Positions 1 to 58,584 of a stretch of 58,584 bases of DNA are shown here, piece by piece. Source of the DNA: Nitrosomonadales bacterium. GTDB taxonomy: Bacteria; Pseudomonadota; Gammaproteobacteria; Burkholderiales; Gallionellaceae. How positions within the stretch are numbered: the stretch's first letter is position 1; every line of letters starts with the position of its first letter. Location of the stretch: the NCBI GenBank assembly GCA_016213335.1, contig JACRAQ010000058.1, positions 1-58,584 on the forward strand. Direction: 5' to 3'. A program made the translations under genes and the position numbers. Below the pieces are notes generated by a model. It was not told the DNA's origin. It did no database searches and saw only the letters and a list, made by a program, of their open reading frames with translations.

Positions 1-2
1 GC

Positions 3-992
3 ATGATCGGCTACGGCGGCATGGCGCTGGAATCCTTCGTCGCCATCATGGCGATGATCGCCGCCACGGTGCTGGATCCCGGCGTGTACTTCGCCATCAA
101 TTCTCCTGCGGGAGTGGTGGGCAAGGAAGCGGCGGCTGCAGTGGCAAAGATTTCCAGTTGGGGCTTTCCGGTCACGGTGGAGCAGATGAGTGTGCTGGCA
201 CAGCAGATGGGCGAATCCACCCTGTTTGCCCGCACCGGTGGAGCGCCTTCGCTGGCGGTCGGCATGGCCAGCATCTTCGGCAGCGCCTTCGGCCAGGGCA
301 TGCTGGCCATGTGGTATCACTTCGCCATCATGTTCGAGGCCGTCTTCATTCTCACTACGCTGGACGCGGGCACGCGCGTCGGGCGCTTCATGTTACAGGA
401 CGTGCTCGGCAACGTCTGGCCCAGGCTGGGCGAAACATCGTGGTATCCGTCAGTGCTGCTATCCAGCGGAATTGTCGTTTCGGCGTGGGGATACTTCCTC
501 TACATCGGCGTGATTGACCCCAACGGCGGGGTCAACATCCTGTGGCCGCTGTTTGGCATCGCCAACCAGATTCTCGCAGCCATCGCGCTGTGTGTGGCCA
601 CCGGCATCCTGGTCAAGTCCGGCAAGCTGAAATATGCCTGGATCACCGCGCTGCCGCTGGCCTGGCTGGCCACCATCACCAGTGCGGCGGTATGGGAGAA
701 ACTCACCAGCCCAGATATACGCATTGGCTTCCTCGCCGCCGCCAACGATCTTGCCAACAAGCTCGCGGCGGGTGCGCTGCCGCCGGAAAAGGCTGCGGTC
801 GCACCGCAACTGATTTTCAACCAGCGGCTCGATGCGGTGCTGGCGATGTTCTTTGCCTGCTTGTTGTGGCTGATCGTGGCCGACATGCTGCGGGTGTGCG
901 CGCGCCATCTCAAGGGCAAGCAAGTGCCGCCATTGAGCGAAGCACCGCATCAGCTTACCCAACTGGAGGAGGCCGCATGGGCGCGCGACTGA
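3..992 (+). CDS. cstA: Carbon starvation protein CstA, C-terminal part (5' end outside window)
   Basis: Inner-membrane peptide/pyruvate-type transporter of the CstA family. Only the last ~329 residues are present; the reading frame is open at the left edge, while full-length CstA proteins are about 690-700 residues. Visible family features are the hydrophobic stretch with VLDPGVYFAINSP near the start, the FEAVFILTTLDAGTRVGRF segment and the NILWPLFGIANQ segment, each next to membrane helices. The 3' end overlaps the YbdD-like gene by 16 bases, which indicates translational coupling, as is usual for cstA-ybdD pairs. The identity is firm from these conserved blocks; the substrate (pyruvate or peptides) cannot be decided from sequence. 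Confidence 0.95.
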   Translation: MIGYGGMALESFVAIMAMIAATVLDPGVYFAINSPAGVVGKEAAAAVAKISSWGFPVTVEQMSVLAQQMGESTLFARTGGAPSLAVGMASIFGSAFGQGMLAMWYHFAIMFEAVFILTTLDAGTRVGRFMLQDVLGNVWPRLGETSWYPSVLLSSGIVVSAWGYFLYIGVIDPNGGVNILWPLFGIANQILAAIALCVATGILVKSGKLKYAWITALPLAWLATITSAAVWEKLTSPDIRIGFLAAANDLANKLAAGALPPEKAAVAPQLIFNQRLDAVLAMFFACLLWLIVADMLRVCARHLKGKQVPPLSEAPHQLTQLEEAAWARD

Positions 993-1171
993 TGAAGCGC
1001 GCGCTGCAACGGCTGTGGCGCGGTATCCGTCAGTTGAGCGGCGATGATGCCTACGAGCGCTACTTGGCGCATTGCGCAGCTTGCCACAAAGATGCGCCCC
1101 GGCTGTCGCGCAAGGAATTTTTCCTGCGCCAGGAACAGCAGAAGTGGGGCGGGATTAAGCGGTGCTGCTGA
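977..1171 (+). CDS. YbdD/YjiX family small protein (CstA partner)
   Basis: A 64-residue protein of the YbdD/YjiX (DUF466) family, which is habitually encoded directly after cstA-type transporters and is thought to assist them. The diagnostic features are the central D-x-Y-E-R-Y-L-x-H motif, an EFF-x-R segment and the C-terminal GG-x-x-RCC ending. The ATG at 977 is preceded by GGAGGAGG inside the cstA end, giving a strong ribosome binding site and a 16-base overlap. The extra cysteines in the HCAAC stretch are unusual for the family and may bind a metal, but that is speculation. Confidence 0.88.
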   Translation: MGARLMKRALQRLWRGIRQLSGDDAYERYLAHCAACHKDAPRLSRKEFFLRQEQQKWGGIKRCC

Positions 1172-1192
1172 CGGTTTGTTGTTGAAGTGCAT

Positions 1193-1254
1193 GTAGAAGG
1201 GTGCAATAAGCCTGCCCTGAGCGCAGTCAAAGGGCGTAGCGCATTGCGCCCTAC
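1193..1254. repeat. Intergenic palindromic repeat (hairpin)
   Basis: Two arms of about 20 bases (GTAG..GGGTGCAATAAGCC.. and ..GCGCATTGCGCCCTAC) can fold into a long imperfect hairpin. Between them lies CCCTGAG..GTCAAAGGG, a core related to the repeats at 1990-2121 and 58327-58456. It sits between ybdD and the proA remnant and could act as an mRNA stabiliser or weak terminator after cstA-ybdD. Confidence 0.6.
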
Positions 1255-1261
1255 TGCGATG

Positions 1262-1375
1262 GGTACGGAGATCGGCATTTCCACCGACAAGATACACGCG
1301 CGCGGCCCGGCCGAGCTGGAAGGGCAGACCTCGCAGTAATTCATCGTGCTGGGCAGCGGGCAGATCAGAACCTGA
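1262..1375 (+). pseudogene. proA: Remnant of proA (glutamate-5-semialdehyde dehydrogenase), last ~37 codons
   Basis: Reading from base 1262 the frame gives [16 protein letters not shown], then AELEGQTSQ, a TAA stop at 1337-1339, then FIVLGSGQIRT and TGA at 1373-1375. This matches the conserved C-terminus of ProA ([10 protein letters not shown]-x-H-A-R-G-P ... GLEGLTSQK-x-IVLG). The TAA replaces the lysine codon expected after SQ, a one-base change. No upstream proA sequence is recognisable, so this is a 3' fossil left by a deletion or rearrangement. A functional proA would have to be elsewhere in the genome. Confidence 0.82.
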
Positions 1376-1441
1376 TACGGTACGGCATCCTGGCTACCCC
1401 ATCAGGTGCGGTGCTTGTCCGCCCGGCGCTGGCTACAACAA

Positions 1442-1495
1442 AAAACCCTTAGTAAGAAAACCATGTTATCCATGATCTTCCTACCTAAGGGTTTT
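1442..1495 (-). terminator. Rho-independent-type terminator, possibly bidirectional
   Basis: An 11-base perfect inverted repeat, AAAACCCTTAG (1442-1452) and CTAAGGGTTTT (1485-1495), lies just downstream of the minus-strand Cys-rich gene. On the minus strand the right arm runs into six T residues. The long loop (32 bases) contains a second small CATG-based pairing. Confidence 0.6.
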
Positions 1496-1546
1496 ATAAT
1501 TTCATCGTGATTTCCCTGCATGGAAACCGGATGATAAAGGTTTTTG

Positions 1547-1801
1547 TTATTTGCAAGCCCCTACATCTTTGCCGGCAGGAATATCACATTTCTTGGAAAT
1601 GCATACGGCGTCCCGTTTGCATGCCGCGCCAGCAGCCTGTGGCGCTTTGCATACGTGGGGGTTCGCAGCAAGAATGCACAGCTTGCCATCCTTGCAATCC
1701 TTGTCGCTCTGGCACTCGTCTTTTGCGTCCGCTGCAAAAGATATTTGCGATAAGGACAATGCCACGATCATCGCCATTGGCAACAAATATTTCTTGAACA
1801 T
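1547..1801 (-). CDS. Small secreted Cys-rich protein (Dickkopf N-terminal-like)
   Basis: An 84-residue exported protein of unknown function. The start ATG at 1801 is preceded by GGGAGAAAACT, a good ribosome binding site; upstream in-frame starts lack one. Residues 1-23 form a typical signal peptide (MFKKYLLP.. ending SFA|ADA). The mature part has eight cysteines with spacing C-x5-C-x5-C-x8-C-x9-C-x5-C-x4-C-x10-C or close to it, a pattern like the disulfide-rich Dickkopf N-terminal region found in various bacterial secreted proteins. It is a single-gene unit with its own terminator. A periplasmic or surface role stabilised by four disulfides is inferred; nothing indicates a specific ligand. 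Confidence 0.75.
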   Translation of the reverse strand: MFKKYLLPMAMIVALSLSQISFAADAKDECQSDKDCKDGKLCILAANPHVCKAPQAAGAACKRDAVCISKKCDIPAGKDVGACK

Positions 1802-1989
1802 AGTTTTCTCCCTGACGTTAACAATATAAACACGGATGGGCTCATTCGCCCGCTCAAATAATACGCTTCGGGTGAACGTCGTCAAGCGGTTATGACCGCG
1901 CACCAGCGGCTGCGGCAAGGCTGGCGCCCCGCGAGTTCAAGCCCGCGCTTTTGGGAGCGAGCTGGTTGAAAGCTGGCGGGGTGAGGAGC

Positions 1990-2121
1990 AATGCTGTTTA
2001 CTTAACCGTTCGTGGTGAGCCCTTCGATAACCTCAGGAGAGCCTTGTCGAACCACCAGCCCGCAACCAGAGCCCTTCGACAAACTCAGGGCGAACGGAGC
2101 TTTTCTTAACTGAACAGCATT
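1990..2121. repeat. Composite palindromic repeat element
   Basis: The outer arms AATGCTGTTTACTTAA (1990-2005) and TTAACTGAACAGCATT (2106-2121) are inverted with 14 of 16 matches. Inside them, CCGTTCG (2006-2012) and CGAACGG (2091-2097) form perfect inverted ends around GAGCCCTTCGA..CTCAGG cores in both orientations. The gene-free stretch from 1802 to 2138 holds little else. It resembles the CTGAG..TGTCGAAGGGC intergenic repeats widespread in proteobacteria. It lies downstream of ubiT and may serve as a terminator for it. Confidence 0.75.
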
Positions 2122-2138
2122 GGGGTAATGAGGGAATT

Positions 2139-2618
2139 TTACGCCAGCAGGCGCATCCTGATTTCGGCGAGGACTTTCCTGGGCGAGAGCAGTCGGATGT
2201 CGAGAGGGGGCAACTCCAGCGCATCGAGGGTGTTCTTTACCAACAGGCCGAGTTCGGTGTCGCCTTCCATGCACAGGCGGCGGCTGAAGAAGAGCGTGTC
2301 CGGATCTTCCTTGCGCAGGGCCAGCATCAGGAAATCGTAGGCGCTGGCGCTGATAGTCAGGTCTGGCTCCCCGACGCGGCGGCAGGCGACCATGCCTTTA
2401 TGGTCGAGGGTGAAATAAAACGCCACTCTGGCGTCGGTCACGCGGATGCTGATGAGCTTGCCGCGCAGGGGTTGCATCGTTTCCGAGCGCAGGGTGTTGC
2501 CCAGCGCCAGATTGACCGCCTGGACAAACAGAAAAGTCTGCGGATAGCCCGGCAGGACGGACAGCGCATCGCCGACCGGCTTGGGGAGAGTGAAGGGTTG
2601 TCTGTCCATTGCGTTCAT
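2139..2618 (-). CDS. ubiT: UbiT, SCP2-type lipid-binding ubiquinone biosynthesis accessory factor
   Basis: A 159-residue SCP2 (sterol carrier protein 2) domain protein of the UbiT (YhbT) family. In known systems UbiT binds prenylated intermediates and is required for the oxygen-independent ubiquinone pathway together with UbiU and UbiV. Visible features are the N-terminal LPKPVGDALSVLPGYP segment, typical of UbiT, and the SCP2 core with the GKLISIRVTDARVAFYFTLDH and DLTISASAYDFLML strands. It is the last gene of ubiU-ubiV-ubiT on the minus strand, 36 bases after ubiV. A TATAAT-like sequence in that short gap could give extra transcription. The start is the first of two nearby ATGs (MNAMD), and no strong ribosome site distinguishes them. 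Confidence 0.9.
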   Translation of the reverse strand: MNAMDRQPFTLPKPVGDALSVLPGYPQTFLFVQAVNLALGNTLRSETMQPLRGKLISIRVTDARVAFYFTLDHKGMVACRRVGEPDLTISASAYDFLMLALRKEDPDTLFFSRRLCMEGDTELGLLVKNTLDALELPPLDIRLLSPRKVLAEIRMRLLA

Positions 2619-2654
2619 CAGTTATTTTGGGCTCGGCTTTGGCGGTAATTATAA

Positions 2655-3578
2655 TCACCTTTCGGCAAGCGCGACGCTGCGTTCGCTGGCATGAACCATT
2701 TGCTCCAGCCCCGCCCGGCCGTGCCAGTAGCCATTGCAGGCCGCTTCCGGCATCAGTCTTCCCATCTGCTGCAAGGCGTGTTCCGGGTTTATCTGCCGGT
2801 CCATGCAGCTGCGGAACAGCCCGGCAATTTCTGCGGTATGTTCGTATTGGGGGCTGATGCGCAGCACGTCCACGCCCAGGTCGCGCAGGGAGTCCATCTC
2901 GCCGATCAGGTTGTACACCAGCGCGGATTGGGTCTGGATGCCGTTGATGACCAGGAACGGCTTGCCTTCGCGGGTGCGCATGGTTTTACCGTCAGGGTCG
3001 TCGAGGCAGAGGAAGGGGCAGTCGTCCTTGGGCAGGTTGTGGAAGCGGGCGGTAAAGCAGCGCGAGGAAAATGCCAGTGGCAGCCTGCCGTAGGAAAACA
3101 CTTCCGTTTCCATCCCCGCCGGGCGCGATTGCTGCAACGGCTGCAGCACCTCGCGCGACATTTCCACCGGTATCACCCAGCGCTGCGCGCCGAGGGAGGC
3201 GATCATGCCAAGGGTCTGCGGGTTGTAGATATTGAGATAGGGGCCCGCTACGAACGGCACCTTGCCTTCCAGCAGGTGCACCGCGCCCATGTCGTTGGCT
3301 TCCACCGCGAAATTGCCGTTTTCCGCGATCCTGCGCAAGGTCTTCAGGTCGGACTCGGATTCGATCAGCGTCAGGGTGGAAAGCACCACCTTTTTGCCAG
3401 CACCGGACAGCATGTTCGCCAGTTCCAGCCAGTCGGCCAGGCGCATGATGTGGCGCCGCGAGCAAACCGTTTCACCCAGGTAAACAATATCTACCGGAGC
3501 AGCGGCGATTTCTTCGTAGAACGCCTGTAATTTCTCCCGTGTCCAGTAGTAAAGGATTGGGCCAAGCGAAAGCTTCAT
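2655..3578 (-). CDS. ubiV: UbiV, U32-family protein for O2-independent ubiquinone hydroxylation
   Basis: A 307-residue member of the U32 peptidase-like family. UbiU and UbiV form a complex with [4Fe-4S] clusters that is needed for anaerobic ubiquinone ring hydroxylation. Four cysteines fit the known cluster ligands: C39 (in ETVCSRRH), C174 (SRCF), C187 and C191 (DDCPFLC), the last three with the 13 and 4 residue spacing of characterised UbiV. The protein begins [12 protein letters not shown], typical of UbiV. It lies 20 bases after ubiU, in the same operon. Identification is strong; activity is inferred from the family. Confidence 0.94.
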
Positions 3579-3598
3579 TTATTCAATTCCTGTAGCGT

Positions 3599-4609
3599 TT
3601 ACTTCCAAGGCCGGTGATAGGCGCCCAAGGTGTGTTGCTGACCCTCTGAAATCTTGCCCAGCGCGGCGGTCCAGGCGGGCTTGACGGAAAAGCTTTTGGG
3701 GCTCTTCATGCACAGGTCTATCGCTTCGCGCCAAACCCGGGTGACCTGCGCCACATAGGCCGGGCTTCTTTGCCGGCCCTCGATTTTGAGGCCGCGTATT
3801 TTTACGCGCAGCAGCTCGGGCAGCAGTTCCAGGGTGTTCAGGCTGGTCGGTTCTTCCATGGCGTAGTAGGTTTCGCCTTCCACCTCGAAACGCCCCTTGC
3901 ACAAGGTGGGGTAACCGGCATTCTCGTCGTCGGAATAGCGGTCAATCAGCACGCCGTTGAGGCGCGATTCCAGCCCCTTGGCAGTTTTTTGCCAGCGCAC
4001 GGCTTTGGGCGGCGAGCACACTCCGCAGTTGTTGGGAGATTCGCCGGTGACGTAGGAAGAAAGCGCGCAGCGCCCTTCGGCCATGACGCACAGTCCGCCA
4101 AAGCCGAACAATTCCAGCTCCACCTTGGTGCCGGCGGCCAGTTCCTCGACTTGCGCGAACGACAATACGCGCGGCAATACGGCCCGGATGATGCCAAAGT
4201 GTTCGCGGTAGAAATTGATCGCCTCGTAGTTCGTGGCAGAGCCCTGTACGGAAAGGTGGAGGTGCAGTTGCGGGTGAGTTTTCATGGCGTACTGCATGAG
4301 GCCTGGGTCGGCCAGGATGAGGGCGTCCATGCCTTTGTCAGCCGCAAGGTCTATCGCGTTTTTCCAGCGATCCCAATCGCCGGTAGGATAGGTGTTGAGC
4401 GCCAGGTACACTTTTGCGCCTTTAGCGTGTGCGTATTCGACGCCAGAGTGCAGGTTGGTCGCGTCGAAATTCAGCCCGGTAAAATTGCGCGCGTTGGTTT
4501 CGTCGCGCAAGCCGATGTAAACACAGTCAGCGCCGTTATCCACCGCAGCTTTCAGCGCGGGCAGGCTGCCCGCCGGGCTCACCAGATCAAGTTTGTATTC
4601 AGGCTGCAT
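3599..4609 (-). CDS. ubiU: UbiU, U32-family protein for O2-independent ubiquinone hydroxylation
   Basis: A 336-residue U32-family protein, the partner of UbiV. It carries the N-terminal LDLVSPAGSLPALKAAVDNGAD motif of U32 proteins. Cysteines C174, C181, C198 and C237 reproduce the spacing (7, 17, 39) of the four [4Fe-4S] ligands of known UbiU; C195 is an additional cysteine. In related bacteria UbiU-UbiV with UbiT allow ubiquinone synthesis without oxygen, so the host probably lives at oxic-anoxic boundaries. The 5' end overlaps the upstream radical SAM gene by 11 bases, implying coupled translation; the AAGAGGAGG sequence inside that gene is a good ribosome site. Confidence 0.95.
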   Translation of the reverse strand: MQPEYKLDLVSPAGSLPALKAAVDNGADCVYIGLRDETNARNFTGLNFDATNLHSGVEYAHAKGAKVYLALNTYPTGDWDRWKNAIDLAADKGMDALILADPGLMQYAMKTHPQLHLHLSVQGSATNYEAINFYREHFGIIRAVLPRVLSFAQVEELAAGTKVELELFGFGGLCVMAEGRCALSSYVTGESPNNCGVCSPPKAVRWQKTAKGLESRLNGVLIDRYSDDENAGYPTLCKGRFEVEGETYYAMEEPTSLNTLELLPELLRVKIRGLKIEGRQRSPAYVAQVTRVWREAIDLCMKSPKSFSVKPAWTAALGKISEGQQHTLGAYHRPWK

Positions 4610-5552
4610 AAAGAACCTCCTCTCTGCCCGCTAATGGCTCGGCAAATTCACCCTGGCGATGGCCGCGGCGCCGTAATTCCAGTTCGATGCCATTCAGGAC
4701 GTTCCATTTTTGCGAGCACCAGGAAGGGGCCAGCAAAATATCCTTCGGTGCCGTACCGGTAACGCGGTGGTACACGATGTCGGGCGGCGTGCGTTCGATC
4801 AGGTCGGCGGTGATGCGGATGTAATCGCTCATGCCCAGCGGCTGATATTCACCGCGCCGCCACTCGAAGGCCAACAGGGTATTTTTTACCACGTGCAGCG
4901 GATGGATTTTAAGGCCGTCTGTGCCCAATGCCAGCACGGTATCCAGCGAGGCGTGGTAATGGTGCTCGGTTTCGCCGGGAAGCCCGACGATCAGGTGGGT
5001 GCAAACCGGTATGCCGCGCATTCTCGCGGCAACCACCGCCTTTTCGTATTCCCTGAGGCCGTGGCCGCGGTTGACCCGCTTGAGGGTTTCATCGAAGGCG
5101 GACTGCAAGCCGAGCTCCAGCCATACCACCAGGCCGCGTTGCCGGTATTCCGCCAGCAAATCCAGCACTGCTGCGGGAACACAGTCGGGCCGGGTGCCGA
5201 TGGATAGCCCTATCATGTCCGGCTCGGCCAGCGCCTCGTCGTAGAGTGCGGCCAACTGGGCGACATCGGCATAGGTGTTGGTATAGGCCTGAAAATAAGC
5301 GAGGAAGCTCGGCGCCCGCGTGCGGTTTCCGATGGCACGCTTGCCGCTGGCGATTTGCTCGGCCAGTGTGGGCGGGGTATGACCATTGGGGCTGAACGAG
5401 GCGTTGTTGCAGAAGGTGCAGCCCCCCCTGCCCTTTGCGCCATCGCGGTTGGGGCAGGTCATGCCGGCGTCGAGCGCAATCTTGTGCACGCGCTCGCCGT
5501 GCTGCTTCAGCATGTGCTGGCCGAAGGTGTTGATGTAGTCAGAAAGTGCCAT
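4599..5552 (-). CDS. Radical SAM protein, YhcC family (TIGR01212)
   Basis: A 317-residue radical SAM protein of the YhcC type, whose substrate is not firmly established. The cluster-binding region near residues 31-48 reads MTCPNRDG..GRGGCTFC, with C33, C45 and C48 in the atypical spacing of this family instead of the usual CX3CX2C. Later motifs include IGTRPDC and the LELGLQS and THLIVGLPGE segments of the radical SAM barrel. It is the first gene of the ubiU-ubiV-ubiT operon and overlaps ubiU by 11 bases. The linkage suggests, but does not prove, a role in anaerobic metabolism or ubiquinone synthesis. Confidence 0.88.
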   Translation of the reverse strand: MALSDYINTFGQHMLKQHGERVHKIALDAGMTCPNRDGAKGRGGCTFCNNASFSPNGHTPPTLAEQIASGKRAIGNRTRAPSFLAYFQAYTNTYADVAQLAALYDEALAEPDMIGLSIGTRPDCVPAAVLDLLAEYRQRGLVVWLELGLQSAFDETLKRVNRGHGLREYEKAVVAARMRGIPVCTHLIVGLPGETEHHYHASLDTVLALGTDGLKIHPLHVVKNTLLAFEWRRGEYQPLGMSDYIRITADLIERTPPDIVYHRVTGTAPKDILLAPSWCSQKWNVLNGIELELRRRGHRQGEFAEPLAGREEVLYAA

Positions 5553-5602
5553 GAATCGCGAGCGAGATAAATTGCAGTAGGCTGAACTATAGCAGGCAAT
5601 CG

Positions 5603-5620
5603 GCCCATCTGCCGATGGGC
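5603..5620. terminator. Hairpin between sco1 and the radical SAM gene
   Basis: A perfect 7-base stem, GCCCATC/GATGGGC, with a TGCC loop, downstream of the Sco1-type gene on the minus strand. There is no U-tract on either side, so termination is only possible, not shown. Confidence 0.35.
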
Positions 5621-5722
5621 AAGCAACACTGCTGCAAGCGGGGTTTTTGCGTCAAAAGAAGGCGCGCTTGCCGCAAGAACAAAAGACTATCAATGCGTGC
5701 GTCCGGTTCCCCGGCTGTCGGA

Positions 5723-6316
5723 TTAACGTGAATCGAGCAGCAGCCTGATATCGTGAGCCAGGTCATCCGCCCCCATCCCAAAGCTTGCGAGCAAGCGCAA
5801 TTGCCCGGACTGGTCGTAAATATGGACGCCGAGCGAATGGTCTATGGTGTAATTGGCGGGGGTGCCACCGGCCGCCTTGTTGAAAAAAATCCGGTACGCT
5901 TTGGCGGTTTCGGCGGTTTGCTGCGATGTGCCGTAAAGCCCGATGAACCTGGGGTGGAACGCCGGAACATACTGGGCCAGGAGCGCCGGGGTATCGCGTT
6001 CTGGATCCAGCGTGACAAATAACACCTGCACCTTGTCGGCATCGGGGCCGAGGCGTTTCATCGCCCGCGCCAGCTCCACCATGGTATTCGGGCAGGCTTC
6101 CGGGCAGTGGGTATAGCCGAAAAAGAGCGCGACGACCTTGCCTTTGAAGTCGGCTAAGGTGCGCGGCTGCCCCAAGTGGTCGTTCAGCCGGAAATTTTTT
6201 CCGCTATCAATGCCGGTAATATCGGTGGCCTTGAATGGTGCCGCTGATGCGGGTGGCTTGCACCCGTATAGAATTGCGGCAAAACATGCGAGCAACACAT
6301 ACAGCAGCCGCTTCAT
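5723..6316 (-). CDS. Sco1/SenC-type copper chaperone lipoprotein
   Basis: A 197-residue SCO family protein, a thioredoxin-like copper carrier or thiol reductase that helps assemble the CuA site of cytochrome c oxidase. The chosen start (ATG 6316) puts a signal peptide directly at the N-terminus with lipobox LYGC (C19); an upstream ATG at 6385 would add 23 residues without hydrophobicity. The copper-binding CPEAC motif is C71/C75, followed by the distal histidine H160 in IDHSLG, so all three ligands are present. The thioredoxin-fold signature GKVVALFFGYTHCP is clear. It stands alone between the radical SAM operon and a divergent SirB2-like gene. Confidence 0.92.
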   Translation of the reverse strand: MKRLLYVLLACFAAILYGCKPPASAAPFKATDITGIDSGKNFRLNDHLGQPRTLADFKGKVVALFFGYTHCPEACPNTMVELARAMKRLGPDADKVQVLFVTLDPERDTPALLAQYVPAFHPRFIGLYGTSQQTAETAKAYRIFFNKAAGGTPANYTIDHSLGVHIYDQSGQLRLLASFGMGADDLAHDIRLLLDSR

Positions 6317-6553
6317 GTGTGCTGCGCCTGGCTTGGCGGCAAGGTATCCTGCGGGTTGATGCTTGTTGGCTGTTTTCGTGTTCATGGGTTTTCACTCAGA
6401 GGGGGCGCATTTTGCCAGCGCTTGCGGCGTATTAAAACGGCTAATAAAATGAGCCGGAATCGTGCCCGGATGTGTTCCCCGAGCGCCATGTATCATCGGC
6501 GCATTTTACCGCAAGGTTGACCGAACCGGTCTTGCCGTTCCGAAAGAATTCCC

Positions 6554-6937
6554 ATGAGCCTGTTATTGGTAAAAGCTGTTCATGTCGCTTGTGTGGTGGC
6601 CAGCTACACGCTGTTTTTCCTGCGCGGGATGTGGCTGATAAAAGGCTCGCCCATCATGCGCCAACGGTGGGTGAAAGTTGTCCCGCATGTGACGGATACG
6701 CTGCTGCTGGCGAGCGCAATCACGCTCGCCATCGGTATCCGGCAATACCCCGGCACGGACGCCTGGCTGACTGCCAAGGTATCCGGCTTGTTGCTCTACA
6801 TCGGTTTGGGCATGGTGGCGTTCCGTTTCAGCAGGACCTTGCGTGCCAGGATCGCGGCATGGGTGGCGGCACAACTGGTTTTCTTCTACATTGTGGCGGT
6901 TGCGCTGACCCACAGCCCGCTGCCGTTTCTGGCGTAG
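6554..6937 (+). CDS. SirB2-family integral membrane protein
   Basis: A 127-residue protein of the SirB (YchQ) family, function unknown. It has four predicted membrane helices: residues ~5-25, ~46-64, ~74-92 and ~100-120. The conserved KAVHV at the N-terminus, FFLRGMWL and the HVTDTLLLASA segment are hallmarks; the histidines H10 and H45 near the membrane could bind heme or metal, though this is not established. It converges on the VasI-like gene with only nine bases between the stop codons. Confidence 0.88.
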   Translation: MSLLLVKAVHVACVVASYTLFFLRGMWLIKGSPIMRQRWVKVVPHVTDTLLLASAITLAIGIRQYPGTDAWLTAKVSGLLLYIGLGMVAFRFSRTLRARIAAWVAAQLVFFYIVAVALTHSPLPFLA

Positions 6938-6946
6938 CGCGGGAAG

Positions 6947-7501
6947 CTATTCCCAGCACATGCGGGCGAGTTGCGGCAAGTAGGCGGACAGGCCGGCAAC
7001 GTCGAATTCGGCTTGTACCGGCGGGCTGTTGAAGGGGGTAAACTGGATGACAAATTTTTGCGATCCGGCCAGCTGCTTGACCAGCAAAGTAGAATCCCGC
7101 GCCGAGGCGCCGATCGCCGCATTGGTGACTTCCTGCCAGCGCTGGGGGACAGGTTTCCCGCCGTCAAACTGGACGCGCACGATTTGCTTGTCAACCTGGG
7201 TGACCTCCAGCGGCAGCCAGGTTTCGACATAAACAGCAGCTTTCTTCTTGCCGCACTCGATGGTCAAGGTAGGCACCGCTGATTTCATCCAGCCCTTTAC
7301 CTCTTTTTCTGCCTTGAGCGACATGGACAGGGATTCTTCGCCAGCGGCAGGCGACACTTGCCATTTGCCAGGCGATAGGGGCGGTGCTGTTGCGCTGGCT
7401 GCATGGGCGGCGTAAGCGCAAAACAACAGGAAAGCGCATACGCGGGAGCCAGGGTTTGCGGGAGCTGTTTGGTGGGGGCGCTGCGGGATAGGGGGGTGCA
7501 T
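6947..7501 (-). CDS. Exported VasI-like protein (type VI secretion-associated family)
   Basis: A 184-residue protein similar in layout to the VasI/EvfG family: a signal-type segment (about residues 20-36, VCAFLLFCAYAAHA), a predicted beta-rich domain with LTIECGKKKAAVYVE, a tract with W and charged residues (PQRWQEVTN), and the C-terminal KFVIQFTPFNSPPVQAEFDVAGL..ARMCW. The paired cysteines in IEC and MCW are typical of the family. Family members often lie in type VI secretion clusters, but no such genes are nearby, so this is an orphan. The assignment is from motif resemblance, and the start codon is uncertain because the N-terminus is proline-rich. Confidence 0.6.
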   Translation of the reverse strand: MHPPIPQRPHQTAPANPGSRVCAFLLFCAYAAHAASATAPPLSPGKWQVSPAAGEESLSMSLKAEKEVKGWMKSAVPTLTIECGKKKAAVYVETWLPLEVTQVDKQIVRVQFDGGKPVPQRWQEVTNAAIGASARDSTLLVKQLAGSQKFVIQFTPFNSPPVQAEFDVAGLSAYLPQLARMCWE

Positions 7502-7655
7502 GGGGTGGCTGCTCCGCTTTCAGGGGCAGTCAGTGTACCCAAATGGGTGGGATGCCGCAAAGCCAAGCTTTTTCTCGGCAGGGGTGTATCTAAGGCTGTG
7601 ATGCAGAAAGTAAACCGGCCCGCCCTTGATCTGATCAGGGAATGGCAATTGCAGG

Positions 7656-7661
7656 TATAAT
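7656..7661 (+). promoter_or_regulatory. Possible -10 box for the PA2779/PA2778-type pair
   Basis: A perfect TATAAT lies 43 bases before the start of the small membrane protein gene. No convincing -35 element was found at the right distance, so this is tentative. Confidence 0.35.
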
Positions 7662-7703
7662 CCCAACGGCATTTTGGGTTGCCTGTTTTCTTTGGAGGAT
7701 ACG

Positions 7704-8111
7704 ATGATGATGAACCTGCATTTCATGCGCTTTGTGGGCCGTATTTTGGTAGCGAGTGTTTTGAGCATGAGCATTTATGTTCCAGGCGCGCAGGCGGACT
7801 TGGTCAGCGCCGAGCAGGTTATCGCCAGCCAGGCTTCCCGGCATGACCGCGACCGTATCCTCGCCTTGCTTGAGCGCGAAGAAGTGCGCGCCCAGCTGCA
7901 GGCCTGGGGGGTCGGCGCCGATGCCGCGAAAGCGCGGGTAGACGCGCTGACCGATGCGGAAGTTGCCGGCATTTCCGGCAAGCTTGACAGTTTGCCCGCC
8001 GCCGGGGATGGAATTATCGAGGGCCTGATTTTTGTTTTCATCGTGTTGCTGATTACAGACATTCTGGGCTTCACCAAGGTGTTCCCCTTCACCAAGCCCG
8101 TGCGGCGCTAA
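7704..8111 (+). CDS. PA2779-family small exported membrane protein
   Basis: A 135-residue protein of unknown function belonging to the family named for Pseudomonas PA2779. The start ATG at 7704 is 5 bases after TGGAGGA. It has a signal-like N-terminus (RFVGRILVASVLSMSIYVPGAQA), a helical periplasmic segment with the family motif LQAWGV..D.A.ARV.ALTDAEV, and one C-terminal membrane helix (IIEGLIFVFIVLLITDILGF) followed by a basic tail. It precedes a C39-like peptidase lipoprotein by 10 bases. This gene order is conserved in other proteobacteria, so the two products are inferred to work together. Confidence 0.8.
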   Translation: MMMNLHFMRFVGRILVASVLSMSIYVPGAQADLVSAEQVIASQASRHDRDRILALLEREEVRAQLQAWGVGADAAKARVDALTDAEVAGISGKLDSLPAAGDGIIEGLIFVFIVLLITDILGFTKVFPFTKPVRR

Positions 8112-8121
8112 ACCAGGCTGA

Positions 8122-9078
8122 ATGTTTCGCGTATTCAACGCCCGCAACATTGCGGGCGTTTTCGTTGCGCTTCTCGTTGCGGCATGCAGCACGCCGCAAA
8201 CCACAGCATTGCTCAACTCCGGGCCGCACCCTTTCGCCGATCGTGCCGAACTGGAGCAGGTTGTGTTTTATGAGCAGGAAGCCCATCAATGCGGTCCGGC
8301 TTCCCTGGCGATGGCGCTGCACGAAAGCGGTGCCGGGGTAAAGCCGGAGGACCTGACCAGTTTCGTATACCTCCCGGAAAAACAGGGGAGCCTGCAAGCA
8401 GAAATGCTGGCCGCAACGCGCCGCCATGGCCGGGTGGCGTATTTGCTGCGGCCCGAAATGGGGGCAGTGCTGGCCGAGATCGGCGCAGGCAATCCGGTGG
8501 TCGTGCTGCAGAATCTGGCGCTCAGCTGGTATCCGATGTGGCATTATGCGGTGGCGGTCGGCTACGATTTGCCGGAGCGCGAATTGATCCTGCGTTCGGG
8601 CCGCGAACCCAGGCAGCGCCTGCCGCTGGCGACCTTTGAGCACACCTGGGCGCGCGGCAATTATTGGGCCATGCTGGTTCTGCCGCCGGGGAAATTGCCG
8701 CAAACCGCAGTTGCGGAAAGCTATATCCTGGCGCTCGCCGAACTGGAGTTGTCCAGCCCGCAAACTGATACATGGCCAGGCTATGCCGCCGCCATACAGC
8801 GCTGGCCGGATAACCTTTCAGTGCTGATCGGCGCGGGCAATGCGGCTTATCGCCGGCACGACCTCGCAGCCGCAGAGCAGTATTTTCTGAAAGCGCAGCA
8901 GGATCACCCCGCCTCTGCCGCTGCCAGCAATAACCTTGCGCAAGTTCAAGGCGAACTGGGCAATTATGAGGCGGCGCTGGCATCCGCCCTTCGCGCAGTT
9001 GCGCTGGGTGGGCCTCTTGAGGCGGTTGCGCGTAAAACGCTGGCCGAAATCCGGCAACGGATGGAACGCCGCCGCTGA
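8122..9078 (+). CDS. PA2778-family C39-like cysteine peptidase / TPR lipoprotein
   Basis: A 318-residue putative lipoprotein: signal peptide with lipobox VAAC (C22), then a papain-like C39 domain with the catalytic cysteine C57 in HQCGPASLAMAL and histidine H141 in MWHYAVAVGYD. The C-terminal third (from about residue 220) carries TPR-like helices (GNAAYRRHDLAAAEQYFLKA, NNLAQVQGELGNYEAALASA). The domain order matches the PA2778 family that follows PA2779-type genes. The substrate is unknown; the upstream small membrane protein is a plausible partner or substrate. Both catalytic residues are present, so the enzyme looks active. Confidence 0.82.
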   Translation: MFRVFNARNIAGVFVALLVAACSTPQTTALLNSGPHPFADRAELEQVVFYEQEAHQCGPASLAMALHESGAGVKPEDLTSFVYLPEKQGSLQAEMLAATRRHGRVAYLLRPEMGAVLAEIGAGNPVVVLQNLALSWYPMWHYAVAVGYDLPERELILRSGREPRQRLPLATFEHTWARGNYWAMLVLPPGKLPQTAVAESYILALAELELSSPQTDTWPGYAAAIQRWPDNLSVLIGAGNAAYRRHDLAAAEQYFLKAQQDHPASAAASNNLAQVQGELGNYEAALASALRAVALGGPLEAVARKTLAEIRQRMERRR

Positions 9079-9517
9079 CCTCGCACAAGCGGGGCTTTCG
9101 TGCCGCTCGCGCACGCCGGAAATCGTGCGCGGCACCCCACAAATGCCTCTCCCGAAAATTGCGCGGAGAGGGGGTGCGAAAAGCACCGTAAAACCTGCCT
9201 TATTTGGCGCATTGGTTTTCCTTCGCTGGACGATAATTGCCGTGACAATCGCCCCGTTGTGCAGGGATGGTCCCTGCCGGTGCATCAAGCGGTTGTTGCG
9301 GCAGGTTCCGCGCTGCTGCGAGCTGCCGCAGGAGCAGGTTATGGGTGCCACTGACAATCCGTATTCCGGGCGCATTGCGGCGTTGCGCGGCGCTCCTTCT
9401 CTCGCCTGCCTGCTGCAGGCGAGCTTACGCCGGAACTCCCCGCGTTCGTTTTTCCGGCTGCCGCACCCCGCGCGCTTTGCGCTGCATCCCGAATTCCAGA
9501 ATATTTAAAGGCGCCCA
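9079..9517. other. Gene-free stretch upstream of flhB with several hairpins
   Basis: No convincing gene was found in this 439-base stretch. It holds three inverted repeats: 9133-9177 (GCACCC/GGGTGC around CCTCTCC/GGAGAGG), 9261-9277 (GCAGGGA-TGG-TCCCTGC) and 9297-9330 (TGCGGCAG/CTGCCGCA). The first may terminate the peptidase operon. The flhB promoter must lie here or upstream, but no sigma-54 or sigma-28 consensus was recognised. Confidence 0.5.
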
Positions 9518-10663
9518 ATGGCAGAAGATAGCGACCTCGAACGAACGGAAGAGCCTTCGCAGCGGCGCCTCGAGCAGGCGCGCGAAGAAGGCCAAGTGGC
9601 GCGTTCGCGCGAGCTGTCCACGTTTGCCGTGTTGCTGGCTGGGGGCGCCGGGCTATGGCTGATGGGCGGCGCGCTGTCGGCGCAGCTCACCAAGCTGGTG
9701 CGCGACGGGCTCACCCTCGGAACCGATGTGGCTTTTCATCCGGACTTGCTGTTGCCCCGCCTGTATACCCTCTCCCTGGAAGCTCTGGTGGCTTTCGCGC
9801 CGCTGATGTTGCTGTTGTTTGCGGCGGCAGCGCTATCCCCGATGCTGCTGAACGGCTGGATGTTCAGCGGCAAGGCGCTGCTGCCCAACTTTGCCAAGCT
9901 CGATCCAATCGCCGGCATAGGCCGCATGTTTTCCTCGCACAGCCTGGTCGAGCTGGGCAAGGCGGTGGGCAAGGCGGCGGTGGTGGGCGGGGTTGGTGCC
10001 TGGGCGATCTGGTACAACAAGGAAACGGTGCTGGCGCTGTCAGTACAGTCGCCAACGGAGGCGATACCGCTGCTGGGGCGGATGATGTGGCTGACTTTCG
10101 CTGCCATCATGGGCGGGATGTTGCTGATTGTTGCGGTGGATGTACCGTTCCAGTTGTGGGAACACAGCAAGAAGCTGAAGATGACGAAGGAAGAAGTGCG
10201 GCAGGAATCCAGGGAAACCGAGGGCGACCCGCAGATCAAGTCGCGCGTCCGCAGCTTGCAGCGGGAAATGGCGCGCCGCCGCATGATGGCGGAAATCCCG
10301 ACCGCCGATGTGGTGGTGACCAATCCGACCCACTATGCGGTGGCGTTGCGCTATCGTGAGCGCAACATGAAAGCACCCGTCGTGGTGGCCAAAGGCTCGC
10401 ATCTGCTGGCCGCACGCATCCGCGAGATCGCCATCGTAAACAATGTCCCGGTGCTTGAGGCGCCCGCGCTGGCGCGTGCGCTGCACAAGCATATTGGCCT
10501 CGGCGAAGTTATTCCTGAAGCGCTCTACACGGCGGTGGCTGAGGTGCTGGCCTATGTCTACCAGTTGCGCCGTTACCGGAGCGAAGGCGGTGCGATGCCG
10601 GAAATGCCGCGCGACCTGCCGGTGCCGCCGCAGCTTGATCCTGCCGCACAGGTTTCTGGATAA
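9518..10663 (+). CDS. flhB: FlhB, flagellar export gate and substrate-specificity switch
   Basis: A 381-residue membrane component of the flagellar type III export gate. The N-terminus MAEDSDLERTEEPSQRRLEQAREEGQVARS is typical. Four membrane helices follow, then the cytoplasmic domain with the autocleavage motif NPTH at residues 269-272, where FlhB cleaves itself between N and P to switch export from hook to filament proteins. The proline-rich tail (PVPPQLDP) is normal. It opens the flhB-flhA-flhF-flhG-fliA-motC-motD run, 12 bases before flhA. A second, free-standing FlhB-C-like protein is encoded at 42604-42909. Confidence 0.97.
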   Translation: MAEDSDLERTEEPSQRRLEQAREEGQVARSRELSTFAVLLAGGAGLWLMGGALSAQLTKLVRDGLTLGTDVAFHPDLLLPRLYTLSLEALVAFAPLMLLLFAAAALSPMLLNGWMFSGKALLPNFAKLDPIAGIGRMFSSHSLVELGKAVGKAAVVGGVGAWAIWYNKETVLALSVQSPTEAIPLLGRMMWLTFAAIMGGMLLIVAVDVPFQLWEHSKKLKMTKEEVRQESRETEGDPQIKSRVRSLQREMARRRMMAEIPTADVVVTNPTHYAVALRYRERNMKAPVVVAKGSHLLAARIREIAIVNNVPVLEAPALARALHKHIGLGEVIPEALYTAVAEVLAYVYQLRRYRSEGGAMPEMPRDLPVPPQLDPAAQVSG

Positions 10664-10675
10664 AAGGGGCGCTCG

Positions 10676-12760
10676 ATGAACTTGCTGGCGGTGCTGCAGA
10701 ACTCGATCAACCGGGTAGGGGTGCGCGGTTTGGCGGGGCCGGTATTGATCGTGATGATCCTGGCGATGATGGTGTTGCCGCTGCCGCCCTTCCTGCTCGA
10801 CATTCTGTTTACCTTCAATATCGCGATGGCCATCATGGTGCTGCTGGTGAGCATGAACACCACCAAGGCGCTGGATTTTGCCGTTTTTCCGGCGGTGCTG
10901 CTGATTACCACTTTGCTGCGGCTGTCGCTCAACGTGGCTACCACCCGCGTGGTCCTGATGCACGGCCATACCGGGCCCGATGCTGCGGGCAAGGTGATCG
11001 AGTCGTTCGGCCACTTCCTGGTAGGCGGCAATTACGCCGTCGGTATCGTGGTGTTCACCATCCTGGTGATCATCAACTTCGTGGTGATCACCAAAGGTGC
11101 GGGTCGCATCGCGGAAGTGGGCGCGCGCTTTACCTTGGACGCCATGCCCGGCAAGCAGATGGCGATTGATGCCGACCTCAATGCCGGCCTGATCGGGGAG
11201 GATGAGGCGCGGCGCCGCCGCACCAGCATTTCGCAGGAGGCGGATTTTTATGGCTCCATGGACGGTGCCAGCAAGTTTGTGCGCGGCGACGCCGTGGCCG
11301 GTATCGTCATCATGCTGGTCAACCTGGTTGGCGGGCTGATAGTCGGCGTGATGCAGCACAATCTCGACATCGCGACAGCAGCCCAGTATTACACCCTGCT
11401 GGCCATAGGCGACGGCCTGGTGGCACAGATTCCGGCGCTGGTGATTTCCACTGCGGCAGGCATGGTGGTCAGCCGCGTTTCCACCGAGGAAAACGTCAGC
11501 CAGCAACTGGTGGGCCAGCTGTTCAGCCAGCCGCAGGCACTGTTGCTGACTGCCGCCATCATCGGCATGATGGGCCTGATTCCCGGCATGCCGAACTTTG
11601 TTTTTCTGCTGCTGGCGGGAAGCTTGGGCGGCCTGGCCTTTCTCATCATGCGGCGCGCCAAGGCGGCGGAGCAGCCGCCCGCTCCGGAGCCCGTGGCCGC
11701 GCCGCCGGCTGAAGCGCCGGAAGCGAGCTGGGAGGATGTGTCGCTGGTGGATGTGCTGGGGCTGCAAGTGGGCTATCGCCTGATTACGCTGGTGGACAAG
11801 GCGCAGGACGGAGACCTGCTGCGCCGGATCAAGGGGATACGCAAGAAGTTTGCCCAGGACATCGGTTTTTTGCCGCCTGCCATACACTTCCGCGACAATC
11901 TCGACCTGCGCCCCAACGCCTACCGCGTCACGCTGAAGGGAGCGGAAATCGGTGCGGGAGAAGCGTTCCCCAGCCAGTTTCTGGCGATCAACCCGGGCAA
12001 CGCCAGTGGCACCTTGCCGGGCGTGGCGACGCGCGATCCGGCGTTCGGCCTGCCGGCCGTCTGGGTGGAAGCGGGCGTGCGCGAGCAGGCGCAATCCATG
12101 GGGTACACCGTGGTGGATGCCAGCACGGTTGTCGCCACCCACCTGAGCCATCTCATCCAGACCCATGCCGCCGAGCTGCTTGGCCGCCAGGAGTTGCAAC
12201 AGTTGCTGGATCACGTCACCAAACTGCAACCCAAACTGACCGAAGATCTGGTGCCCAAGCTGCTGCCGCTTGCCGCAGTGCAAAAAGTATTGCAGAACCT
12301 GCTCGAAGAGGGCATGCATATCCGCGATATGCGCACCATACTGGAAACGCTGGCGGAGCATGCCGCAAGAACCCAGGATGCGCACCAGCTTACCGGCATG
12401 GTACGGGTGGCGCTGGGCCCGGCCATCGTGCAGCAGTTCTATCCTTCGACGCAGGAATTGCAAGTCATCGGCATGGACAAGGAACTGGAATATATCCTGA
12501 TGCAGGCCATGCAGACCGGGGGCGGCAATCTCGCCATCGAGCCGGGGCTGGCCGATACCCTGTTGCGCGAGGCGCGCGCCGCTGCACAGGCGCAGGAGCA
12601 GATGGGTCTGCCCACGGTGCTGCTGGTGCCGGGACGGCTGCGCGACCTGCTGGCGCGCTTCCTGAAGCGCGCGCTGCCGCAGCTCAAGGTCATTTCGCAC
12701 GAGGAAGTGCCCGATTTCAAGGTGGTGCGGGTAACTTCAATGGTTGGAGGTAGGGCATGA
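10676..12760 (+). CDS. flhA: FlhA, flagellar export gate protein
   Basis: A 694-residue inner-membrane protein of the export gate. The N-terminal half has about eight membrane helices and the conserved FHIPEP signature region (GRIAEVGARFTLDAMPGKQM and ADLNAGLI..EA..RR). The C-terminal half is the cytoplasmic ring that docks chaperone-substrate complexes. Length matches the family. Its ATG follows AAAAGGGGCG, and its stop overlaps the flhF start (ATGA), indicating coupled translation. Confidence 0.98.
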   Translation: MNLLAVLQNSINRVGVRGLAGPVLIVMILAMMVLPLPPFLLDILFTFNIAMAIMVLLVSMNTTKALDFAVFPAVLLITTLLRLSLNVATTRVVLMHGHTGPDAAGKVIESFGHFLVGGNYAVGIVVFTILVIINFVVITKGAGRIAEVGARFTLDAMPGKQMAIDADLNAGLIGEDEARRRRTSISQEADFYGSMDGASKFVRGDAVAGIVIMLVNLVGGLIVGVMQHNLDIATAAQYYTLLAIGDGLVAQIPALVISTAAGMVVSRVSTEENVSQQLVGQLFSQPQALLLTAAIIGMMGLIPGMPNFVFLLLAGSLGGLAFLIMRRAKAAEQPPAPEPVAAPPAEAPEASWEDVSLVDVLGLQVGYRLITLVDKAQDGDLLRRIKGIRKKFAQDIGFLPPAIHFRDNLDLRPNAYRVTLKGAEIGAGEAFPSQFLAINPGNASGTLPGVATRDPAFGLPAVWVEAGVREQAQSMGYTVVDASTVVATHLSHLIQTHAAELLGRQELQQLLDHVTKLQPKLTEDLVPKLLPLAAVQKVLQNLLEEGMHIRDMRTILETLAEHAARTQDAHQLTGMVRVALGPAIVQQFYPSTQELQVIGMDKELEYILMQAMQTGGGNLAIEPGLADTLLREARAAAQAQEQMGLPTVLLVPGRLRDLLARFLKRALPQLKVISHEEVPDFKVVRVTSMVGGRA

Positions 12761-13926
12761 AAACAAGAAAGTTCACCGCAAAAACATCGCGCGAAGCGCT
12801 GCGGATGGTTCGCGCCGAACTGGGCGGCGATGCGGTCATCCTGTCCAACCGCAAGCTGGGCGAGAATGTCGAGATTGTAGCCGTGGCCAATGAGGAGCTG
12901 GCCAGCATCACGGAGCGGTCCGGGCAATTGCCCGGCGTTCAGCCGCCGGCGCCCGCCGTCCCTCATCCGCCACCCGTCTTCCCGCAGCCGGATCAGCGGG
13001 ATATTCTCGGCGAGATCAAGCTGGTGCGCGACATGATGCAGGAACAGATCGCGTGCCTGACCTGGTCCGGCATGCAGCAGCGCGACCCGCAGCGCACCCG
13101 TATTTTGCGCAGTTTGCTGAACGCAGGATTCAGCCCGGCGCTCTCGCGCCTGCTGCTCGACAAGATGCCGGCCAACGCCGGTGTTTCCTGGGCGCAAAAA
13201 GTGCTGGGGCATAATCTGAAGGTTGCCGCAAAAGAAGAAGATGTGGTGGTGCGCGGCGGGGCGGTTGCGCTGATCGGCCCCACCGGCGTAGGTAAAACCA
13301 CGACGGTGGCCAAACTGGCGGCGCGCGCGGTGGTGCGCTACGGCGCCGACAAGGTGGCGCTGCTGACCACCGACAGCTACCGTATCGGCGCCCATGACCA
13401 GTTGCGGATTTACGGAAGAATACTCGGTGTGCCGGTGCATGCGGTGCGTGACACCGGAGATTTGCGCCTTACCCTGTCGGCGTTGAAGCACAAGCACTTG
13501 GTGCTGGTGGACACCATCGGCATGGGGCAGCGCGACAGCCGCGTGCCCGCGCAAACCGGGATGTTCGACGAAACCGGGGTGCGGCGCTTGCTGCTGCTTA
13601 ACGCCGCCAGCAGCGGCGACACTCTGGACGATGTGGTGCGCATGTATCACGGCGCGGGGGTGATCGGCTGCATCCCCACCAAACTGGACGAGGCGGCGAC
13701 GCTGGGAGCGGTGCTGGACGTGGCGGTGCGCCACAAGCTGGCGCTGCATTACGTCGCCAACGGACAGCGCGTGCCGGAAGACCTGCACGAAGTCAACCTG
13801 GAATATTTGCTGCACCGCGCCTTCAAGCCGTCCGCCTGCACAGCGCCGTTTGCCCTGCAGGAGCTGGAGGTGCCGGCGCTGATGTCGGGGTCGGGGCCGG
13901 CGCGAGAGGTGCAGTATGCACCCTGA
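12757..13926 (+). CDS. flhF: FlhF, SRP-type GTPase that places the flagellum
   Basis: A 389-residue signal-recognition-particle-like GTPase that sets the position of polar flagella. It has the N-terminal FlhF domain (MKTRKFTAKTSREALRMVRAELG..AVILSNRK), a proline-rich linker near residues 65-85, and the NG domain with P-loop GPTGVGKTT at residues 174-182, TTDSYRIGAHDQLRIYG and DTIGMGQRD. The guanine-specificity motif is TKLDEAATLG. The presence of FlhF points to polar flagellation. It overlaps flhG by 11 bases. Confidence 0.96.
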   Translation: MKTRKFTAKTSREALRMVRAELGGDAVILSNRKLGENVEIVAVANEELASITERSGQLPGVQPPAPAVPHPPPVFPQPDQRDILGEIKLVRDMMQEQIACLTWSGMQQRDPQRTRILRSLLNAGFSPALSRLLLDKMPANAGVSWAQKVLGHNLKVAAKEEDVVVRGGAVALIGPTGVGKTTTVAKLAARAVVRYGADKVALLTTDSYRIGAHDQLRIYGRILGVPVHAVRDTGDLRLTLSALKHKHLVLVDTIGMGQRDSRVPAQTGMFDETGVRRLLLLNAASSGDTLDDVVRMYHGAGVIGCIPTKLDEAATLGAVLDVAVRHKLALHYVANGQRVPEDLHEVNLEYLLHRAFKPSACTAPFALQELEVPALMSGSGPAREVQYAP

Positions 13927-14809
13927 GCGCGCCGCCGACCAGGCCGAAGGGTTGCGCCGCCTGTTGCTGCGCGAATCGGCGCGCGTGGTCATGGTGGCTG
14001 CCGCGCAGAGCGGGCTCGGGGCGACCAGTGTGGCGGTGAACCTCGCCACCGCGCTGGCGCAGTCCGGCAAGAGCGTGCTGGTGCTGGACGAAAACCTGCC
14101 ACATGGCAATGCGGCCGGGATGCTGGGCCTCAAGCAGCGCCACGATCTGATAAGCGCCTTGCGGTGCGGCAAGGCATGGCGCGATGCCTTGCTGCATACC
14201 CGCCAGGGGGTGCGCATTCTTCCCGCCGCGCGCGCCATGCTTTCTTTGCCGCTGCTGCCCGCAACGGAACGCGAGGATTTGCTGGATTGCCTGGCGCAAG
14301 CGTCGCGTGGTGCCGACATCGTGCTGGTGGACACCGCGCCATGTCCTGGCGCCAGTCCGGTATCTGCCGTGCTCGCCCCGAGCCAGCCGCTGTTGCTGGT
14401 GCTGAGCCCCAGCGCCGCAGCGATCACCGGATGCTACGCGCTGATCAAGCGGCTCGCCGTGCATGGCGGGCGGCAGGATTTCATGGTTGTGGTCAACAAG
14501 GCGCACGGCGAGCGGGAAGCGCAAACGGTGTTTGGCAACATCGAGCGGGTGGCGCGCCTCCGCTTGCGGGTGCGTGTAGAATATCTGGGATTTATCCCGC
14601 GTGATGAAAAACTCAAACGCGCGACACAATTACACTGCCCGGTGGCCGAGGCTTTCCCGGGAGCGCTGTCCGCGTTTGCGTTTGAAGAGATCGGGCGCAA
14701 CCTGATGTTGCTGCCCGATGCCGGGAACAAGGAGGTGGCGAGTCTGCCCGATGTGGTGCAACGGTTGATGGGGCGATCCCGTTCGCCGGATATCGCGCTG
14801 GCGGCTTGA
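13916..14809 (+). CDS. flhG: FlhG/FleN-like MinD-family protein with degenerate P-loop
   Basis: A 297-residue MinD/ParA-family protein at the position of FlhG (FleN), the regulator of flagellar number that works with FlhF. The family fold is clear: AVNLATALAQSGKSVLVLDENL after the P-loop, DIVLVDTAP for Walker B, and MVVVNKAHGEREA. The deviant Walker A, normally KGGVGKT, reads QSGLGAT at residues 31-37, so both the signature lysine and the phosphate-binding lysine are missing. ATP binding may be weak or absent. The gene otherwise looks intact, with an 11-base overlap with flhF, so it is unlikely to be a recent pseudogene. Confidence 0.88.
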   Translation: MHPERAADQAEGLRRLLLRESARVVMVAAAQSGLGATSVAVNLATALAQSGKSVLVLDENLPHGNAAGMLGLKQRHDLISALRCGKAWRDALLHTRQGVRILPAARAMLSLPLLPATEREDLLDCLAQASRGADIVLVDTAPCPGASPVSAVLAPSQPLLLVLSPSAAAITGCYALIKRLAVHGGRQDFMVVVNKAHGEREAQTVFGNIERVARLRLRVRVEYLGFIPRDEKLKRATQLHCPVAEAFPGALSAFAFEEIGRNLMLLPDAGNKEVASLPDVVQRLMGRSRSPDIALAA

Positions 14810-14848
14810 TTAACGCAAATCAATGACTTTCGCTTTTGCCTGCTGCTG

Positions 14849-14887
14849 CTTTTCTCCCGCAAAGGGGGAAGGGCCTTGGGGAGGGGG
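14849..14887. repeat. CTCTCC..GGGGGA..GGGG repeat between flhG and fliA
   Basis: The sequence TTTTCTCCCGCAAAGGGGGA, followed by AGGGCCTTGGGGAGGGGG, is a copy of the same kind of G/C-rich repeat found inside bioA (51031-51069). It fills most of the 101-base gap between flhG and fliA. Confidence 0.55.
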
Positions 14888-14910
14888 CGGCGGAAGGATT
14901 AACGGGCGCC

Positions 14911-15621
14911 ATGTATACCGCAAACGGATCGAGCGATAAGGAGCAGTGCCTCAGGGAATATGCGCCGCTGGTCAAACGTATCGCATATCACCTGATGGCG
15001 AGGTTGCCCAGCAGCGTATCGGTGGACGACATCATCCAGGCCGGCATGATGGGGTTGCTGGAAGCCGCCGGGAGGTACGACGAGCTGCGCGGCGCGCAAT
15101 TTGAAACCTTCGCTTCGCAGCGGATACGCGGCGCGATGCTGGACGAGCTGCGCCAGTCCGACTGGATGCCGCGCGGCCTGCGCCGGGACATGCGCCGCAT
15201 CGAGCAGGCGCTGAGCAAGTTGCAGCAGCGCCTGGGCAGGGCACCAAGCGAATCGGAAACCGCCAGGGAGATGGGCATGCCGCTGGACGAATACCAGCAG
15301 ATGCTGTTCGAGTCGCGTGGCGCACAACTGCTGTATTACGAGGATTTCCACGGCGAAGACGACGAGGATTTCCTGGATCGCTTCAACTTCGACGGCGATG
15401 CCGACCCGCTCGAACTGCTGCAGGATGAGCATTTCCGCGAAGCGTTGATCGGGGCGATCGGCAACCTGCCGGAGCGCGAGCGCATGCTGATGGGCATGCA
15501 TTACGAGCAGGACATGAACTTGCGCGAAATCGGCGAAGTGATGGGCGTGAGCGAGTCGCGCGTGTGCCAGTTGCACAGCCAGGCGGTCGCCCGCCTGCGC
15601 GGCATGTTGAAGGGCTATTGA
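14911..15621 (+). CDS. fliA: FliA, sigma-28 factor for late flagellar genes
   Basis: A 236-residue sigma factor of the FliA family. Region 2 is visible in LVKRIAYHLMARLPSSVSVDD and IIQAGMMGLLEAAGRYDE, region 3 in the APSESETAREMGM segment, and the region 4 helix-turn-helix in LREIGEVMGVSESRVCQLHSQAV. The start ATG at 14911 follows GGAAGGA at a somewhat long distance. Its targets are visible in this window as sigma-28 promoters before fliC, flgK and flgM. The stop codon overlaps the motC start by one base. Confidence 0.97.
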   Translation: MYTANGSSDKEQCLREYAPLVKRIAYHLMARLPSSVSVDDIIQAGMMGLLEAAGRYDELRGAQFETFASQRIRGAMLDELRQSDWMPRGLRRDMRRIEQALSKLQQRLGRAPSESETAREMGMPLDEYQQMLFESRGAQLLYYEDFHGEDDEDFLDRFNFDGDADPLELLQDEHFREALIGAIGNLPERERMLMGMHYEQDMNLREIGEVMGVSESRVCQLHSQAVARLRGMLKGY

Positions 15622-16370
15622 TGGACAAGCTCAGCGTCGCCGGTTTGCTGCTTGGCCTGGCCGGAATTGTGGGCGGGCAGTTGCTCGAAGGCGGCTCGGT
15701 TTCCATCCTGTTCCAGGGCGCGGCTTTCCTCATTGTGTTCGGCGGGACGCTGGGCGCGGTGATGCTGCAAAACCCGCTGAAGATTTTCCTGACCGGTATC
15801 CAGATGGGGCGCTGGGCTTTTGTCACTCCCCAACTGGCCGCGCAGAAGCTGGTGTACCAGATCACCGGGTGGGGCAGCCTGGCGCGCAAAGACGGGCTGC
15901 TGGCGCTTGAGCCGCAGATCAGCCTGAGCCGCGATCCGTTCGTGAAGAAAGGGTTGCAGTTGCTGGTGGATGGCAACAGCGCGGAAAAGATACGCGAAGT
16001 GCTGGAGGTGGAGATCCGCAGCTACGAACAATTGCGCTGGCAGTCGGCGCGGGTGTGGGAGTCGGCGGCGGGATATTCGCCGACCATCGGCATCATAGGC
16101 GCGGTGCTCGGGCTGGTGCACGTGATGCAGAGTCTCGGCGAGCCATCGAAGCTGGGCGAGGGCATCGCAGTCGCGTTCATTTCCACCATCTACGGCGTGG
16201 GCCTGGCGAACCTGGTGTTCCTGCCGATAGCCGGCAAGCTGAAGGTGTTGATCGCGCGCCAGGTAATGGTGCGCGAAATGCTGGTGGACGGGCTGACGGC
16301 CATCGCCAGCGGTGAAAACCCCCGCTTCATCGAAAACAAACTGCAGGGTTATCTCCCCAATCTTTCCTGA
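15621..16370 (+). CDS. motC: MotC/MotA-type flagellar stator subunit
   Basis: A 249-residue four-helix stator protein that forms the proton channel with MotD. The N-terminus MDKLSVAGLLLGLAGIVGGQLLEGG and the C-terminal helices (GYSPTIGIIGAVLGLVHVMQSL..KLGEGIAVAFISTIYGVGLANLVFLPIAGKL) are typical of MotA/TolQ/ExbB proteins of the MotC branch. The cytoplasmic loop has charged residues expected to contact FliG. Start at 15621 shares one base with the fliA stop (TGATG). Placement after fliA, with motD next, matches the MotCD pair of Pseudomonas. Confidence 0.95.
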   Translation: MDKLSVAGLLLGLAGIVGGQLLEGGSVSILFQGAAFLIVFGGTLGAVMLQNPLKIFLTGIQMGRWAFVTPQLAAQKLVYQITGWGSLARKDGLLALEPQISLSRDPFVKKGLQLLVDGNSAEKIREVLEVEIRSYEQLRWQSARVWESAAGYSPTIGIIGAVLGLVHVMQSLGEPSKLGEGIAVAFISTIYGVGLANLVFLPIAGKLKVLIARQVMVREMLVDGLTAIASGENPRFIENKLQGYLPNLS

Positions 16371-16381
16371 GGAATGGCCGG

Positions 16382-17149
16382 ATGGCGCGTCGCCCGAAAC
16401 GTGTAGAGCGGGACAACCACGAGCGCTGGCTGATTTCCTACGCCGACTTCATCACCCTGTTGTTTGCGTTCTTCGTGGTGATGTACGCCATTTCTGCGGT
16501 CAATGTTGAGAAATACAAAATATTCAGCGCGGCGCTGACCAGCGCGTTTGGCAAGCAGGCGGCGGTCAAACCGGAAATGGCGGAGCCGGGGGGGGAGCAG
16601 GAAGTGCTGCTGAAATCGCTGGTGGACCGCCGGAACGCCAGGCTGGGAGAGCGCCTGCGCAAGCAGCAGGAATACATGCAGGGGGTCGCCAGCGGGTTAA
16701 ACCAGGCCATGGCGGCCCAGATTGCCAGCGGCCAGGTCAGCGTCACCAGCACCAGCCGGGGGGTGGTGCTGGAAATAAATGCCAGCGCACTGTTCAACCA
16801 GGGCGAAGCGGAGCTGCAAAGCAGCTCGATAAAAACCATGTCCAGGGTGGCGCAGATATTGGGGCAAGGCGATCAAAGCATCGAGGTCGAGGGATACACC
16901 GACGATACGCCCATCAAGAACGCGCGCTTTCCTTCCAACTGGGAGTTGTCTTCGGCGCGCGCCAGCAGTGTGGTGCGTCTGTTCATCGAGCACGGGGTGG
17001 CTGCGGCGCGCCTGACTGCAGCGGGCTCTGCCGCCAACCGCCCGGTCGCATCCAACGATACTGCAGAGGGGCGAGCCCGCAACCGCCGGGTTACCGTCAC
17101 AATCCTGTCGCCCGCAGCCGCTCCGCTGGAGCAGCCGCCCGAGCAATAG
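16382..17149 (+). CDS. motD: MotD/MotB-type stator subunit with OmpA-like peptidoglycan-binding domain
   Basis: A 255-residue partner of MotC. A single N-terminal membrane helix (WLISYADFITLLFAFFVVMY) carries the proton-accepting aspartate D22. A plug/linker follows, then an OmpA-like domain in the C-terminal 120 residues with IEVEGYTDDTPIKNARFPSN, ELSSARASSVV and the NRRVTVTI end, which anchor the stator to peptidoglycan. The first residues (MARRP..NHERW) resemble MotD more than MotB. The gene ends eight bases before the convergent flgN stop. Confidence 0.95.
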   Translation: MARRPKRVERDNHERWLISYADFITLLFAFFVVMYAISAVNVEKYKIFSAALTSAFGKQAAVKPEMAEPGGEQEVLLKSLVDRRNARLGERLRKQQEYMQGVASGLNQAMAAQIASGQVSVTSTSRGVVLEINASALFNQGEAELQSSSIKTMSRVAQILGQGDQSIEVEGYTDDTPIKNARFPSNWELSSARASSVVRLFIEHGVAAARLTAAGSAANRPVASNDTAEGRARNRRVTVTILSPAAAPLEQPPEQ

Positions 17150-17157
17150 CTTCGCCT

Positions 17158-17643
17158 TCAAACACTGCCCAGAGTGCGGCCGGTGGTTGCCGGGTGCGGC
17201 TGTCCATCCGGGCCATATAAGCCGCTGGCGTTGTGGGCGGCTTTTTGCAATACCGCCAGTGCCTGCTGGTTGTGGCGCAACCTGGACTGGATCAGCACGC
17301 CGTTGGTGCGGTTGAGCTGCTGCGCCTGCCCGGCCAGTTGCTGGACACTGCGCCAAGCTGGCAACAGGCTGGCGGCATGGGCCTGCAGCCAAGCCGCCGC
17401 GCCGCCCGTCCCGGATGCCGCCCCACAGGCGCGCAGCCCGTTCTTGCGCTCCTCCGCCAGCCGGCCCAGTTCGTTCGCTGCCCGTATCTTGTTTTCCGAT
17501 AGTGCCAGCAGTTGCTCGGTATCCCTGCCGAGCAAAGCCTGCTGCTCGGCTTCGAGCAGCGCGACAAACGATTTCAGGGCTTCGTGTTCCGCGCGCAATC
17601 GAGAAGCCAAGCCTGTCAGTGTGGCGGGAGAGGTCGTGCCCAT
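17158..17643 (-). CDS. flgN: FlgN, chaperone for hook-junction proteins
   Basis: A 161-residue, mostly helical protein matching FlgN, the export chaperone for FlgK and FlgL. The LRAEHEALKSFVALLEAEQQALL segment near the N-terminus and the C-terminal region (NRTNGVLIQSRLRHNQQALAVLQ, then LYGPDGQ) are the family signatures. It follows flgM by 11 bases in an flgM-flgN operon, the usual arrangement. Confidence 0.92.
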   Translation of the reverse strand: MGTTSPATLTGLASRLRAEHEALKSFVALLEAEQQALLGRDTEQLLALSENKIRAANELGRLAEERKNGLRACGAASGTGGAAAWLQAHAASLLPAWRSVQQLAGQAQQLNRTNGVLIQSRLRHNQQALAVLQKAAHNASGLYGPDGQPHPATTGRTLGSV

Positions 17644-17654
17644 CTGGTGAGAGG

Positions 17655-17972
17655 TCAGCTTTTCTGCGAATTGATCAGTTCTTGTACTGTCTCGATCAGG
17701 CGATCCGCAACCACTTCGGAATTTACCTGGAAGCGCCCTTCGCTGATAGCCTGTTTGATTTCCGCAACTTTTGCTGCGTCCACCACGGGAGTGTTCGCCA
17801 TGCTGGCTTCCATGCTCAGCAAGTGCGCGGAAGTGGCGCCCAGGTGCACGCTGGTGCCGCTGGCGGTGGAAGGCTGCGGCGAGGCGGCTGCAGGTTTGGC
17901 GGCGCGCGCCTGCGCCTGTCCTTCCCCGGCGGGGGTGACAGGCAAGGGTTTGGTAGATTTTTCTATTTTCAC
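17655..17972 (-). CDS. flgM: FlgM, anti-sigma-28 factor
   Basis: A 105-residue protein that binds FliA until the hook is complete and is then exported. The N-terminal half is disordered and Ala/Pro-rich; the C-terminal sigma-binding part (DAAKVAEIKQAISEGRFQVN, followed by SEVVADRLIETVQEL) is typical. I chose the GTG at 17972 (V-K-I-E-K-S) because AAAAGG lies at the right distance and family members start M-K-I; a GTG at 17981 would add three residues. A sigma-28-like promoter lies upstream at 18005-18031, giving the feedback loop seen in other bacteria. Confidence 0.92.
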   Translation of the reverse strand: MKIEKSTKPLPVTPAGEGQAQARAAKPAAASPQPSTASGTSVHLGATSAHLLSMEASMANTPVVDAAKVAEIKQAISEGRFQVNSEVVADRLIETVQELINSQKS

Positions 17973-18004
17973 GGCGATCACCTTTTCGGTACGGTTGGCT
18001 TTTT

Positions 18005-18031
18005 ACATCGTCAATCCGGCATGAAACTTTA
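18005..18031 (-). promoter_or_regulatory. Probable sigma-28 promoter of flgM-flgN
   Basis: On the minus strand, TAAAGTTT, then 11 bases, then GACGATGT. The -35 box is perfect and the -10 box has 5 of 8 matches to GCCGATAA. It lies 32 bases before the flgM start. Confidence 0.6.
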
Positions 18032-18145
18032 GTAAACCGCGCAACTTATTGCACAGGCGCCCGGTTTTGTGCAACACGCCGGCTTGCCGTGGCCGGCTTG
18101 GTATAACACGCTGATTAAGAATAAAAACGTATCCGCCAGGCGCGC

Positions 18146-18832
18146 TCAGGGGGATACTGCGACGCTCCCGTCTGGCTGCGCCAGGCCACTGATCACCTGG
18201 CCGGATGCCGCCTTGATCCGCAAGCTTTGCCCTTCTGTTGCGTTGCTCAACGCTTGTCCTTCCGAATGGATACGATAGCCCTGCCCCGCAATCTGGATCT
18301 GTACGGTTTGTCCCTGCGTTACCGCATAAGATGCGCGCAGCATGTCGTGCCTTAAGGCTTGGCCCGCTCCAATGCCGAACTTGAGTATTTTGCCAACTGC
18401 CTGCGCCGGATCGGTGAGGGCGCCCGGTTGCGACAGATCGCCGTTCTGGGTGGCGAGGTCTTCGGCGCGCAGTACCTGCCCTTGCTGCAAGGGCCTGACG
18501 GCGATAAGCAGATCCGCATTGGCCCTGATTTGCACCGGCACGAACAGTGTCCAGCCATTGTTCCCGGGGCAACGCACCCCTATCGTGGAATTGCCGAGCA
18601 AGCGCCCTCCGGGAGGGAGAAACGGTTCTGGCGCCGGGCAGGCGTGCAGCGCGAGGCGGCGGTCAATTTCACCCACCTTGATGTATACCTGGCCCGGCAA
18701 ATTCGATGTTTGCACGCGCACAAAATCGGCAATTGCCGAGCGGATTTCCGCATGGCCCTGTTGCGGTGACGCCCATGTTGCCAGAGCGATGAATAGCAAG
18801 CCTGCCGGCGCCAGGAGGGTAATTTTTCTCAT
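18146..18832 (-). CDS. flgA: FlgA, P-ring assembly chaperone
   Basis: A 228-residue periplasmic chaperone for the flagellar P ring (FlgI). The start at ATG 18832 gives a signal peptide MRKITLLAPAGLLFIALATWA; longer in-frame extensions upstream run into the divergent flgB promoter region. The SAF-like C-terminal domain is evident (LLIAVRPLQQGQVLRAEDL, GQALRHDML, SGQVISGLAQPDGSV). Two cysteines (HACPAPEPF and GVRCPGN) probably form a disulfide. It is transcribed away from flgB, with 139 bases between the starts. Confidence 0.93.
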   Translation of the reverse strand: MRKITLLAPAGLLFIALATWASPQQGHAEIRSAIADFVRVQTSNLPGQVYIKVGEIDRRLALHACPAPEPFLPPGGRLLGNSTIGVRCPGNNGWTLFVPVQIRANADLLIAVRPLQQGQVLRAEDLATQNGDLSQPGALTDPAQAVGKILKFGIGAGQALRHDMLRASYAVTQGQTVQIQIAGQGYRIHSEGQALSNATEGQSLRIKAASGQVISGLAQPDGSVAVSP

Positions 18833-18971
18833 GGTTGTATTGTCGGCTTCCAGTGGCATCGGGGGAAGCCTTTTAACCCGGGAAATGACGCCGGTTTTTG
18901 CGCCTAATCGGGCATTCGACATGGCGCATCCGTGGTTAGCATGTGCGTCATGGCGAAAGTGGGGCAGGAAA

Positions 18972-19376
18972 ATGACCAGCAAAATTGACGGCGTGTTGCA
19001 ATTCCACCGGGTGGCGCTCGGCCTGCGCGCAGCGCGGCAGGAGTTGCTTGCTTCCAATATCGCCAACGCCGATACCCCGAACTACAAGGCCAAAGATATT
19101 GATTTTGCCGGCGCCTTGCAAGGGGCGCTGGGGAGTGGTGCCGCAAAACTGCCCGTGGCAGCGACCGCGCCGCGCCATCTGGGTGGGACGAGCGGCGAAA
19201 CCGTGCTGGGGGTGCCGGTGATGTACCGGATGCCCGCGCAAGCCAGCGCGGACGGCAACACGGTGGAAATGGACGTCGAGCGAGCGCAATTTGCCGATAA
19301 CGCTTTGCGCTACGAGGCGGGAGTCAGGTTTGTCAGTGACGAAATCAAGAGCGTTTTGATCGCGATACAGGGGTAA
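18972..19376 (+). CDS. flgB: FlgB, proximal rod protein
   Basis: A 134-residue proximal rod subunit. The N-terminal rod/hook motif [21 protein letters not shown] and the C-terminal heptad-like end ([24 protein letters not shown]) are diagnostic. ATG 18972 follows GGCAGGAAA. It heads the flgBCDEFGHIJ operon, four bases before flgC. Much longer upstream extension of the frame has no coding character. Confidence 0.95.
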
Positions 19377-19380
19377 CATC

Positions 19381-19785
19381 ATGTCGCTATTCAATATCTT
19401 CAACATCTCCGGCTCTGCCATGACTGCGCAATCACAGCGCCTGAACGTGGTGGCGAGCAATCTGGCCAACGCCGACAGCACCACCGGTGCGGACGGCAAG
19501 CCTTACCGCGGCAAACAGGTGGTGTTCAGCGCCGCGCCGATGGGCGGCAACGCGGGTGCCGGGGTGAAGGTGGTGGCGGTGGTAGAGGACGCTTCGCCCA
19601 TGAAAGTCGTATACGACCCCAAGCACCCGATGGCCGACGGGCAGGGCTATGTCACGCTGCCGAACGTGAATGTCGTGGACGAGATGGTCAACATGATTTC
19701 GGCTTCGCGCTCCTACCAGAATAACGTGGAAGTGATGAACGCTTCCAAGAGCTTGCTGCTCAAGACCTTGACCATCGGCCAGTAA
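19381..19785 (+). CDS. flgC: FlgC, proximal rod protein
   Basis: A 134-residue proximal rod subunit. It begins [20 protein letters not shown] and contains [15 protein letters not shown] near the start, [20 protein letters not shown] in the middle and a [23 protein letters not shown] end, the standard FlgC pattern. Length is normal. Confidence 0.97.
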
Positions 19786-19798
19786 CGGAGGAAAGATC

Positions 19799-20473
19799 AT
19801 GGCTATCGCAACGCAGGCGTCCTCGGTGATTGATGCGCTCAATGCGGCGAACAGCTCGCTGGCAAAAAAAACCGCTGGCGCCGCCGGTGACACTCAAGAC
19901 AGGTTCCTCAAGCTGCTGGTCACGCAGATGAAGAATCAGGATCCGCTGAACCCGATGGACAATGCCCAGGTTACCTCGCAAATGGCGCAACTCAGCACGG
20001 TAAGCGGCATAGACAGGCTCAATTCCACCTTGCAGGCGCTGAGCGACAGCATGGCCGCCTCGCAGACCATGACGGCCGCCAGCATGATCGGGCGGGGCGT
20101 CCTGGTTCCCGGGGCCACCATGAGCCTGGCCAATGGCCAGGCTCTGGGCGGAATCGAGCTGGCACTGCCTGCGGACAGCGTGACTGTCAAAATCACGGAT
20201 GCTGCGGGTGCCCTCGTGCGCACCTTGCATCTGGGGGCGCAACAGGCCGGCATATTGCCGCTGGCCTGGGATGGGCTGACGGATACGGGCGCGTCTGCCG
20301 CAGATGGTGTTTACCGCTTTACGGCGGAGGCGGTACTGGCGGGAAGCCGTTCGACCGCCACCACCCTGGCCTTCGGCATGGTCAACGCCGTCACGCCGGG
20401 GGCAAAAGGCGCGACCCTCGATGTGGGGCGGCTGGGCGGGTTCGCCTTATCCGAAGTCAAGCAGGTCATGTGA
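19799..20473 (+). CDS. flgD: FlgD, hook cap (hook assembly) protein
   Basis: A 224-residue hook-capping protein needed to polymerise FlgE. The conserved FLKLLVTQMKNQDPLNPMDN box lies near residue 40, and SQMAQLSTVSGIDRLN follows. The C-terminal part contains the FlgD Ig-like region (GILPLAWDGLTDTGASAADGVYRF). It sits between flgC and flgE with short spacers and GGAGGAAAG before the ATG. Confidence 0.96.
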   Translation: MAIATQASSVIDALNAANSSLAKKTAGAAGDTQDRFLKLLVTQMKNQDPLNPMDNAQVTSQMAQLSTVSGIDRLNSTLQALSDSMAASQTMTAASMIGRGVLVPGATMSLANGQALGGIELALPADSVTVKITDAAGALVRTLHLGAQQAGILPLAWDGLTDTGASAADGVYRFTAEAVLAGSRSTATTLAFGMVNAVTPGAKGATLDVGRLGGFALSEVKQVM

Positions 20474-20503
20474 CATGAATGCCATTATTGCGGGGAGAAT
20501 GCC

Positions 20504-22069
20504 ATGAGTTTTCAGCAAGGGCTAAGCGGGCTGAATGCAGCTGCAAAAAATCTGGATGTGATCGGCAACAACGTTGCCAACGCCAATACCGTTGGCTTCA
20601 AGGGATCGCAAGCCCAGTTTGCGGATGTGTATGCCAGCGCCATAGGCGGAACCGTTGGGACGCAATCGGGCCTTGGCACCCAGCTGGCTACCATCGCGCA
20701 GCAGTTCGGGCAAGGCAATATCACTGCAACCAACAATTCCCTCGACATGGCGATTAACGGGCAGGGTTTTTTCCGCATGGATAATAACAGCACGATAATC
20801 TATGCCAGAAACGGCCAGTTCCAGCTCGACAAGAATGGCTACATCGTCAATAGCCAGGGGCACCGGTTGACGGGGTATCCGGTAGACCCGATAACCGGAG
20901 CAACCCTGCCGCTCGGGCCGCTCTCCATTTCTACGGCCGCACTGGCGCCGCTGGCGTCAACCGGGGTCACGGTCGGGTTGAATCTCGATTCCCGCTCGGT
21001 CTTTCCGACCGCGCTCACTTCGGGCAATGTGACGGGCAGCGCGGCGGTAGGTACGCTGGTTATCGGAGCGGGCAACAATACCTTGAACGTGACAGTGGAT
21101 GGCATCGCTTCCGGCGCAATTACCATTCCGAGCGCCACCTATCCGTCGGCGGCGACGCTGGCTGCGGCGATACAAACAGCGGTCAACGCCGATCCCGCAC
21201 TGATTGCAGCGGGGAAATCGGTTTCGGTTTCCGCGACGGCGAATATCCTGACGATGACCTCAACTTCGGCGGTGGGCGCCACGTCTACCGTGGCAGCCCC
21301 GACTGGCAACGCCGCCGCCAACCTGTTCGGCGGTGCGCCTGTGGCGACTGCCGGGGTCACGGTATTCAGCCCGACCAACCCATCATCGTTCAACAGCTCG
21401 ACCTCGCTGACAACTTATGACAGCTTGGGCAACAGCCACGTTGCTACTTTGTATTTTCAGAAAGTGTCCGCCAATTCCTGGAATGTTTACCTGACCATGG
21501 ACGGCACCATGGTGCCGGCGGCGGGAACCGCCATGGGGACGCTGGGGTTCACGACCTCGGGTGTACAGTCGGTGCCGGCGGGCGGCTTGCTCACTGCCTC
21601 CCCCTTTACGCCGCCGGGTGCCGCGACCATGAGCCTGACGTTCGATTGCGCTACTACCACCCAGTTTGGCGCGCTGTTCGGTGTCACGCGCCTGAGCCAG
21701 ACCGGCTACACCTCCGGCCAGTTGAGCGGCTTCAGCACCGCTCCGGATGGCACTATCCAGGGGCGTTATTCCAACGGGCAATCCATGCCCATGGGCCAGA
21801 TCGTGATGGCAAATTTCGCCAACTCGCAGGGTTTGCAGCCGCTGGGCAATAACGAGTGGGCGGACACTTCCGCCTCTGGGCCGGCGCTGATAGGCACGCC
21901 GGGAGCAGGCAGCCTGGGTGTGCTGCAATCTTCGGCGGTGGAAGATTCCAACGTGGATCTGACGGGGGAGCTGGTGCAGATGATTACTGCGCAGCGCGTG
22001 TATCAGGCCAACGCGCAAACCATCAAGGCGCAGGATGCAATTCTGCAGACCATCACCAACCTGCGCTGA
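20504..22069 (+). CDS. flgE: FlgE, flagellar hook protein with inserted IN-motif-like domain
   Basis: A 521-residue hook subunit, longer than the ~400 residues of enteric FlgE. The D0 termini are standard: MSFQQGLSGLNAAAKNLDVI, GNNVANANTVGFK, and the end LTGELVQMITAQRVYQANAQ. Extra length sits in residues ~180-270, a Thr/Ala-rich segment (NTLNVTVDGIASGAITIP, TYPSAATLAAAIQTAVN) that resembles flagellin hook-IN motif domains also seen in FliD and FliC of this window. The protein lacks frame disruptions. GGGGAGAATGCC gives a good ribosome site. Confidence 0.96.
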   Translation: MSFQQGLSGLNAAAKNLDVIGNNVANANTVGFKGSQAQFADVYASAIGGTVGTQSGLGTQLATIAQQFGQGNITATNNSLDMAINGQGFFRMDNNSTIIYARNGQFQLDKNGYIVNSQGHRLTGYPVDPITGATLPLGPLSISTAALAPLASTGVTVGLNLDSRSVFPTALTSGNVTGSAAVGTLVIGAGNNTLNVTVDGIASGAITIPSATYPSAATLAAAIQTAVNADPALIAAGKSVSVSATANILTMTSTSAVGATSTVAAPTGNAAANLFGGAPVATAGVTVFSPTNPSSFNSSTSLTTYDSLGNSHVATLYFQKVSANSWNVYLTMDGTMVPAAGTAMGTLGFTTSGVQSVPAGGLLTASPFTPPGAATMSLTFDCATTTQFGALFGVTRLSQTGYTSGQLSGFSTAPDGTIQGRYSNGQSMPMGQIVMANFANSQGLQPLGNNEWADTSASGPALIGTPGAGSLGVLQSSAVEDSNVDLTGELVQMITAQRVYQANAQTIKAQDAILQTITNLR

Positions 22070-22084
22070 TAGCCGGGAGAAAAA

Positions 22085-22825
22085 ATGGATCGGCTGATTT
22101 ATACCGCCATGACCGGCGCTTCCCACGTGCTGCAACAGCAGGCGGCCGTGGCGCAGAGCCTGTCCAATACCCATACTCCAGGCTATCGCGCCGCAGTGAA
22201 CACTTTCCGTGCCGTGCCGCTGACCGGTGAAGGGTTGCCCACGCGCACATTTGTGGTGGATTCCACGGCGGGTGCCGATTTCGCTCCGGGAGTGATGCAG
22301 CAGACCGGGCGCGAGCTGGATGTGGCGGTGCAAGGCCAAGGCTGGATCGCCGTGCAACTGGAAGATGGCAGCGAGGCGTATACCCGCAACGGCAGCTTGC
22401 AGGTTTCACCCAACGGCATACTGCAGACCCGCAGCGGCCTAGCCGTTGCGGGGGATGGCGGCCAGCTCGCCATTCCGCCCGATACCGAGATTACCATCGC
22501 CAAGGACGGCACCATTTCTACTGTGCCCACCGGCCCCAAGCCCAGCCAGGTTGTAGTGGTGGGCCGCATCAAACTGGTCAACCCGCCCCAGGACCAACTG
22601 GTGCGCGGGGCGGATGGGCTGTTTCGCACCAGCGACGGCAACCCTGCCGAGGCGGATGCCGGCGTGGCAATAGCGGCCGGCAGCCTGGAGAGCAGCAATG
22701 TGAATGCCGTGGAGGCAATGGTCAACATGATTTCGCTGGCACGGCAGTTCGACATGCAAATGAAAATGCTGCAAAGCGCGGACAGTAACGCGAGACAGGC
22801 AAGCTCGATTCTTAACATCAGTTAA
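22085..22825 (+). CDS. flgF: FlgF, proximal rod protein
   Basis: A 246-residue rod subunit. It begins MDRLIYTAMTGASHVLQQQAAVAQSLSNTHTPGYRA, has the LDVAVQGQGWIAVQLEDGSEAYTRNGSLQV block, and ends ESSNVNAVEAMVNMISLARQFDMQMKMLQ. These are FlgF hallmarks. It is followed by a 119-base gap with a large inverted repeat before flgG, whereas these genes are usually close together. Confidence 0.96.
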   Translation: MDRLIYTAMTGASHVLQQQAAVAQSLSNTHTPGYRAAVNTFRAVPLTGEGLPTRTFVVDSTAGADFAPGVMQQTGRELDVAVQGQGWIAVQLEDGSEAYTRNGSLQVSPNGILQTRSGLAVAGDGGQLAIPPDTEITIAKDGTISTVPTGPKPSQVVVVGRIKLVNPPQDQLVRGADGLFRTSDGNPAEADAGVAIAAGSLESSNVNAVEAMVNMISLARQFDMQMKMLQSADSNARQASSILNIS

Positions 22826-22828
22826 AGA

Positions 22829-22930
22829 CAGTTGTTAGCCGCCAGTCGTTAGTCGCCAGTTAAACCCAAACCCCGCGTAGCGGACAACACCAACTAACAA
22901 CTAGCGACTAACAGCTAGCGACTACCAACC
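22829..22930. repeat. GTTAG/CTAAC inverted repeat between flgF and flgG
   Basis: The left arm (22831-22862) has GTTGTTAGCCGCCAGTCGTT-type units; the right arm (22889-22929) has AACTAACAACTAGCGACTAA-type units that are the reverse complement of the left arm with few mismatches. The whole forms a stem of about 30 base pairs inside the flg operon. A related copy lies between fliQ and fliP (31110-31191). Confidence 0.75.
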
Positions 22931-22944
22931 AGAAGGATTCAACC

Positions 22945-23727
22945 ATGATTCGGTCCCTGTGGATTTCCAAAACCGGCCTGGATGCGCAGCAGACCCAGAT
23001 GGATGTGATCGCCAACAATCTGGCTAACGTCAGCACCACCGGCTTCAAGCGCTCGCGCGCGGTATTTGAAGATTTGCTGTATCAGACCCTGCGCCAGCCG
23101 GGCGCGCAGTCGTCGCAACAAACCCAGATACCATCGGGCTTGCAGATCGGCACCGGGGTGCGGCCGATCGCCGCAGAGCGCATCCACACCCAAGGCAATC
23201 TGCAGCAGACCGGCAACAAGCTGGACGTGGCGATCCAGGGGCCGGGTTTTTTTCAGGTGCTGCTGCCGGATGGCACCACCGCTTATACGCGCGATGGCTC
23301 GTTTCAGACCGACAGCCAGGGACAGGTTGTGACTTCCAGCGGTTTCGTGGTTCAGCCCGCCATGACCGTTCCGGCAAACATTACCAGCCTCACCATAGGC
23401 CGCGACGGAGTGGTAACGGTGACGCAAGCGGGCGCGACCGCTCCGGTGCAAATAGGCAGCATGCAGCTCGCCACCTTCATCAACCCGGCCGGATTGCAAA
23501 GCCAGGGGGAAAACCTGTATGTCGAAACCGCCTCATCCGGCACGCCCAGCACCAATGTGCCGGGCACCAACGGCACCGGGAACTTGAGCCAGGGTTATGT
23601 GGAAACTTCCAATGTCAATGTGGTGGAAGAGCTGGTGAACATGATCCAGACGCAGCGCGCTTATGAAATCAATTCCAAGGCGATTACCGTTTCGGACCAG
23701 ATGCTGCAAAAACTGTCGCAGATTTAG
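22945..23727 (+). CDS. flgG: FlgG, distal rod protein
   Basis: A 260-residue distal rod subunit, the normal length. Signatures include [61 protein letters not shown] and the end [20 protein letters not shown]. The rod-specific segment after the N-terminal motif ([14 protein letters not shown]) is present. AGAAGGATTCAACC precedes the ATG, so translation can start independently after the inverted repeat. Confidence 0.97.
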
Positions 23728-23739
23728 CGAGGGCGCACT

Positions 23740-24447
23740 ATGCGTAAGAATTTGGCTGGCTTGCTGGTTTGTTGCGGAGCGCTGGCAGCGCTTGCGGGAT
23801 GCGCCAGCACGCCTTCCACCCGCATCCAGCAGCCGATGACGGCGAAGCCGTTCGAGCAGAAAGCGGCCGCCCTCCAGAACGGCGCCATCTATCCGGCGGG
23901 AGTCAATGAACGTCCGCTGTTCGAAGACCGGCGCGCGCTCAACGTGGGAGACATCCTGACCATCGTGATTTCCGAAGCCACGTCTGCCAGCGAAAAAACC
24001 AGCAGCAACGCTGAGCACAGCGGAAGCATTTCTGCGCTCACGCCAAATATTACCGGGAATCTGCACGGCGGCAGCGCCACCGCTGCAACTCCCGTCGAGA
24101 TGCTGGCTTCTCTCGGCACCAGCGGCGAGTCGAGCGGCAAGCTGGCCAACAAGGGCGACACCGCCGGCAGCAATACGTTTACCGGAACCATCGCCGTTAC
24201 CGTGATCGAAGTGCTGCCCAATGGCAACTTGCTGGTCGGCGGAGAAAAGCAGGTCGCAATCGGCCAATCAGACGAGTTCATCCGCTTTTCCGGCGTGGTC
24301 AACTCTGCTTCCATAACCGGCAGCAACACTGTGCAATCCACCCAGGTGGCCGATGTTCATCTCGAGTATAAAGGTACCAGCAGCGTGGATCGTTCCGCAA
24401 TCACCAGCATGTTCAGCCGCATGTTCCTTTCGGTGGTGCCGTTTTAG
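23740..24447 (+). CDS. flgH: FlgH, L-ring lipoprotein
   Basis: A 235-residue outer-membrane lipoprotein of the L ring. Signal peptide with lipobox LAGC (C21), then the FlgH core: ERPLFEDRRALNVGDILTIVI followed by SEATSASEK, FTGTIAVTVIEVLPNGNLLV and the C-terminal GVVNSASITGSNTVQSTQVAD ending near FLSVVPF. Located 12 bases after flgG. Confidence 0.97.
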   Translation: MRKNLAGLLVCCGALAALAGCASTPSTRIQQPMTAKPFEQKAAALQNGAIYPAGVNERPLFEDRRALNVGDILTIVISEATSASEKTSSNAEHSGSISALTPNITGNLHGGSATAATPVEMLASLGTSGESSGKLANKGDTAGSNTFTGTIAVTVIEVLPNGNLLVGGEKQVAIGQSDEFIRFSGVVNSASITGSNTVQSTQVADVHLEYKGTSSVDRSAITSMFSRMFLSVVPF

Positions 24448-24471
24448 GCAAACGCGTCGAAGGAGGTCATC

Positions 24472-25566
24472 ATGAAGAAAATCATCATCCTGCTCGCACT
24501 GGCCCTGCTCTTCCCACCGGCGGCATCCGCCGAGCGCATCAAGGAACTGGCCAGCATCCAGGGGGTGCGCGATAACCAGCTGATCGGCTACGGCCTGGTG
24601 GTCGGGCTGGATGGCAGCGGTGACCAGACCACGCAGACGCCGTTCACGGTGCAGAGCGTGGTCAGCATGCTGTCGCAGATGGGCGTCAGCCTGCCGCCGG
24701 GAACCAGCCTGCAGCTGAAAAACGTGGCGGCGGTGGTGGTGACCGCCACCTTGCCGCCGTTCGCGCGCGCCGGACAGACGATAGACATCACGGCTTCTTC
24801 CATGGGCAACGCAAAAAGCCTGCGCGGCGGAACGCTGCTGATGACGCCGCTGAAAGGCGCGGACGGCCAGGTCTATGCGATGGCGCAGGGCAATGTACTG
24901 GTCGGCGGCGCGGGGGCGTCGGCGGGCGGAGCCAAGGTGCAAGTCAACCATTTGAGCGTCGGGCGCGTGCCCGGCGGAGCGACGGTAGAGCGCGCCGTGC
25001 CGACATCGCTGGGGCAGGGCGAGTACATTCATCTCGAGCTGAACGTTTCGGATTTCACCACCGCCACGCGTGTGGCGAATGCCATCAATGAAAAGGTTGC
25101 GCCGGATGCGGCGGCGGCGCTGGATGCCCGGATGATTCAAGTGCGGGCACCGGCAGGCAGCGCGCGGGTGGCTTTCCTGTCGCAGATCGAGAACCTGGTG
25201 GTGGAGCCAGCGCCCGGATTGGCGCGCGTCATTATCAATGCGCGCACCGGCTCGGTGGTGATGAACCAGGCCGTATCGCTGGATAATTGCGCGATTTCGC
25301 ATGGCAACCTGACGGTGGTGATCAATACCGATACCGCAGTCAGTCAGCCCGCTCCCCTTTCGGCGGGCAAAACGGTCAAGACCGAAAAAACCACGATTGA
25401 CATCCAGTCCGACAAAGGGGGGGTAGTGATGCTGAAAAAAGGGGTGTCACTGAGCGAAGTGGTGAAAGCGCTCAATTCCATCGGCGCAACACCGCAGGAC
25501 TTGCTGGCAATCTTGCAGGCGATGAAATCCGCCGGGGCGTTGCGGGCGGAACTGGAAGTTATCTAA
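24472..25566 (+). CDS. flgI: FlgI, P-ring protein
   Basis: A 364-residue periplasmic P-ring subunit with signal peptide [20 protein letters not shown]. The conserved [32 protein letters not shown] start of the mature protein, [20 protein letters not shown] and the C-terminal [22 protein letters not shown] confirm it. GGAGGTCATC precedes the ATG. Its stop codon touches the flgJ start. Confidence 0.98.
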
Positions 25567-26418
25567 GTGATTGCCCCGACCGAGATTTCCGCCAGTTTGG
25601 CGGCCAGTTCACAAAGTCTGGACCGGTTACGCGCCCAGGCCAGACATGCACCAGAGCAGGCGCTGAAAGCAGCCGCGCAACAGTTCGAGGCAGTGTTCAT
25701 GAATATGATGCTGAAGAGCATGCGCGAAGCGACACCGCAGGATGGCGTGTTCGATAGCGAGCAGACGCGGATGTTTACCGGGATGCTGGACCAGCAGCTG
25801 GCACAGAGCGTGGCCAGCCGGGGTGTTGGACTGGCCGACCTGATGGTGAAGCAACTGGGGGGAGCGTTCGGTTACGGCGCGGCGGGGCTGCAACAGCAGA
25901 GCTCGCCCGCCACGCAGATAAACCGCACCAGCGCGTTGACGTCGGCCTACAGCGAGAACATGCAACGGGATTTTGTGCGGCGCCTGACGCCCGATGCCGT
26001 TCATGCGAGCCGTGAAACCGGCGTGCCCGCCTCGCTGATGCTGGGGCAGGCGGCGCTGGAAAGCGGCTGGGGTCAGCGCGAGATTCTCATGCCGGACGGC
26101 AGCAGCAGCTACAACCTGTTCGGCGTCAAGGCGGGTGATAACTGGGGCGGCAAAGTGGTGGAGGTAACGACCACGGAATACCGCAGTGGAGTACCCTGCA
26201 AGCAGGTGGAGAAATTCCGTGCCTACGGCTCCTACGCCGAGGCGTTCAGTGATTATGCGAGCCTGTTGCGCGACAATCCGCGCTATGCACGGGTGTTGCA
26301 GGCGGGGCAGGCATCACCCGAAGCGGCTTATGCCTTGCAGCGCGCAGGATATGCGACCGACCCGGGTTACGCCGACAAACTGATAAGAGTCATGCGCGCG
26401 ATCAATGCGCTGGGATGA
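25567..26418 (+). CDS. flgJ: FlgJ, rod cap and peptidoglycan hydrolase
   Basis: A 283-residue two-domain protein. Residues ~1-110 are the rod-capping domain (QFEAVFMNMMLKSMREATP). Residues ~135-280 are a glucosaminidase-type muramidase domain that opens the cell wall for the rod, with the catalytic glutamate likely E165 in QAALESGWGQ and SYNLFGVKAGDNWGG nearby. The start is GTG at 25567, directly after the flgI stop, so it relies on coupling. Both domains are present, as in gamma- and betaproteobacteria. Confidence 0.95.
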   Translation: MIAPTEISASLAASSQSLDRLRAQARHAPEQALKAAAQQFEAVFMNMMLKSMREATPQDGVFDSEQTRMFTGMLDQQLAQSVASRGVGLADLMVKQLGGAFGYGAAGLQQQSSPATQINRTSALTSAYSENMQRDFVRRLTPDAVHASRETGVPASLMLGQAALESGWGQREILMPDGSSSYNLFGVKAGDNWGGKVVEVTTTEYRSGVPCKQVEKFRAYGSYAEAFSDYASLLRDNPRYARVLQAGQASPEAAYALQRAGYATDPGYADKLIRVMRAINALG

Positions 26419-26485
26419 TCCCCGGCCCCTTGTCCAGACCGGGACGTTCCCCCGTCCGAAAAATATAATTTCATGATTGCCGCCC

Positions 26486-26512
26486 TAAAGTAGTTTGCCG
26501 GATTGCCGATAA
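26486..26512 (+). promoter_or_regulatory. Sigma-28 promoter of flgK-flgL
   Basis: TAAAGTAG, 11 bases, GCCGATAA: the -10 box is a perfect match and the -35 box has 6 of 8. It ends 36 bases before the flgK ATG and is separated from flgJ by about 70 bases containing a weak GGGACG/CGTCC hairpin. It makes flgKL a late, FliA-dependent unit. Confidence 0.88.
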
Positions 26513-26548
26513 ACGATTCAGTTCGTACTGCGTATCAAGGAAAACGAG

Positions 26549-28495
26549 ATGGGAACCGGCATTTACGGGATTGGTGTCAGCGCGCTGAATGCGGCCCAGA
26601 TCGGGCTGGCTACGACCGAGCATAACATCGCCAACGCGAACACCCCCGGTTTCAACCGGCAGCAGGTCGAGACGAGCGCGCGTCTGCCGCAATTGATTGG
26701 CTCCGGCTTTGTGGGCCAAGGCACCGATGTGGTTGCCGTCAAGCGTGTCTACAATGAGTTTCTTTCCGGGCAGGTCTTGTCCGAGCAGGCGCATTCTTCG
26801 CATCTTGATGCTTATTACGCCCAGATAAAACAAATTGACAATCTGCTGGCCGACCCCAACGCCGGTGTTTCGCCCGCGTTGCAGGATTTTTTCAATGCGG
26901 CAAACGGCGTATCCAGCTCGCCGGAATCGGTGCCTGCACGGCAAACCATGCTCAGCAGCGCGCAGTTCCTGACAACGCGGTTCCAGTCAATCAACCAGCG
27001 GCTGAGCGACATGAACAATAATGTCAACAGCCAGATCGGCTATAGCGTGACCAGCATTAATGGCCTGGCTAAGCAGATCGCGACCCTCAACCAGAATATT
27101 GTGCTGGCACAGAACACTGCCGGACAGTCCCCCAACGACCTGCTGGACCAGCGCGACTACCTTGTTTCGCAACTGAACAAAGAGATCAAGGCGGGAGTCG
27201 TCAAGCAAAGCGATGGCAGCTATAACGTGTTTATAGGCAACGGCCAGTCGCTGGTGGTGGGGGCGCAATCGTTTAATTTGCAGACCGTCCAGTCGCTTAC
27301 CGACCCCAACAAGCTCGAAGTGGCGTATAGCGGCACGAGCGCCGGATCGTTCACACGGTTGCAGCAGAGCAGTTTGCTTGGCGGTCAGTTGGGGGGAATG
27401 ATCGAGTTTCGCGCCAATACCCTGGATGCCGCACAAAACGCTCTCGGGCAAATAGCGATGGGGGTGGCGGGTTTGTTCAATGCCCAGCACCAGCTCGGAC
27501 AGGATTTGAACGGAGATTTGGGAGGTAATTTTTTTGCCCAACCCGTTCCGATGGTCAATCCCAGCACCAATAACGCCCTGAACGGCAGCACCGCTATCGT
27601 CAGCGCGAGCATAGCCAGCTATTCCGCTTTGACCGGGAGCGATTATTCGCTGCAATACAACGGTGCCGCAGCCGGTTATACCCTGAGGCGGCTGTCGGAT
27701 AATACGGTTACGACGTTTGCCGCGCTTCCGCAAACAGTGGACGGCCTCACCATCAGCTCAACTGCGGGAGGGGTGGCGGGCGACATCCACATCATACGTC
27801 CTACGGTAAACGGCGCACGCGACTTTGCCGTCGCCATCAGCGAGCCGGCCGCGATTGCCGCCGCCGCGCCGGTTCGCACTGCCGCGCCATTGACCAATAC
27901 CGGCACGGGGAAAATAAGCGCAGGCGCCGTCAACCAGTCCCCGGTGGTTGCCGACCCGGCCCATCCGGCCACCGATCTGAATTTGCTGCAACCGGTAACG
28001 ATTGCATTTAGCACCGCCACTTCCTTTACCGTTACGGGCGCCGGTGTACCGGGCTCGCCGGTTACCGTTGCTTACACTCCGGGGGCAAACCTTTCCTATA
28101 ACGGCTGGACGGTGCAAATTACAGGCGCCCCGGCAGCGGGCGATACTTTTACCGTGGGCCCCAATACCGGGGCTACGGCGGACAATCGCAACGTGTTATT
28201 GCTGGCCGGATTGCAGGTGCAGAACGCCTTGTCGGGAGGAACCACTTCTTTTCAGGGCGCTTATAGCCAGTTGGTCAGCCAAATCGGCAACAAAACCCGC
28301 GAGCTTGACGTGACGAGCCAGGCGCAAGCCAGCATGGTCAATTTAACCATACGGGAGCAGCAATCCATTTCCGGGGTAAATCTCGATGAAGAAGCTGCCA
28401 ATTTGATGCGCTACCAGCGTGCTTATCAGGCGGCAGGCAAGGCGTTGCAGGTAGCCAACAGCATGTTTGACATGATAATCAGCCTGGGAGGGTAG
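26549..28495 (+). CDS. flgK: FlgK, hook-filament junction protein 1
   Basis: A 648-residue hook-associated protein. D0/D1 termini are standard: GIGVSALNAAQIGLATTEHN, then NIANANTPGFNRQQVE, and the C-terminal VNLDEEAANLMRYQRAYQAA. The AQNTAGQSPNDLLDQRDYLV block near residue 190 is characteristic of FlgK. A variable middle region (residues ~330-540) is Thr/Ala-rich and ends with QITGAPAAGDTFTVGPN, a block shared with FlgL. AAGGAAAACGAG precedes the ATG. Transcribed from the sigma-28 promoter just upstream. Confidence 0.96.
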   Translation: MGTGIYGIGVSALNAAQIGLATTEHNIANANTPGFNRQQVETSARLPQLIGSGFVGQGTDVVAVKRVYNEFLSGQVLSEQAHSSHLDAYYAQIKQIDNLLADPNAGVSPALQDFFNAANGVSSSPESVPARQTMLSSAQFLTTRFQSINQRLSDMNNNVNSQIGYSVTSINGLAKQIATLNQNIVLAQNTAGQSPNDLLDQRDYLVSQLNKEIKAGVVKQSDGSYNVFIGNGQSLVVGAQSFNLQTVQSLTDPNKLEVAYSGTSAGSFTRLQQSSLLGGQLGGMIEFRANTLDAAQNALGQIAMGVAGLFNAQHQLGQDLNGDLGGNFFAQPVPMVNPSTNNALNGSTAIVSASIASYSALTGSDYSLQYNGAAAGYTLRRLSDNTVTTFAALPQTVDGLTISSTAGGVAGDIHIIRPTVNGARDFAVAISEPAAIAAAAPVRTAAPLTNTGTGKISAGAVNQSPVVADPAHPATDLNLLQPVTIAFSTATSFTVTGAGVPGSPVTVAYTPGANLSYNGWTVQITGAPAAGDTFTVGPNTGATADNRNVLLLAGLQVQNALSGGTTSFQGAYSQLVSQIGNKTRELDVTSQAQASMVNLTIREQQSISGVNLDEEAANLMRYQRAYQAAGKALQVANSMFDMIISLGG

Positions 28496-28502
28496 GCGCG
28501 CC

Positions 28503-29927
28503 ATGCGTATTAGCACCGGTACCATATACGACGCAAACGTTGCAGCTCTGAACCAGTTGCAGGGCAAGCTGCTGCACACCCAGCAGCAGATTACTGCCGG
28601 GCGGCGCATTTTGACTCCCGCCGACGATCCGGCTAATGCCGCTCGCGCGCTGGAAATCAGCCAGTCTGACGCTACCAACACCCAGTATGCGGTCAACCGG
28701 AGCGAGGCGAACCATTTCCTGTCCTTGTCGGAAGACGTGCTGAAAAGTGTTACCACCTTGCTGCAGGACGTGAAAACCACAGCGGTTGCCGCAGGTGGCG
28801 GGGCGCTTACCGCATCGGACAAGCTGTCCCTGGCCGCTGATTTGCGCGGCCGCCTGGAGGAGCTGCTGGGGCTGGCAAACAGTACGGACGGGATAGGAAA
28901 TTACCTGTTTTCTGGTTTCCAGGGCAAGACACAGCCCTTTGCTAACAGCACGTCGGGAACCCAGTATATGGCGGATGACGGCCAGCGCCTGATCCAAGTG
29001 AGCAGCACCAGGCAGATGGCTGCCACCGATTCTGGCGCTGACATATTTATGCGCATCAAGAATGGCAATGGCACATTCATCGCCAGCGCGGCAAGCGGGC
29101 CAACGACCTTAAGCAGCAGCGCGGCAATTGCCGCTGATGGTGTGACCGTGACCGTCTCGGCGCCAGCCAGCACCTCGACGCTAGCCGTGGGTGCCGCTAT
29201 ATCCGGTGGTGGGTTTCCGGCTGGAACAACGGTGCAGTCCATCGTTGATGCCACGACTTTTATTGTTTCCCAGGCGGGCACTCCCGTGGCGTCTCCGCCG
29301 GGCACGGCATTGCAGGTCGGGTCCGGCAATGCCGGGAGCGGCATAGTGAGCCAAGGTGTGGTGGCAAATCCGGCTGCAATCACCGGGCACAATTATCAGC
29401 TGACATTCGGGGTTGCCGCAGGAATAACCACTTATAGCGTAACCGACACGACAACCGGTGCCGTGCTGTCGGCGGGCAATCCCTACGTCAGCGGCCAGAC
29501 CATCAGCTTCGATGGCGTGCAACTTGATATTACCGGCGCTCCGGCAAACGGAGATGCGTTTACCGTCAGCCCGAGCAGAAATGAAAGCATTTTCCAGACT
29601 ATTTCGGACCTGATTGCCGCGCTGGGGAGCGGCGGGTCGCGGACGCAGTTCACCAACGGCCTCAACAGGGCGCTGAACAGTTTGGACCGGAGTCTGGAAA
29701 ACGTGTTGACGGTGCGCGCATCGCTGGGTTCGCGCTTGCGCGAGCTGGATGCCCTGCAAGGCACCGGAGAGGATCTGGGCCTGCAGTTCAAGCAGACACT
29801 GTCCCAATTGCAGGATGTGGATTACAACAAGGCAATCACCGACCTGACCCAGCAGCAAGTCAATTTGCAGGCTGCCCAGAAGTCATTCCAGCTTATCTCC
29901 GAACTGACGATGTTCAATTACATGTGA
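28503..29927 (+). CDS. flgL: FlgL, hook-filament junction protein 3
   Basis: A 474-residue junction protein. It opens MRISTGTIYDANVAALNQLQ with QQITAGRRILTPADDP next, and ends with helices NLQAAQKSFQLISELTMFNYM, all typical. Enteric FlgL is ~317 residues; here the extra length lies at residues ~200-280 (ASTSTLAVGAAISGGGFPAG, TTVQSIVDATTFIVSQAG), a pattern like repeats of bacterial and phage surface fibres. Another block, DITGAPANGDAFTVSPS, matches FlgK. It follows flgK by seven bases and ends 40 bases before the convergent fliR. Confidence 0.95.
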   Translation: MRISTGTIYDANVAALNQLQGKLLHTQQQITAGRRILTPADDPANAARALEISQSDATNTQYAVNRSEANHFLSLSEDVLKSVTTLLQDVKTTAVAAGGGALTASDKLSLAADLRGRLEELLGLANSTDGIGNYLFSGFQGKTQPFANSTSGTQYMADDGQRLIQVSSTRQMAATDSGADIFMRIKNGNGTFIASAASGPTTLSSSAAIAADGVTVTVSAPASTSTLAVGAAISGGGFPAGTTVQSIVDATTFIVSQAGTPVASPPGTALQVGSGNAGSGIVSQGVVANPAAITGHNYQLTFGVAAGITTYSVTDTTTGAVLSAGNPYVSGQTISFDGVQLDITGAPANGDAFTVSPSRNESIFQTISDLIAALGSGGSRTQFTNGLNRALNSLDRSLENVLTVRASLGSRLRELDALQGTGEDLGLQFKQTLSQLQDVDYNKAITDLTQQQVNLQAAQKSFQLISELTMFNYM

Positions 29928-29967
29928 TGCGGATATCAGGTTCGGGTGCCACCCCTGCCTCCTGACA

Positions 29968-30753
29968 TCACTTTCCCAGTTGCCGCATGATGCTCATCGC
30001 CGTTTCCAGGCTGGAATGGGTAATACCATCCAGCAGCGGCAACAGGTAGGTCAGCGACAGTGCCAGCGCGGCAAAGCCAGTAGCCAGGGTAACCGGGAAA
30101 CCAACTGCAAACACATTGAGCTGCGGCGCGCTACGCGCCAGAATGCCGAGCGCCATGTTGGTGATCAGCAGCGCGCCGATCAGCGGCATGGACAATTGCA
30201 GCGCATACACGAATATGCTGCCGCCCCACGCGGCCAAGGTGTGCAGTGCCGTTGCCGGTGGCGCCGCAGCGCTGATGGGAAAAGCGTGGAAGCTTTCGCT
30301 CAACGCGGCCAGCATGGTGAGATGGCCGTTCAGGCCGAGGAAGGCGAGTGCGGCGATGATGCCGAGAAACTGCGCGATCACGGGGGTGTAGGTGGCGTGC
30401 TGCGGATCGTAAAAACTTGCAAAACCGAGCCCCATCTGCATCCCCGCAATATCCCCGCTCATTTCCACTGCAGTGAAAATGAGACGCATGGTGAAGCCCA
30501 TGGCCAAGCCGGCCAGCAATTGCTGCAACAGCACGAACAAGCCCATCGCCGAAGCCGGCTCGATGCCTGGCTGAACCGGCAAGGTTGGCGCGATGATAAA
30601 AGTCAGCAGCAGCGACAGGCCGATCTTTACGCGTGCCGGTATCTGGCGGTTACCCAATATGGGGGCGCTGGCAACCAGGGCCAGGATGCGCGTAAACGGA
30701 TAGATGAAAAGGGCGAGCCAGGCGGATAGCTGGGAGCTGGTGACGCTAATCAT
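29968..30753 (-). CDS. fliR: FliR, export gate protein
   Basis: A 261-residue inner-membrane component of the FliPQR export channel, with about six membrane helices. Features include PFTRILALVASAPILGNRQIPARVKIGLSLLLTF, QQLLAGLAMGFTMRLIFTAVEMSGDIAGMQMGLGFASFYDP and the C-terminal LLDGITHSSLETAM. Length and order are normal. It is the last gene of the minus-strand fli operon. Confidence 0.95.
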   Translation of the reverse strand: MISVTSSQLSAWLALFIYPFTRILALVASAPILGNRQIPARVKIGLSLLLTFIIAPTLPVQPGIEPASAMGLFVLLQQLLAGLAMGFTMRLIFTAVEMSGDIAGMQMGLGFASFYDPQHATYTPVIAQFLGIIAALAFLGLNGHLTMLAALSESFHAFPISAAAPPATALHTLAAWGGSIFVYALQLSMPLIGALLITNMALGILARSAPQLNVFAVGFPVTLATGFAALALSLTYLLPLLDGITHSSLETAMSIMRQLGK

Positions 30754-30835
30754 GGGCAGGCAACCCGGTGTCAGCCAGAACGGTTTCCTGCCACGGCTTA
30801 ACGCTGTTTATCACGGATAGCAGGCCAGCTGCGCC

Positions 30836-31105
30836 CTAGCCGACCAGCCACGGGATGCTGGCGAACAGGCGCTGGATGTAGTCCACCATCATGCCGGTCA
30901 TCCACGGGCCGGCGATGATCAGGACAATGAACATGCCAACCAGTTTGGGGATGAACGTCAGGGTCATCTCATTGATCTGGGTGGCGGCCTGGAAGATACT
31001 GATGATCAACCCGATAACCAGGGCGGCCAGCAGTGGCGGGGCGGAAACAACCAGCGTCAGTTCCAGTGCCTGGCGGCCAAGAGTCATTACGCTTTCTGGG
31101 GTCAT
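30836..31105 (-). CDS. fliQ: FliQ, export gate protein
   Basis: An 89-residue two-helix membrane protein. The conserved core SAPPLLAALVIGLIISIFQAATQINEMTL with FIPKLVGMFIVLIIAGPWM confirms FliQ. It is separated from fliR by 82 bases and from fliP by 88 bases filled by an inverted repeat, a looser spacing than the usual overlapping fliPQR arrangement. Confidence 0.97.
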   Translation of the reverse strand: MTPESVMTLGRQALELTLVVSAPPLLAALVIGLIISIFQAATQINEMTLTFIPKLVGMFIVLIIAGPWMTGMMVDYIQRLFASIPWLVG

Positions 31106-31109
31106 AATT

Positions 31110-31191
31110 CAGTCGTTAGTCTAGTCGTCAGTCGTTAGTTGGCAGTGGCCAGCATTGAACTAACAGCCAGCGGCTACCAGCTAACAACTGG
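31110..31191. repeat. GTTAG/CTAAC inverted repeat between fliP and fliQ
   Basis: The left arm CAGTCGTTAGT..CAGTCGTTAGTTGGC and the right arm AACTAACAGCCAGCGGCTAC..CTAACAACTGGC are imperfect inverted copies and belong to the same family as 22829-22930. The element fills the whole space between the fliP stop and the fliQ ribosome site. Confidence 0.72.
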
Positions 31192-31193
31192 CT

Positions 31194-32000
31194 TTACGTG
31201 TAAAAGCTCTGCACCAAAGAACCGATGAGCAGGTTCCATCCATCCGCCAGCACAAACAGCATGATTTTGAACGGCAGCGAAATAATCGCGGGCGATACCA
31301 TCATCATGCCCATGGACATCAATACGCTGGCCACCACCATGTCAATGATGAGAAAAGGGATAAATACCACGAAGCCGATCTGGAAGGCGGTCTTCAGCTC
31401 GCTGGTCACATATGCCGGAACCAGTATCTTGAGCGGTACCTTATCCGCGCTTTCCGGCGGCTCGCTCCCCGAAATGCGCACGAACAGGGCAAGGTCCGCT
31501 TCGCGTGTCTGCCGCAGCATGAATGCTTTGAGCGGCACACTGCCCTTGTCGAACGCCTGCTCAAGAGTAAGTTTGTTCTCGCTGTAGGGCAGGTAAGCGT
31601 CATGGTAGATCTTGTCCAGCACCGGTGACATCACAAAAAAAGTCAGGAACAATGCCAGGCCAACCAGAACCTGGTTGGGCGGGGAAGAGGGGGTTCCGAT
31701 GGCGGAACGCAACAGGGAAAGCACGATGATGATGCGGGTAAAACCGGTCATCAGCAGCACTACGGCAGGCAGAAAGCTCAACGAGGTGAGCAACAGCAGG
31801 GTTTGCAGGCTGAGTGAGTAGGTTTGTCCGCCGCCCGGTGCCGGGGTGCTGGTAAAAGCGAGCAAGCCCGCATCTGCGGCATGGGCTGCCGGGATCAGGC
31901 CAAGCAGGAGCGCGGCAAGCGGCAGGCGTAGCAGTAACTTCACCCAGGCGTGGCAAAAAACCGGAGCGCGCAACTTCGCGCCAGCACTCTTAAGCCGCAT
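31194..32000 (-). CDS. fliP: FliP, export gate protein
   Basis: A 268-residue core protein of the export channel. A signal-like N-terminus ([20 protein letters not shown]) is followed by [52 protein letters not shown] and the [30 protein letters not shown] signature. The ATG at 32000 has GGAG eight bases upstream inside fliO and overlaps it by 11 bases; a GTG at residue 20 is a possible alternative. Confidence 0.97.
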
Positions 32001-32454
32001 CGCGTTTCTCCATGAATTGCTTCAGCCATCCATGGAATTTGCCGTCAGCAGAGGGAAGGTTGTCCGCGTCGCGTTCCGGCAATTCGGCCTTGGGCATGCT
32101 GTGTAGCGCACGTACCTGGCCGGGCGCCACGCCCACCACCAGCCAGGTATCGTTGATTTCCACCAGCACGATGCGCTCGCGCTGGCCGACTGCCACGCCA
32201 GAAACAACTTTAAGCAGGTTGCCGGCACCGTGTTGGGGCAAGTTGATGCGCTTGAGTAGCCACGCCACCAGCACGACCGCTGCCAGCACCAGCAGCAGGC
32301 TGAAAACGACTTGGGCGATGCTGCCGGAAGATATTGCTGCAGGGGGCGGCGTGTAAACGGGGCGCGCGGCTTGTTGCGCCGCAGCCAGATGGGGCACACA
32401 CAAGAAAGCGGCCAGAAGGCTGCAGGCGCACCGCAAATAAGCGAGGTGCTTCAT
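31990..32454 (-). CDS. fliO: FliO, export gate assembly protein
   Basis: A 154-residue membrane protein that helps assemble FliP. The ATG at 32454 begins a hydrophobic signal-like segment ([21 protein letters not shown]), then comes a Pro-rich stretch and the single main helix [25 protein letters not shown]. The C-terminal domain [33 protein letters not shown] is the FliO signature. Longer in-frame upstream extension lacks a ribosome site and would overlap no gene, so it was not used. Confidence 0.9.
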
Positions 32455-32599
32455 CCTGGCTGCCCTTGACCACAGATAAGTACGGATAAAACACGCGGTT
32501 GAAATAATTGCGTCTGTCATACGGAAGGTGCGGGTGAACGCCACTTGGTATCCTGATAATCCGTGAACATCCCGGCTAGCCGCATGTTTCAGGCTCGTT

Positions 32600-32995
32600 T
32601 CAGCGGCTGCTGAGACGGCGCAAGCGCTCCGAGGGAGTAATGACATCGGTGAGGCGGATGCCGAGTTTGTCGTTTACCACCACCACTTCGCCCTGCGCGA
32701 TCAGGAAGCCATTAATCAGCACGTCCAGCGGTTCGCCTGCCAGGCCGGACAGTTCGACCACCGACCCTTGGGCAAGCTGCAGCAAGCTCCGGATCGGCAT
32801 CTTGGTGCGCCCGAGCTCAACCGTGAGCTGCACCGGGATATCCATGATCATGTCGAGATCGTTTTGCCCGGCACCCGGTGCGATACCGCCAAGCTGCTCG
32901 AACACGTGGGGTTTGGCCTGCGTTGTGGCCGCCGCTTGCTCGGCCATTGCGGCACCCCAGTCGTCCGCGCTGATTTCCGTGCTTTCGTCAGCCAT
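32600..32995 (-). CDS. fliN: FliN, flagellar motor switch protein
   Basis: A 131-residue C-ring protein with the SpoA domain: DIPVQLTVELGRTKMPIRSLLQL, AQGSVVELSGLAGEPLDVLINGFLIAQGEVVVVND, KLGIRLTDVITPSERLRRL. I chose MADEST at 32995, which has GGAGG six bases upstream; an ATG four codons earlier is less well placed. It overlaps the fliM end by eight bases. A 145-base gap with nothing recognisable follows before fliO. Confidence 0.97.
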   Translation of the reverse strand: MADESTEISADDWGAAMAEQAAATTQAKPHVFEQLGGIAPGAGQNDLDMIMDIPVQLTVELGRTKMPIRSLLQLAQGSVVELSGLAGEPLDVLINGFLIAQGEVVVVNDKLGIRLTDVITPSERLRRLSSR

Positions 32996-33983
32996 GTTTG
33001 CCTCCATCGCTTGTGGTTGCGCCCAGCATTTTTTCGACTTTCAAAGCATACTGGCCGTTTGAAACCCCGTATTTGCACTCCATGATCGGAACACCGTCGA
33101 TCTGGGCCACAATATTTTCGCGAACATCCAGCATGATGGTGTCGCCGCCGCGCATTTTCAGCACCTGGTCAAACGTGATTTGCGCTTCTCCAAGCACCGC
33201 GCTCAGCTCGACATCCGCAGACTGGACTTGTCTGGATAGCAGGTGCAGCCAGCGTTTGTCGGCCACCACGTGGTCGCCCTGCATCGAGCTGTAGAGCAGC
33301 TCACGGATCGGTTCCACCAGAGCGTAGGGCATCAGGGAGTGGAATGAGCCGCCTATGCCGCCAAGCTCGATCTCGAAAGTGGTGACCAGCACGACCTCGT
33401 TGGGCGTGGCGATATTGGCGAACTGCGGGTTCATTTCCGAGCGCACGAAATCGAACTCCAGCGGATACACAGTCTGCCATGCTTTCCCGTATGACTCGAA
33501 CACCGCGCTGAGCAGCTTGCGGATGATGCGGTGCTCGGTCTGGGTGAACTCCCGTCCCTCGACGCGGGTGTGGAAACGGCCGTCGCCGCCAAACATGTTA
33601 TCCACTACCAGAAAGATCAGGTTGGGGTCGAAAATAAACAGCGCATTGCCGCGCAGCGGTTTGGGCTGGACCAGATTGATGTTGGCGGGTACCGGAAGGT
33701 TGCGGATGAAATCACCGAATTTCTGGATGCGCACCGGGCCCACCGAGATTTCTGCGGTGCGGCGCATCAGGTTGAACAACGCTATCCTGAACAGGCGCGC
33801 AAAACGCTCGTTGAGCAGTTCCATCGTGGGCATGCGCCCGCGCACGATACGCTCTTGCGTGGCGAGGTTGTACGATTTGACGCCGCCTTCCTGCTCGCCG
33901 GGCTGTTCCGGTTCGTCGGCCTCGCCCGTCACACCCTTCAGCAGCGAATCAACTTCATCTTGCGAAAGAAAGTCCTTGCTCAT
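32988..33983 (-). CDS. fliM: FliM, flagellar motor switch protein
   Basis: A 331-residue switch protein. The N-terminal LSQDEVDSLLKGV is the CheY-P-binding peptide, so chemotaxis input is expected although no che genes are in the window. The middle CheC-like domain (RIVRGRMPTMELLNERFARLFRIALFNL) and the C-terminal SpoA domain (LGEAQITFDQVLKMRGGDTIMLD) are complete. Confidence 0.98.
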   Translation of the reverse strand: MSKDFLSQDEVDSLLKGVTGEADEPEQPGEQEGGVKSYNLATQERIVRGRMPTMELLNERFARLFRIALFNLMRRTAEISVGPVRIQKFGDFIRNLPVPANINLVQPKPLRGNALFIFDPNLIFLVVDNMFGGDGRFHTRVEGREFTQTEHRIIRKLLSAVFESYGKAWQTVYPLEFDFVRSEMNPQFANIATPNEVVLVTTFEIELGGIGGSFHSLMPYALVEPIRELLYSSMQGDHVVADKRWLHLLSRQVQSADVELSAVLGEAQITFDQVLKMRGGDTIMLDVRENIVAQIDGVPIMECKYGVSNGQYALKVEKMLGATTSDGGKHG

Positions 33984-34152
33984 GGCTTAACCCCGATGTT
34001 TCTTCAGGTCGCGGGGTGACGCCGCAAAGCGTCCGCCAGCAGCCACGAGGGCCTGCGGTGCCAGCCGGGGATCTGTTCTATGGGGCTGCCTTCCTGCGTT
34101 CATGTTTTTCCCATCAATTTCCGGGCCGGTCTGGTGAAATATCCGGAATGGC

Positions 34153-34866
34153 TCACTGGATGATGAACGAAGTAAACAGAACATCCGTGATGCCGTTTTT
34201 TTCCTCTGCTTCCGGCTCCTCCTCGGTTGCGGGCGCTTCCTCCGTAGCCGGTTCAGCGGCTGGAGCGGAAGCGGCGCCGGGCTGGACTGCCACGCCGGAA
34301 GCGGCATGTGCGGGCGCAATGACACCAGAAACAGCTCCAGCTCCTCCAGCCGGTTGAGCTTTGGGCATGCCGGGAGTTGCGGGATGCAGACCGAGCGCGC
34401 TATCTACTTCCAGGATGATTTCCTGGGCAAGCTTTTTCTTGCCGCTGACCGGGGCCAGCTCCGAGGCGCGCTTGCCGGAAAGCAGCAGCAGCAGGCGGCT
34501 GCGGATTTCCGGCATGACCAGTTTGATTTTTTCTTCCAGGGTGGGATCGGTAATTTTCAGCGTGATGCCGACCTGCAAGAACTGATCCCCTTCTTCGCGT
34601 TGCAGGTTGACGGTAAATGCGTCCAGTGGAATGAATTTCGGCTGTTCCAGTTTCGCGGCAGGCGCCTTTTTGGCGGTATCGGCGGGGCTGCTGTTGCCCT
34701 TGGTCAAATACCAGCCCGCGCCTCCCGCTATCCCAAGCACCAGTACGCCGATGGCGATAAGCAGCGGTTTTTTGCCTTTTGGTTTTGCGCCTTCAGGCGC
34801 GTCCGCGTCCTTGCCAGAACCTTTGCTCTGGTTGGTGGCAGGGGCGGGTTTTTCGTTTTTAGCCAT
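34153..34866 (-). CDS. fliL: FliL, stator-associated membrane protein with Ala/Pro/Glu-rich insert
   Basis: A 237-residue FliL, where relatives have ~160-180. It has a lysine-rich cytoplasmic start, one membrane helix (residues ~34-54), then the periplasmic stomatin-like domain (FIPLDAFTVNLQ..FLQVGITLKITDPTLEEKI..MPEIRSRLLLLLSGK). The usual C-terminus V-L-F-T-S-F-I-I-Q is present, but residues 161-225 are an inserted low-complexity stretch rich in Ala, Pro and Glu. The ATG at 34866 is preferred over a TTG seven codons upstream. The 169-base gap to fliM holds nothing recognisable. Confidence 0.92.
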   Translation of the reverse strand: MAKNEKPAPATNQSKGSGKDADAPEGAKPKGKKPLLIAIGVLVLGIAGGAGWYLTKGNSSPADTAKKAPAAKLEQPKFIPLDAFTVNLQREEGDQFLQVGITLKITDPTLEEKIKLVMPEIRSRLLLLLSGKRASELAPVSGKKKLAQEIILEVDSALGLHPATPGMPKAQPAGGAGAVSGVIAPAHAASGVAVQPGAASAPAAEPATEEAPATEEEPEAEEKNGITDVLFTSFIIQ

Positions 34867-34970
34867 TGCAGTTCTCTGGTTGCTCAATCTGGATTATCGG
34901 CAAAATCTTGTCGGAGCAATAACTGGAACAAGGTGAAGAATCCGAGCCAGCTCGGGGCTTATGGGGCAGG

Positions 34971-36140
34971 TCAGGCAAAAATGTCTACCATCCCGTCGTG
35001 GCGGCGCCCGGCCCAAGCGGCCGTGTTGACGCCATGGGTGCTGCTCGCGGGAAGGATAGCGCTCGTTCTGGCAGGCCAGTTCCCCCCGTTTTGCCGGCCA
35101 TCTTCCAGCCCCGCTTGCCGTTCCCGGGGCTGCTGGTCGCTCACCGTGGCGTTGCCCAGCATAATGCCGTTATCGGCCAACATTTCGCGGAGTTTAGGCA
35201 GCGCCTGCTCCACGGCATTGCGCACCGCCGCGTGCGGCGAGGAGAACATCGCGGTAGCCTGGCCGTCGCTGACGCTGAGCACCACGTCCAGCGGCCCGAG
35301 ATCGGGCGGATTGAGGTGCAGTTCGGCAATCTGCCCGCGCTGCGCAGCCATCCAGATGATTTTCTGGCTGAACTCCTCACCCCACGAATTTCTGGTTAAA
35401 GGAGTGTCCACGCGCAACTGCGTTGTCCCGCCCGCGCTGGAGGCGGCCGGGCCGGAACCGGTTTGCGGCAGTGCGGCGGCAGCAGCATCGGTTTGCGCCA
35501 GCGGCGCGGGAACGCGCGCGCTGTCATGGGATAGCGCCGGGTGGGCAGTTTCATTACCGAACATTTCCGGCTCAGCCCGGAAGCTGTCTTCCCGTAAGGT
35601 GCCGCTGGAGGTATCGGTGAAGGCGGCGGCGCTGTAATCCTGGGCGCGAAACTGCGCAGGCTCGGCGGGCCGTATTCCGCTGCCAATGGCGGCAGCCGCG
35701 CCCGGAGGCGTAGCGCTCTGCTGCACCATCGTTGTTGCGGGCAAAGGAACAGCCACCGTGTCGCTGGTTAGAGCGGCGTCCGTGTTCGCCTCGTGTGCGG
35801 GCGAGGCGGGTTTTTCGCTGGTGGCAGCGGCGCTGTCCGCAAGGCCGGCAAGCGGGTAGAACGCCGCCAGCAAGTCTTCGGTTGCACCCGGCACGAGCGC
35901 TGGCGCTTCGTCGGCGTTTTCGTTGCTGCCGGTGGAGTCAGGGGAGCCGGTGGAGCCGGGTGAACCGCCAGCAGAAGCTGCGGCAGCCCGGCCGTTTTCT
36001 GCCGGCTCCCGGGTGTTGGCGCGCTGGCGGGCCAGCACGCTGCCGAACGGCTCCGACGCCGGGCCGGCGCCGTTGTCCGGTGTGGCGGGGGCTTGTGTTT
36101 GCGCGGCAGGTGGGGTGCTGGTGATGGGCAGGTTTTGCAT
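34971..36140 (-). CDS. fliK: FliK, hook-length control protein
   Basis: A 389-residue hook-length ruler. The long N-terminal part is Ala/Pro/Thr-rich and disordered, as expected of the molecular ruler. The C-terminal switch domain starts near residue 255 with NSWGEEFSQKIIWMAAQRGQ, then LHLNPPDLGPLDVVLSVSDGQATAMF and ALPKLREMLADNGIMLGNATV, the Flg_hook signature. It sits between fliJ and fliL as in other operons. A second FliK-like gene is at 42893-43924. Confidence 0.93.
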   Translation of the reverse strand: MQNLPITSTPPAAQTQAPATPDNGAGPASEPFGSVLARQRANTREPAENGRAAAASAGGSPGSTGSPDSTGSNENADEAPALVPGATEDLLAAFYPLAGLADSAAATSEKPASPAHEANTDAALTSDTVAVPLPATTMVQQSATPPGAAAAIGSGIRPAEPAQFRAQDYSAAAFTDTSSGTLREDSFRAEPEMFGNETAHPALSHDSARVPAPLAQTDAAAAALPQTGSGPAASSAGGTTQLRVDTPLTRNSWGEEFSQKIIWMAAQRGQIAELHLNPPDLGPLDVVLSVSDGQATAMFSSPHAAVRNAVEQALPKLREMLADNGIMLGNATVSDQQPRERQAGLEDGRQNGGNWPARTSAILPASSTHGVNTAAWAGRRHDGMVDIFA

Positions 36141-36155
36141 GGCGGCCTTCGTGGT

Positions 36156-36617
36156 TTAGTTTTCGCTTTGCGCGGACGCGGCCTTGAAAGCTGCATGCCG
36201 CCCGGTATGCTCATCCTGGAGGCGCTGTTCGGATTTGGCTTCCAGTTTCTTTTCATTTTCCACATGGCGTTGAGCCAAAGTGTCGAAGGATTTCATTCTG
36301 CGCTGGGTGTCTTCCAGTTCGTTGCGCCCCACCTGCACTGAGCTGTGCGCCTGTTCGACCGCTTTTTCCTGCTGGGTGATGGCCTCGTCAAGGCGCTGCA
36401 TGAAATTCTGGAAATTGCTCAGATCGGACTGGCTCATGCCGGTACGCACTGCTTCCTGGAAGCGCGCCTGGTAGTCTTTGCGGTATTGCAGCAAAGTGTC
36501 CAGTTTTGCCAGCGCAACCTGCTGTTGCTGGTTGAGCTGGCCGAATTTGCGTGTGGCGGCATCGTTTTTCTGGTGTGCCAACTGGACCAGCGGTTGCAAA
36601 GTAAAAGTCTTGGTCAT
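36156..36617 (-). CDS. fliJ: FliJ, export ATPase-associated coiled-coil protein
   Basis: A 153-residue, almost wholly helical protein. The pattern LQPLVQLAHQKNDAATRKFGQLNQQQ, LQYRKDYQARFQEA and ISQ..FQNFMQRLDEAITQQEKAVEQA matches FliJ, which links the FliI ATPase with FlhA. It follows fliI by 12 bases. Confidence 0.93.
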   Translation of the reverse strand: MTKTFTLQPLVQLAHQKNDAATRKFGQLNQQQQVALAKLDTLLQYRKDYQARFQEAVRTGMSQSDLSNFQNFMQRLDEAITQQEKAVEQAHSSVQVGRNELEDTQRRMKSFDTLAQRHVENEKKLEAKSEQRLQDEHTGRHAAFKAASAQSEN

Positions 36618-36629
36618 GGTCTAAACGTC

Positions 36630-38048
36630 TCAGTGCGTATTGTCGAACAGTTGGTTGAATGATGCGACGCCGCTGCCGAAATCCTCGCGCTCGAACATGC
36701 CCTGCTTGAGGAAACGCTCCATGTGCGGATAGCGCGCGATCCCTTCGTCCAGCAGCGGGTCGCTGCCGCTGACGTAGGCGCCCACGCTGATCAGGTCGCG
36801 GTTGCGCTGGTAGTGCGCGTACAGATGTTTGAAATATTGTACCAAGCTGAAGTGCTGTTCGGAAACCAGATGGTTCATGGCGCGGCTGATGGAGGCCTCG
36901 ATATCGATGGCGGGGTAATGGCCTTGTTCGGCCAGGCGGCGCGACAGCACGATGTGGCCGTCCAGGATGGCGCGCGCGCTGTCGGCGATGGGGTCCTGCG
37001 GGTCATCGCCTTCGGTCAGCACGGTATAGAACGCGGTAATCGAGCCGCCGCCTTCCGTACCGTTGCCGGCGCGTTCCACCAGTTGCGGCAGCCTGGTGAA
37101 CACCGAAGGCGGGTAGCCCTTGGTGGCGGGGGGCTCGCCGATCGCCAGCGCGATTTCGCGCTGCGCCATGGCGTAACGGGTAAGCGAATCCATGATCAGC
37201 AGCACGTGCTTGCCCCGGTCGCGGAAATACTCGGCGATGGTGGTGGCATAGGCGGCGCCTTGCAGGCGCATCAGCGGGCTGGTGTCGGAGGGGGCTGCGA
37301 CTACTACCGAGCGCGCCATGCCTTCCCGCCCCAGAATGTCGGTGATGAATTCCTTCACTTCGCGGCCGCGCTCGCCGATCAGGCCGACCACGATGATTTC
37401 GGCGCTGGTGTAGCGCGCCATCATGCCGAGCAGCACGCTTTTGCCGACGCCGGATCCGGCAAACAGCCCCATGCGCTGTCCGCGCCCGACGGTGAGCAGG
37501 TTGTTGATGGCGCGCACGCCGACATCCAGCGCCTCCTTGATCGGGGCGCGGTCCAGGGGGTTGATCGGCCGGCTCTGAAGTGGCGCGGTATCTTCTTCCG
37601 GCAGCGGGCCGAGCTGGTCAAGCGGGCGCCCGGCACCATCGAGCACACGGCCCAGCAGCATATCGCCCACCGGCAGGTGGCGTGTGCGGTCCGCCGCCCG
37701 CCGCCTCGTGCGGCGTTTTCCCCCCAACTGCAGCGCACGCGCCGGTTCCAGCGGCACGACGCGCGCGCCGGGTATCAGGCCGTGCACATCATTTTCTGGC
37801 ATGAGGAACAGTTTTTCTCCGGAAAAACCGACTACTTCCGCTTCGACGCTGTGGTTGGGCAACTCGATCACGCACGTGCTGCCCACCGCCATCCTCAGAC
37901 CGACTGCCTCCATCACCAGTCCGGTGACTTTGGTCAGGCGTCCGCTGACCAGCAGGGGCTTGCCCAGCGCGGCGGCCTCCTGGCTTTCCTGCAGGCAGTT
38001 CCGCCAGCGCTGGGCGTGGATGCCGGAAGATATCAGGGCGCCAGCCAT
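36630..38048 (-). CDS. fliI: FliI, flagellar export ATPase
   Basis: A 472-residue F1-beta-like ATPase that energises export. Walker A is GSGVGKS at residues 198-204 (in [20 protein letters not shown]), Walker B is in [19 protein letters not shown], and the [26 protein letters not shown] signature follows. Length is normal. It overlaps fliH by 16 bases. Confidence 0.98.
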
Positions 38049-38653
38049 GTGCTGTCCTGTCCGATAGAAGCGGCCACCCGCTGCCAGCGCGTGCCCAGCG
38101 TGGCATCAATCTGGCCGTGCGCGGTTTCCACGCGGCAACCGCCGCGCCCCACTTGTTCATTCTCGATGATTTTCCAGCCGGTATGATCGAGTTGTTCGCC
38201 CATGCGCGAGCGCACCAGTTTTGCATCGTCGGGGTGCAGCACCAGGTGGGCGTGCTGATTGAAATGCGGCAGCTCGTTGATGGCCTTGTGCACCACCTCG
38301 AGCAGCAGCTCCGGCTTGACCTTGAGCGCCTGCTGCAACATTTGCCTGGCGATTTCCAGAGCCAGCTCCAGCAAGTCCTGCGCGATCTTCTGGTCTATTT
38401 GCTGCAGCTCCTGGTTCAGCGCATCCACCATCTGCGCCATGCGTTGTGCCTCCATGTCAGCCCGCTGCTTGCCCTCGGCGTAACCGGCCCGGTAACCTTC
38501 CTCCTGAGCCTGCTTGTGGGTTTGCTCGATTGGGCCGGCAGTGGGCAGCGCGGCAGCGGAGCGCGTCCCTCCCGCTCTGGCGAGATCGAAAGCGGGCAAC
38601 TCCCAGCGCTGGTAGGCGGTGAGCTGTTCTTTCGGGGTGAGCACGTCAGACAT
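38033..38653 (-). CDS. fliH: FliH, export ATPase regulator
   Basis: A 206-residue FliI-binding protein. The N-terminus holds the W-P-A-type residues ([10 protein letters not shown]), then a glutamine-rich helical region with [11 protein letters not shown] repeats, and the V1/F0-like C-terminal domain ([47 protein letters not shown]). It overlaps fliG by eight bases and fliI by 16. Confidence 0.94.
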
Positions 38654-39641
38654 ATGCCTCCTCTCCTCGGCCGCCTAGTGATAGCTGGCCTTCATCCGAC
38701 AAGCGGCGCACGGTTTTGAGGATCTCTTTCTGTTCTGCTTCCACTTCACTGACCTTGACCGGCCCCTTGGCCTCCAGGTCTTCGCGCATCATTTCGCTGG
38801 CGCGCTGCGACATGTTCTTGAAAATCTTCTCGCGCAGCTCCTCGCTTGCGCCCTTGAGCGCGACGATCAGGGATTCGGACTGCACCTCGCGCAGGATCAG
38901 CTGGATGCCGCGATCATCAATATCGAGGATGTTCTCGAACACGAACATTTCATCCATGATTTTTTGCGCGAGATCGGCATCGTAGCCGCGCACCGATTCG
39001 AGTATCCCCTCTTCCTGCGCGCCGTTCATGAAGTTGAGAATTTCCGCTGCGGTGCGCGTGCCGCCCTTGATGCGTTTCTTGCTGACAGCGTTGCCGGTCA
39101 GCAGTTTGGTCAGGACATCGTTCAATTCGCGCAACGCTTCGGGCTGTACGCCATCCAGCGTGGCGATGCGCAACAGCACATCGCTGCGCGTGCGCTCGCT
39201 GAAGAGCCCGAGAACCTCGGCGGCCTGGTCCGGCTCGAGGTGTACCAGAATGGTGGCGATGATTTGCGGGTGCTCGTTGGTGACCAGTTCCGCGACTGCG
39301 CCCGGCTCCATCCATTTCAGGCTCTCGATACCGCTGGTGTCGCTGTTGTGCAGAATGCGCTCTATCACGCCGACGGCCTTGTCGTCGCCCAGTGCCTTGG
39401 TCAGCATTCTGCGGATATATTCATCATTGGCTATGCCGACGGTGGTGCGGTCCGAGGCAAACTGGTGGAACTCGTCAAACACGCTGGAGATCTTTTCGCG
39501 CGAGACATTTTTCAGCGCCACCATAGCGGCACTGATTGTTTGCACCTCCTTGGGTTCGAGAAATTTCAGCACTTCAGCCGCCTCGTTCTCGCCCAGGGAC
39601 ATGAGCAGAATCGCGCTTTTTTCGATACCCGCATCACTCAT
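38646..39641 (-). CDS. fliG: FliG, flagellar motor switch protein
   Basis: A 331-residue switch and torque-generating protein. N-terminal FliF-binding region (GIEKSAILLMSLGENEAAEVLKFLEPKEVQ), middle EHPQIIATILVHLEP motif, and the C-terminal torque helix region (IMDEMFVFENILDIDDRGIQ, LILREVQSESLIVALKGA) with the charged residues expected to face the stator. Length is normal. It overlaps fliF by eight bases. Confidence 0.98.
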   Translation of the reverse strand: MSDAGIEKSAILLMSLGENEAAEVLKFLEPKEVQTISAAMVALKNVSREKISSVFDEFHQFASDRTTVGIANDEYIRRMLTKALGDDKAVGVIERILHNSDTSGIESLKWMEPGAVAELVTNEHPQIIATILVHLEPDQAAEVLGLFSERTRSDVLLRIATLDGVQPEALRELNDVLTKLLTGNAVSKKRIKGGTRTAAEILNFMNGAQEEGILESVRGYDADLAQKIMDEMFVFENILDIDDRGIQLILREVQSESLIVALKGASEELREKIFKNMSQRASEMMREDLEAKGPVKVSEVEAEQKEILKTVRRLSDEGQLSLGGRGEEAYV

Positions 39642-41253
39642 TTCCGCCGCCTACCCACTGTTTGACCACGCTGGCCACCAGCTTGGGGTCCTGCTGCGCC
39701 AACTGCCTTGCTCCCGTCACATCGTTCTGGTATGCGGGCGGCCGTTGTTGCGCATTCTCCGCCGCTTTGTTGCGGGCGGCAACAATCTCGTTTTCCATTC
39801 TCTGGAAAAAGGACACCGTGCTATTGATTGCCGGGCGGAGAATCTTGAGCACGATAAACAGCAACAAGCCGGCAATCAGCACGTATTTTACGATTTCCTT
39901 GGCGAGCGCGATGTATTCCGGCTGTTTCCAGAGGGGAACTTCGGCCACTGGCTCCTCCTTTTCGACGTTAAACGGGCTGTTCAGCACGTTCAAGGTATCG
40001 CCGCGGTTGGCGTCGAAGCCCATTGCTTCTTTTACCAGCGCGGTAACCTGGGTTTTTTCGGCTTCGCTCAGCGGCTTGGAACTGGTCTTGCCATTTTTGT
40101 CCGTCACCATGCGGTTGTTCACCACCACTGCCACGGAAAGGCGTTTGATAGTGCCCACCGGAGATTTGGTGTAGCGTATGGTTCGATCCACCTCGTAATT
40201 GATGGTGGATTCTCTGCGCAGGTTGCTGGCGGGTGGCGTGCCGGACAAGGACGCGGGTGGCTCTGCAGGGCTGACGATCGGCGCGGTGGCCGGCACGGGC
40301 GGCTGGTTCGAAAGCGCGCCCGGCACGCCGCCGGCATTTTGCCCGCCGCCATTGAGAGCCTCCAGCTTTTGCTGGCTGCGCACAGAGGTGTCTTTCGGGT
40401 CCTGGTTGGGCTTGAAAATTTCGGCGGTCTGTTCGGTTTGCGCAAAATCTATGTCGGCAGTCACTTGCGCGCGAACATTGCTGGTTCCAACCAGCGGGGT
40501 GATAATGGCCTCGATGCGCCTGATGTAGTCCCGCTCCACTTGCTGCACGTATTTGAGCTGGCTGGCGTCCAGCGGTTCGGCGCCGGTTTCCCTGGCCGAA
40601 CTGAGCAGCGAACCGCTCTGATCCACTACGGTCACGTTCTTGGCGGGCATGTCCGGTATGCTGCTTGAGATCAGGTGGACAATACCGTTTATTTGGCCGG
40701 AATCCAGCATGCGACCGGGATAGAGCGACAGTACCACGGATGCGCTGGGTTTCTGCTGTTCCTTGGCGAACACCGAGGGTTTGGGGATCGCCAGGTGTAT
40801 CCGCGCGCCCTGCACCGCGGCCAGCGTCTGCATCGAGCGCGCCAGCTCGCCTTCCAGCGCGCGCTGATAATTTACCTGTTCCAGAAACTGGCTGGTGCCG
40901 AACTTCTGGTTTTCCATCAGCTCGAACCCGGCCACGCTGCCCTTGGGCAAACCCTGCGAAGCGAGGCGCAACCGTACTTCGTGCACCTGGTTGGCGGGAA
41001 CCAGCAAGGCGCCGCCGCCTTCCGCAAACTTGTAGGGCACGTTCATCTGTTGCAGCGACTCGATGACCGCCCCGCCGTCGCGGTCGGACAGGTTGCCGTA
41101 CAGGACGCGATAGTCCGGGGTTTGCCCCCACATCCAGAGCCCGGCAAGCAGTGAGACGGTGGTCGCCGCCGCGACCATCAGCACCAGAATCTGCCTGGTG
41201 TTAAGGGCTCCGAGTGCCTGTGCCACAGGAGGGCTAAGGTTGTTTTCCGCCAT
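39634..41253 (-). CDS. fliF: FliF, MS-ring protein
   Basis: A 539-residue basal-body ring protein. Two membrane helices flank the periplasmic part: ILVLMVAAATTVSLLAGLWMW near residue 28 and IVKYVLIAGLLLFIVLKIL near residue 450. Ring-building motifs YRVLYGNLSDRDGGAVIESL and LVPANQVHEVRLRLASQGLP are present, and the extreme C-terminus carries a FliG-binding segment (LVASVVKQWVGGG). It is the first gene of the long minus-strand operon, divergent from fliE. Confidence 0.98.
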   Translation of the reverse strand: MAENNLSPPVAQALGALNTRQILVLMVAAATTVSLLAGLWMWGQTPDYRVLYGNLSDRDGGAVIESLQQMNVPYKFAEGGGALLVPANQVHEVRLRLASQGLPKGSVAGFELMENQKFGTSQFLEQVNYQRALEGELARSMQTLAAVQGARIHLAIPKPSVFAKEQQKPSASVVLSLYPGRMLDSGQINGIVHLISSSIPDMPAKNVTVVDQSGSLLSSARETGAEPLDASQLKYVQQVERDYIRRIEAIITPLVGTSNVRAQVTADIDFAQTEQTAEIFKPNQDPKDTSVRSQQKLEALNGGGQNAGGVPGALSNQPPVPATAPIVSPAEPPASLSGTPPASNLRRESTINYEVDRTIRYTKSPVGTIKRLSVAVVVNNRMVTDKNGKTSSKPLSEAEKTQVTALVKEAMGFDANRGDTLNVLNSPFNVEKEEPVAEVPLWKQPEYIALAKEIVKYVLIAGLLLFIVLKILRPAINSTVSFFQRMENEIVAARNKAAENAQQRPPAYQNDVTGARQLAQQDPKLVASVVKQWVGGGNE

Positions 41254-41420
41254 GATTTCCGCCGTGCTTCCCGGTCTTTTGACCCACTAGTACACAGTGC
41301 GTATTATCTCCGCCCGCAGCTGGGGGGGCAGGGTGAAAAGCAGGGTGAATCAGCCGCTTTTCCCGCCTTCGTTCTTCACCGCAGGTGGTAAGGTGCATCC
41401 GGTGAAAGAGGGGGGGTGCC

Positions 41421-41741
41421 ATGAGTGTTTCCGGAATTGACAGCGTGCTGGCCCAGATGCGTGCCGCGATGGCTGTCGCGCAAGGCGGTGTAACGCAAAA
41501 AACCCAGGCGATTGACCCGGCAGATTTCGCCAACGCGCTGAAGTCTTCGCTGGACGGGGTGGCGCAAGCGCAAAATCATGCCTTGGACATGCAAAAAGCC
41601 TTTGTGCTGGGCGACGACAAGGTCAGTCTGAGCGATGTGATGATAGATATGCAAAAGGCCAACCTGTCTTTTCAGACCACCGTGCAGGTGCGCAACAAGG
41701 TGATCGCGGCCTATACGGAAATCATGAACATGCAGGTATAG
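41421..41741 (+). CDS. fliE: FliE, MS-ring/rod junction protein
   Basis: A 106-residue protein joining the MS ring to the rod. The C-terminal part (VSLSDVMIDMQKANLSFQTTVQVRNKVIAAYTEIMNMQV) is the FliE signature. GAAAGAGGGGGGG precedes the ATG. It is a single gene, divergent from fliF across 167 bases; no clear promoter element was recognised there. Confidence 0.96.
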   Translation: MSVSGIDSVLAQMRAAMAVAQGGVTQKTQAIDPADFANALKSSLDGVAQAQNHALDMQKAFVLGDDKVSLSDVMIDMQKANLSFQTTVQVRNKVIAAYTEIMNMQV

Positions 41742-41773
41742 CGAGGCGCGCTCAGCACCTTGGCAGGTGATGC

Positions 41774-42553
41774 TTACGGCGATTCCGGGAACGTGGTTTG
41801 CTGTGCGGCGATGTAACGCTGCAACAGCATGGTCATCTTGCCGTCCAGGCGCAGGAACTCACAACCTGCTTGTTTGCTGGCTGTGCCGTCGCGCGCGGTG
41901 ATTGCCATGACGTTTTTTACCCGTATGGTGGCGATCAGGGTGCCAAGCCCGGGCAGGGAAATCCGGCAGTCCGGGTAGATTTCCCCAGGCTGCAACCCGG
42001 CTTCATGCTCAGCGCACAGCAGAGCCACCCCTCCTATGCTGATATCCAGAACAGGCATTTCGCGTTTGACCGAAGGCGTGCCCGGTCTTGCCGAAGCCGG
42101 TAAAGCGGCGGGCATGGCGCATTTGAGCGCGCTTCTGGCTGGAGCACGCAGGCGGTAATAGTCGCGCCGCTGCAAGCGCAGCAGCGCATCCGGTAGCGGC
42201 AGGCGGAACGCTTCCCGGCCGCTGAACGGCACGGATTCGATGCGGCGCGCCACGAACTGCACCTTCACCTGCCGGTGCGAGCTGACGAAAATGACTTTAT
42301 CGCTGTGCAGCGCCCGCCGGTTATCCTGCATGTTTGGGCCGGGATCCAGCCAGATATGGCGTTCGCCGACATCGAGCAGCATGGTCAGGAAGAAATCGTT
42401 CCCTTCGCCGTAATACAGTGCCGCGCGTGCGCGTTTCTGGGCGATTTCGCGCAGGATGAAGCGGATTTCCGGTTGTGAGCGGATGAGAAACGGGCTGCCT
42501 TCGCTGCCGGTCAACAGCTCGATTCTCAGTGGAACATCTTTTTTTCCGGTCAT
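41774..42553 (-). CDS. ycgR: YcgR-type flagellar brake (PilZ, c-di-GMP binding)
   Basis: A 259-residue protein with an N-terminal YcgR domain (residues ~10-125) and a C-terminal PilZ domain. The c-di-GMP-binding motifs are both present: R-R-D-Y-Y-R at about residues 129-134 (in LQRRDYYRLRAPAR) and DISIGG near residue 172. In enteric bacteria YcgR slows the motor when c-di-GMP is high. Its position at the end of the late flagellar block supports that role. A Pro/Ala-rich stretch interrupts the PilZ region between the two motifs. Confidence 0.9.
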   Translation of the reverse strand: MTGKKDVPLRIELLTGSEGSPFLIRSQPEIRFILREIAQKRARAALYYGEGNDFFLTMLLDVGERHIWLDPGPNMQDNRRALHSDKVIFVSSHRQVKVQFVARRIESVPFSGREAFRLPLPDALLRLQRRDYYRLRAPARSALKCAMPAALPASARPGTPSVKREMPVLDISIGGVALLCAEHEAGLQPGEIYPDCRISLPGLGTLIATIRVKNVMAITARDGTASKQAGCEFLRLDGKMTMLLQRYIAAQQTTFPESP

Positions 42554-42603
42554 GGCAGCGCAAGTTATAACTTCGGGGCGGCGGCCCCGTCACGGCCGCT
42601 ATG

Positions 42604-42909
42604 TTACCGCTGTTTTTCTTTTGCAGCAGCCGGGCTGGCCGGCGTTTCCCCGTGCTCCAGACGGTATAGCCAGGCGAGCAACTCCGCCACGGCCAGATAA
42701 AGCTGGGGCGGGATGTGTTGGTCCAGTTCCACTTGCATCAGCAACCCTACCAGTTCCTCCGATTCATGCACGTAAATGCCGTGCTGTTTGGCGCGCTCGA
42801 TGATCGCCTGCGCGATCAGCCCGCGGCCCTGGGCAACTACCCTGGGGGCTGGATCCTGGCCGCGGTAAGCCAGTGCGACAGCCATCTGGCGCTTATTCGG
42901 CGGGTGCAT
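42604..42909 (-). CDS. Free-standing FlhB C-terminal-like protein (FlhX/FhlB type)
   Basis: A 101-residue protein equivalent to the FlhB cytoplasmic fragment that remains after autocleavage. Alignment by eye: AVALAYRGQDPAPRVVAQGRG, then IPPQLYLAVAELLAWLYRLE, corresponds to FlhB AVALRYRERNMKAPVVVAKGSH and IPEALYTAVAEVLAYVYQLR. At the FlhB NPTH site it reads N-K-R-Q, so the self-cleavage motif is lost. Start 42909 overlaps the second fliK-like gene by 17 bases. Such proteins can substitute for the cleaved FlhB domain in export switching in some bacteria; here that is inference. Confidence 0.85.
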   Translation of the reverse strand: MHPPNKRQMAVALAYRGQDPAPRVVAQGRGLIAQAIIERAKQHGIYVHESEELVGLLMQVELDQHIPPQLYLAVAELLAWLYRLEHGETPASPAAAKEKQR

Positions 42910-43924
42910 GTTGCACGACCTGCATATTGATTGTCTGAATGCCGTTTTCGGCCAGGGATGAGATCAAGCGTTCGGCGGCGTTGCTTAGCGCCGCCCGGGT
43001 CATTGCGGTGTCCGCCTCCAGCGCGAGGTTCAGCCCGTTAGCGCCGAAATGCAGCTTGGCGTTGATTTCTCCCAGCCTGGGCAAAACCAGGTTTACCAGG
43101 GTGGTCCACTGCCGCAGCCCTTCGGCTTCGGATGCTTGCGGAGGCTGTTCGTGTTCGTGGATTTCCCACTGCATGGATTGGCCTGGCCAGATATTTCCTT
43201 GCCACACCATCTGCCGGGTCTCCAGGGCGTTGAGCTGCTGTTGCACCAGGGATTGCAAATGTTCCGGGATCTCGGCCGCACCCCCCTCTTGCGGCAAGGG
43301 CGACATATGCCGCAATGCCGGGTTGAAACTGCTTTCCTCGGCTGTGCCCGCCGTGGCGGCGGTCTGGCCGGAGGACAGGTTTTGCGGTTCCTGCATCAGC
43401 TCGGCGGTGCTGCGAGCGCCTTGCAGCCATTGCGCCTGGTGCGATTCGTAGAACAGCCCGCTGTAGCTCAGCGCTTCGCGCAACTGGCCAGCCAATTGCG
43501 CGCTGTCTGGCGCCTGCGGCACAGGCCACAGCGGCGTTTTTTGCGTCGCGCGCACGTAGGCTTTTTCGGGCTGCTGCTGTGACAGCGCGGACAGCAGCCG
43601 CGAAGCGGAGCTGAGTTGTTCAGGGGTGGACAGCGGGTTGGTTGAGGCAGACATGCTGAAAACGAGGCGGGGCTGAGTAGCCATGACCTGCAGCGCTACC
43701 GTATCGCCGCTTTTGATGGTGGAGGGAAGCTGCATCTGGATCACTTGGTCGCCGATGCGTACCTTGAACAGCCCGGGAGCAACCTGGGCTTGCACGCTGC
43801 CCTGGAATTTCTGGCCGGGCTCGAACAAACCCGTTTTGGCAGTGCCGACGGCGGTTACAGTTACGAGAGGGCGCTGCTCAAGCGCGAGCGCCTTGATGGT
43901 ATTGAGAAGATTGGCGGAGAGCAT
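42893..43924 (-). CDS. Second FliK-like hook-length-control domain protein
   Basis: A 343-residue protein with an N-terminal domain predicted to be beta-rich (GQKFQGSVQAQVAPGLFKVRIGDQVIQMQLPSTIKSGDTVALQVMA) and a variable Gln-rich middle. The C-terminal Flg_hook-type domain (TLVNLVLPRLGEINAKLHFGANGLNLALEADTAMTRAALSNAAERLISSLAENGI) resembles the end of FliK. It overlaps the FlhB-like gene by 17 bases, so they are likely a functional pair parallel to FliK-FlhB. The assignment as FliK-like is moderate to good; the specific role is unknown. Confidence 0.78.
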   Translation of the reverse strand: MLSANLLNTIKALALEQRPLVTVTAVGTAKTGLFEPGQKFQGSVQAQVAPGLFKVRIGDQVIQMQLPSTIKSGDTVALQVMATQPRLVFSMSASTNPLSTPEQLSSASRLLSALSQQQPEKAYVRATQKTPLWPVPQAPDSAQLAGQLREALSYSGLFYESHQAQWLQGARSTAELMQEPQNLSSGQTAATAGTAEESSFNPALRHMSPLPQEGGAAEIPEHLQSLVQQQLNALETRQMVWQGNIWPGQSMQWEIHEHEQPPQASEAEGLRQWTTLVNLVLPRLGEINAKLHFGANGLNLALEADTAMTRAALSNAAERLISSLAENGIQTINMQVVQHAPAE

Positions 43925-44010
43925 ACGATGGGCGGGCTTTCAACCGGGTTTGCGGCAAATGCCGCCTGCGCGATACCCGCACGCTACGACATGCTGGCAG
44001 AGCGGCTTGG

Positions 44011-44032
44011 CCAGCCGTGGCGGCACGGCTGG
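44011..44032. terminator. Hairpin after fliT
   Basis: A perfect 9-base stem, CCAGCCGTG/CACGGCTGG, with a GCGG loop, 17 bases downstream of the fliT stop on the minus strand. There is no U-tract, so it may be a Rho-dependent stop or an mRNA stabiliser. Confidence 0.45.
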
Positions 44033-44048
44033 CGGGAGGGCTCCTTCA

Positions 44049-44369
44049 TCATGAGCCGGAATAGGCCTGCTGCAGACGGCGCTCCTGCCGCGTGCTCTGC
44101 ATGAGATATTGGAGCTGCGCAACCCACGGCTCGACGTGGTTGCGGATTTCCGCATCATCCGCAAGGATTTTGCGGATCAAGGCCGCCTTTCTGCGGCGGG
44201 TGTTTTCATCGAGCCGCCCCGCGCTGTCCAGGGCTTTCATGGTGGCCACGCGCTGGCTGCATTGCTTTTCCAGCAGCTCCAGCCGATCCCAATCCCCTTG
44301 CGCGGCGGCAGCACGCATCTCGCCCATGATGGAGGAGAGCTGCTCGTAATTTTCGATAACCGGGTTCAT
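44049..44369 (-). CDS. fliT: FliT-like flagellar export chaperone
   Basis: A 106-residue helical protein at the position of fliT after fliS. The start ATG 44369 has GGGAGGATATAACC upstream, formed by the end of fliS. Features are YEQLSSIMGEMRAAAAQGDWDRLELLEKQC near the start and a charged helical remainder ending YSGS. In enteric bacteria FliT binds FliD; that is the likely partner. Sequence conservation in this family is low, so the position carries weight. Confidence 0.82.
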   Translation of the reverse strand: MNPVIENYEQLSSIMGEMRAAAAQGDWDRLELLEKQCSQRVATMKALDSAGRLDENTRRRKAALIRKILADDAEIRNHVEPWVAQLQYLMQSTRQERRLQQAYSGS

Positions 44370-44371
44370 GG

Positions 44372-44839
44372 TTATATCCTCCCGTAGGTCAGTGCTGCGG
44401 GTCTTGCCGGGGGTTGCGGCCCCGGTGCGGGGGCGGCCTGTTTGGGCGGCACGGCAACCGGGCGTATCGCCTCCCACGCGCCTTTGAGATCGGAGAGCAG
44501 GCGGGAGACTTCGTCCAGCGCAGCAACGTCGTTTTTCAGGTTGGCGACCAGCAAGCGATGGCTCATGTAGTCATACAATGCCGAAAGATTCTGCGCCAGA
44601 TCGCCTCCCGCATTCCGGTCCAGGCTGGCTTTCAGCCCTTCGTCAATAATCGCGATGGCCTTGGTGATGGAAGCACCTTTCCCGGCAATCTCCTTGCGCA
44701 ATACCTGGTTTTTGGCGGAGGCAATCGCCAGGAGCGCGCCTTGGTAAAGCATCAATATAAGCTTGTGCGGATCGGCGCTCGGGACGCCGGTTTCCAGCCT
44801 GACATCGTTATAAGCCTTGATCGAAGAAGTGGCGTTCAT
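44372..44839 (-). CDS. fliS: FliS, flagellin export chaperone
   Basis: A 155-residue flagellin chaperone. The typical YNDVRLETGVPSADPHKLILMLYQGALLAI start and NLSALYDYMSHRLLVANLKND, then the DEVSRLLSDLKGAWEAI region, are clear. The C-terminal 25 residues are a Pro/Ala extension (PPKQAAPAPGPQPPARPAA) beyond the usual length. Its stop codon lies within the fliT ribosome site. Confidence 0.96.
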   Translation of the reverse strand: MNATSSIKAYNDVRLETGVPSADPHKLILMLYQGALLAIASAKNQVLRKEIAGKGASITKAIAIIDEGLKASLDRNAGGDLAQNLSALYDYMSHRLLVANLKNDVAALDEVSRLLSDLKGAWEAIRPVAVPPKQAAPAPGPQPPARPAALTYGRI

Positions 44840-44851
44840 GATTCTCTCCTG

Positions 44852-46864
44852 TTAAAGCCTGGTTTGATTTTGTAGGGCGGTTAGCTGTTGTGTCAGATAA
44901 TTGCTTGTCAAATTCATGCTGCTGAGCATGGTGTCCAGCGCGGTGAACTGTGCGCGATAACGTTTCTCGATCATTTCCAGTCGCTGATTCAGCGCATCGC
45001 GCTGCTTTCCGATGTCTTTGATGGTATTGTCGATTCCGGTTTTCCTGCCGCTCAGCTGGCCATCGCTTCCCAGCAACGATGTGGCAAGAGCGTCCAGAGT
45101 GAATGCGTAACCCTGGGAATAACTTGCCGTGCCGCGAACGCCCGTCGAGCCGCCGCTGACCAGGAGCTTGAGCCCCGTTGAATTGCCCGCACTGGAAGTG
45201 AGAAATTGCCCGGAGCCGGTTGCAGCCAGGCCATCAATTGTTCCGGCCACATCCACGCCTGCTGTGCTGGTTGTGGTACCCATGAAGGCAGAAACGGCAG
45301 TGCCCGATCCATCAGACAGGCTGACGCCGGAAGCAGAGCCGTAGCGGCTGGAAGTGAGCGTTAAAAAACCGCTGCCATCAACGGTGGCGGTCACTGAAGA
45401 ACCTGCTGCAGATATTGAGGTGTTGCCGTTGATGGCCGACTGCACCATTGCGGCAAGCTGGCTTGCCGTATAGCTGCCAGCCGTGAGCGCAACCGAAGCG
45501 GTTGTTCCATCCAGGGTGACATTGATCGCAGTGCTGGCTGCAATGGTGTTTAGTCCGGCATTCAGGTTGAAATTGCCAGCCGCTTTGCCTTGAGTGGCCA
45601 GCGTAGCCACGTTTACGGCATAGCTGCCGGGCCTGGTTGCCGAAGTTGCGGAACTGTAGCTGATCAGGCTGTCGGATGCCTTGCCTGTTGCTGCGAATAG
45701 CGAGGCAATGTCGCTGAAGTTGCTGGTGATGGCCGCATTCAGTTTGGATGCATCCAGCACCAGCGTCCCATCCTTCTGAAACGACACGCCAATCTGGGAC
45801 AGCGTGGAAAGCGAACCACCGGTATTGCCGACCGGCGTATTCAGCACCGAATGAATTTTCGCTTGCAACATCCGGACGGTGGAGTCACCCTGCAAAATGG
45901 AGCCTGTTTTCGTTTCAGGGTTGTAGGCGGATATGTCCTTCAATATCTTGTTCAGGTCGTTGTACGCTTTTACGAAGCTCTCCACGGATGACTTGATTGT
46001 GGCGTTATCGCGCGCCACAGTCAGGCTCACGGGTGTGGCCGTGGTTTTCTGAAGGCTCAGGGTCACGCCCTGAATAACGTCGGTGACAGTATTGCTGGTC
46101 TTGCTTACGGAAACGCCATCCACCTTGAATTCCGCATTTTGTGCCGTTGCGGTTTCGGCAAGGCTCTGCCCCGTGTTGTTGCCCGGGTCATGCGCGAGCA
46201 GATTGCTTAACGCGGTATCTCCCGTCACGCTGACTTTGATGCTATTGGTCTTGCCGATGCTATCCGAGGTCAGCACCAAGCGATAGGGTGAAGCGCCCCC
46301 ATCATTAATGATGGTCGCGGTTACGCCAATCTTTGCGGTATTGATGGCATCGCGGATGCCTTGCAGGCTATTATTGGTGGCGTCAATGGTGACGGTCTTG
46401 GTTCCTGCGCCACTGGAAGTGAATGTTGCGCCCGTGTATTTTCCCGTTGCGGCATCGAAGGTGCCGCCCGTGATGGCGCCGAAATCAAATGTCAGCGTGC
46501 CGTTGCCGATGGTGGCCGTGCTGCTGGCCTGTCCGGTTGCCGCCAGTTTCTGCGATTGCGCTAGTTTGGTGATGGCATCAAGGGAGTAAACTCCCGCAAT
46601 CGCGATGGACGAGGCCGAGGCGGTAAAAACACTGGTGTCGGATGGCGTGGCTTTCAACGCTTGCAATTTCGCCGTGCTGCTCAGGCCGGATATCGCGCTT
46701 TGAAAGTTAGACAGCGCCCCGCTGACGCTGCCATATGCCGAAAGTTTGGCCTGATAGCTGGCTTCTTTCTTGGCTAGTGCCGTCAACGGGCGCTGCTCCA
46801 CCGTCATCAACTGGCTGACAATGCTGTTGATGTCAAGGTTTGTCGATGTGGGTGTGGTTGCCAC
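44852..46864 (-). CDS. fliD: FliD, filament cap protein
   Basis: A 670-residue cap protein. The N-terminal FliD_N region (LDINSIVSQLMTVEQRPLTALAKKEASYQAKLSAYGSVSGALSNFQ), the middle IN-motif domains (NVTLDGTTASVALTAGSYTASQLAAMVQSAI) and the C-terminal coiled region (IDNTIKDIGKQRDALNQRLE, then RYRAQFTALDTMLSSMNLTSNYLTQQL) confirm it. It is longer than enteric FliD (468) because of added middle domains. It follows flaG by 12 bases. Confidence 0.96.
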   Translation of the reverse strand: MATTPTSTNLDINSIVSQLMTVEQRPLTALAKKEASYQAKLSAYGSVSGALSNFQSAISGLSSTAKLQALKATPSDTSVFTASASSIAIAGVYSLDAITKLAQSQKLAATGQASSTATIGNGTLTFDFGAITGGTFDAATGKYTGATFTSSGAGTKTVTIDATNNSLQGIRDAINTAKIGVTATIINDGGASPYRLVLTSDSIGKTNSIKVSVTGDTALSNLLAHDPGNNTGQSLAETATAQNAEFKVDGVSVSKTSNTVTDVIQGVTLSLQKTTATPVSLTVARDNATIKSSVESFVKAYNDLNKILKDISAYNPETKTGSILQGDSTVRMLQAKIHSVLNTPVGNTGGSLSTLSQIGVSFQKDGTLVLDASKLNAAITSNFSDIASLFAATGKASDSLISYSSATSATRPGSYAVNVATLATQGKAAGNFNLNAGLNTIAASTAINVTLDGTTASVALTAGSYTASQLAAMVQSAINGNTSISAAGSSVTATVDGSGFLTLTSSRYGSASGVSLSDGSGTAVSAFMGTTTSTAGVDVAGTIDGLAATGSGQFLTSSAGNSTGLKLLVSGGSTGVRGTASYSQGYAFTLDALATSLLGSDGQLSGRKTGIDNTIKDIGKQRDALNQRLEMIEKRYRAQFTALDTMLSSMNLTSNYLTQQLTALQNQTRL

Positions 46865-46876
46865 GATGTTTCTGCC

Positions 46877-47284
46877 TTACGCTTTTTGCTTCAGAAGCAG
46901 GCCTTGCTGAACCTGGTCTATGGCATGCGAAATCGCCAGCATCTCATCGGTCGGAAACTGGCGGATCACCTCTCCGGTTTCAGAATCCACCAGCTTGACG
47001 ACCTGCCTGTTTGTATCCTTGTCCATGCTGAACTCCAGGCTTCTGTTTGCCTGCTTCAGTGCCTTGTTGATGCTATCCACCACATTTTTCAATTGCTGTG
47101 CAGTAGGTTGTGGCGAGGGTTGTGGCTCAGCAGCCTGACTTACAGCAGACTGCTTTGCCTCTGTCGCATCAGATTTTGATTCAGTCTTTGGGGGCGGAGG
47201 CGAAACAACGACAGGCGCACTACCGCTAGTGAGCCTGGCAGGCTGTGGAGCCTGTGCCGTGTTGGTTATGTTCTGGATGAGCAT
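46877..47284 (-). CDS. flaG: FlaG-family protein
   Basis: A 135-residue FlaG protein; FlaG affects filament length in polar flagellates. The N-terminal half is Pro/Ser-rich and disordered; the C-terminal half has the diagnostic LKNVVDSINKALKQANRSLEFSMDKDTNRQVVKLVDSETGEVIRQFPTDEMLAIS region. AAAGGAGGG precedes the ATG at 47284. It lies between fliC and fliD, after a strong hairpin. Confidence 0.94.
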   Translation of the reverse strand: MLIQNITNTAQAPQPARLTSGSAPVVVSPPPPKTESKSDATEAKQSAVSQAAEPQPSPQPTAQQLKNVVDSINKALKQANRSLEFSMDKDTNRQVVKLVDSETGEVIRQFPTDEMLAISHAIDQVQQGLLLKQKA

Positions 47285-47305
47285 TTTGACCCTCCTTTGC
47301 TTAGG

Positions 47306-47333
47306 AATCCCGGCCGGCGCTCCGGCCGGGATT
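47306..47333. terminator. Hairpin between fliC and flaG
   Basis: A perfect 12-base stem, AATCCCGGCCGG/CCGGCCGGGATT, with CGCT loop, 21 bases downstream of the fliC stop. It lacks a U-tract but is very stable. It may terminate most fliC transcripts or protect their 3' end while allowing some read-through into flaG-fliD-fliS-fliT, which have no other visible promoter. Confidence 0.7.
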
Positions 47334-47354
47334 GCTCTTCCTTATATGCTCAGC

Positions 47355-48881
47355 TTATTTCAGCAGGTTCAGAACAGTACTTGGCAACTGGTTCGCCTGT
47401 GCCAGCATCGCCGTGCCAGCTTGTTGCAGGATCTGGTTACGGGTCAGTTGTGCCGTTTCCGCCGCAAAGTCGGCATCCTGGATGCGGCTGCGCGAAGCGG
47501 TCAGGTTCTCCGCCGTGGCCGATAGGCTGGTGATCACCGACTCGAAGCGGTTCTGGATCGCGCCGAAGGTACTGCGCAAGGTGCTGACAGTCGTCAGCGC
47601 GGCATCGATGCGGGTGATCGTATTATTAGCGCCAGCCACAGTCAGAACATTGGCCGAGGAGATAGTCGTCGAATCCTTGGCAATCGTGGTGCTGGCACCT
47701 GCAAAACCCATAATCGCGCCATCACCCGTGATCACGATGTTTTCATTGGCCGTCAAGGTCAGACGCCCGCCATTGACTGCGGCGGCAACTGCACTGTTGT
47801 TGGTGGCATTGGCAACCGTACTAATCTGGCCGTCATAGAACGTCACGCCATTGACGACCGACGAGCCGCCTGCTCCGGCAGTGACGCCGCCGGAAACCAA
47901 GGCAGTCCCTCCCACGGTCTCGCCAATGGCGATGTCGCGGCCGTCCGCAGCCGTGAGACGCAGGTTGGCGCCACTCAATGAAGCAGTGACTCCGGTAGTC
48001 GATTGATAGGAGTTAATCGCGTCGGTGATTTGCTGCGTGGTCAGCGGTGTGGCGTTGGGAACGCTTACGGCGTTGTAAATCGATTGGCCGTTGATCATGA
48101 GACTGTAGGTGCTGGTGTTGTCCACGGCGCCGACTACGTTCGCAATGCCGAATTCGACATTATTCGTCGCGGATACCGACAAGCCCGCCACGTTGGCGTT
48201 ACTGATGGCTACGGCCTTTGAGTAGGCGCTGCCCACCGATTGACCATTGGATGCGCCGGCGACCGAGGCAAGGACGGTTGTTGCCGTGCCGGAGCCAACC
48301 TGGATCGTGCCGGTTCCGGTTAAAGCAGCCACCGTCACCTCTGCCGAGGAGGTGCCTGTCGCGACCTGTCCCATCGCAGATGTACGCATGCTGGTCGCAA
48401 TTCCAACGGTGATCGTCTCGCCGACGTTGGCGCCCACCTGGAAGGTGGCGTTGCCGAAAGTGCCGTCGAGAATCTTCTGGCTGTTGAAGGAAGTCTGAAC
48501 CGCCGTGCGATCGATCTCGGCCAGGCGCTGCTGAACTTCCAGGTCCAAGGCGGCGCGGTCGGACGCGCTGTTGGTCGAGTTGGCCGACTGGACGGCCAGT
48601 TCGCGGATGCGCTGCAGGTTGGAGGTCACCTCGGCCAGCGCGCCTTCGCCGGTCTGCGCCAGCGAGATACCATCGTTCGAGTTGCGGACCGCCTGGTTGA
48701 GGCCGCGGATCTGGGTCGTGAAACGCTCGGAAATCGCAAGCCCCGCCGCATCATCCTTGGCGCTGTTGATGCGCAAGCCGGAAGACAAACGCTGCAAAGA
48801 TGTCGCCAGGGCAGACTGGCTGGCATTCAGGTTGCGTTGCGCATTCAGCGACGCGATATTGGTGTTGATAATGGCTGGCAT
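47355..48881 (-). CDS. fliC: Flagellin FliC
   Basis: A 508-residue flagellin. The D0/D1 ends are typical: [20 protein letters not shown] at the start, [20 protein letters not shown] nearby, and the C-terminal [30 protein letters not shown] with [21 protein letters not shown]. The variable middle (residues ~180-400) contains a hook-IN-like motif ([31 protein letters not shown]). AAGGAGAATTAAA precedes ATG 48881. Two tandem sigma-28 promoters lie upstream. Only one flagellin gene is present in the window. Confidence 0.97.
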
Positions 48882-48979
48882 TTTAATTCTCCTTAATAAC
48901 TGTTCCGTTATCCGGCGCGGTGGCCGTTCACTTTGGTCTGCCTTGTGCCGCAAGGCTCATCAACCGCCGTTAGATTTGG

Positions 48980-49006
48980 TTATCGGAGAAAGACGGAAAA
49001 ACTTTA
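48980..49006 (-). promoter_or_regulatory. Sigma-28 promoter of fliC, proximal
   Basis: On the minus strand TAAAGTTT, 11 bases, TCCGATAA; the -35 is perfect and the -10 has 7 of 8 matches. It lies about 100 bases before the fliC ATG, giving a long leader. Confidence 0.9.
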
Positions 49007-49052
49007 ACGCGATATGCGCTTTGTGCGGCTTGGGTATTTACGGCCGGACAGG

Positions 49053-49079
49053 TTATCGGGCGGGGTGCGGAAAACTTTA
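49053..49079 (-). promoter_or_regulatory. Sigma-28 promoter of fliC, distal
   Basis: On the minus strand TAAAGTTT, 11 bases, CCCGATAA, again 8 of 8 and 7 of 8 matches with the same spacing. It lies exactly 73 bases upstream of the proximal copy. Its surroundings differ from the proximal copy, so an old duplication or independent origin are both possible. Confidence 0.88.
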
Positions 49080-49126
49080 GAGGCGTTCTTTAAATTGAAT
49101 CCAGGCAATGAGTTGCAGGCGAAGTT

Positions 49127-50524
49127 TCAGCGGCGCTGCTGCACCCACTCGATCAGCGCATCCTGCGCGGCTTGCCCGGATTTTGCGTTCGGGTGGTTGA
49201 TAAAGAACACCACGATCCATTCGCGGCCAGCACGCGACCTGACGTAACCGGCGATGGTCTTGACGCCTTCCAGAGTGCCGGTTTTCAGGTGGGCGTGGCT
49301 GGCGGCAGGGCTGCCCCGGAGGCGCTTCTTCGCCGAACCGTCCACGCCGTGAATGGGCAGCGAGGCCACCAGTTCCGCGCTCAGCGGGCCGGTTGCCGCG
49401 CTTTGCAGCAGTTGCGCGAGATGCTGCGGGCTGATGCGCTCTGCGCGCGAAAGCCCCGCCCCGTTTTCCAGCACCAGTTCGGGAAAGTCCAGCGCTTTGC
49501 GCTTGAGCCAATCCTGCATGGTTTGAATGCTGCGCGGGAGGGAGGCGCTTGCTCCATCTGCCGCGCCCAGGGTCAGGTACAGTTGCCGCGCCATGACGTT
49601 GTTGCTGAACTTGTTGATGTCGCGGATCACTTCGGACAAGGGCGCGGACTGATGGGTGGAGAACAGCTGCGCATCCGCACCAGCTGTCCCCTCGCGTGCG
49701 CCGCCTTGCAGCGTGCCGCCCATTTCCTGCCACAGCACGCGGAATACTGCCGCGACATAGCGCGTGTGCGGCATCACGCTCAGGTTCTGCTCGCGCTCAC
49801 CGCATTCGCTCGGATAAGCGCCTTGCAGGATCACGCTGTCGCCGTCCGGCTGCACGCGGATGGCGTCGTCCCAGTTGTCGCATCCGCCCTTGGCCGGATG
49901 GGGCGCCAGCCGGTTGTCCAGGGTTATGCCGGCCAGCTCGGGTTCGCTGATGACTTTCAGCGCGCTTCCGTCCGGCAGATAGCGCAGCCGCAAGGTATTG
50001 AAATTCAGCAGCAGCGCATCGGGGCCGACGTTGTAGGCGCGCGCCGGGTCGTTGTCGAAGGCGGCAGGGTCATGCGCGGGCAGATCAAAGAAGCTGCGGT
50101 CCAGCACCAGGTCGCCGTGTATCTCGCGCAGGCCGCGTGCGCGCAGTTCGCGCAGCCACAGCCAGAACTGCTCGATGGTGAATTTCGGGTCGCCGTAGCC
50201 CTTCAGTACCAGATCGCCCTGCAACACGCCCTGCTCCAGCTTGCCGTCCAGCCACGCCTCGGTCTTCCAGGTATAAGCCGGGCCAAGCAGCTCCAGCCCG
50301 GCATAGGTGGTGAGCAGCTTCATGGTGGAGGCCGGGTTCATCGGCGCCTTCGCGTTCACCTCGATAAGCGGCGCGCGCGCATTGACCTCGCGCACCACGA
50401 CACCGGCTGCGGACAGTGGAATATGCGCTTTTTTCAGCTCCTTCAGCACTTGCGGGGGCAGCGGCGCGGCTTGCGCTCCTGCTGCCAGCAATAAGGAAAA
50501 GAACAAGACATGAACAGGTTTCAT
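49127..50524 (-). CDS. dacB: DacB, D-alanyl-D-alanine carboxypeptidase/endopeptidase (PBP4)
   Basis: A 465-residue periplasmic penicillin-binding protein 4 that trims and cleaves peptidoglycan cross-links. Signal peptide (MKPVHVLFFSLLLAAGAQA), then the active-site motif S-T-M-K at residues 66-69 (NPASTMKLLT), the S-N-N motif in INKFSNNVMARQ and K-T-G in HLKTGTLEGVKTIAGYV. A domain insertion between the first two motifs (residues ~85-270) is normal for this class. The ATG at 50524 begins the signal peptide directly; a TTG four codons upstream is less likely. It lies eight bases after bioA. Confidence 0.94.
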   Translation of the reverse strand: MKPVHVLFFSLLLAAGAQAAPLPPQVLKELKKAHIPLSAAGVVVREVNARAPLIEVNAKAPMNPASTMKLLTTYAGLELLGPAYTWKTEAWLDGKLEQGVLQGDLVLKGYGDPKFTIEQFWLWLRELRARGLREIHGDLVLDRSFFDLPAHDPAAFDNDPARAYNVGPDALLLNFNTLRLRYLPDGSALKVISEPELAGITLDNRLAPHPAKGGCDNWDDAIRVQPDGDSVILQGAYPSECGEREQNLSVMPHTRYVAAVFRVLWQEMGGTLQGGAREGTAGADAQLFSTHQSAPLSEVIRDINKFSNNVMARQLYLTLGAADGASASLPRSIQTMQDWLKRKALDFPELVLENGAGLSRAERISPQHLAQLLQSAATGPLSAELVASLPIHGVDGSAKKRLRGSPAASHAHLKTGTLEGVKTIAGYVRSRAGREWIVVFFINHPNAKSGQAAQDALIEWVQQRR

Positions 50525-50532
50525 GGTGGCGC

Positions 50533-51885
50533 TCAAACAAGACGTTCGATGATCGCCAGCATACGCTCGACCAGCATATCCATTTCCGCGTCGCCGATGA
50601 CATAAGGCGGCATGAAGTAAACGGTTTTGCCGATCGGGCGCAGCAGCAGTTCCCGTTCCAGCCCAAGCATGAAGCAGCGCTGGGCAAAATCGCCATGCGG
50701 GCTGTCCACCTCAAACGCCCAGATCATGCCGGTATTGCGGAAGTGGCGCACTTTGGGGTGGCCGGCCAGCGGACCGGCGATGCGGTTGAAGCGGGCAACT
50801 TTGCTGCGGTTGGCGTCCAGCACCCCATCCTGCGCGAAAATGTCCAGCGTGGCCAGGGCAGCGCGGCAGGCCAGCGGGTTACCGCTGTATGAATGCGAGT
50901 GCAGGAAGCCGCGCGCCATTTCGTCGGCATAGAACGCGCGATAAATATTATCCGTGCTCATCACCAGCGACAGCGGAAGATAGCCGCCGCTGATGCCTTT
51001 GGACAGGCACAGAAAATCCGGTGTGATTCCCGAGCCCCTCTCCTCACGGGGGAGGGGTTGGGGTGGGGGAGCCTGCTCGCAGGCAAACATGGTTCCGGTG
51101 CGTCCCATGCCCACCGCAATTTCATCGGCGATCAGGTGTACCCCGTAGCGGTCGCACAGCGCGCGCGCGCGCTGCAGGTAAACCGGGTGGTACATCGCCA
51201 TGCCCGCCGCACCCTGCACCAGCGGCTCCACGATGAAAGCCGCGAGGCTGGCGTGATGTTGCTGCAAATGAGCTTCCAGCCGCTCCGCACAGCGCAGCGC
51301 AAAATCCCGCGCGCTTTCCCCTTGCGCTGCATGGCGCCAGTCCGGGCTGGGCACGGTGGCCTGGCGCTTCAGCAGCGCGCCGTAAGCCTCGCGGAACAGC
51401 GCCACATCGGTGACCGACAACGCCCCCAGGGTTTCCCCGTGATAGCTGTTTTGCAGGCTGATAAAGCCATTTTTGCCCGGCTTGCCTTCGTTGCGCCAGT
51501 AGTGAGCGCTCATTTTTAGCGCGATCTCGATAGCCGAAGCGCCGTCCGAAGCGAAAAAGCAGTGGCCCAGTCCGGCGGGCGCCAGCTGGGCCAGCCGCTC
51601 GGACAATTGCACTGCCGGTTCATGGGTGAAGCCCGCCAGCATCACGTGCTCCAGCTTGCCGAGCTGGTCGGCGATCGCCGCGTTGATGCGCGGGTTGCAG
51701 TGCCCGAACAGGTTGACCCACCACGAGCTCACCGCATCCAGGTAGCGCCTGCCGTCGAAATCGTACAGCCACGCGCCCTCGCCGCGTGCGATCGGCACCA
51801 GCGACAGCGCTTCGTGGCGCTTCATCTGCGTGCAGGGGTGCCAGACGGCGGCGCGGGAACGGGCGAGCAAATCGGAGTTGGGCAT
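50533..51885 (-). CDS. bioA: BioA, adenosylmethionine-8-amino-7-oxononanoate aminotransferase
   Basis: A 450-residue PLP-dependent enzyme of biotin synthesis, converting KAPA to DAPA with S-adenosylmethionine as amino donor. Conserved features: WHPCTQM near residue 15, DAVSSWWVNLFGHCNP, the phosphate-binding DGASAIEIALKM, DEIAVGMGRTG and the PLP lysine K296 in LCLSKGISGGYLPLS. Residues 273-285 (PPPQPLPREERGS) are an insertion encoded by a palindromic repeat just before the ITPDFLCLSKG block. No other bio gene is next to it. The frame is intact, so the enzyme is probably active. Confidence 0.95.
   Translation of the reverse strand: MPNSDLLARSRAAVWHPCTQMKRHEALSLVPIARGEGAWLYDFDGRRYLDAVSSWWVNLFGHCNPRINAAIADQLGKLEHVMLAGFTHEPAVQLSERLAQLAPAGLGHCFFASDGASAIEIALKMSAHYWRNEGKPGKNGFISLQNSYHGETLGALSVTDVALFREAYGALLKRQATVPSPDWRHAAQGESARDFALRCAERLEAHLQQHHASLAAFIVEPLVQGAAGMAMYHPVYLQRARALCDRYGVHLIADEIAVGMGRTGTMFACEQAPPPQPLPREERGSGITPDFLCLSKGISGGYLPLSLVMSTDNIYRAFYADEMARGFLHSHSYSGNPLACRAALATLDIFAQDGVLDANRSKVARFNRIAGPLAGHPKVRHFRNTGMIWAFEVDSPHGDFAQRCFMLGLERELLLRPIGKTVYFMPPYVIGDAEMDMLVERMLAIIERLV
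51031..51069. repeat. In-frame CTCTCC..GGGGGA..GGGG repeat inside bioA
   Basis: A 39-base insert whose core CCCCTCTCCTCACGGGGGAG is followed by GGGTTGGGGTGGGGG. It matches the type of repeat at 14849-14887. The length is a multiple of three and adds 13 residues to BioA without a stop codon. Confidence 0.75.
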
Positions 51886-51991
51886 GGGCGAGGGAGATGG
51901 TGGCCTGCCACAATTCTATGTTGGCAGAGGGCTGGCAGTAAAGGAAGCCGCGTTTACGGCCGCGTGTAGCTTATTCGGCGCTCCCATAATG

Positions 51992-51997
51992 TATAAT
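51992..51997 (+). promoter_or_regulatory. Probable -10 box of the hemE promoter
   Basis: A perfect TATAAT preceded by TG, 50 bases before the hemE ATG, in the 161-base divergent space to bioA. The -35 region is weak. Confidence 0.5.
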
Positions 51998-52046
51998 CGG
52001 GCCGTAGCGCCGGAACAATTCAAACCTAAAATCAATAGAGAACCAC

Positions 52047-53111
52047 ATGAACGCCAAACTGAAAAACGATACCTTCCTGCGCGCCTTGCTGCGCCAGCCG
52101 ACGGAATATACCCCACTGTGGATGATGCGCCAGGCCGGGCGTTACTTGCCGGAATACTGTGCTACGCGCAAGCGCGCGGGCAGTTTCCTGAATCTGTGCA
52201 AGAGCCCGGACATGGCCACGGAAGTCACGCTGCAACCGCTGGATCGCTTCCCGCTGGATGCGGCCATCCTGTTTTCCGACATCCTCACCGTGCCGGACGC
52301 GATGGGCCTCGGGCTGTACTTCGCCGAAGGCGAAGGCCCCAAGTTCGAGCGCCCCCTGCACAGCGAAGCCGCCATCAAGGCGCTGCGCGCGCCCGACATC
52401 GGCAGGGATCTGCGCTATGTGACCGACGCGGTATCGCAAATCCGCAAGGCGCTGGATGGCCGCGTGCCGCTGATCGGCTTTTCCGGCAGCCCGTGGACGC
52501 TGTCCTGCTACATGGTGGAAGGCGGCAGCAGCGACGATTACGCGCGCGTGAAGACGCTGATGTACGCGGAGCCCAAGCTGATGCACCACATCCTGGATGT
52601 CACCGCGCAGGCGGTGACGCAATACCTCAACGCGCAGATCGAGGCCGGCGCCCAGGCAGTGATGATTTTCGATTCCTGGGGCGGCGCGCTGTCGCACTAC
52701 GCTTACCACGAGTTTTCTCTGGCTTATATGCAGCGCATCGTGGGGGGGCTGAAGCGCGAGCACGACGGCGCCAAGGTGCCGGTGATCGTATTCACCAAGG
52801 GCGGCGGATTGTGGATCGAGAGCATTGCCGACATCGGCTGCGATGCCGTGGGACTGGACTGGACCATGGATATCGGCGTCGCGCGGCAGAAAGTCGGCCA
52901 CAAGGTCGCGCTGCAGGGCAACCTGGATCCGAACGTACTGTTCGCCACGCCGGAAGCCATCCGTGCCGAAACCGAGCGCATTCTGGCCAGTTACGGCTAC
53001 GGCAGCGGCCACGTGTTCAACCTTGGGCACGGCATTTCCCAGTTTACCGACCCGGAAAATGCGGCGGCGCTGGTGCAGGCAGTGCATGAGCTCAGCAGGA
53101 AATACCACTAA
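52047..53111 (+). CDS. hemE: HemE, uroporphyrinogen decarboxylase
   Basis: A 354-residue heme-pathway enzyme that decarboxylates uroporphyrinogen III to coproporphyrinogen III. The N-terminal substrate-binding block [28 protein letters not shown] and the [34 protein letters not shown] and [10 protein letters not shown] segments are all present, including the catalytic Asp in FSDIL. Length is normal. The ATG follows AGAGAACCAC, a modest ribosome site. Confidence 0.97.
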
Positions 53112-53175
53112 GCCTGAACCCGAAGCTGCGCCCGTGCTTGGCCGGACTGGCTGAAACATATCGCATCAGTTACCT

Positions 53176-53204
53176 CGAGGAGAGCTGCAGAACGGCTCTC
53201 CTCG
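53176..53204. terminator. Hairpin between hemE and metH
   Basis: A perfect 10-base stem, CGAGGAGAGC/GCTCTCCTCG, with a 9-base loop. It may end hemE transcription or lie in a metH leader if transcription starts upstream of it. There is no U-tract. Confidence 0.5.
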
Positions 53205-53224
53205 CCAACCCCCTCCTCGTTGCA

Positions 53225-53233
53225 TGGTAAAAT
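53225..53233 (+). promoter_or_regulatory. Extended -10 promoter of metH
   Basis: TGGTAAAAT, an extended -10 element (TG-n-TAAAAT), about 28 bases before the metH ATG. No good -35 is needed for this promoter type. It would start transcription after the hairpin at 53176-53204. Confidence 0.5.
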
Positions 53234-53260
53234 CCGCGCTCATTCAATGGGCCGCAAACC

Positions 53261-57016
<3,756 letters not shown>

Positions 57017-57101
57017 TTATTGCTAACCTTGCTGCTGTGTGCTGGCATTTTTTAACCACGGCTTGTTGAGCAAGCCACAATATAGAAGGGAAATACGCAA
57101 C

Positions 57102-57449
57102 ATGACTGAACTGATCAAAATCGACCACAAGGTAGGCGAAGGCGAACTGGCGGCCAGCGGCATGGAGGTGCTGGTGCATTACACCGGCTGGCTCTACGAC
57201 AAGGATGCGCCGGAAAACAAGGGCGCAAAGTTCGACAGTTCGCGCGACCGCTACGAGGCATTTGATTTTCCGCTTGGCGCGGGGAATGTGATCAAGGGCT
57301 GGGATCAGGGCGTGGAAGGCATGAAGGTGGGCGGTCAGCGCACGCTGGTCATCCCGCCGCATCTCGGCTATGGCGCGCGCGGCGCGGGCGGGGTGATCCC
57401 GCCGGATGCGACGCTGGTGTTCGACGTGGAGTTGCTGGCTGTGCGTTAA
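57102..57449 (+). CDS. FKBP-type peptidyl-prolyl isomerase, cytoplasmic
   Basis: A 115-residue FKBP domain without signal peptide. The active-site residues are seen in [52 protein letters not shown] and HLGYGARG. The start ATG 57102 has GAAGGGAAA upstream. It is closely similar in sequence to the lipoprotein FKBP encoded 56 bases downstream, so the two probably arose by tandem duplication. Confidence 0.94.
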
Positions 57450-57505
57450 TCCGGCGCGAGCATGGCATCCCAACAACCTGAAGTTGCGCCGGAGAAGTTA
57501 TCAAC

Positions 57506-57970
57506 ATGATGGAGCGCCTGCGGTTATTTCCTCTAGCCCTGCTGCTGGCTGCCGGTGTTTTTCTGGTCGCGGCCTGCTCCGATCAACCCTTAATCAGGGG
57601 CGGAGGAAGCACCGCGAATGACCTGATCAAGACCGATATCAAGCCGGGTGATGGGCCGGCGGCCATCGCAGGGCGCAGGTTGATGGTGCATTACACCGGC
57701 TGGCTGTACGATGAGGACGCGCCGGACAATAAGGGAAAGAAATTTGAAAGCTCGCGCGACAGCGGCAAGCCCTACAATTTCCAGCTCGGCGCGGGCTATG
57801 TCATAAAAGGGTGGGACAGGGGAGTCGCGGGCATGAAGGTGGGCGGACAGCGCATGCTGGTCATCCCGCCAAGCTTGGGTTTTGGCGCGCGGGGTTCGGC
57901 GGACGGAGTCCCGCCGAATGCGACGCTGATATACGAGGTTGAGTTGCTGGGCATGGATCAGGAACGATGA
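57506..57970 (+). CDS. FKBP-type peptidyl-prolyl isomerase, lipoprotein
   Basis: A 154-residue isomerase with signal peptide and lipobox VAAC (C24). The mature part is one FKBP domain ([61 protein letters not shown]). Catalytic positions match the cytoplasmic neighbour. It is expected to act on folding proteins in the periplasm, anchored to a membrane. Its stop overlaps the next gene (ATGA). Confidence 0.93.
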   Translation: MMERLRLFPLALLLAAGVFLVAACSDQPLIRGGGSTANDLIKTDIKPGDGPAAIAGRRLMVHYTGWLYDEDAPDNKGKKFESSRDSGKPYNFQLGAGYVIKGWDRGVAGMKVGGQRMLVIPPSLGFGARGSADGVPPNATLIYEVELLGMDQER

Positions 57971-58320
57971 ACCTGATCTCGAACCCGCTGCTGGTCACAG
58001 CCTTGATGCTGGCCGTTTCCAACCTGTTCATGACCTTCGCCTGGTATGGGCACCTGAAGAATCTGGCCACCTCGCCGTGGTATATCGCAGCCCTTATCAG
58101 TTGGGGCATCGCGCTGTTCGAATACCTGATCCAGGTGCCGGCCAACCGCATCGGCTATACCGAACTCAGCCTCGGGCAACTGAAGATTATGCAGGAGGTC
58201 ATCACCCTGTCGGTGTTCGTGCCGTTCGCGGTGCTGTACATGAACCAGCCGCTGAAGCTGGACTACCTGTATGCCGGGCTGTGCCTGATCGGGGCGGTGT
58301 ATTTCATTTTCAGAACATGA
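57967..58320 (+). CDS. DUF486-family (DMT-like) membrane protein
   Basis: A 117-residue protein with four membrane helices, of the DUF486 family related to small multidrug transporters. The typical segments are NLFMTFAWYGHLKN, ALISWGIALFEYLIQVPANRIGY and QLKIMQEVITLSVFVPFAVLYM. Function is unknown. It overlaps the FKBP lipoprotein gene by four bases, so they are co-translated. Confidence 0.93.
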   Translation: MNLISNPLLVTALMLAVSNLFMTFAWYGHLKNLATSPWYIAALISWGIALFEYLIQVPANRIGYTELSLGQLKIMQEVITLSVFVPFAVLYMNQPLKLDYLYAGLCLIGAVYFIFRT

Positions 58321-58326
58321 CGAAAC

Positions 58327-58456
58327 CCGTTCGTGCTGAGCTCGTCGAAGCACGAGCACCACAAATCCGCTCACCCTTCGACAGCACCCGCAAGGAGTAC
58401 GCCGGTGGGTGCCCCGCTGCTACGCAGCGACCCTGCCGCAGGCTCAGGGCGAACGG
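58327..58456. repeat. Composite palindromic repeat element, second copy
   Basis: CCGTTCG (58327-58333) and CGAACGG (58450-58456) are perfect inverted ends enclosing GCTGAGCTCGTCGAAG and CTCAGGG cores. It matches the inner ends of the element at 1990-2121, with a larger and different middle. It separates the DUF486 gene from mpl. Confidence 0.7.
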
Positions 58457-58489
58457 AAGAGTGATAGCGAAGAACTAGGGCTGGAAGAA

Positions 58490-58584
58490 ATGCACATACA
58501 CATTCTCGGTATCTGCGGCACCTTCATGGGCGGCATAGCGGTCATCGCCAGACAGGCGGGCTACCGCGTTACCGGCTGCGACGC
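58490..58584 (+). CDS. mpl: Mpl, murein peptide ligase, first 31 codons (cut by window edge)
   Basis: The frame begins MHIHILGICGTFMGGIAVIA, then RQAGYRVTGCD, and runs off the right edge. This is the conserved nucleotide-binding start of Mpl, which reattaches the recycled tripeptide to UDP-MurNAc in peptidoglycan recycling; the C-G-T-F-M-G-G motif distinguishes it from MurC (G-I-G-G-x-G-M). GGAAGAA lies just before the ATG. Confidence 0.88.
   Translation, partial: MHIHILGICGTFMGGIAVIARQAGYRVTGCD

Follow-up and report, generated by a model that had tools for sequence, protein, structure and literature searches.

The window analysed here, a stretch of 58,584 nucleotides, carries an intact bioA gene on the reverse strand (50533-51885), which encodes adenosylmethionine-8-amino-7-oxononanoate aminotransferase, a protein of 450 amino acids that reads from ATG to stop and consists of one Aminotran_3 domain (Pfam, residues 25-445). 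Residues 273-285 of this protein, PPPQPLPREERGS, are encoded by a 39-bp repeat insert on the same strand (51031-51069), which is recognised in the translation, in alignments and by a repeat profile. Two parts of the insert can be distinguished on the coding strand: a C-rich tail, CCCCCACCCCAA, which is unpaired in folding (51058-51069, reverse strand), and a palindromic core, CCCCTCCCCCGTGAGGAGAGGGG, recognised by sequence, pattern search and folding (51035-51057, reverse strand). The same order of tail and core is seen again in other copies in the window's genome. The preliminary description had placed the insert in frame within bioA, free of stops and 11 residues before the PLP lysine, and the translation bears this out; by alignment to solved BioA, the codon of Lys296, the PLP lysine of BioA, occupies 50998-51000 (reverse strand), 11 residues after the insert. 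The gap that had been anticipated in related proteins is also found: in the two best-matching solved BioA structures (3dod and 6wnn) 13 residues are missing exactly at the insert position, and empty relatives, including G014 of the same genus, lack the insert residues. In an AlphaFold2 model of the monomer, based on an alignment of 45 BioA proteins (mean pLDDT 80.5), the insert is predicted to form a loop that follows a short helix (268-271) and precedes a strand (291-294), with pLDDT below 50 at residues 279-284. A Foldseek search with this model ranks BioA structures first (3du4, TM 0.85).

The gene is intact and under purifying selection. Its dN/dS, calculated against four relatives, is 0.22 for the same-genus G014 and 0.12 for three other genera, and the bioA genes in seven tested pairs are still under purifying selection. 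The idea that bioA might be inactive and replaced is not favoured by a BioA search of the window's genome, in which the only matches besides BioA itself are two weaker ones, of 34% and 30% identity.

The insert belongs to a multi-copy family, since a 141-base query has 22 matches in the window's genome at E up to 0.001, itself included, and a local search finds further copies near those matches. The pattern CCCCTCNCC-N4-GGGGGAGGGG with up to three mismatches occurs at one place in the window, on both strands, which is the BioA insert; two matches were reached in 0/100 shuffles. A profile built from 25 copies in the rest of the genome recovers the insert (E 9.9e-8, 28.5 bits), with the reservation that the BioA stretch itself had initially served to find these copies and the profile is not fully independent. 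The hairpin of the BioA copy is modest (z -1.37, with 22/200 shuffles folding equally well), and it is the similarity among many copies, not the folding, that makes the case for a repeat; the paired insert in the BioA of L144 folds with z -4.49. The preliminary description had proposed a search for other copies inside genes. In the window's genome, 22 of the 27 examined copies or candidate copies keep the frame of the gene that holds them, and these 15 genes all have Pfam domains, namely HrpA (five copies), AcrB, MetG, CysS (two copies), CoaBC, acyl-CoA dehydrogenase, aminotransferase and others; systematic comparison with empty orthologues was made for BioA alone. Some copies are close to the ends of proteins (CysS residues 9-20; glycosyltransferase residues 427-438 of 467), and a different start or end would leave such a copy outside the protein. 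The remaining five could be assigned to no Pfam-bearing gene. One of these, 14849-14887, had been described as the same repeat type, which is unsupported: it has no profile match at E up to 10 and its folding equals that of shuffles (hairpin z -0.01).

Searches for BioA covered 150 genomes of the family, and 149 of these gave a match at E up to 0.001; 139 loci were read (11/150 genomes are without a usable match) and 137 rows were scored on both sides, L147 and L148 being dropped because one side is missing. An alignment of 12 BioA proteins names Gallionella, Sideroxydans, Sideroxyarcus, Candidatus Nitrotoga and further Gallionellaceae as relatives, and the surveyed family is therefore probably Gallionellaceae. 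In 54/137 BioA genes there are 7-37 extra residues, in frame and stop-free, at the same codon boundary, between FACEQA and (G)I-x-PDF. When BioA was scanned for internal insertions of 5 aa or more, these 54 were found and two others away from the site, one of 5 aa and one of 6 aa, so the site is an insertion hotspot and the window's insert is not a lone case. The inserts comprise several unrelated sequences: the window carries PPPQPLPREERGS and G143 carries PPPQPLPRGERGY, an inverted pair of repeats of 32-34 residues is present in G145, G061, G125, G095 and G026, PSPACGRG-type inserts are found in G088 and G045, PPFxKGG-type inserts are found in G058 and G089, and some inserts of 7-16 residues are now without repeat likeness. 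Two genomes of different genera (L058 and L070; g15 and g2) have similar 26-residue inserts of the GNQLGLPASGEAAVALSPSGGKLERG type, which hardly match the DUF559 loci considered below.

The window's genome contains a single match to DUF559 (PF04480), a PD-(D/E)XK or Vsr-like domain for which a structure deposited as 'Endonuclease-Like Protein' is a solved match (3hrl, E 1.7e-29). It is located in frame inside HrpA (L278/L003, contig C86, about 7137-7454), the open frame being 1571 aa long, and copies of the repeat bracket it. In the coordinates of L278, where DUF559 spans 1501-1818, the window's BioA insert matches 1363-1399 and 1459-1492 on one side and 1878-1914 on the other, with up to 54.5 bits. 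At 32 bits or more this insert matches 2/31 DUF559 loci, its own L278 and, weakly, L284, and 1/65 control loci; the wider link to DUF559 rests on the other BioA inserts.

DUF559 is present in 104/150 family genomes, and the loci tested were the best-scoring 30, one per genome and not a random sample, together with the window genome's own. Taken together, 55 BioA inserts match (at least 32 bits) the 310-bp flanks of 30/31 of these loci, with both flanks matched at 27/31, compared with 1/31 when the same loci are read 900 bp away. Taken one by one, 20/55 inserts match at least one whole DUF559 locus at this threshold, and ten of them each match 25-30 of the 31 loci and at most 2/65 control loci. 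The other 35/55 match no DUF559 locus at 32 bits, and many of these are decayed or of other origin, such as PPFxKGG (L143) and EKSLSRD (genus g9). Matches to at least one control locus were obtained with 19/55 inserts, in part because bioA was incompletely masked in shortened control loci, so that the match is to bioA itself. The repeat profile from the window's genome has 32 matches in the 31 DUF559 loci (94.7 kb) and 3 in the 65 controls (195 kb); 7/32 of them fall in the genome's own DUF559 locus, which also fed the profile, and the remaining 25 are spread over 18/30 loci. DUF559 and repeat-like BioA inserts co-occur weakly (20/23 genomes with such an insert and 56/83 in the comparison have DUF559, p = 0.07), the 23 repeat-like inserts having been chosen by eye and 31 other inserted rows left out.

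The bracketing can also be detected by a test that is blind to repeat sequence, in which 250 bp upstream is compared with the reverse complement of 250 bp downstream and a score of at least 36 is counted as positive. Inverted flanking repeats are detected at 23/30 family DUF559 loci (one of the 31 was left out for too short a flank) and at 20/30 class loci, the latter being the best 30 from the 77/229 genomes with a match. At shifted positions of the family and class loci no inverted repeats are found (0/26, 0/24, 0/25 and 0/23), and the flanks of bioA give 0/122. Among ten plasmid loci, hand-picked from 25 listed of 45 records, six are positive and both shifts give 0/10. The positives are Deinococcus NC_015170.1, NZ_AP026561.1 and NZ_CP034185.1, Azospirillum lipoferum NC_016623.1, Sphingomonas NZ_CP155749.1 and Pseudanabaena NZ_AP017561.1; the loci of A. 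brasilense, Synechocystis, Shinella and Photobacterium are negative in this test. Overall, palindromes related to the window's repeat, solo or in inverted pairs, flank DUF559 at most of the family loci examined, and inverted palindromes are found around it in further families and phyla.

DUF559 can also be nested in host proteins. Of twenty loci chosen because a long open frame contains DUF559, the motif could be located by pattern in 11, and 10/11 are in frames of 838-1629 aa, some of which are cut by the locus end; the eleventh frame, L328, has 414 aa. In these ten, repeat-encoded stretches such as SPSPSGRG and PLPEGEG are seen by eye on either side of the domain. Relatives have DUF559 within HrpA at two different positions. 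Hosts were checked with Pfam for the HrpA and MetG of the window's genome and judged elsewhere from the sequence: in our reading, the host of L311 and L318 may be MetG, with the domain before its C-terminal tRNA-binding part, and the host of L309 and L319 looks like an NPPF-motif protein resembling a DNA methyltransferase. As a separate observation, in ten loci (L282, L283, L286, L289, L292-L294, L297, L299 and L306) the DUF559 unit is situated just before an apparent FtsX-type permease gene, and in L282, L283 and L293 what seems to be an incomplete duplicate of the beginning of this permease gene is located upstream of DUF559.

The reading that we consider likely from these comparisons is that the 39 bp are a non-autonomous REP-like copy, probably spread with DUF559 and now carried as a near-neutral passenger in a loop of an active BioA. 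The insert, with its C-rich tail and palindromic core, would be a solo member of a REP/REPIN-like repeat family, and the DUF559 nuclease would mobilise both its own unit and short derivatives of it; we infer that DUF559 cuts DNA and drives the spread of the repeats. Landings would be widespread, with purifying selection retaining those that keep the frame and fall where a loop or linker can take additional residues. One such tolerant place would be the loop that joins residues 272 and 286 of BioA, with the enzyme staying active.

On the other hand, DUF559 could itself be the passenger, a homing-type nuclease landing in existing clusters of palindromic repeats that spread otherwise, through slippage, recombination or an unknown transposase. 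That DUF559 so often lies between repeat pairs would be expected in this case as well, insertion sequences are reported to target REPs (PMC1525189), and 3/23 genomes with a repeat-like BioA insert have no DUF559 match. Two aspects argue against it. First, some of the inverted repeats (L338, L342, L387, L391 and L393) reach ~56-91 bp, well past the palindrome, as expected for the ends of a unit; second, the type of repeat changes with the host, being C-rich in Proteobacteria and of the CCCCCAATTC type in Pseudanabaena, and DUF559 is still bracketed. We regard homing as possible but rather unlikely.

Mobilisation by DUF559 would resemble what is known of RAYT REPtrons, which occur in Pseudomonas and E. 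coli. In both, inverted repeats bracket one small nuclease-like gene, and single or paired short derivatives are scattered through the genome; the solo tail-core insert of the window and the tail-core-spacer-core-tail pairs in other BioA genes look like single and paired REP forms. According to PMC2817692, RAYT genes are always located between two inverted REPs. The differences are that the bracketed gene here is DUF559 and not a Y1 HUH transposase, that many copies are in frame in genes, and that the nuclease domain can nest in a host protein.

It could nevertheless be that the repeats are part of REPtrons with a RAYT (Y1 tyrosine transposase) and that the link to DUF559 is incidental, the more so as PF01797 has a match in 117/150 family genomes. 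A first Y1 control (the best 8 loci, 7 scorable) probably consisted of IS200-like elements and was replaced by 20 RAYT-like loci from relatives, defined by a PF01797 match in a frame of about 230-330 aa. Own inverted flanking repeats are present at 12/20 of these, as expected of RAYTs, which indicates that the inverted-repeat test works and is in keeping with RAYT genes having repeats of their own. However, at the threshold of 32 bits a match to a BioA insert is found at 0/20 RAYT-like loci, compared with 30/31 DUF559 loci, and this speaks against a RAYT origin of the CCCTCTCCC-type repeat. Moreover, the window's genome (a MAG, 92.7% complete) has no PF01797 match. A RAYT as the partner of the BioA repeats is thus hardly probable.

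Palindromes within genes are described in PMC3733652 for Rickettsia, O. terrae, Thauera and others; tRNA synthetases and genes of DNA repair are among those affected, and in recB the REPs of two Xanthomonas species, X. campestris and X. oryzae, are reported there at about the same site. The Rickettsia palindromic elements (RPE) are short palindromic repeats located, like the BioA repeat, in frame within conserved genes. Unlike RPE and the other in-gene REPs, the repeats here fill one codon boundary in 54/137 genomes and accompany an endonuclease gene; in addition, a GTAG or CGTC tag is not evident in the BioA repeat, and inspection of the window's insert found no GTAG at either end. CGTC-tagged REPs (RPE-4, RPE-6 and dRS3) seem to lack a dedicated transposase according to PMC3733652, which leaves their means of spread open. 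Like the DUF559-linked repeats, they are palindromic, often paired and sometimes located in genes. A CGTC-REP-like string, (C/T)GTCATTCCC, occurs at 2/71 DUF559 loci and at 6/65 control loci, making DUF559 an unlikely partner of CGTC REPs; this candidate pairing is unsupported. A guessed CGTC-REP pattern, CATTGCGAG, was uninformative.

A limited search, mostly of titles and abstract openings, found no published link between DUF559 and palindromic repeats; in-gene palindromes and RAYT-REP units are already known. A broader proposal, on which our judgement is evenly balanced, is that DUF559 may be the mobiliser that has been missing for a second class of REP/REPIN-like repeats, independent of RAYT and present in Proteobacteria, Deinococcota and Cyanobacteria, which would colonise genes in frame, would sometimes plant the nuclease in a host protein and, with other repeats, would have filled the BioA loop of Gallionellaceae some two dozen times. 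Many bacterial palindromic repeats have no known means of spread, and the repeats that consistently flank this small nuclease gene in several phyla offer a testable candidate for another class.

The number of arrivals at the BioA loop was approached with a tree of 145 insert-free BioA sequences (the 137 rows and eight outgroup rows, including L239), obtained by a quick search with no mixture model. Fitch parsimony requires at least 24 changes of insert state on this tree, or 25 gains if inserts are never lost, whereas 500 label shuffles average 44 changes and never need fewer than 34; changes fewer than in any shuffle indicate that inheritance plays a part. Sister genomes can differ all the same: the window's genome is filled and G014 is empty, and sisters can carry unrelated inserts. 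Similar inserts appear to have arrived separately or late, since pS inside them is lower than in their 80-codon flanks (type A, 0.30 versus 0.56 and 0.49; type B, 0.16 versus 0.47 and 0.36; four sequences each). As several unrelated sequences share the site, we think that the hotspot arises through tolerance of the loop and not through choice of a DNA target. Counting against mobilisation, no clear target-site duplication was seen by eye at the BioA and HrpA junctions.

The preliminary description saw in the insert a DNA repeat becoming part of an enzyme. The in-frame insertion in an intact BioA stands, but the wording overstates the case, for in four insert groups pN/pS is 0.35-0.78, compared with 0.08-0.15 in the flanking 80 codons, and an insert that changes faster than the surrounding enzyme is more in line with a passenger that is tolerated than with a function that was gained. 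In favour of a functional loop, gained and kept by selection on BioA, is the 11-residue insert of genus g9, which is kept in 11 genomes under moderate constraint (pN/pS 0.35). The three other groups have pN/pS of 0.55-0.78 with flanks of 0.10-0.15, sisters can hold unrelated sequences at the site, and G014 lacks the insert and four further residues, which makes a functional loop very improbable. An assembly or binning artefact at a G/C-rich repeat is barely conceivable: the genome is a draft of 144 contigs and many of the relatives in named records are also MAGs, but in-frame, stop-free inserts occur at one codon boundary in 54 assemblies, and named records, for example L168 (Sideroxydans STB_72) and L174, have them as well. 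With dozens of inserts of 7 to 37 residues, the loop amounts to a natural experiment in insert tolerance near the active-site lysine.

The locus of G014 (L011), the closest genome, deserves a separate remark. The four residues missing at the hotspot correspond to codons next to residue 271, and their loss is perhaps the scar of an imprecise excision. In Sulfuricella sp. T08 (L190, 1501-2150), a broken partial copy of the bioA start is situated upstream of the intact gene.

The BioA loop accepts inserts in other families too. Among ~58 BioA rows from other families (a scan of 60 rows that includes the family members L240 and L251, with a few genomes possibly in two collections) there is one insert of at least 7 residues, FPSPQPLSRGERGLIPPLPRAGEGLGERGSTK in L239 of family f15. 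Six order-level BioA genes, picked for long matches and hence uninformative on frequency, have 7-32 extra residues in the same place: L272, which is the gene of L239, and L273-L277, also from other families, with 7-26. In L273 and L274, both of family f43, the insert reads (R/P)SPGPAGHPL followed by PEGAGN or AVGEGN, which has a repeat-like look.
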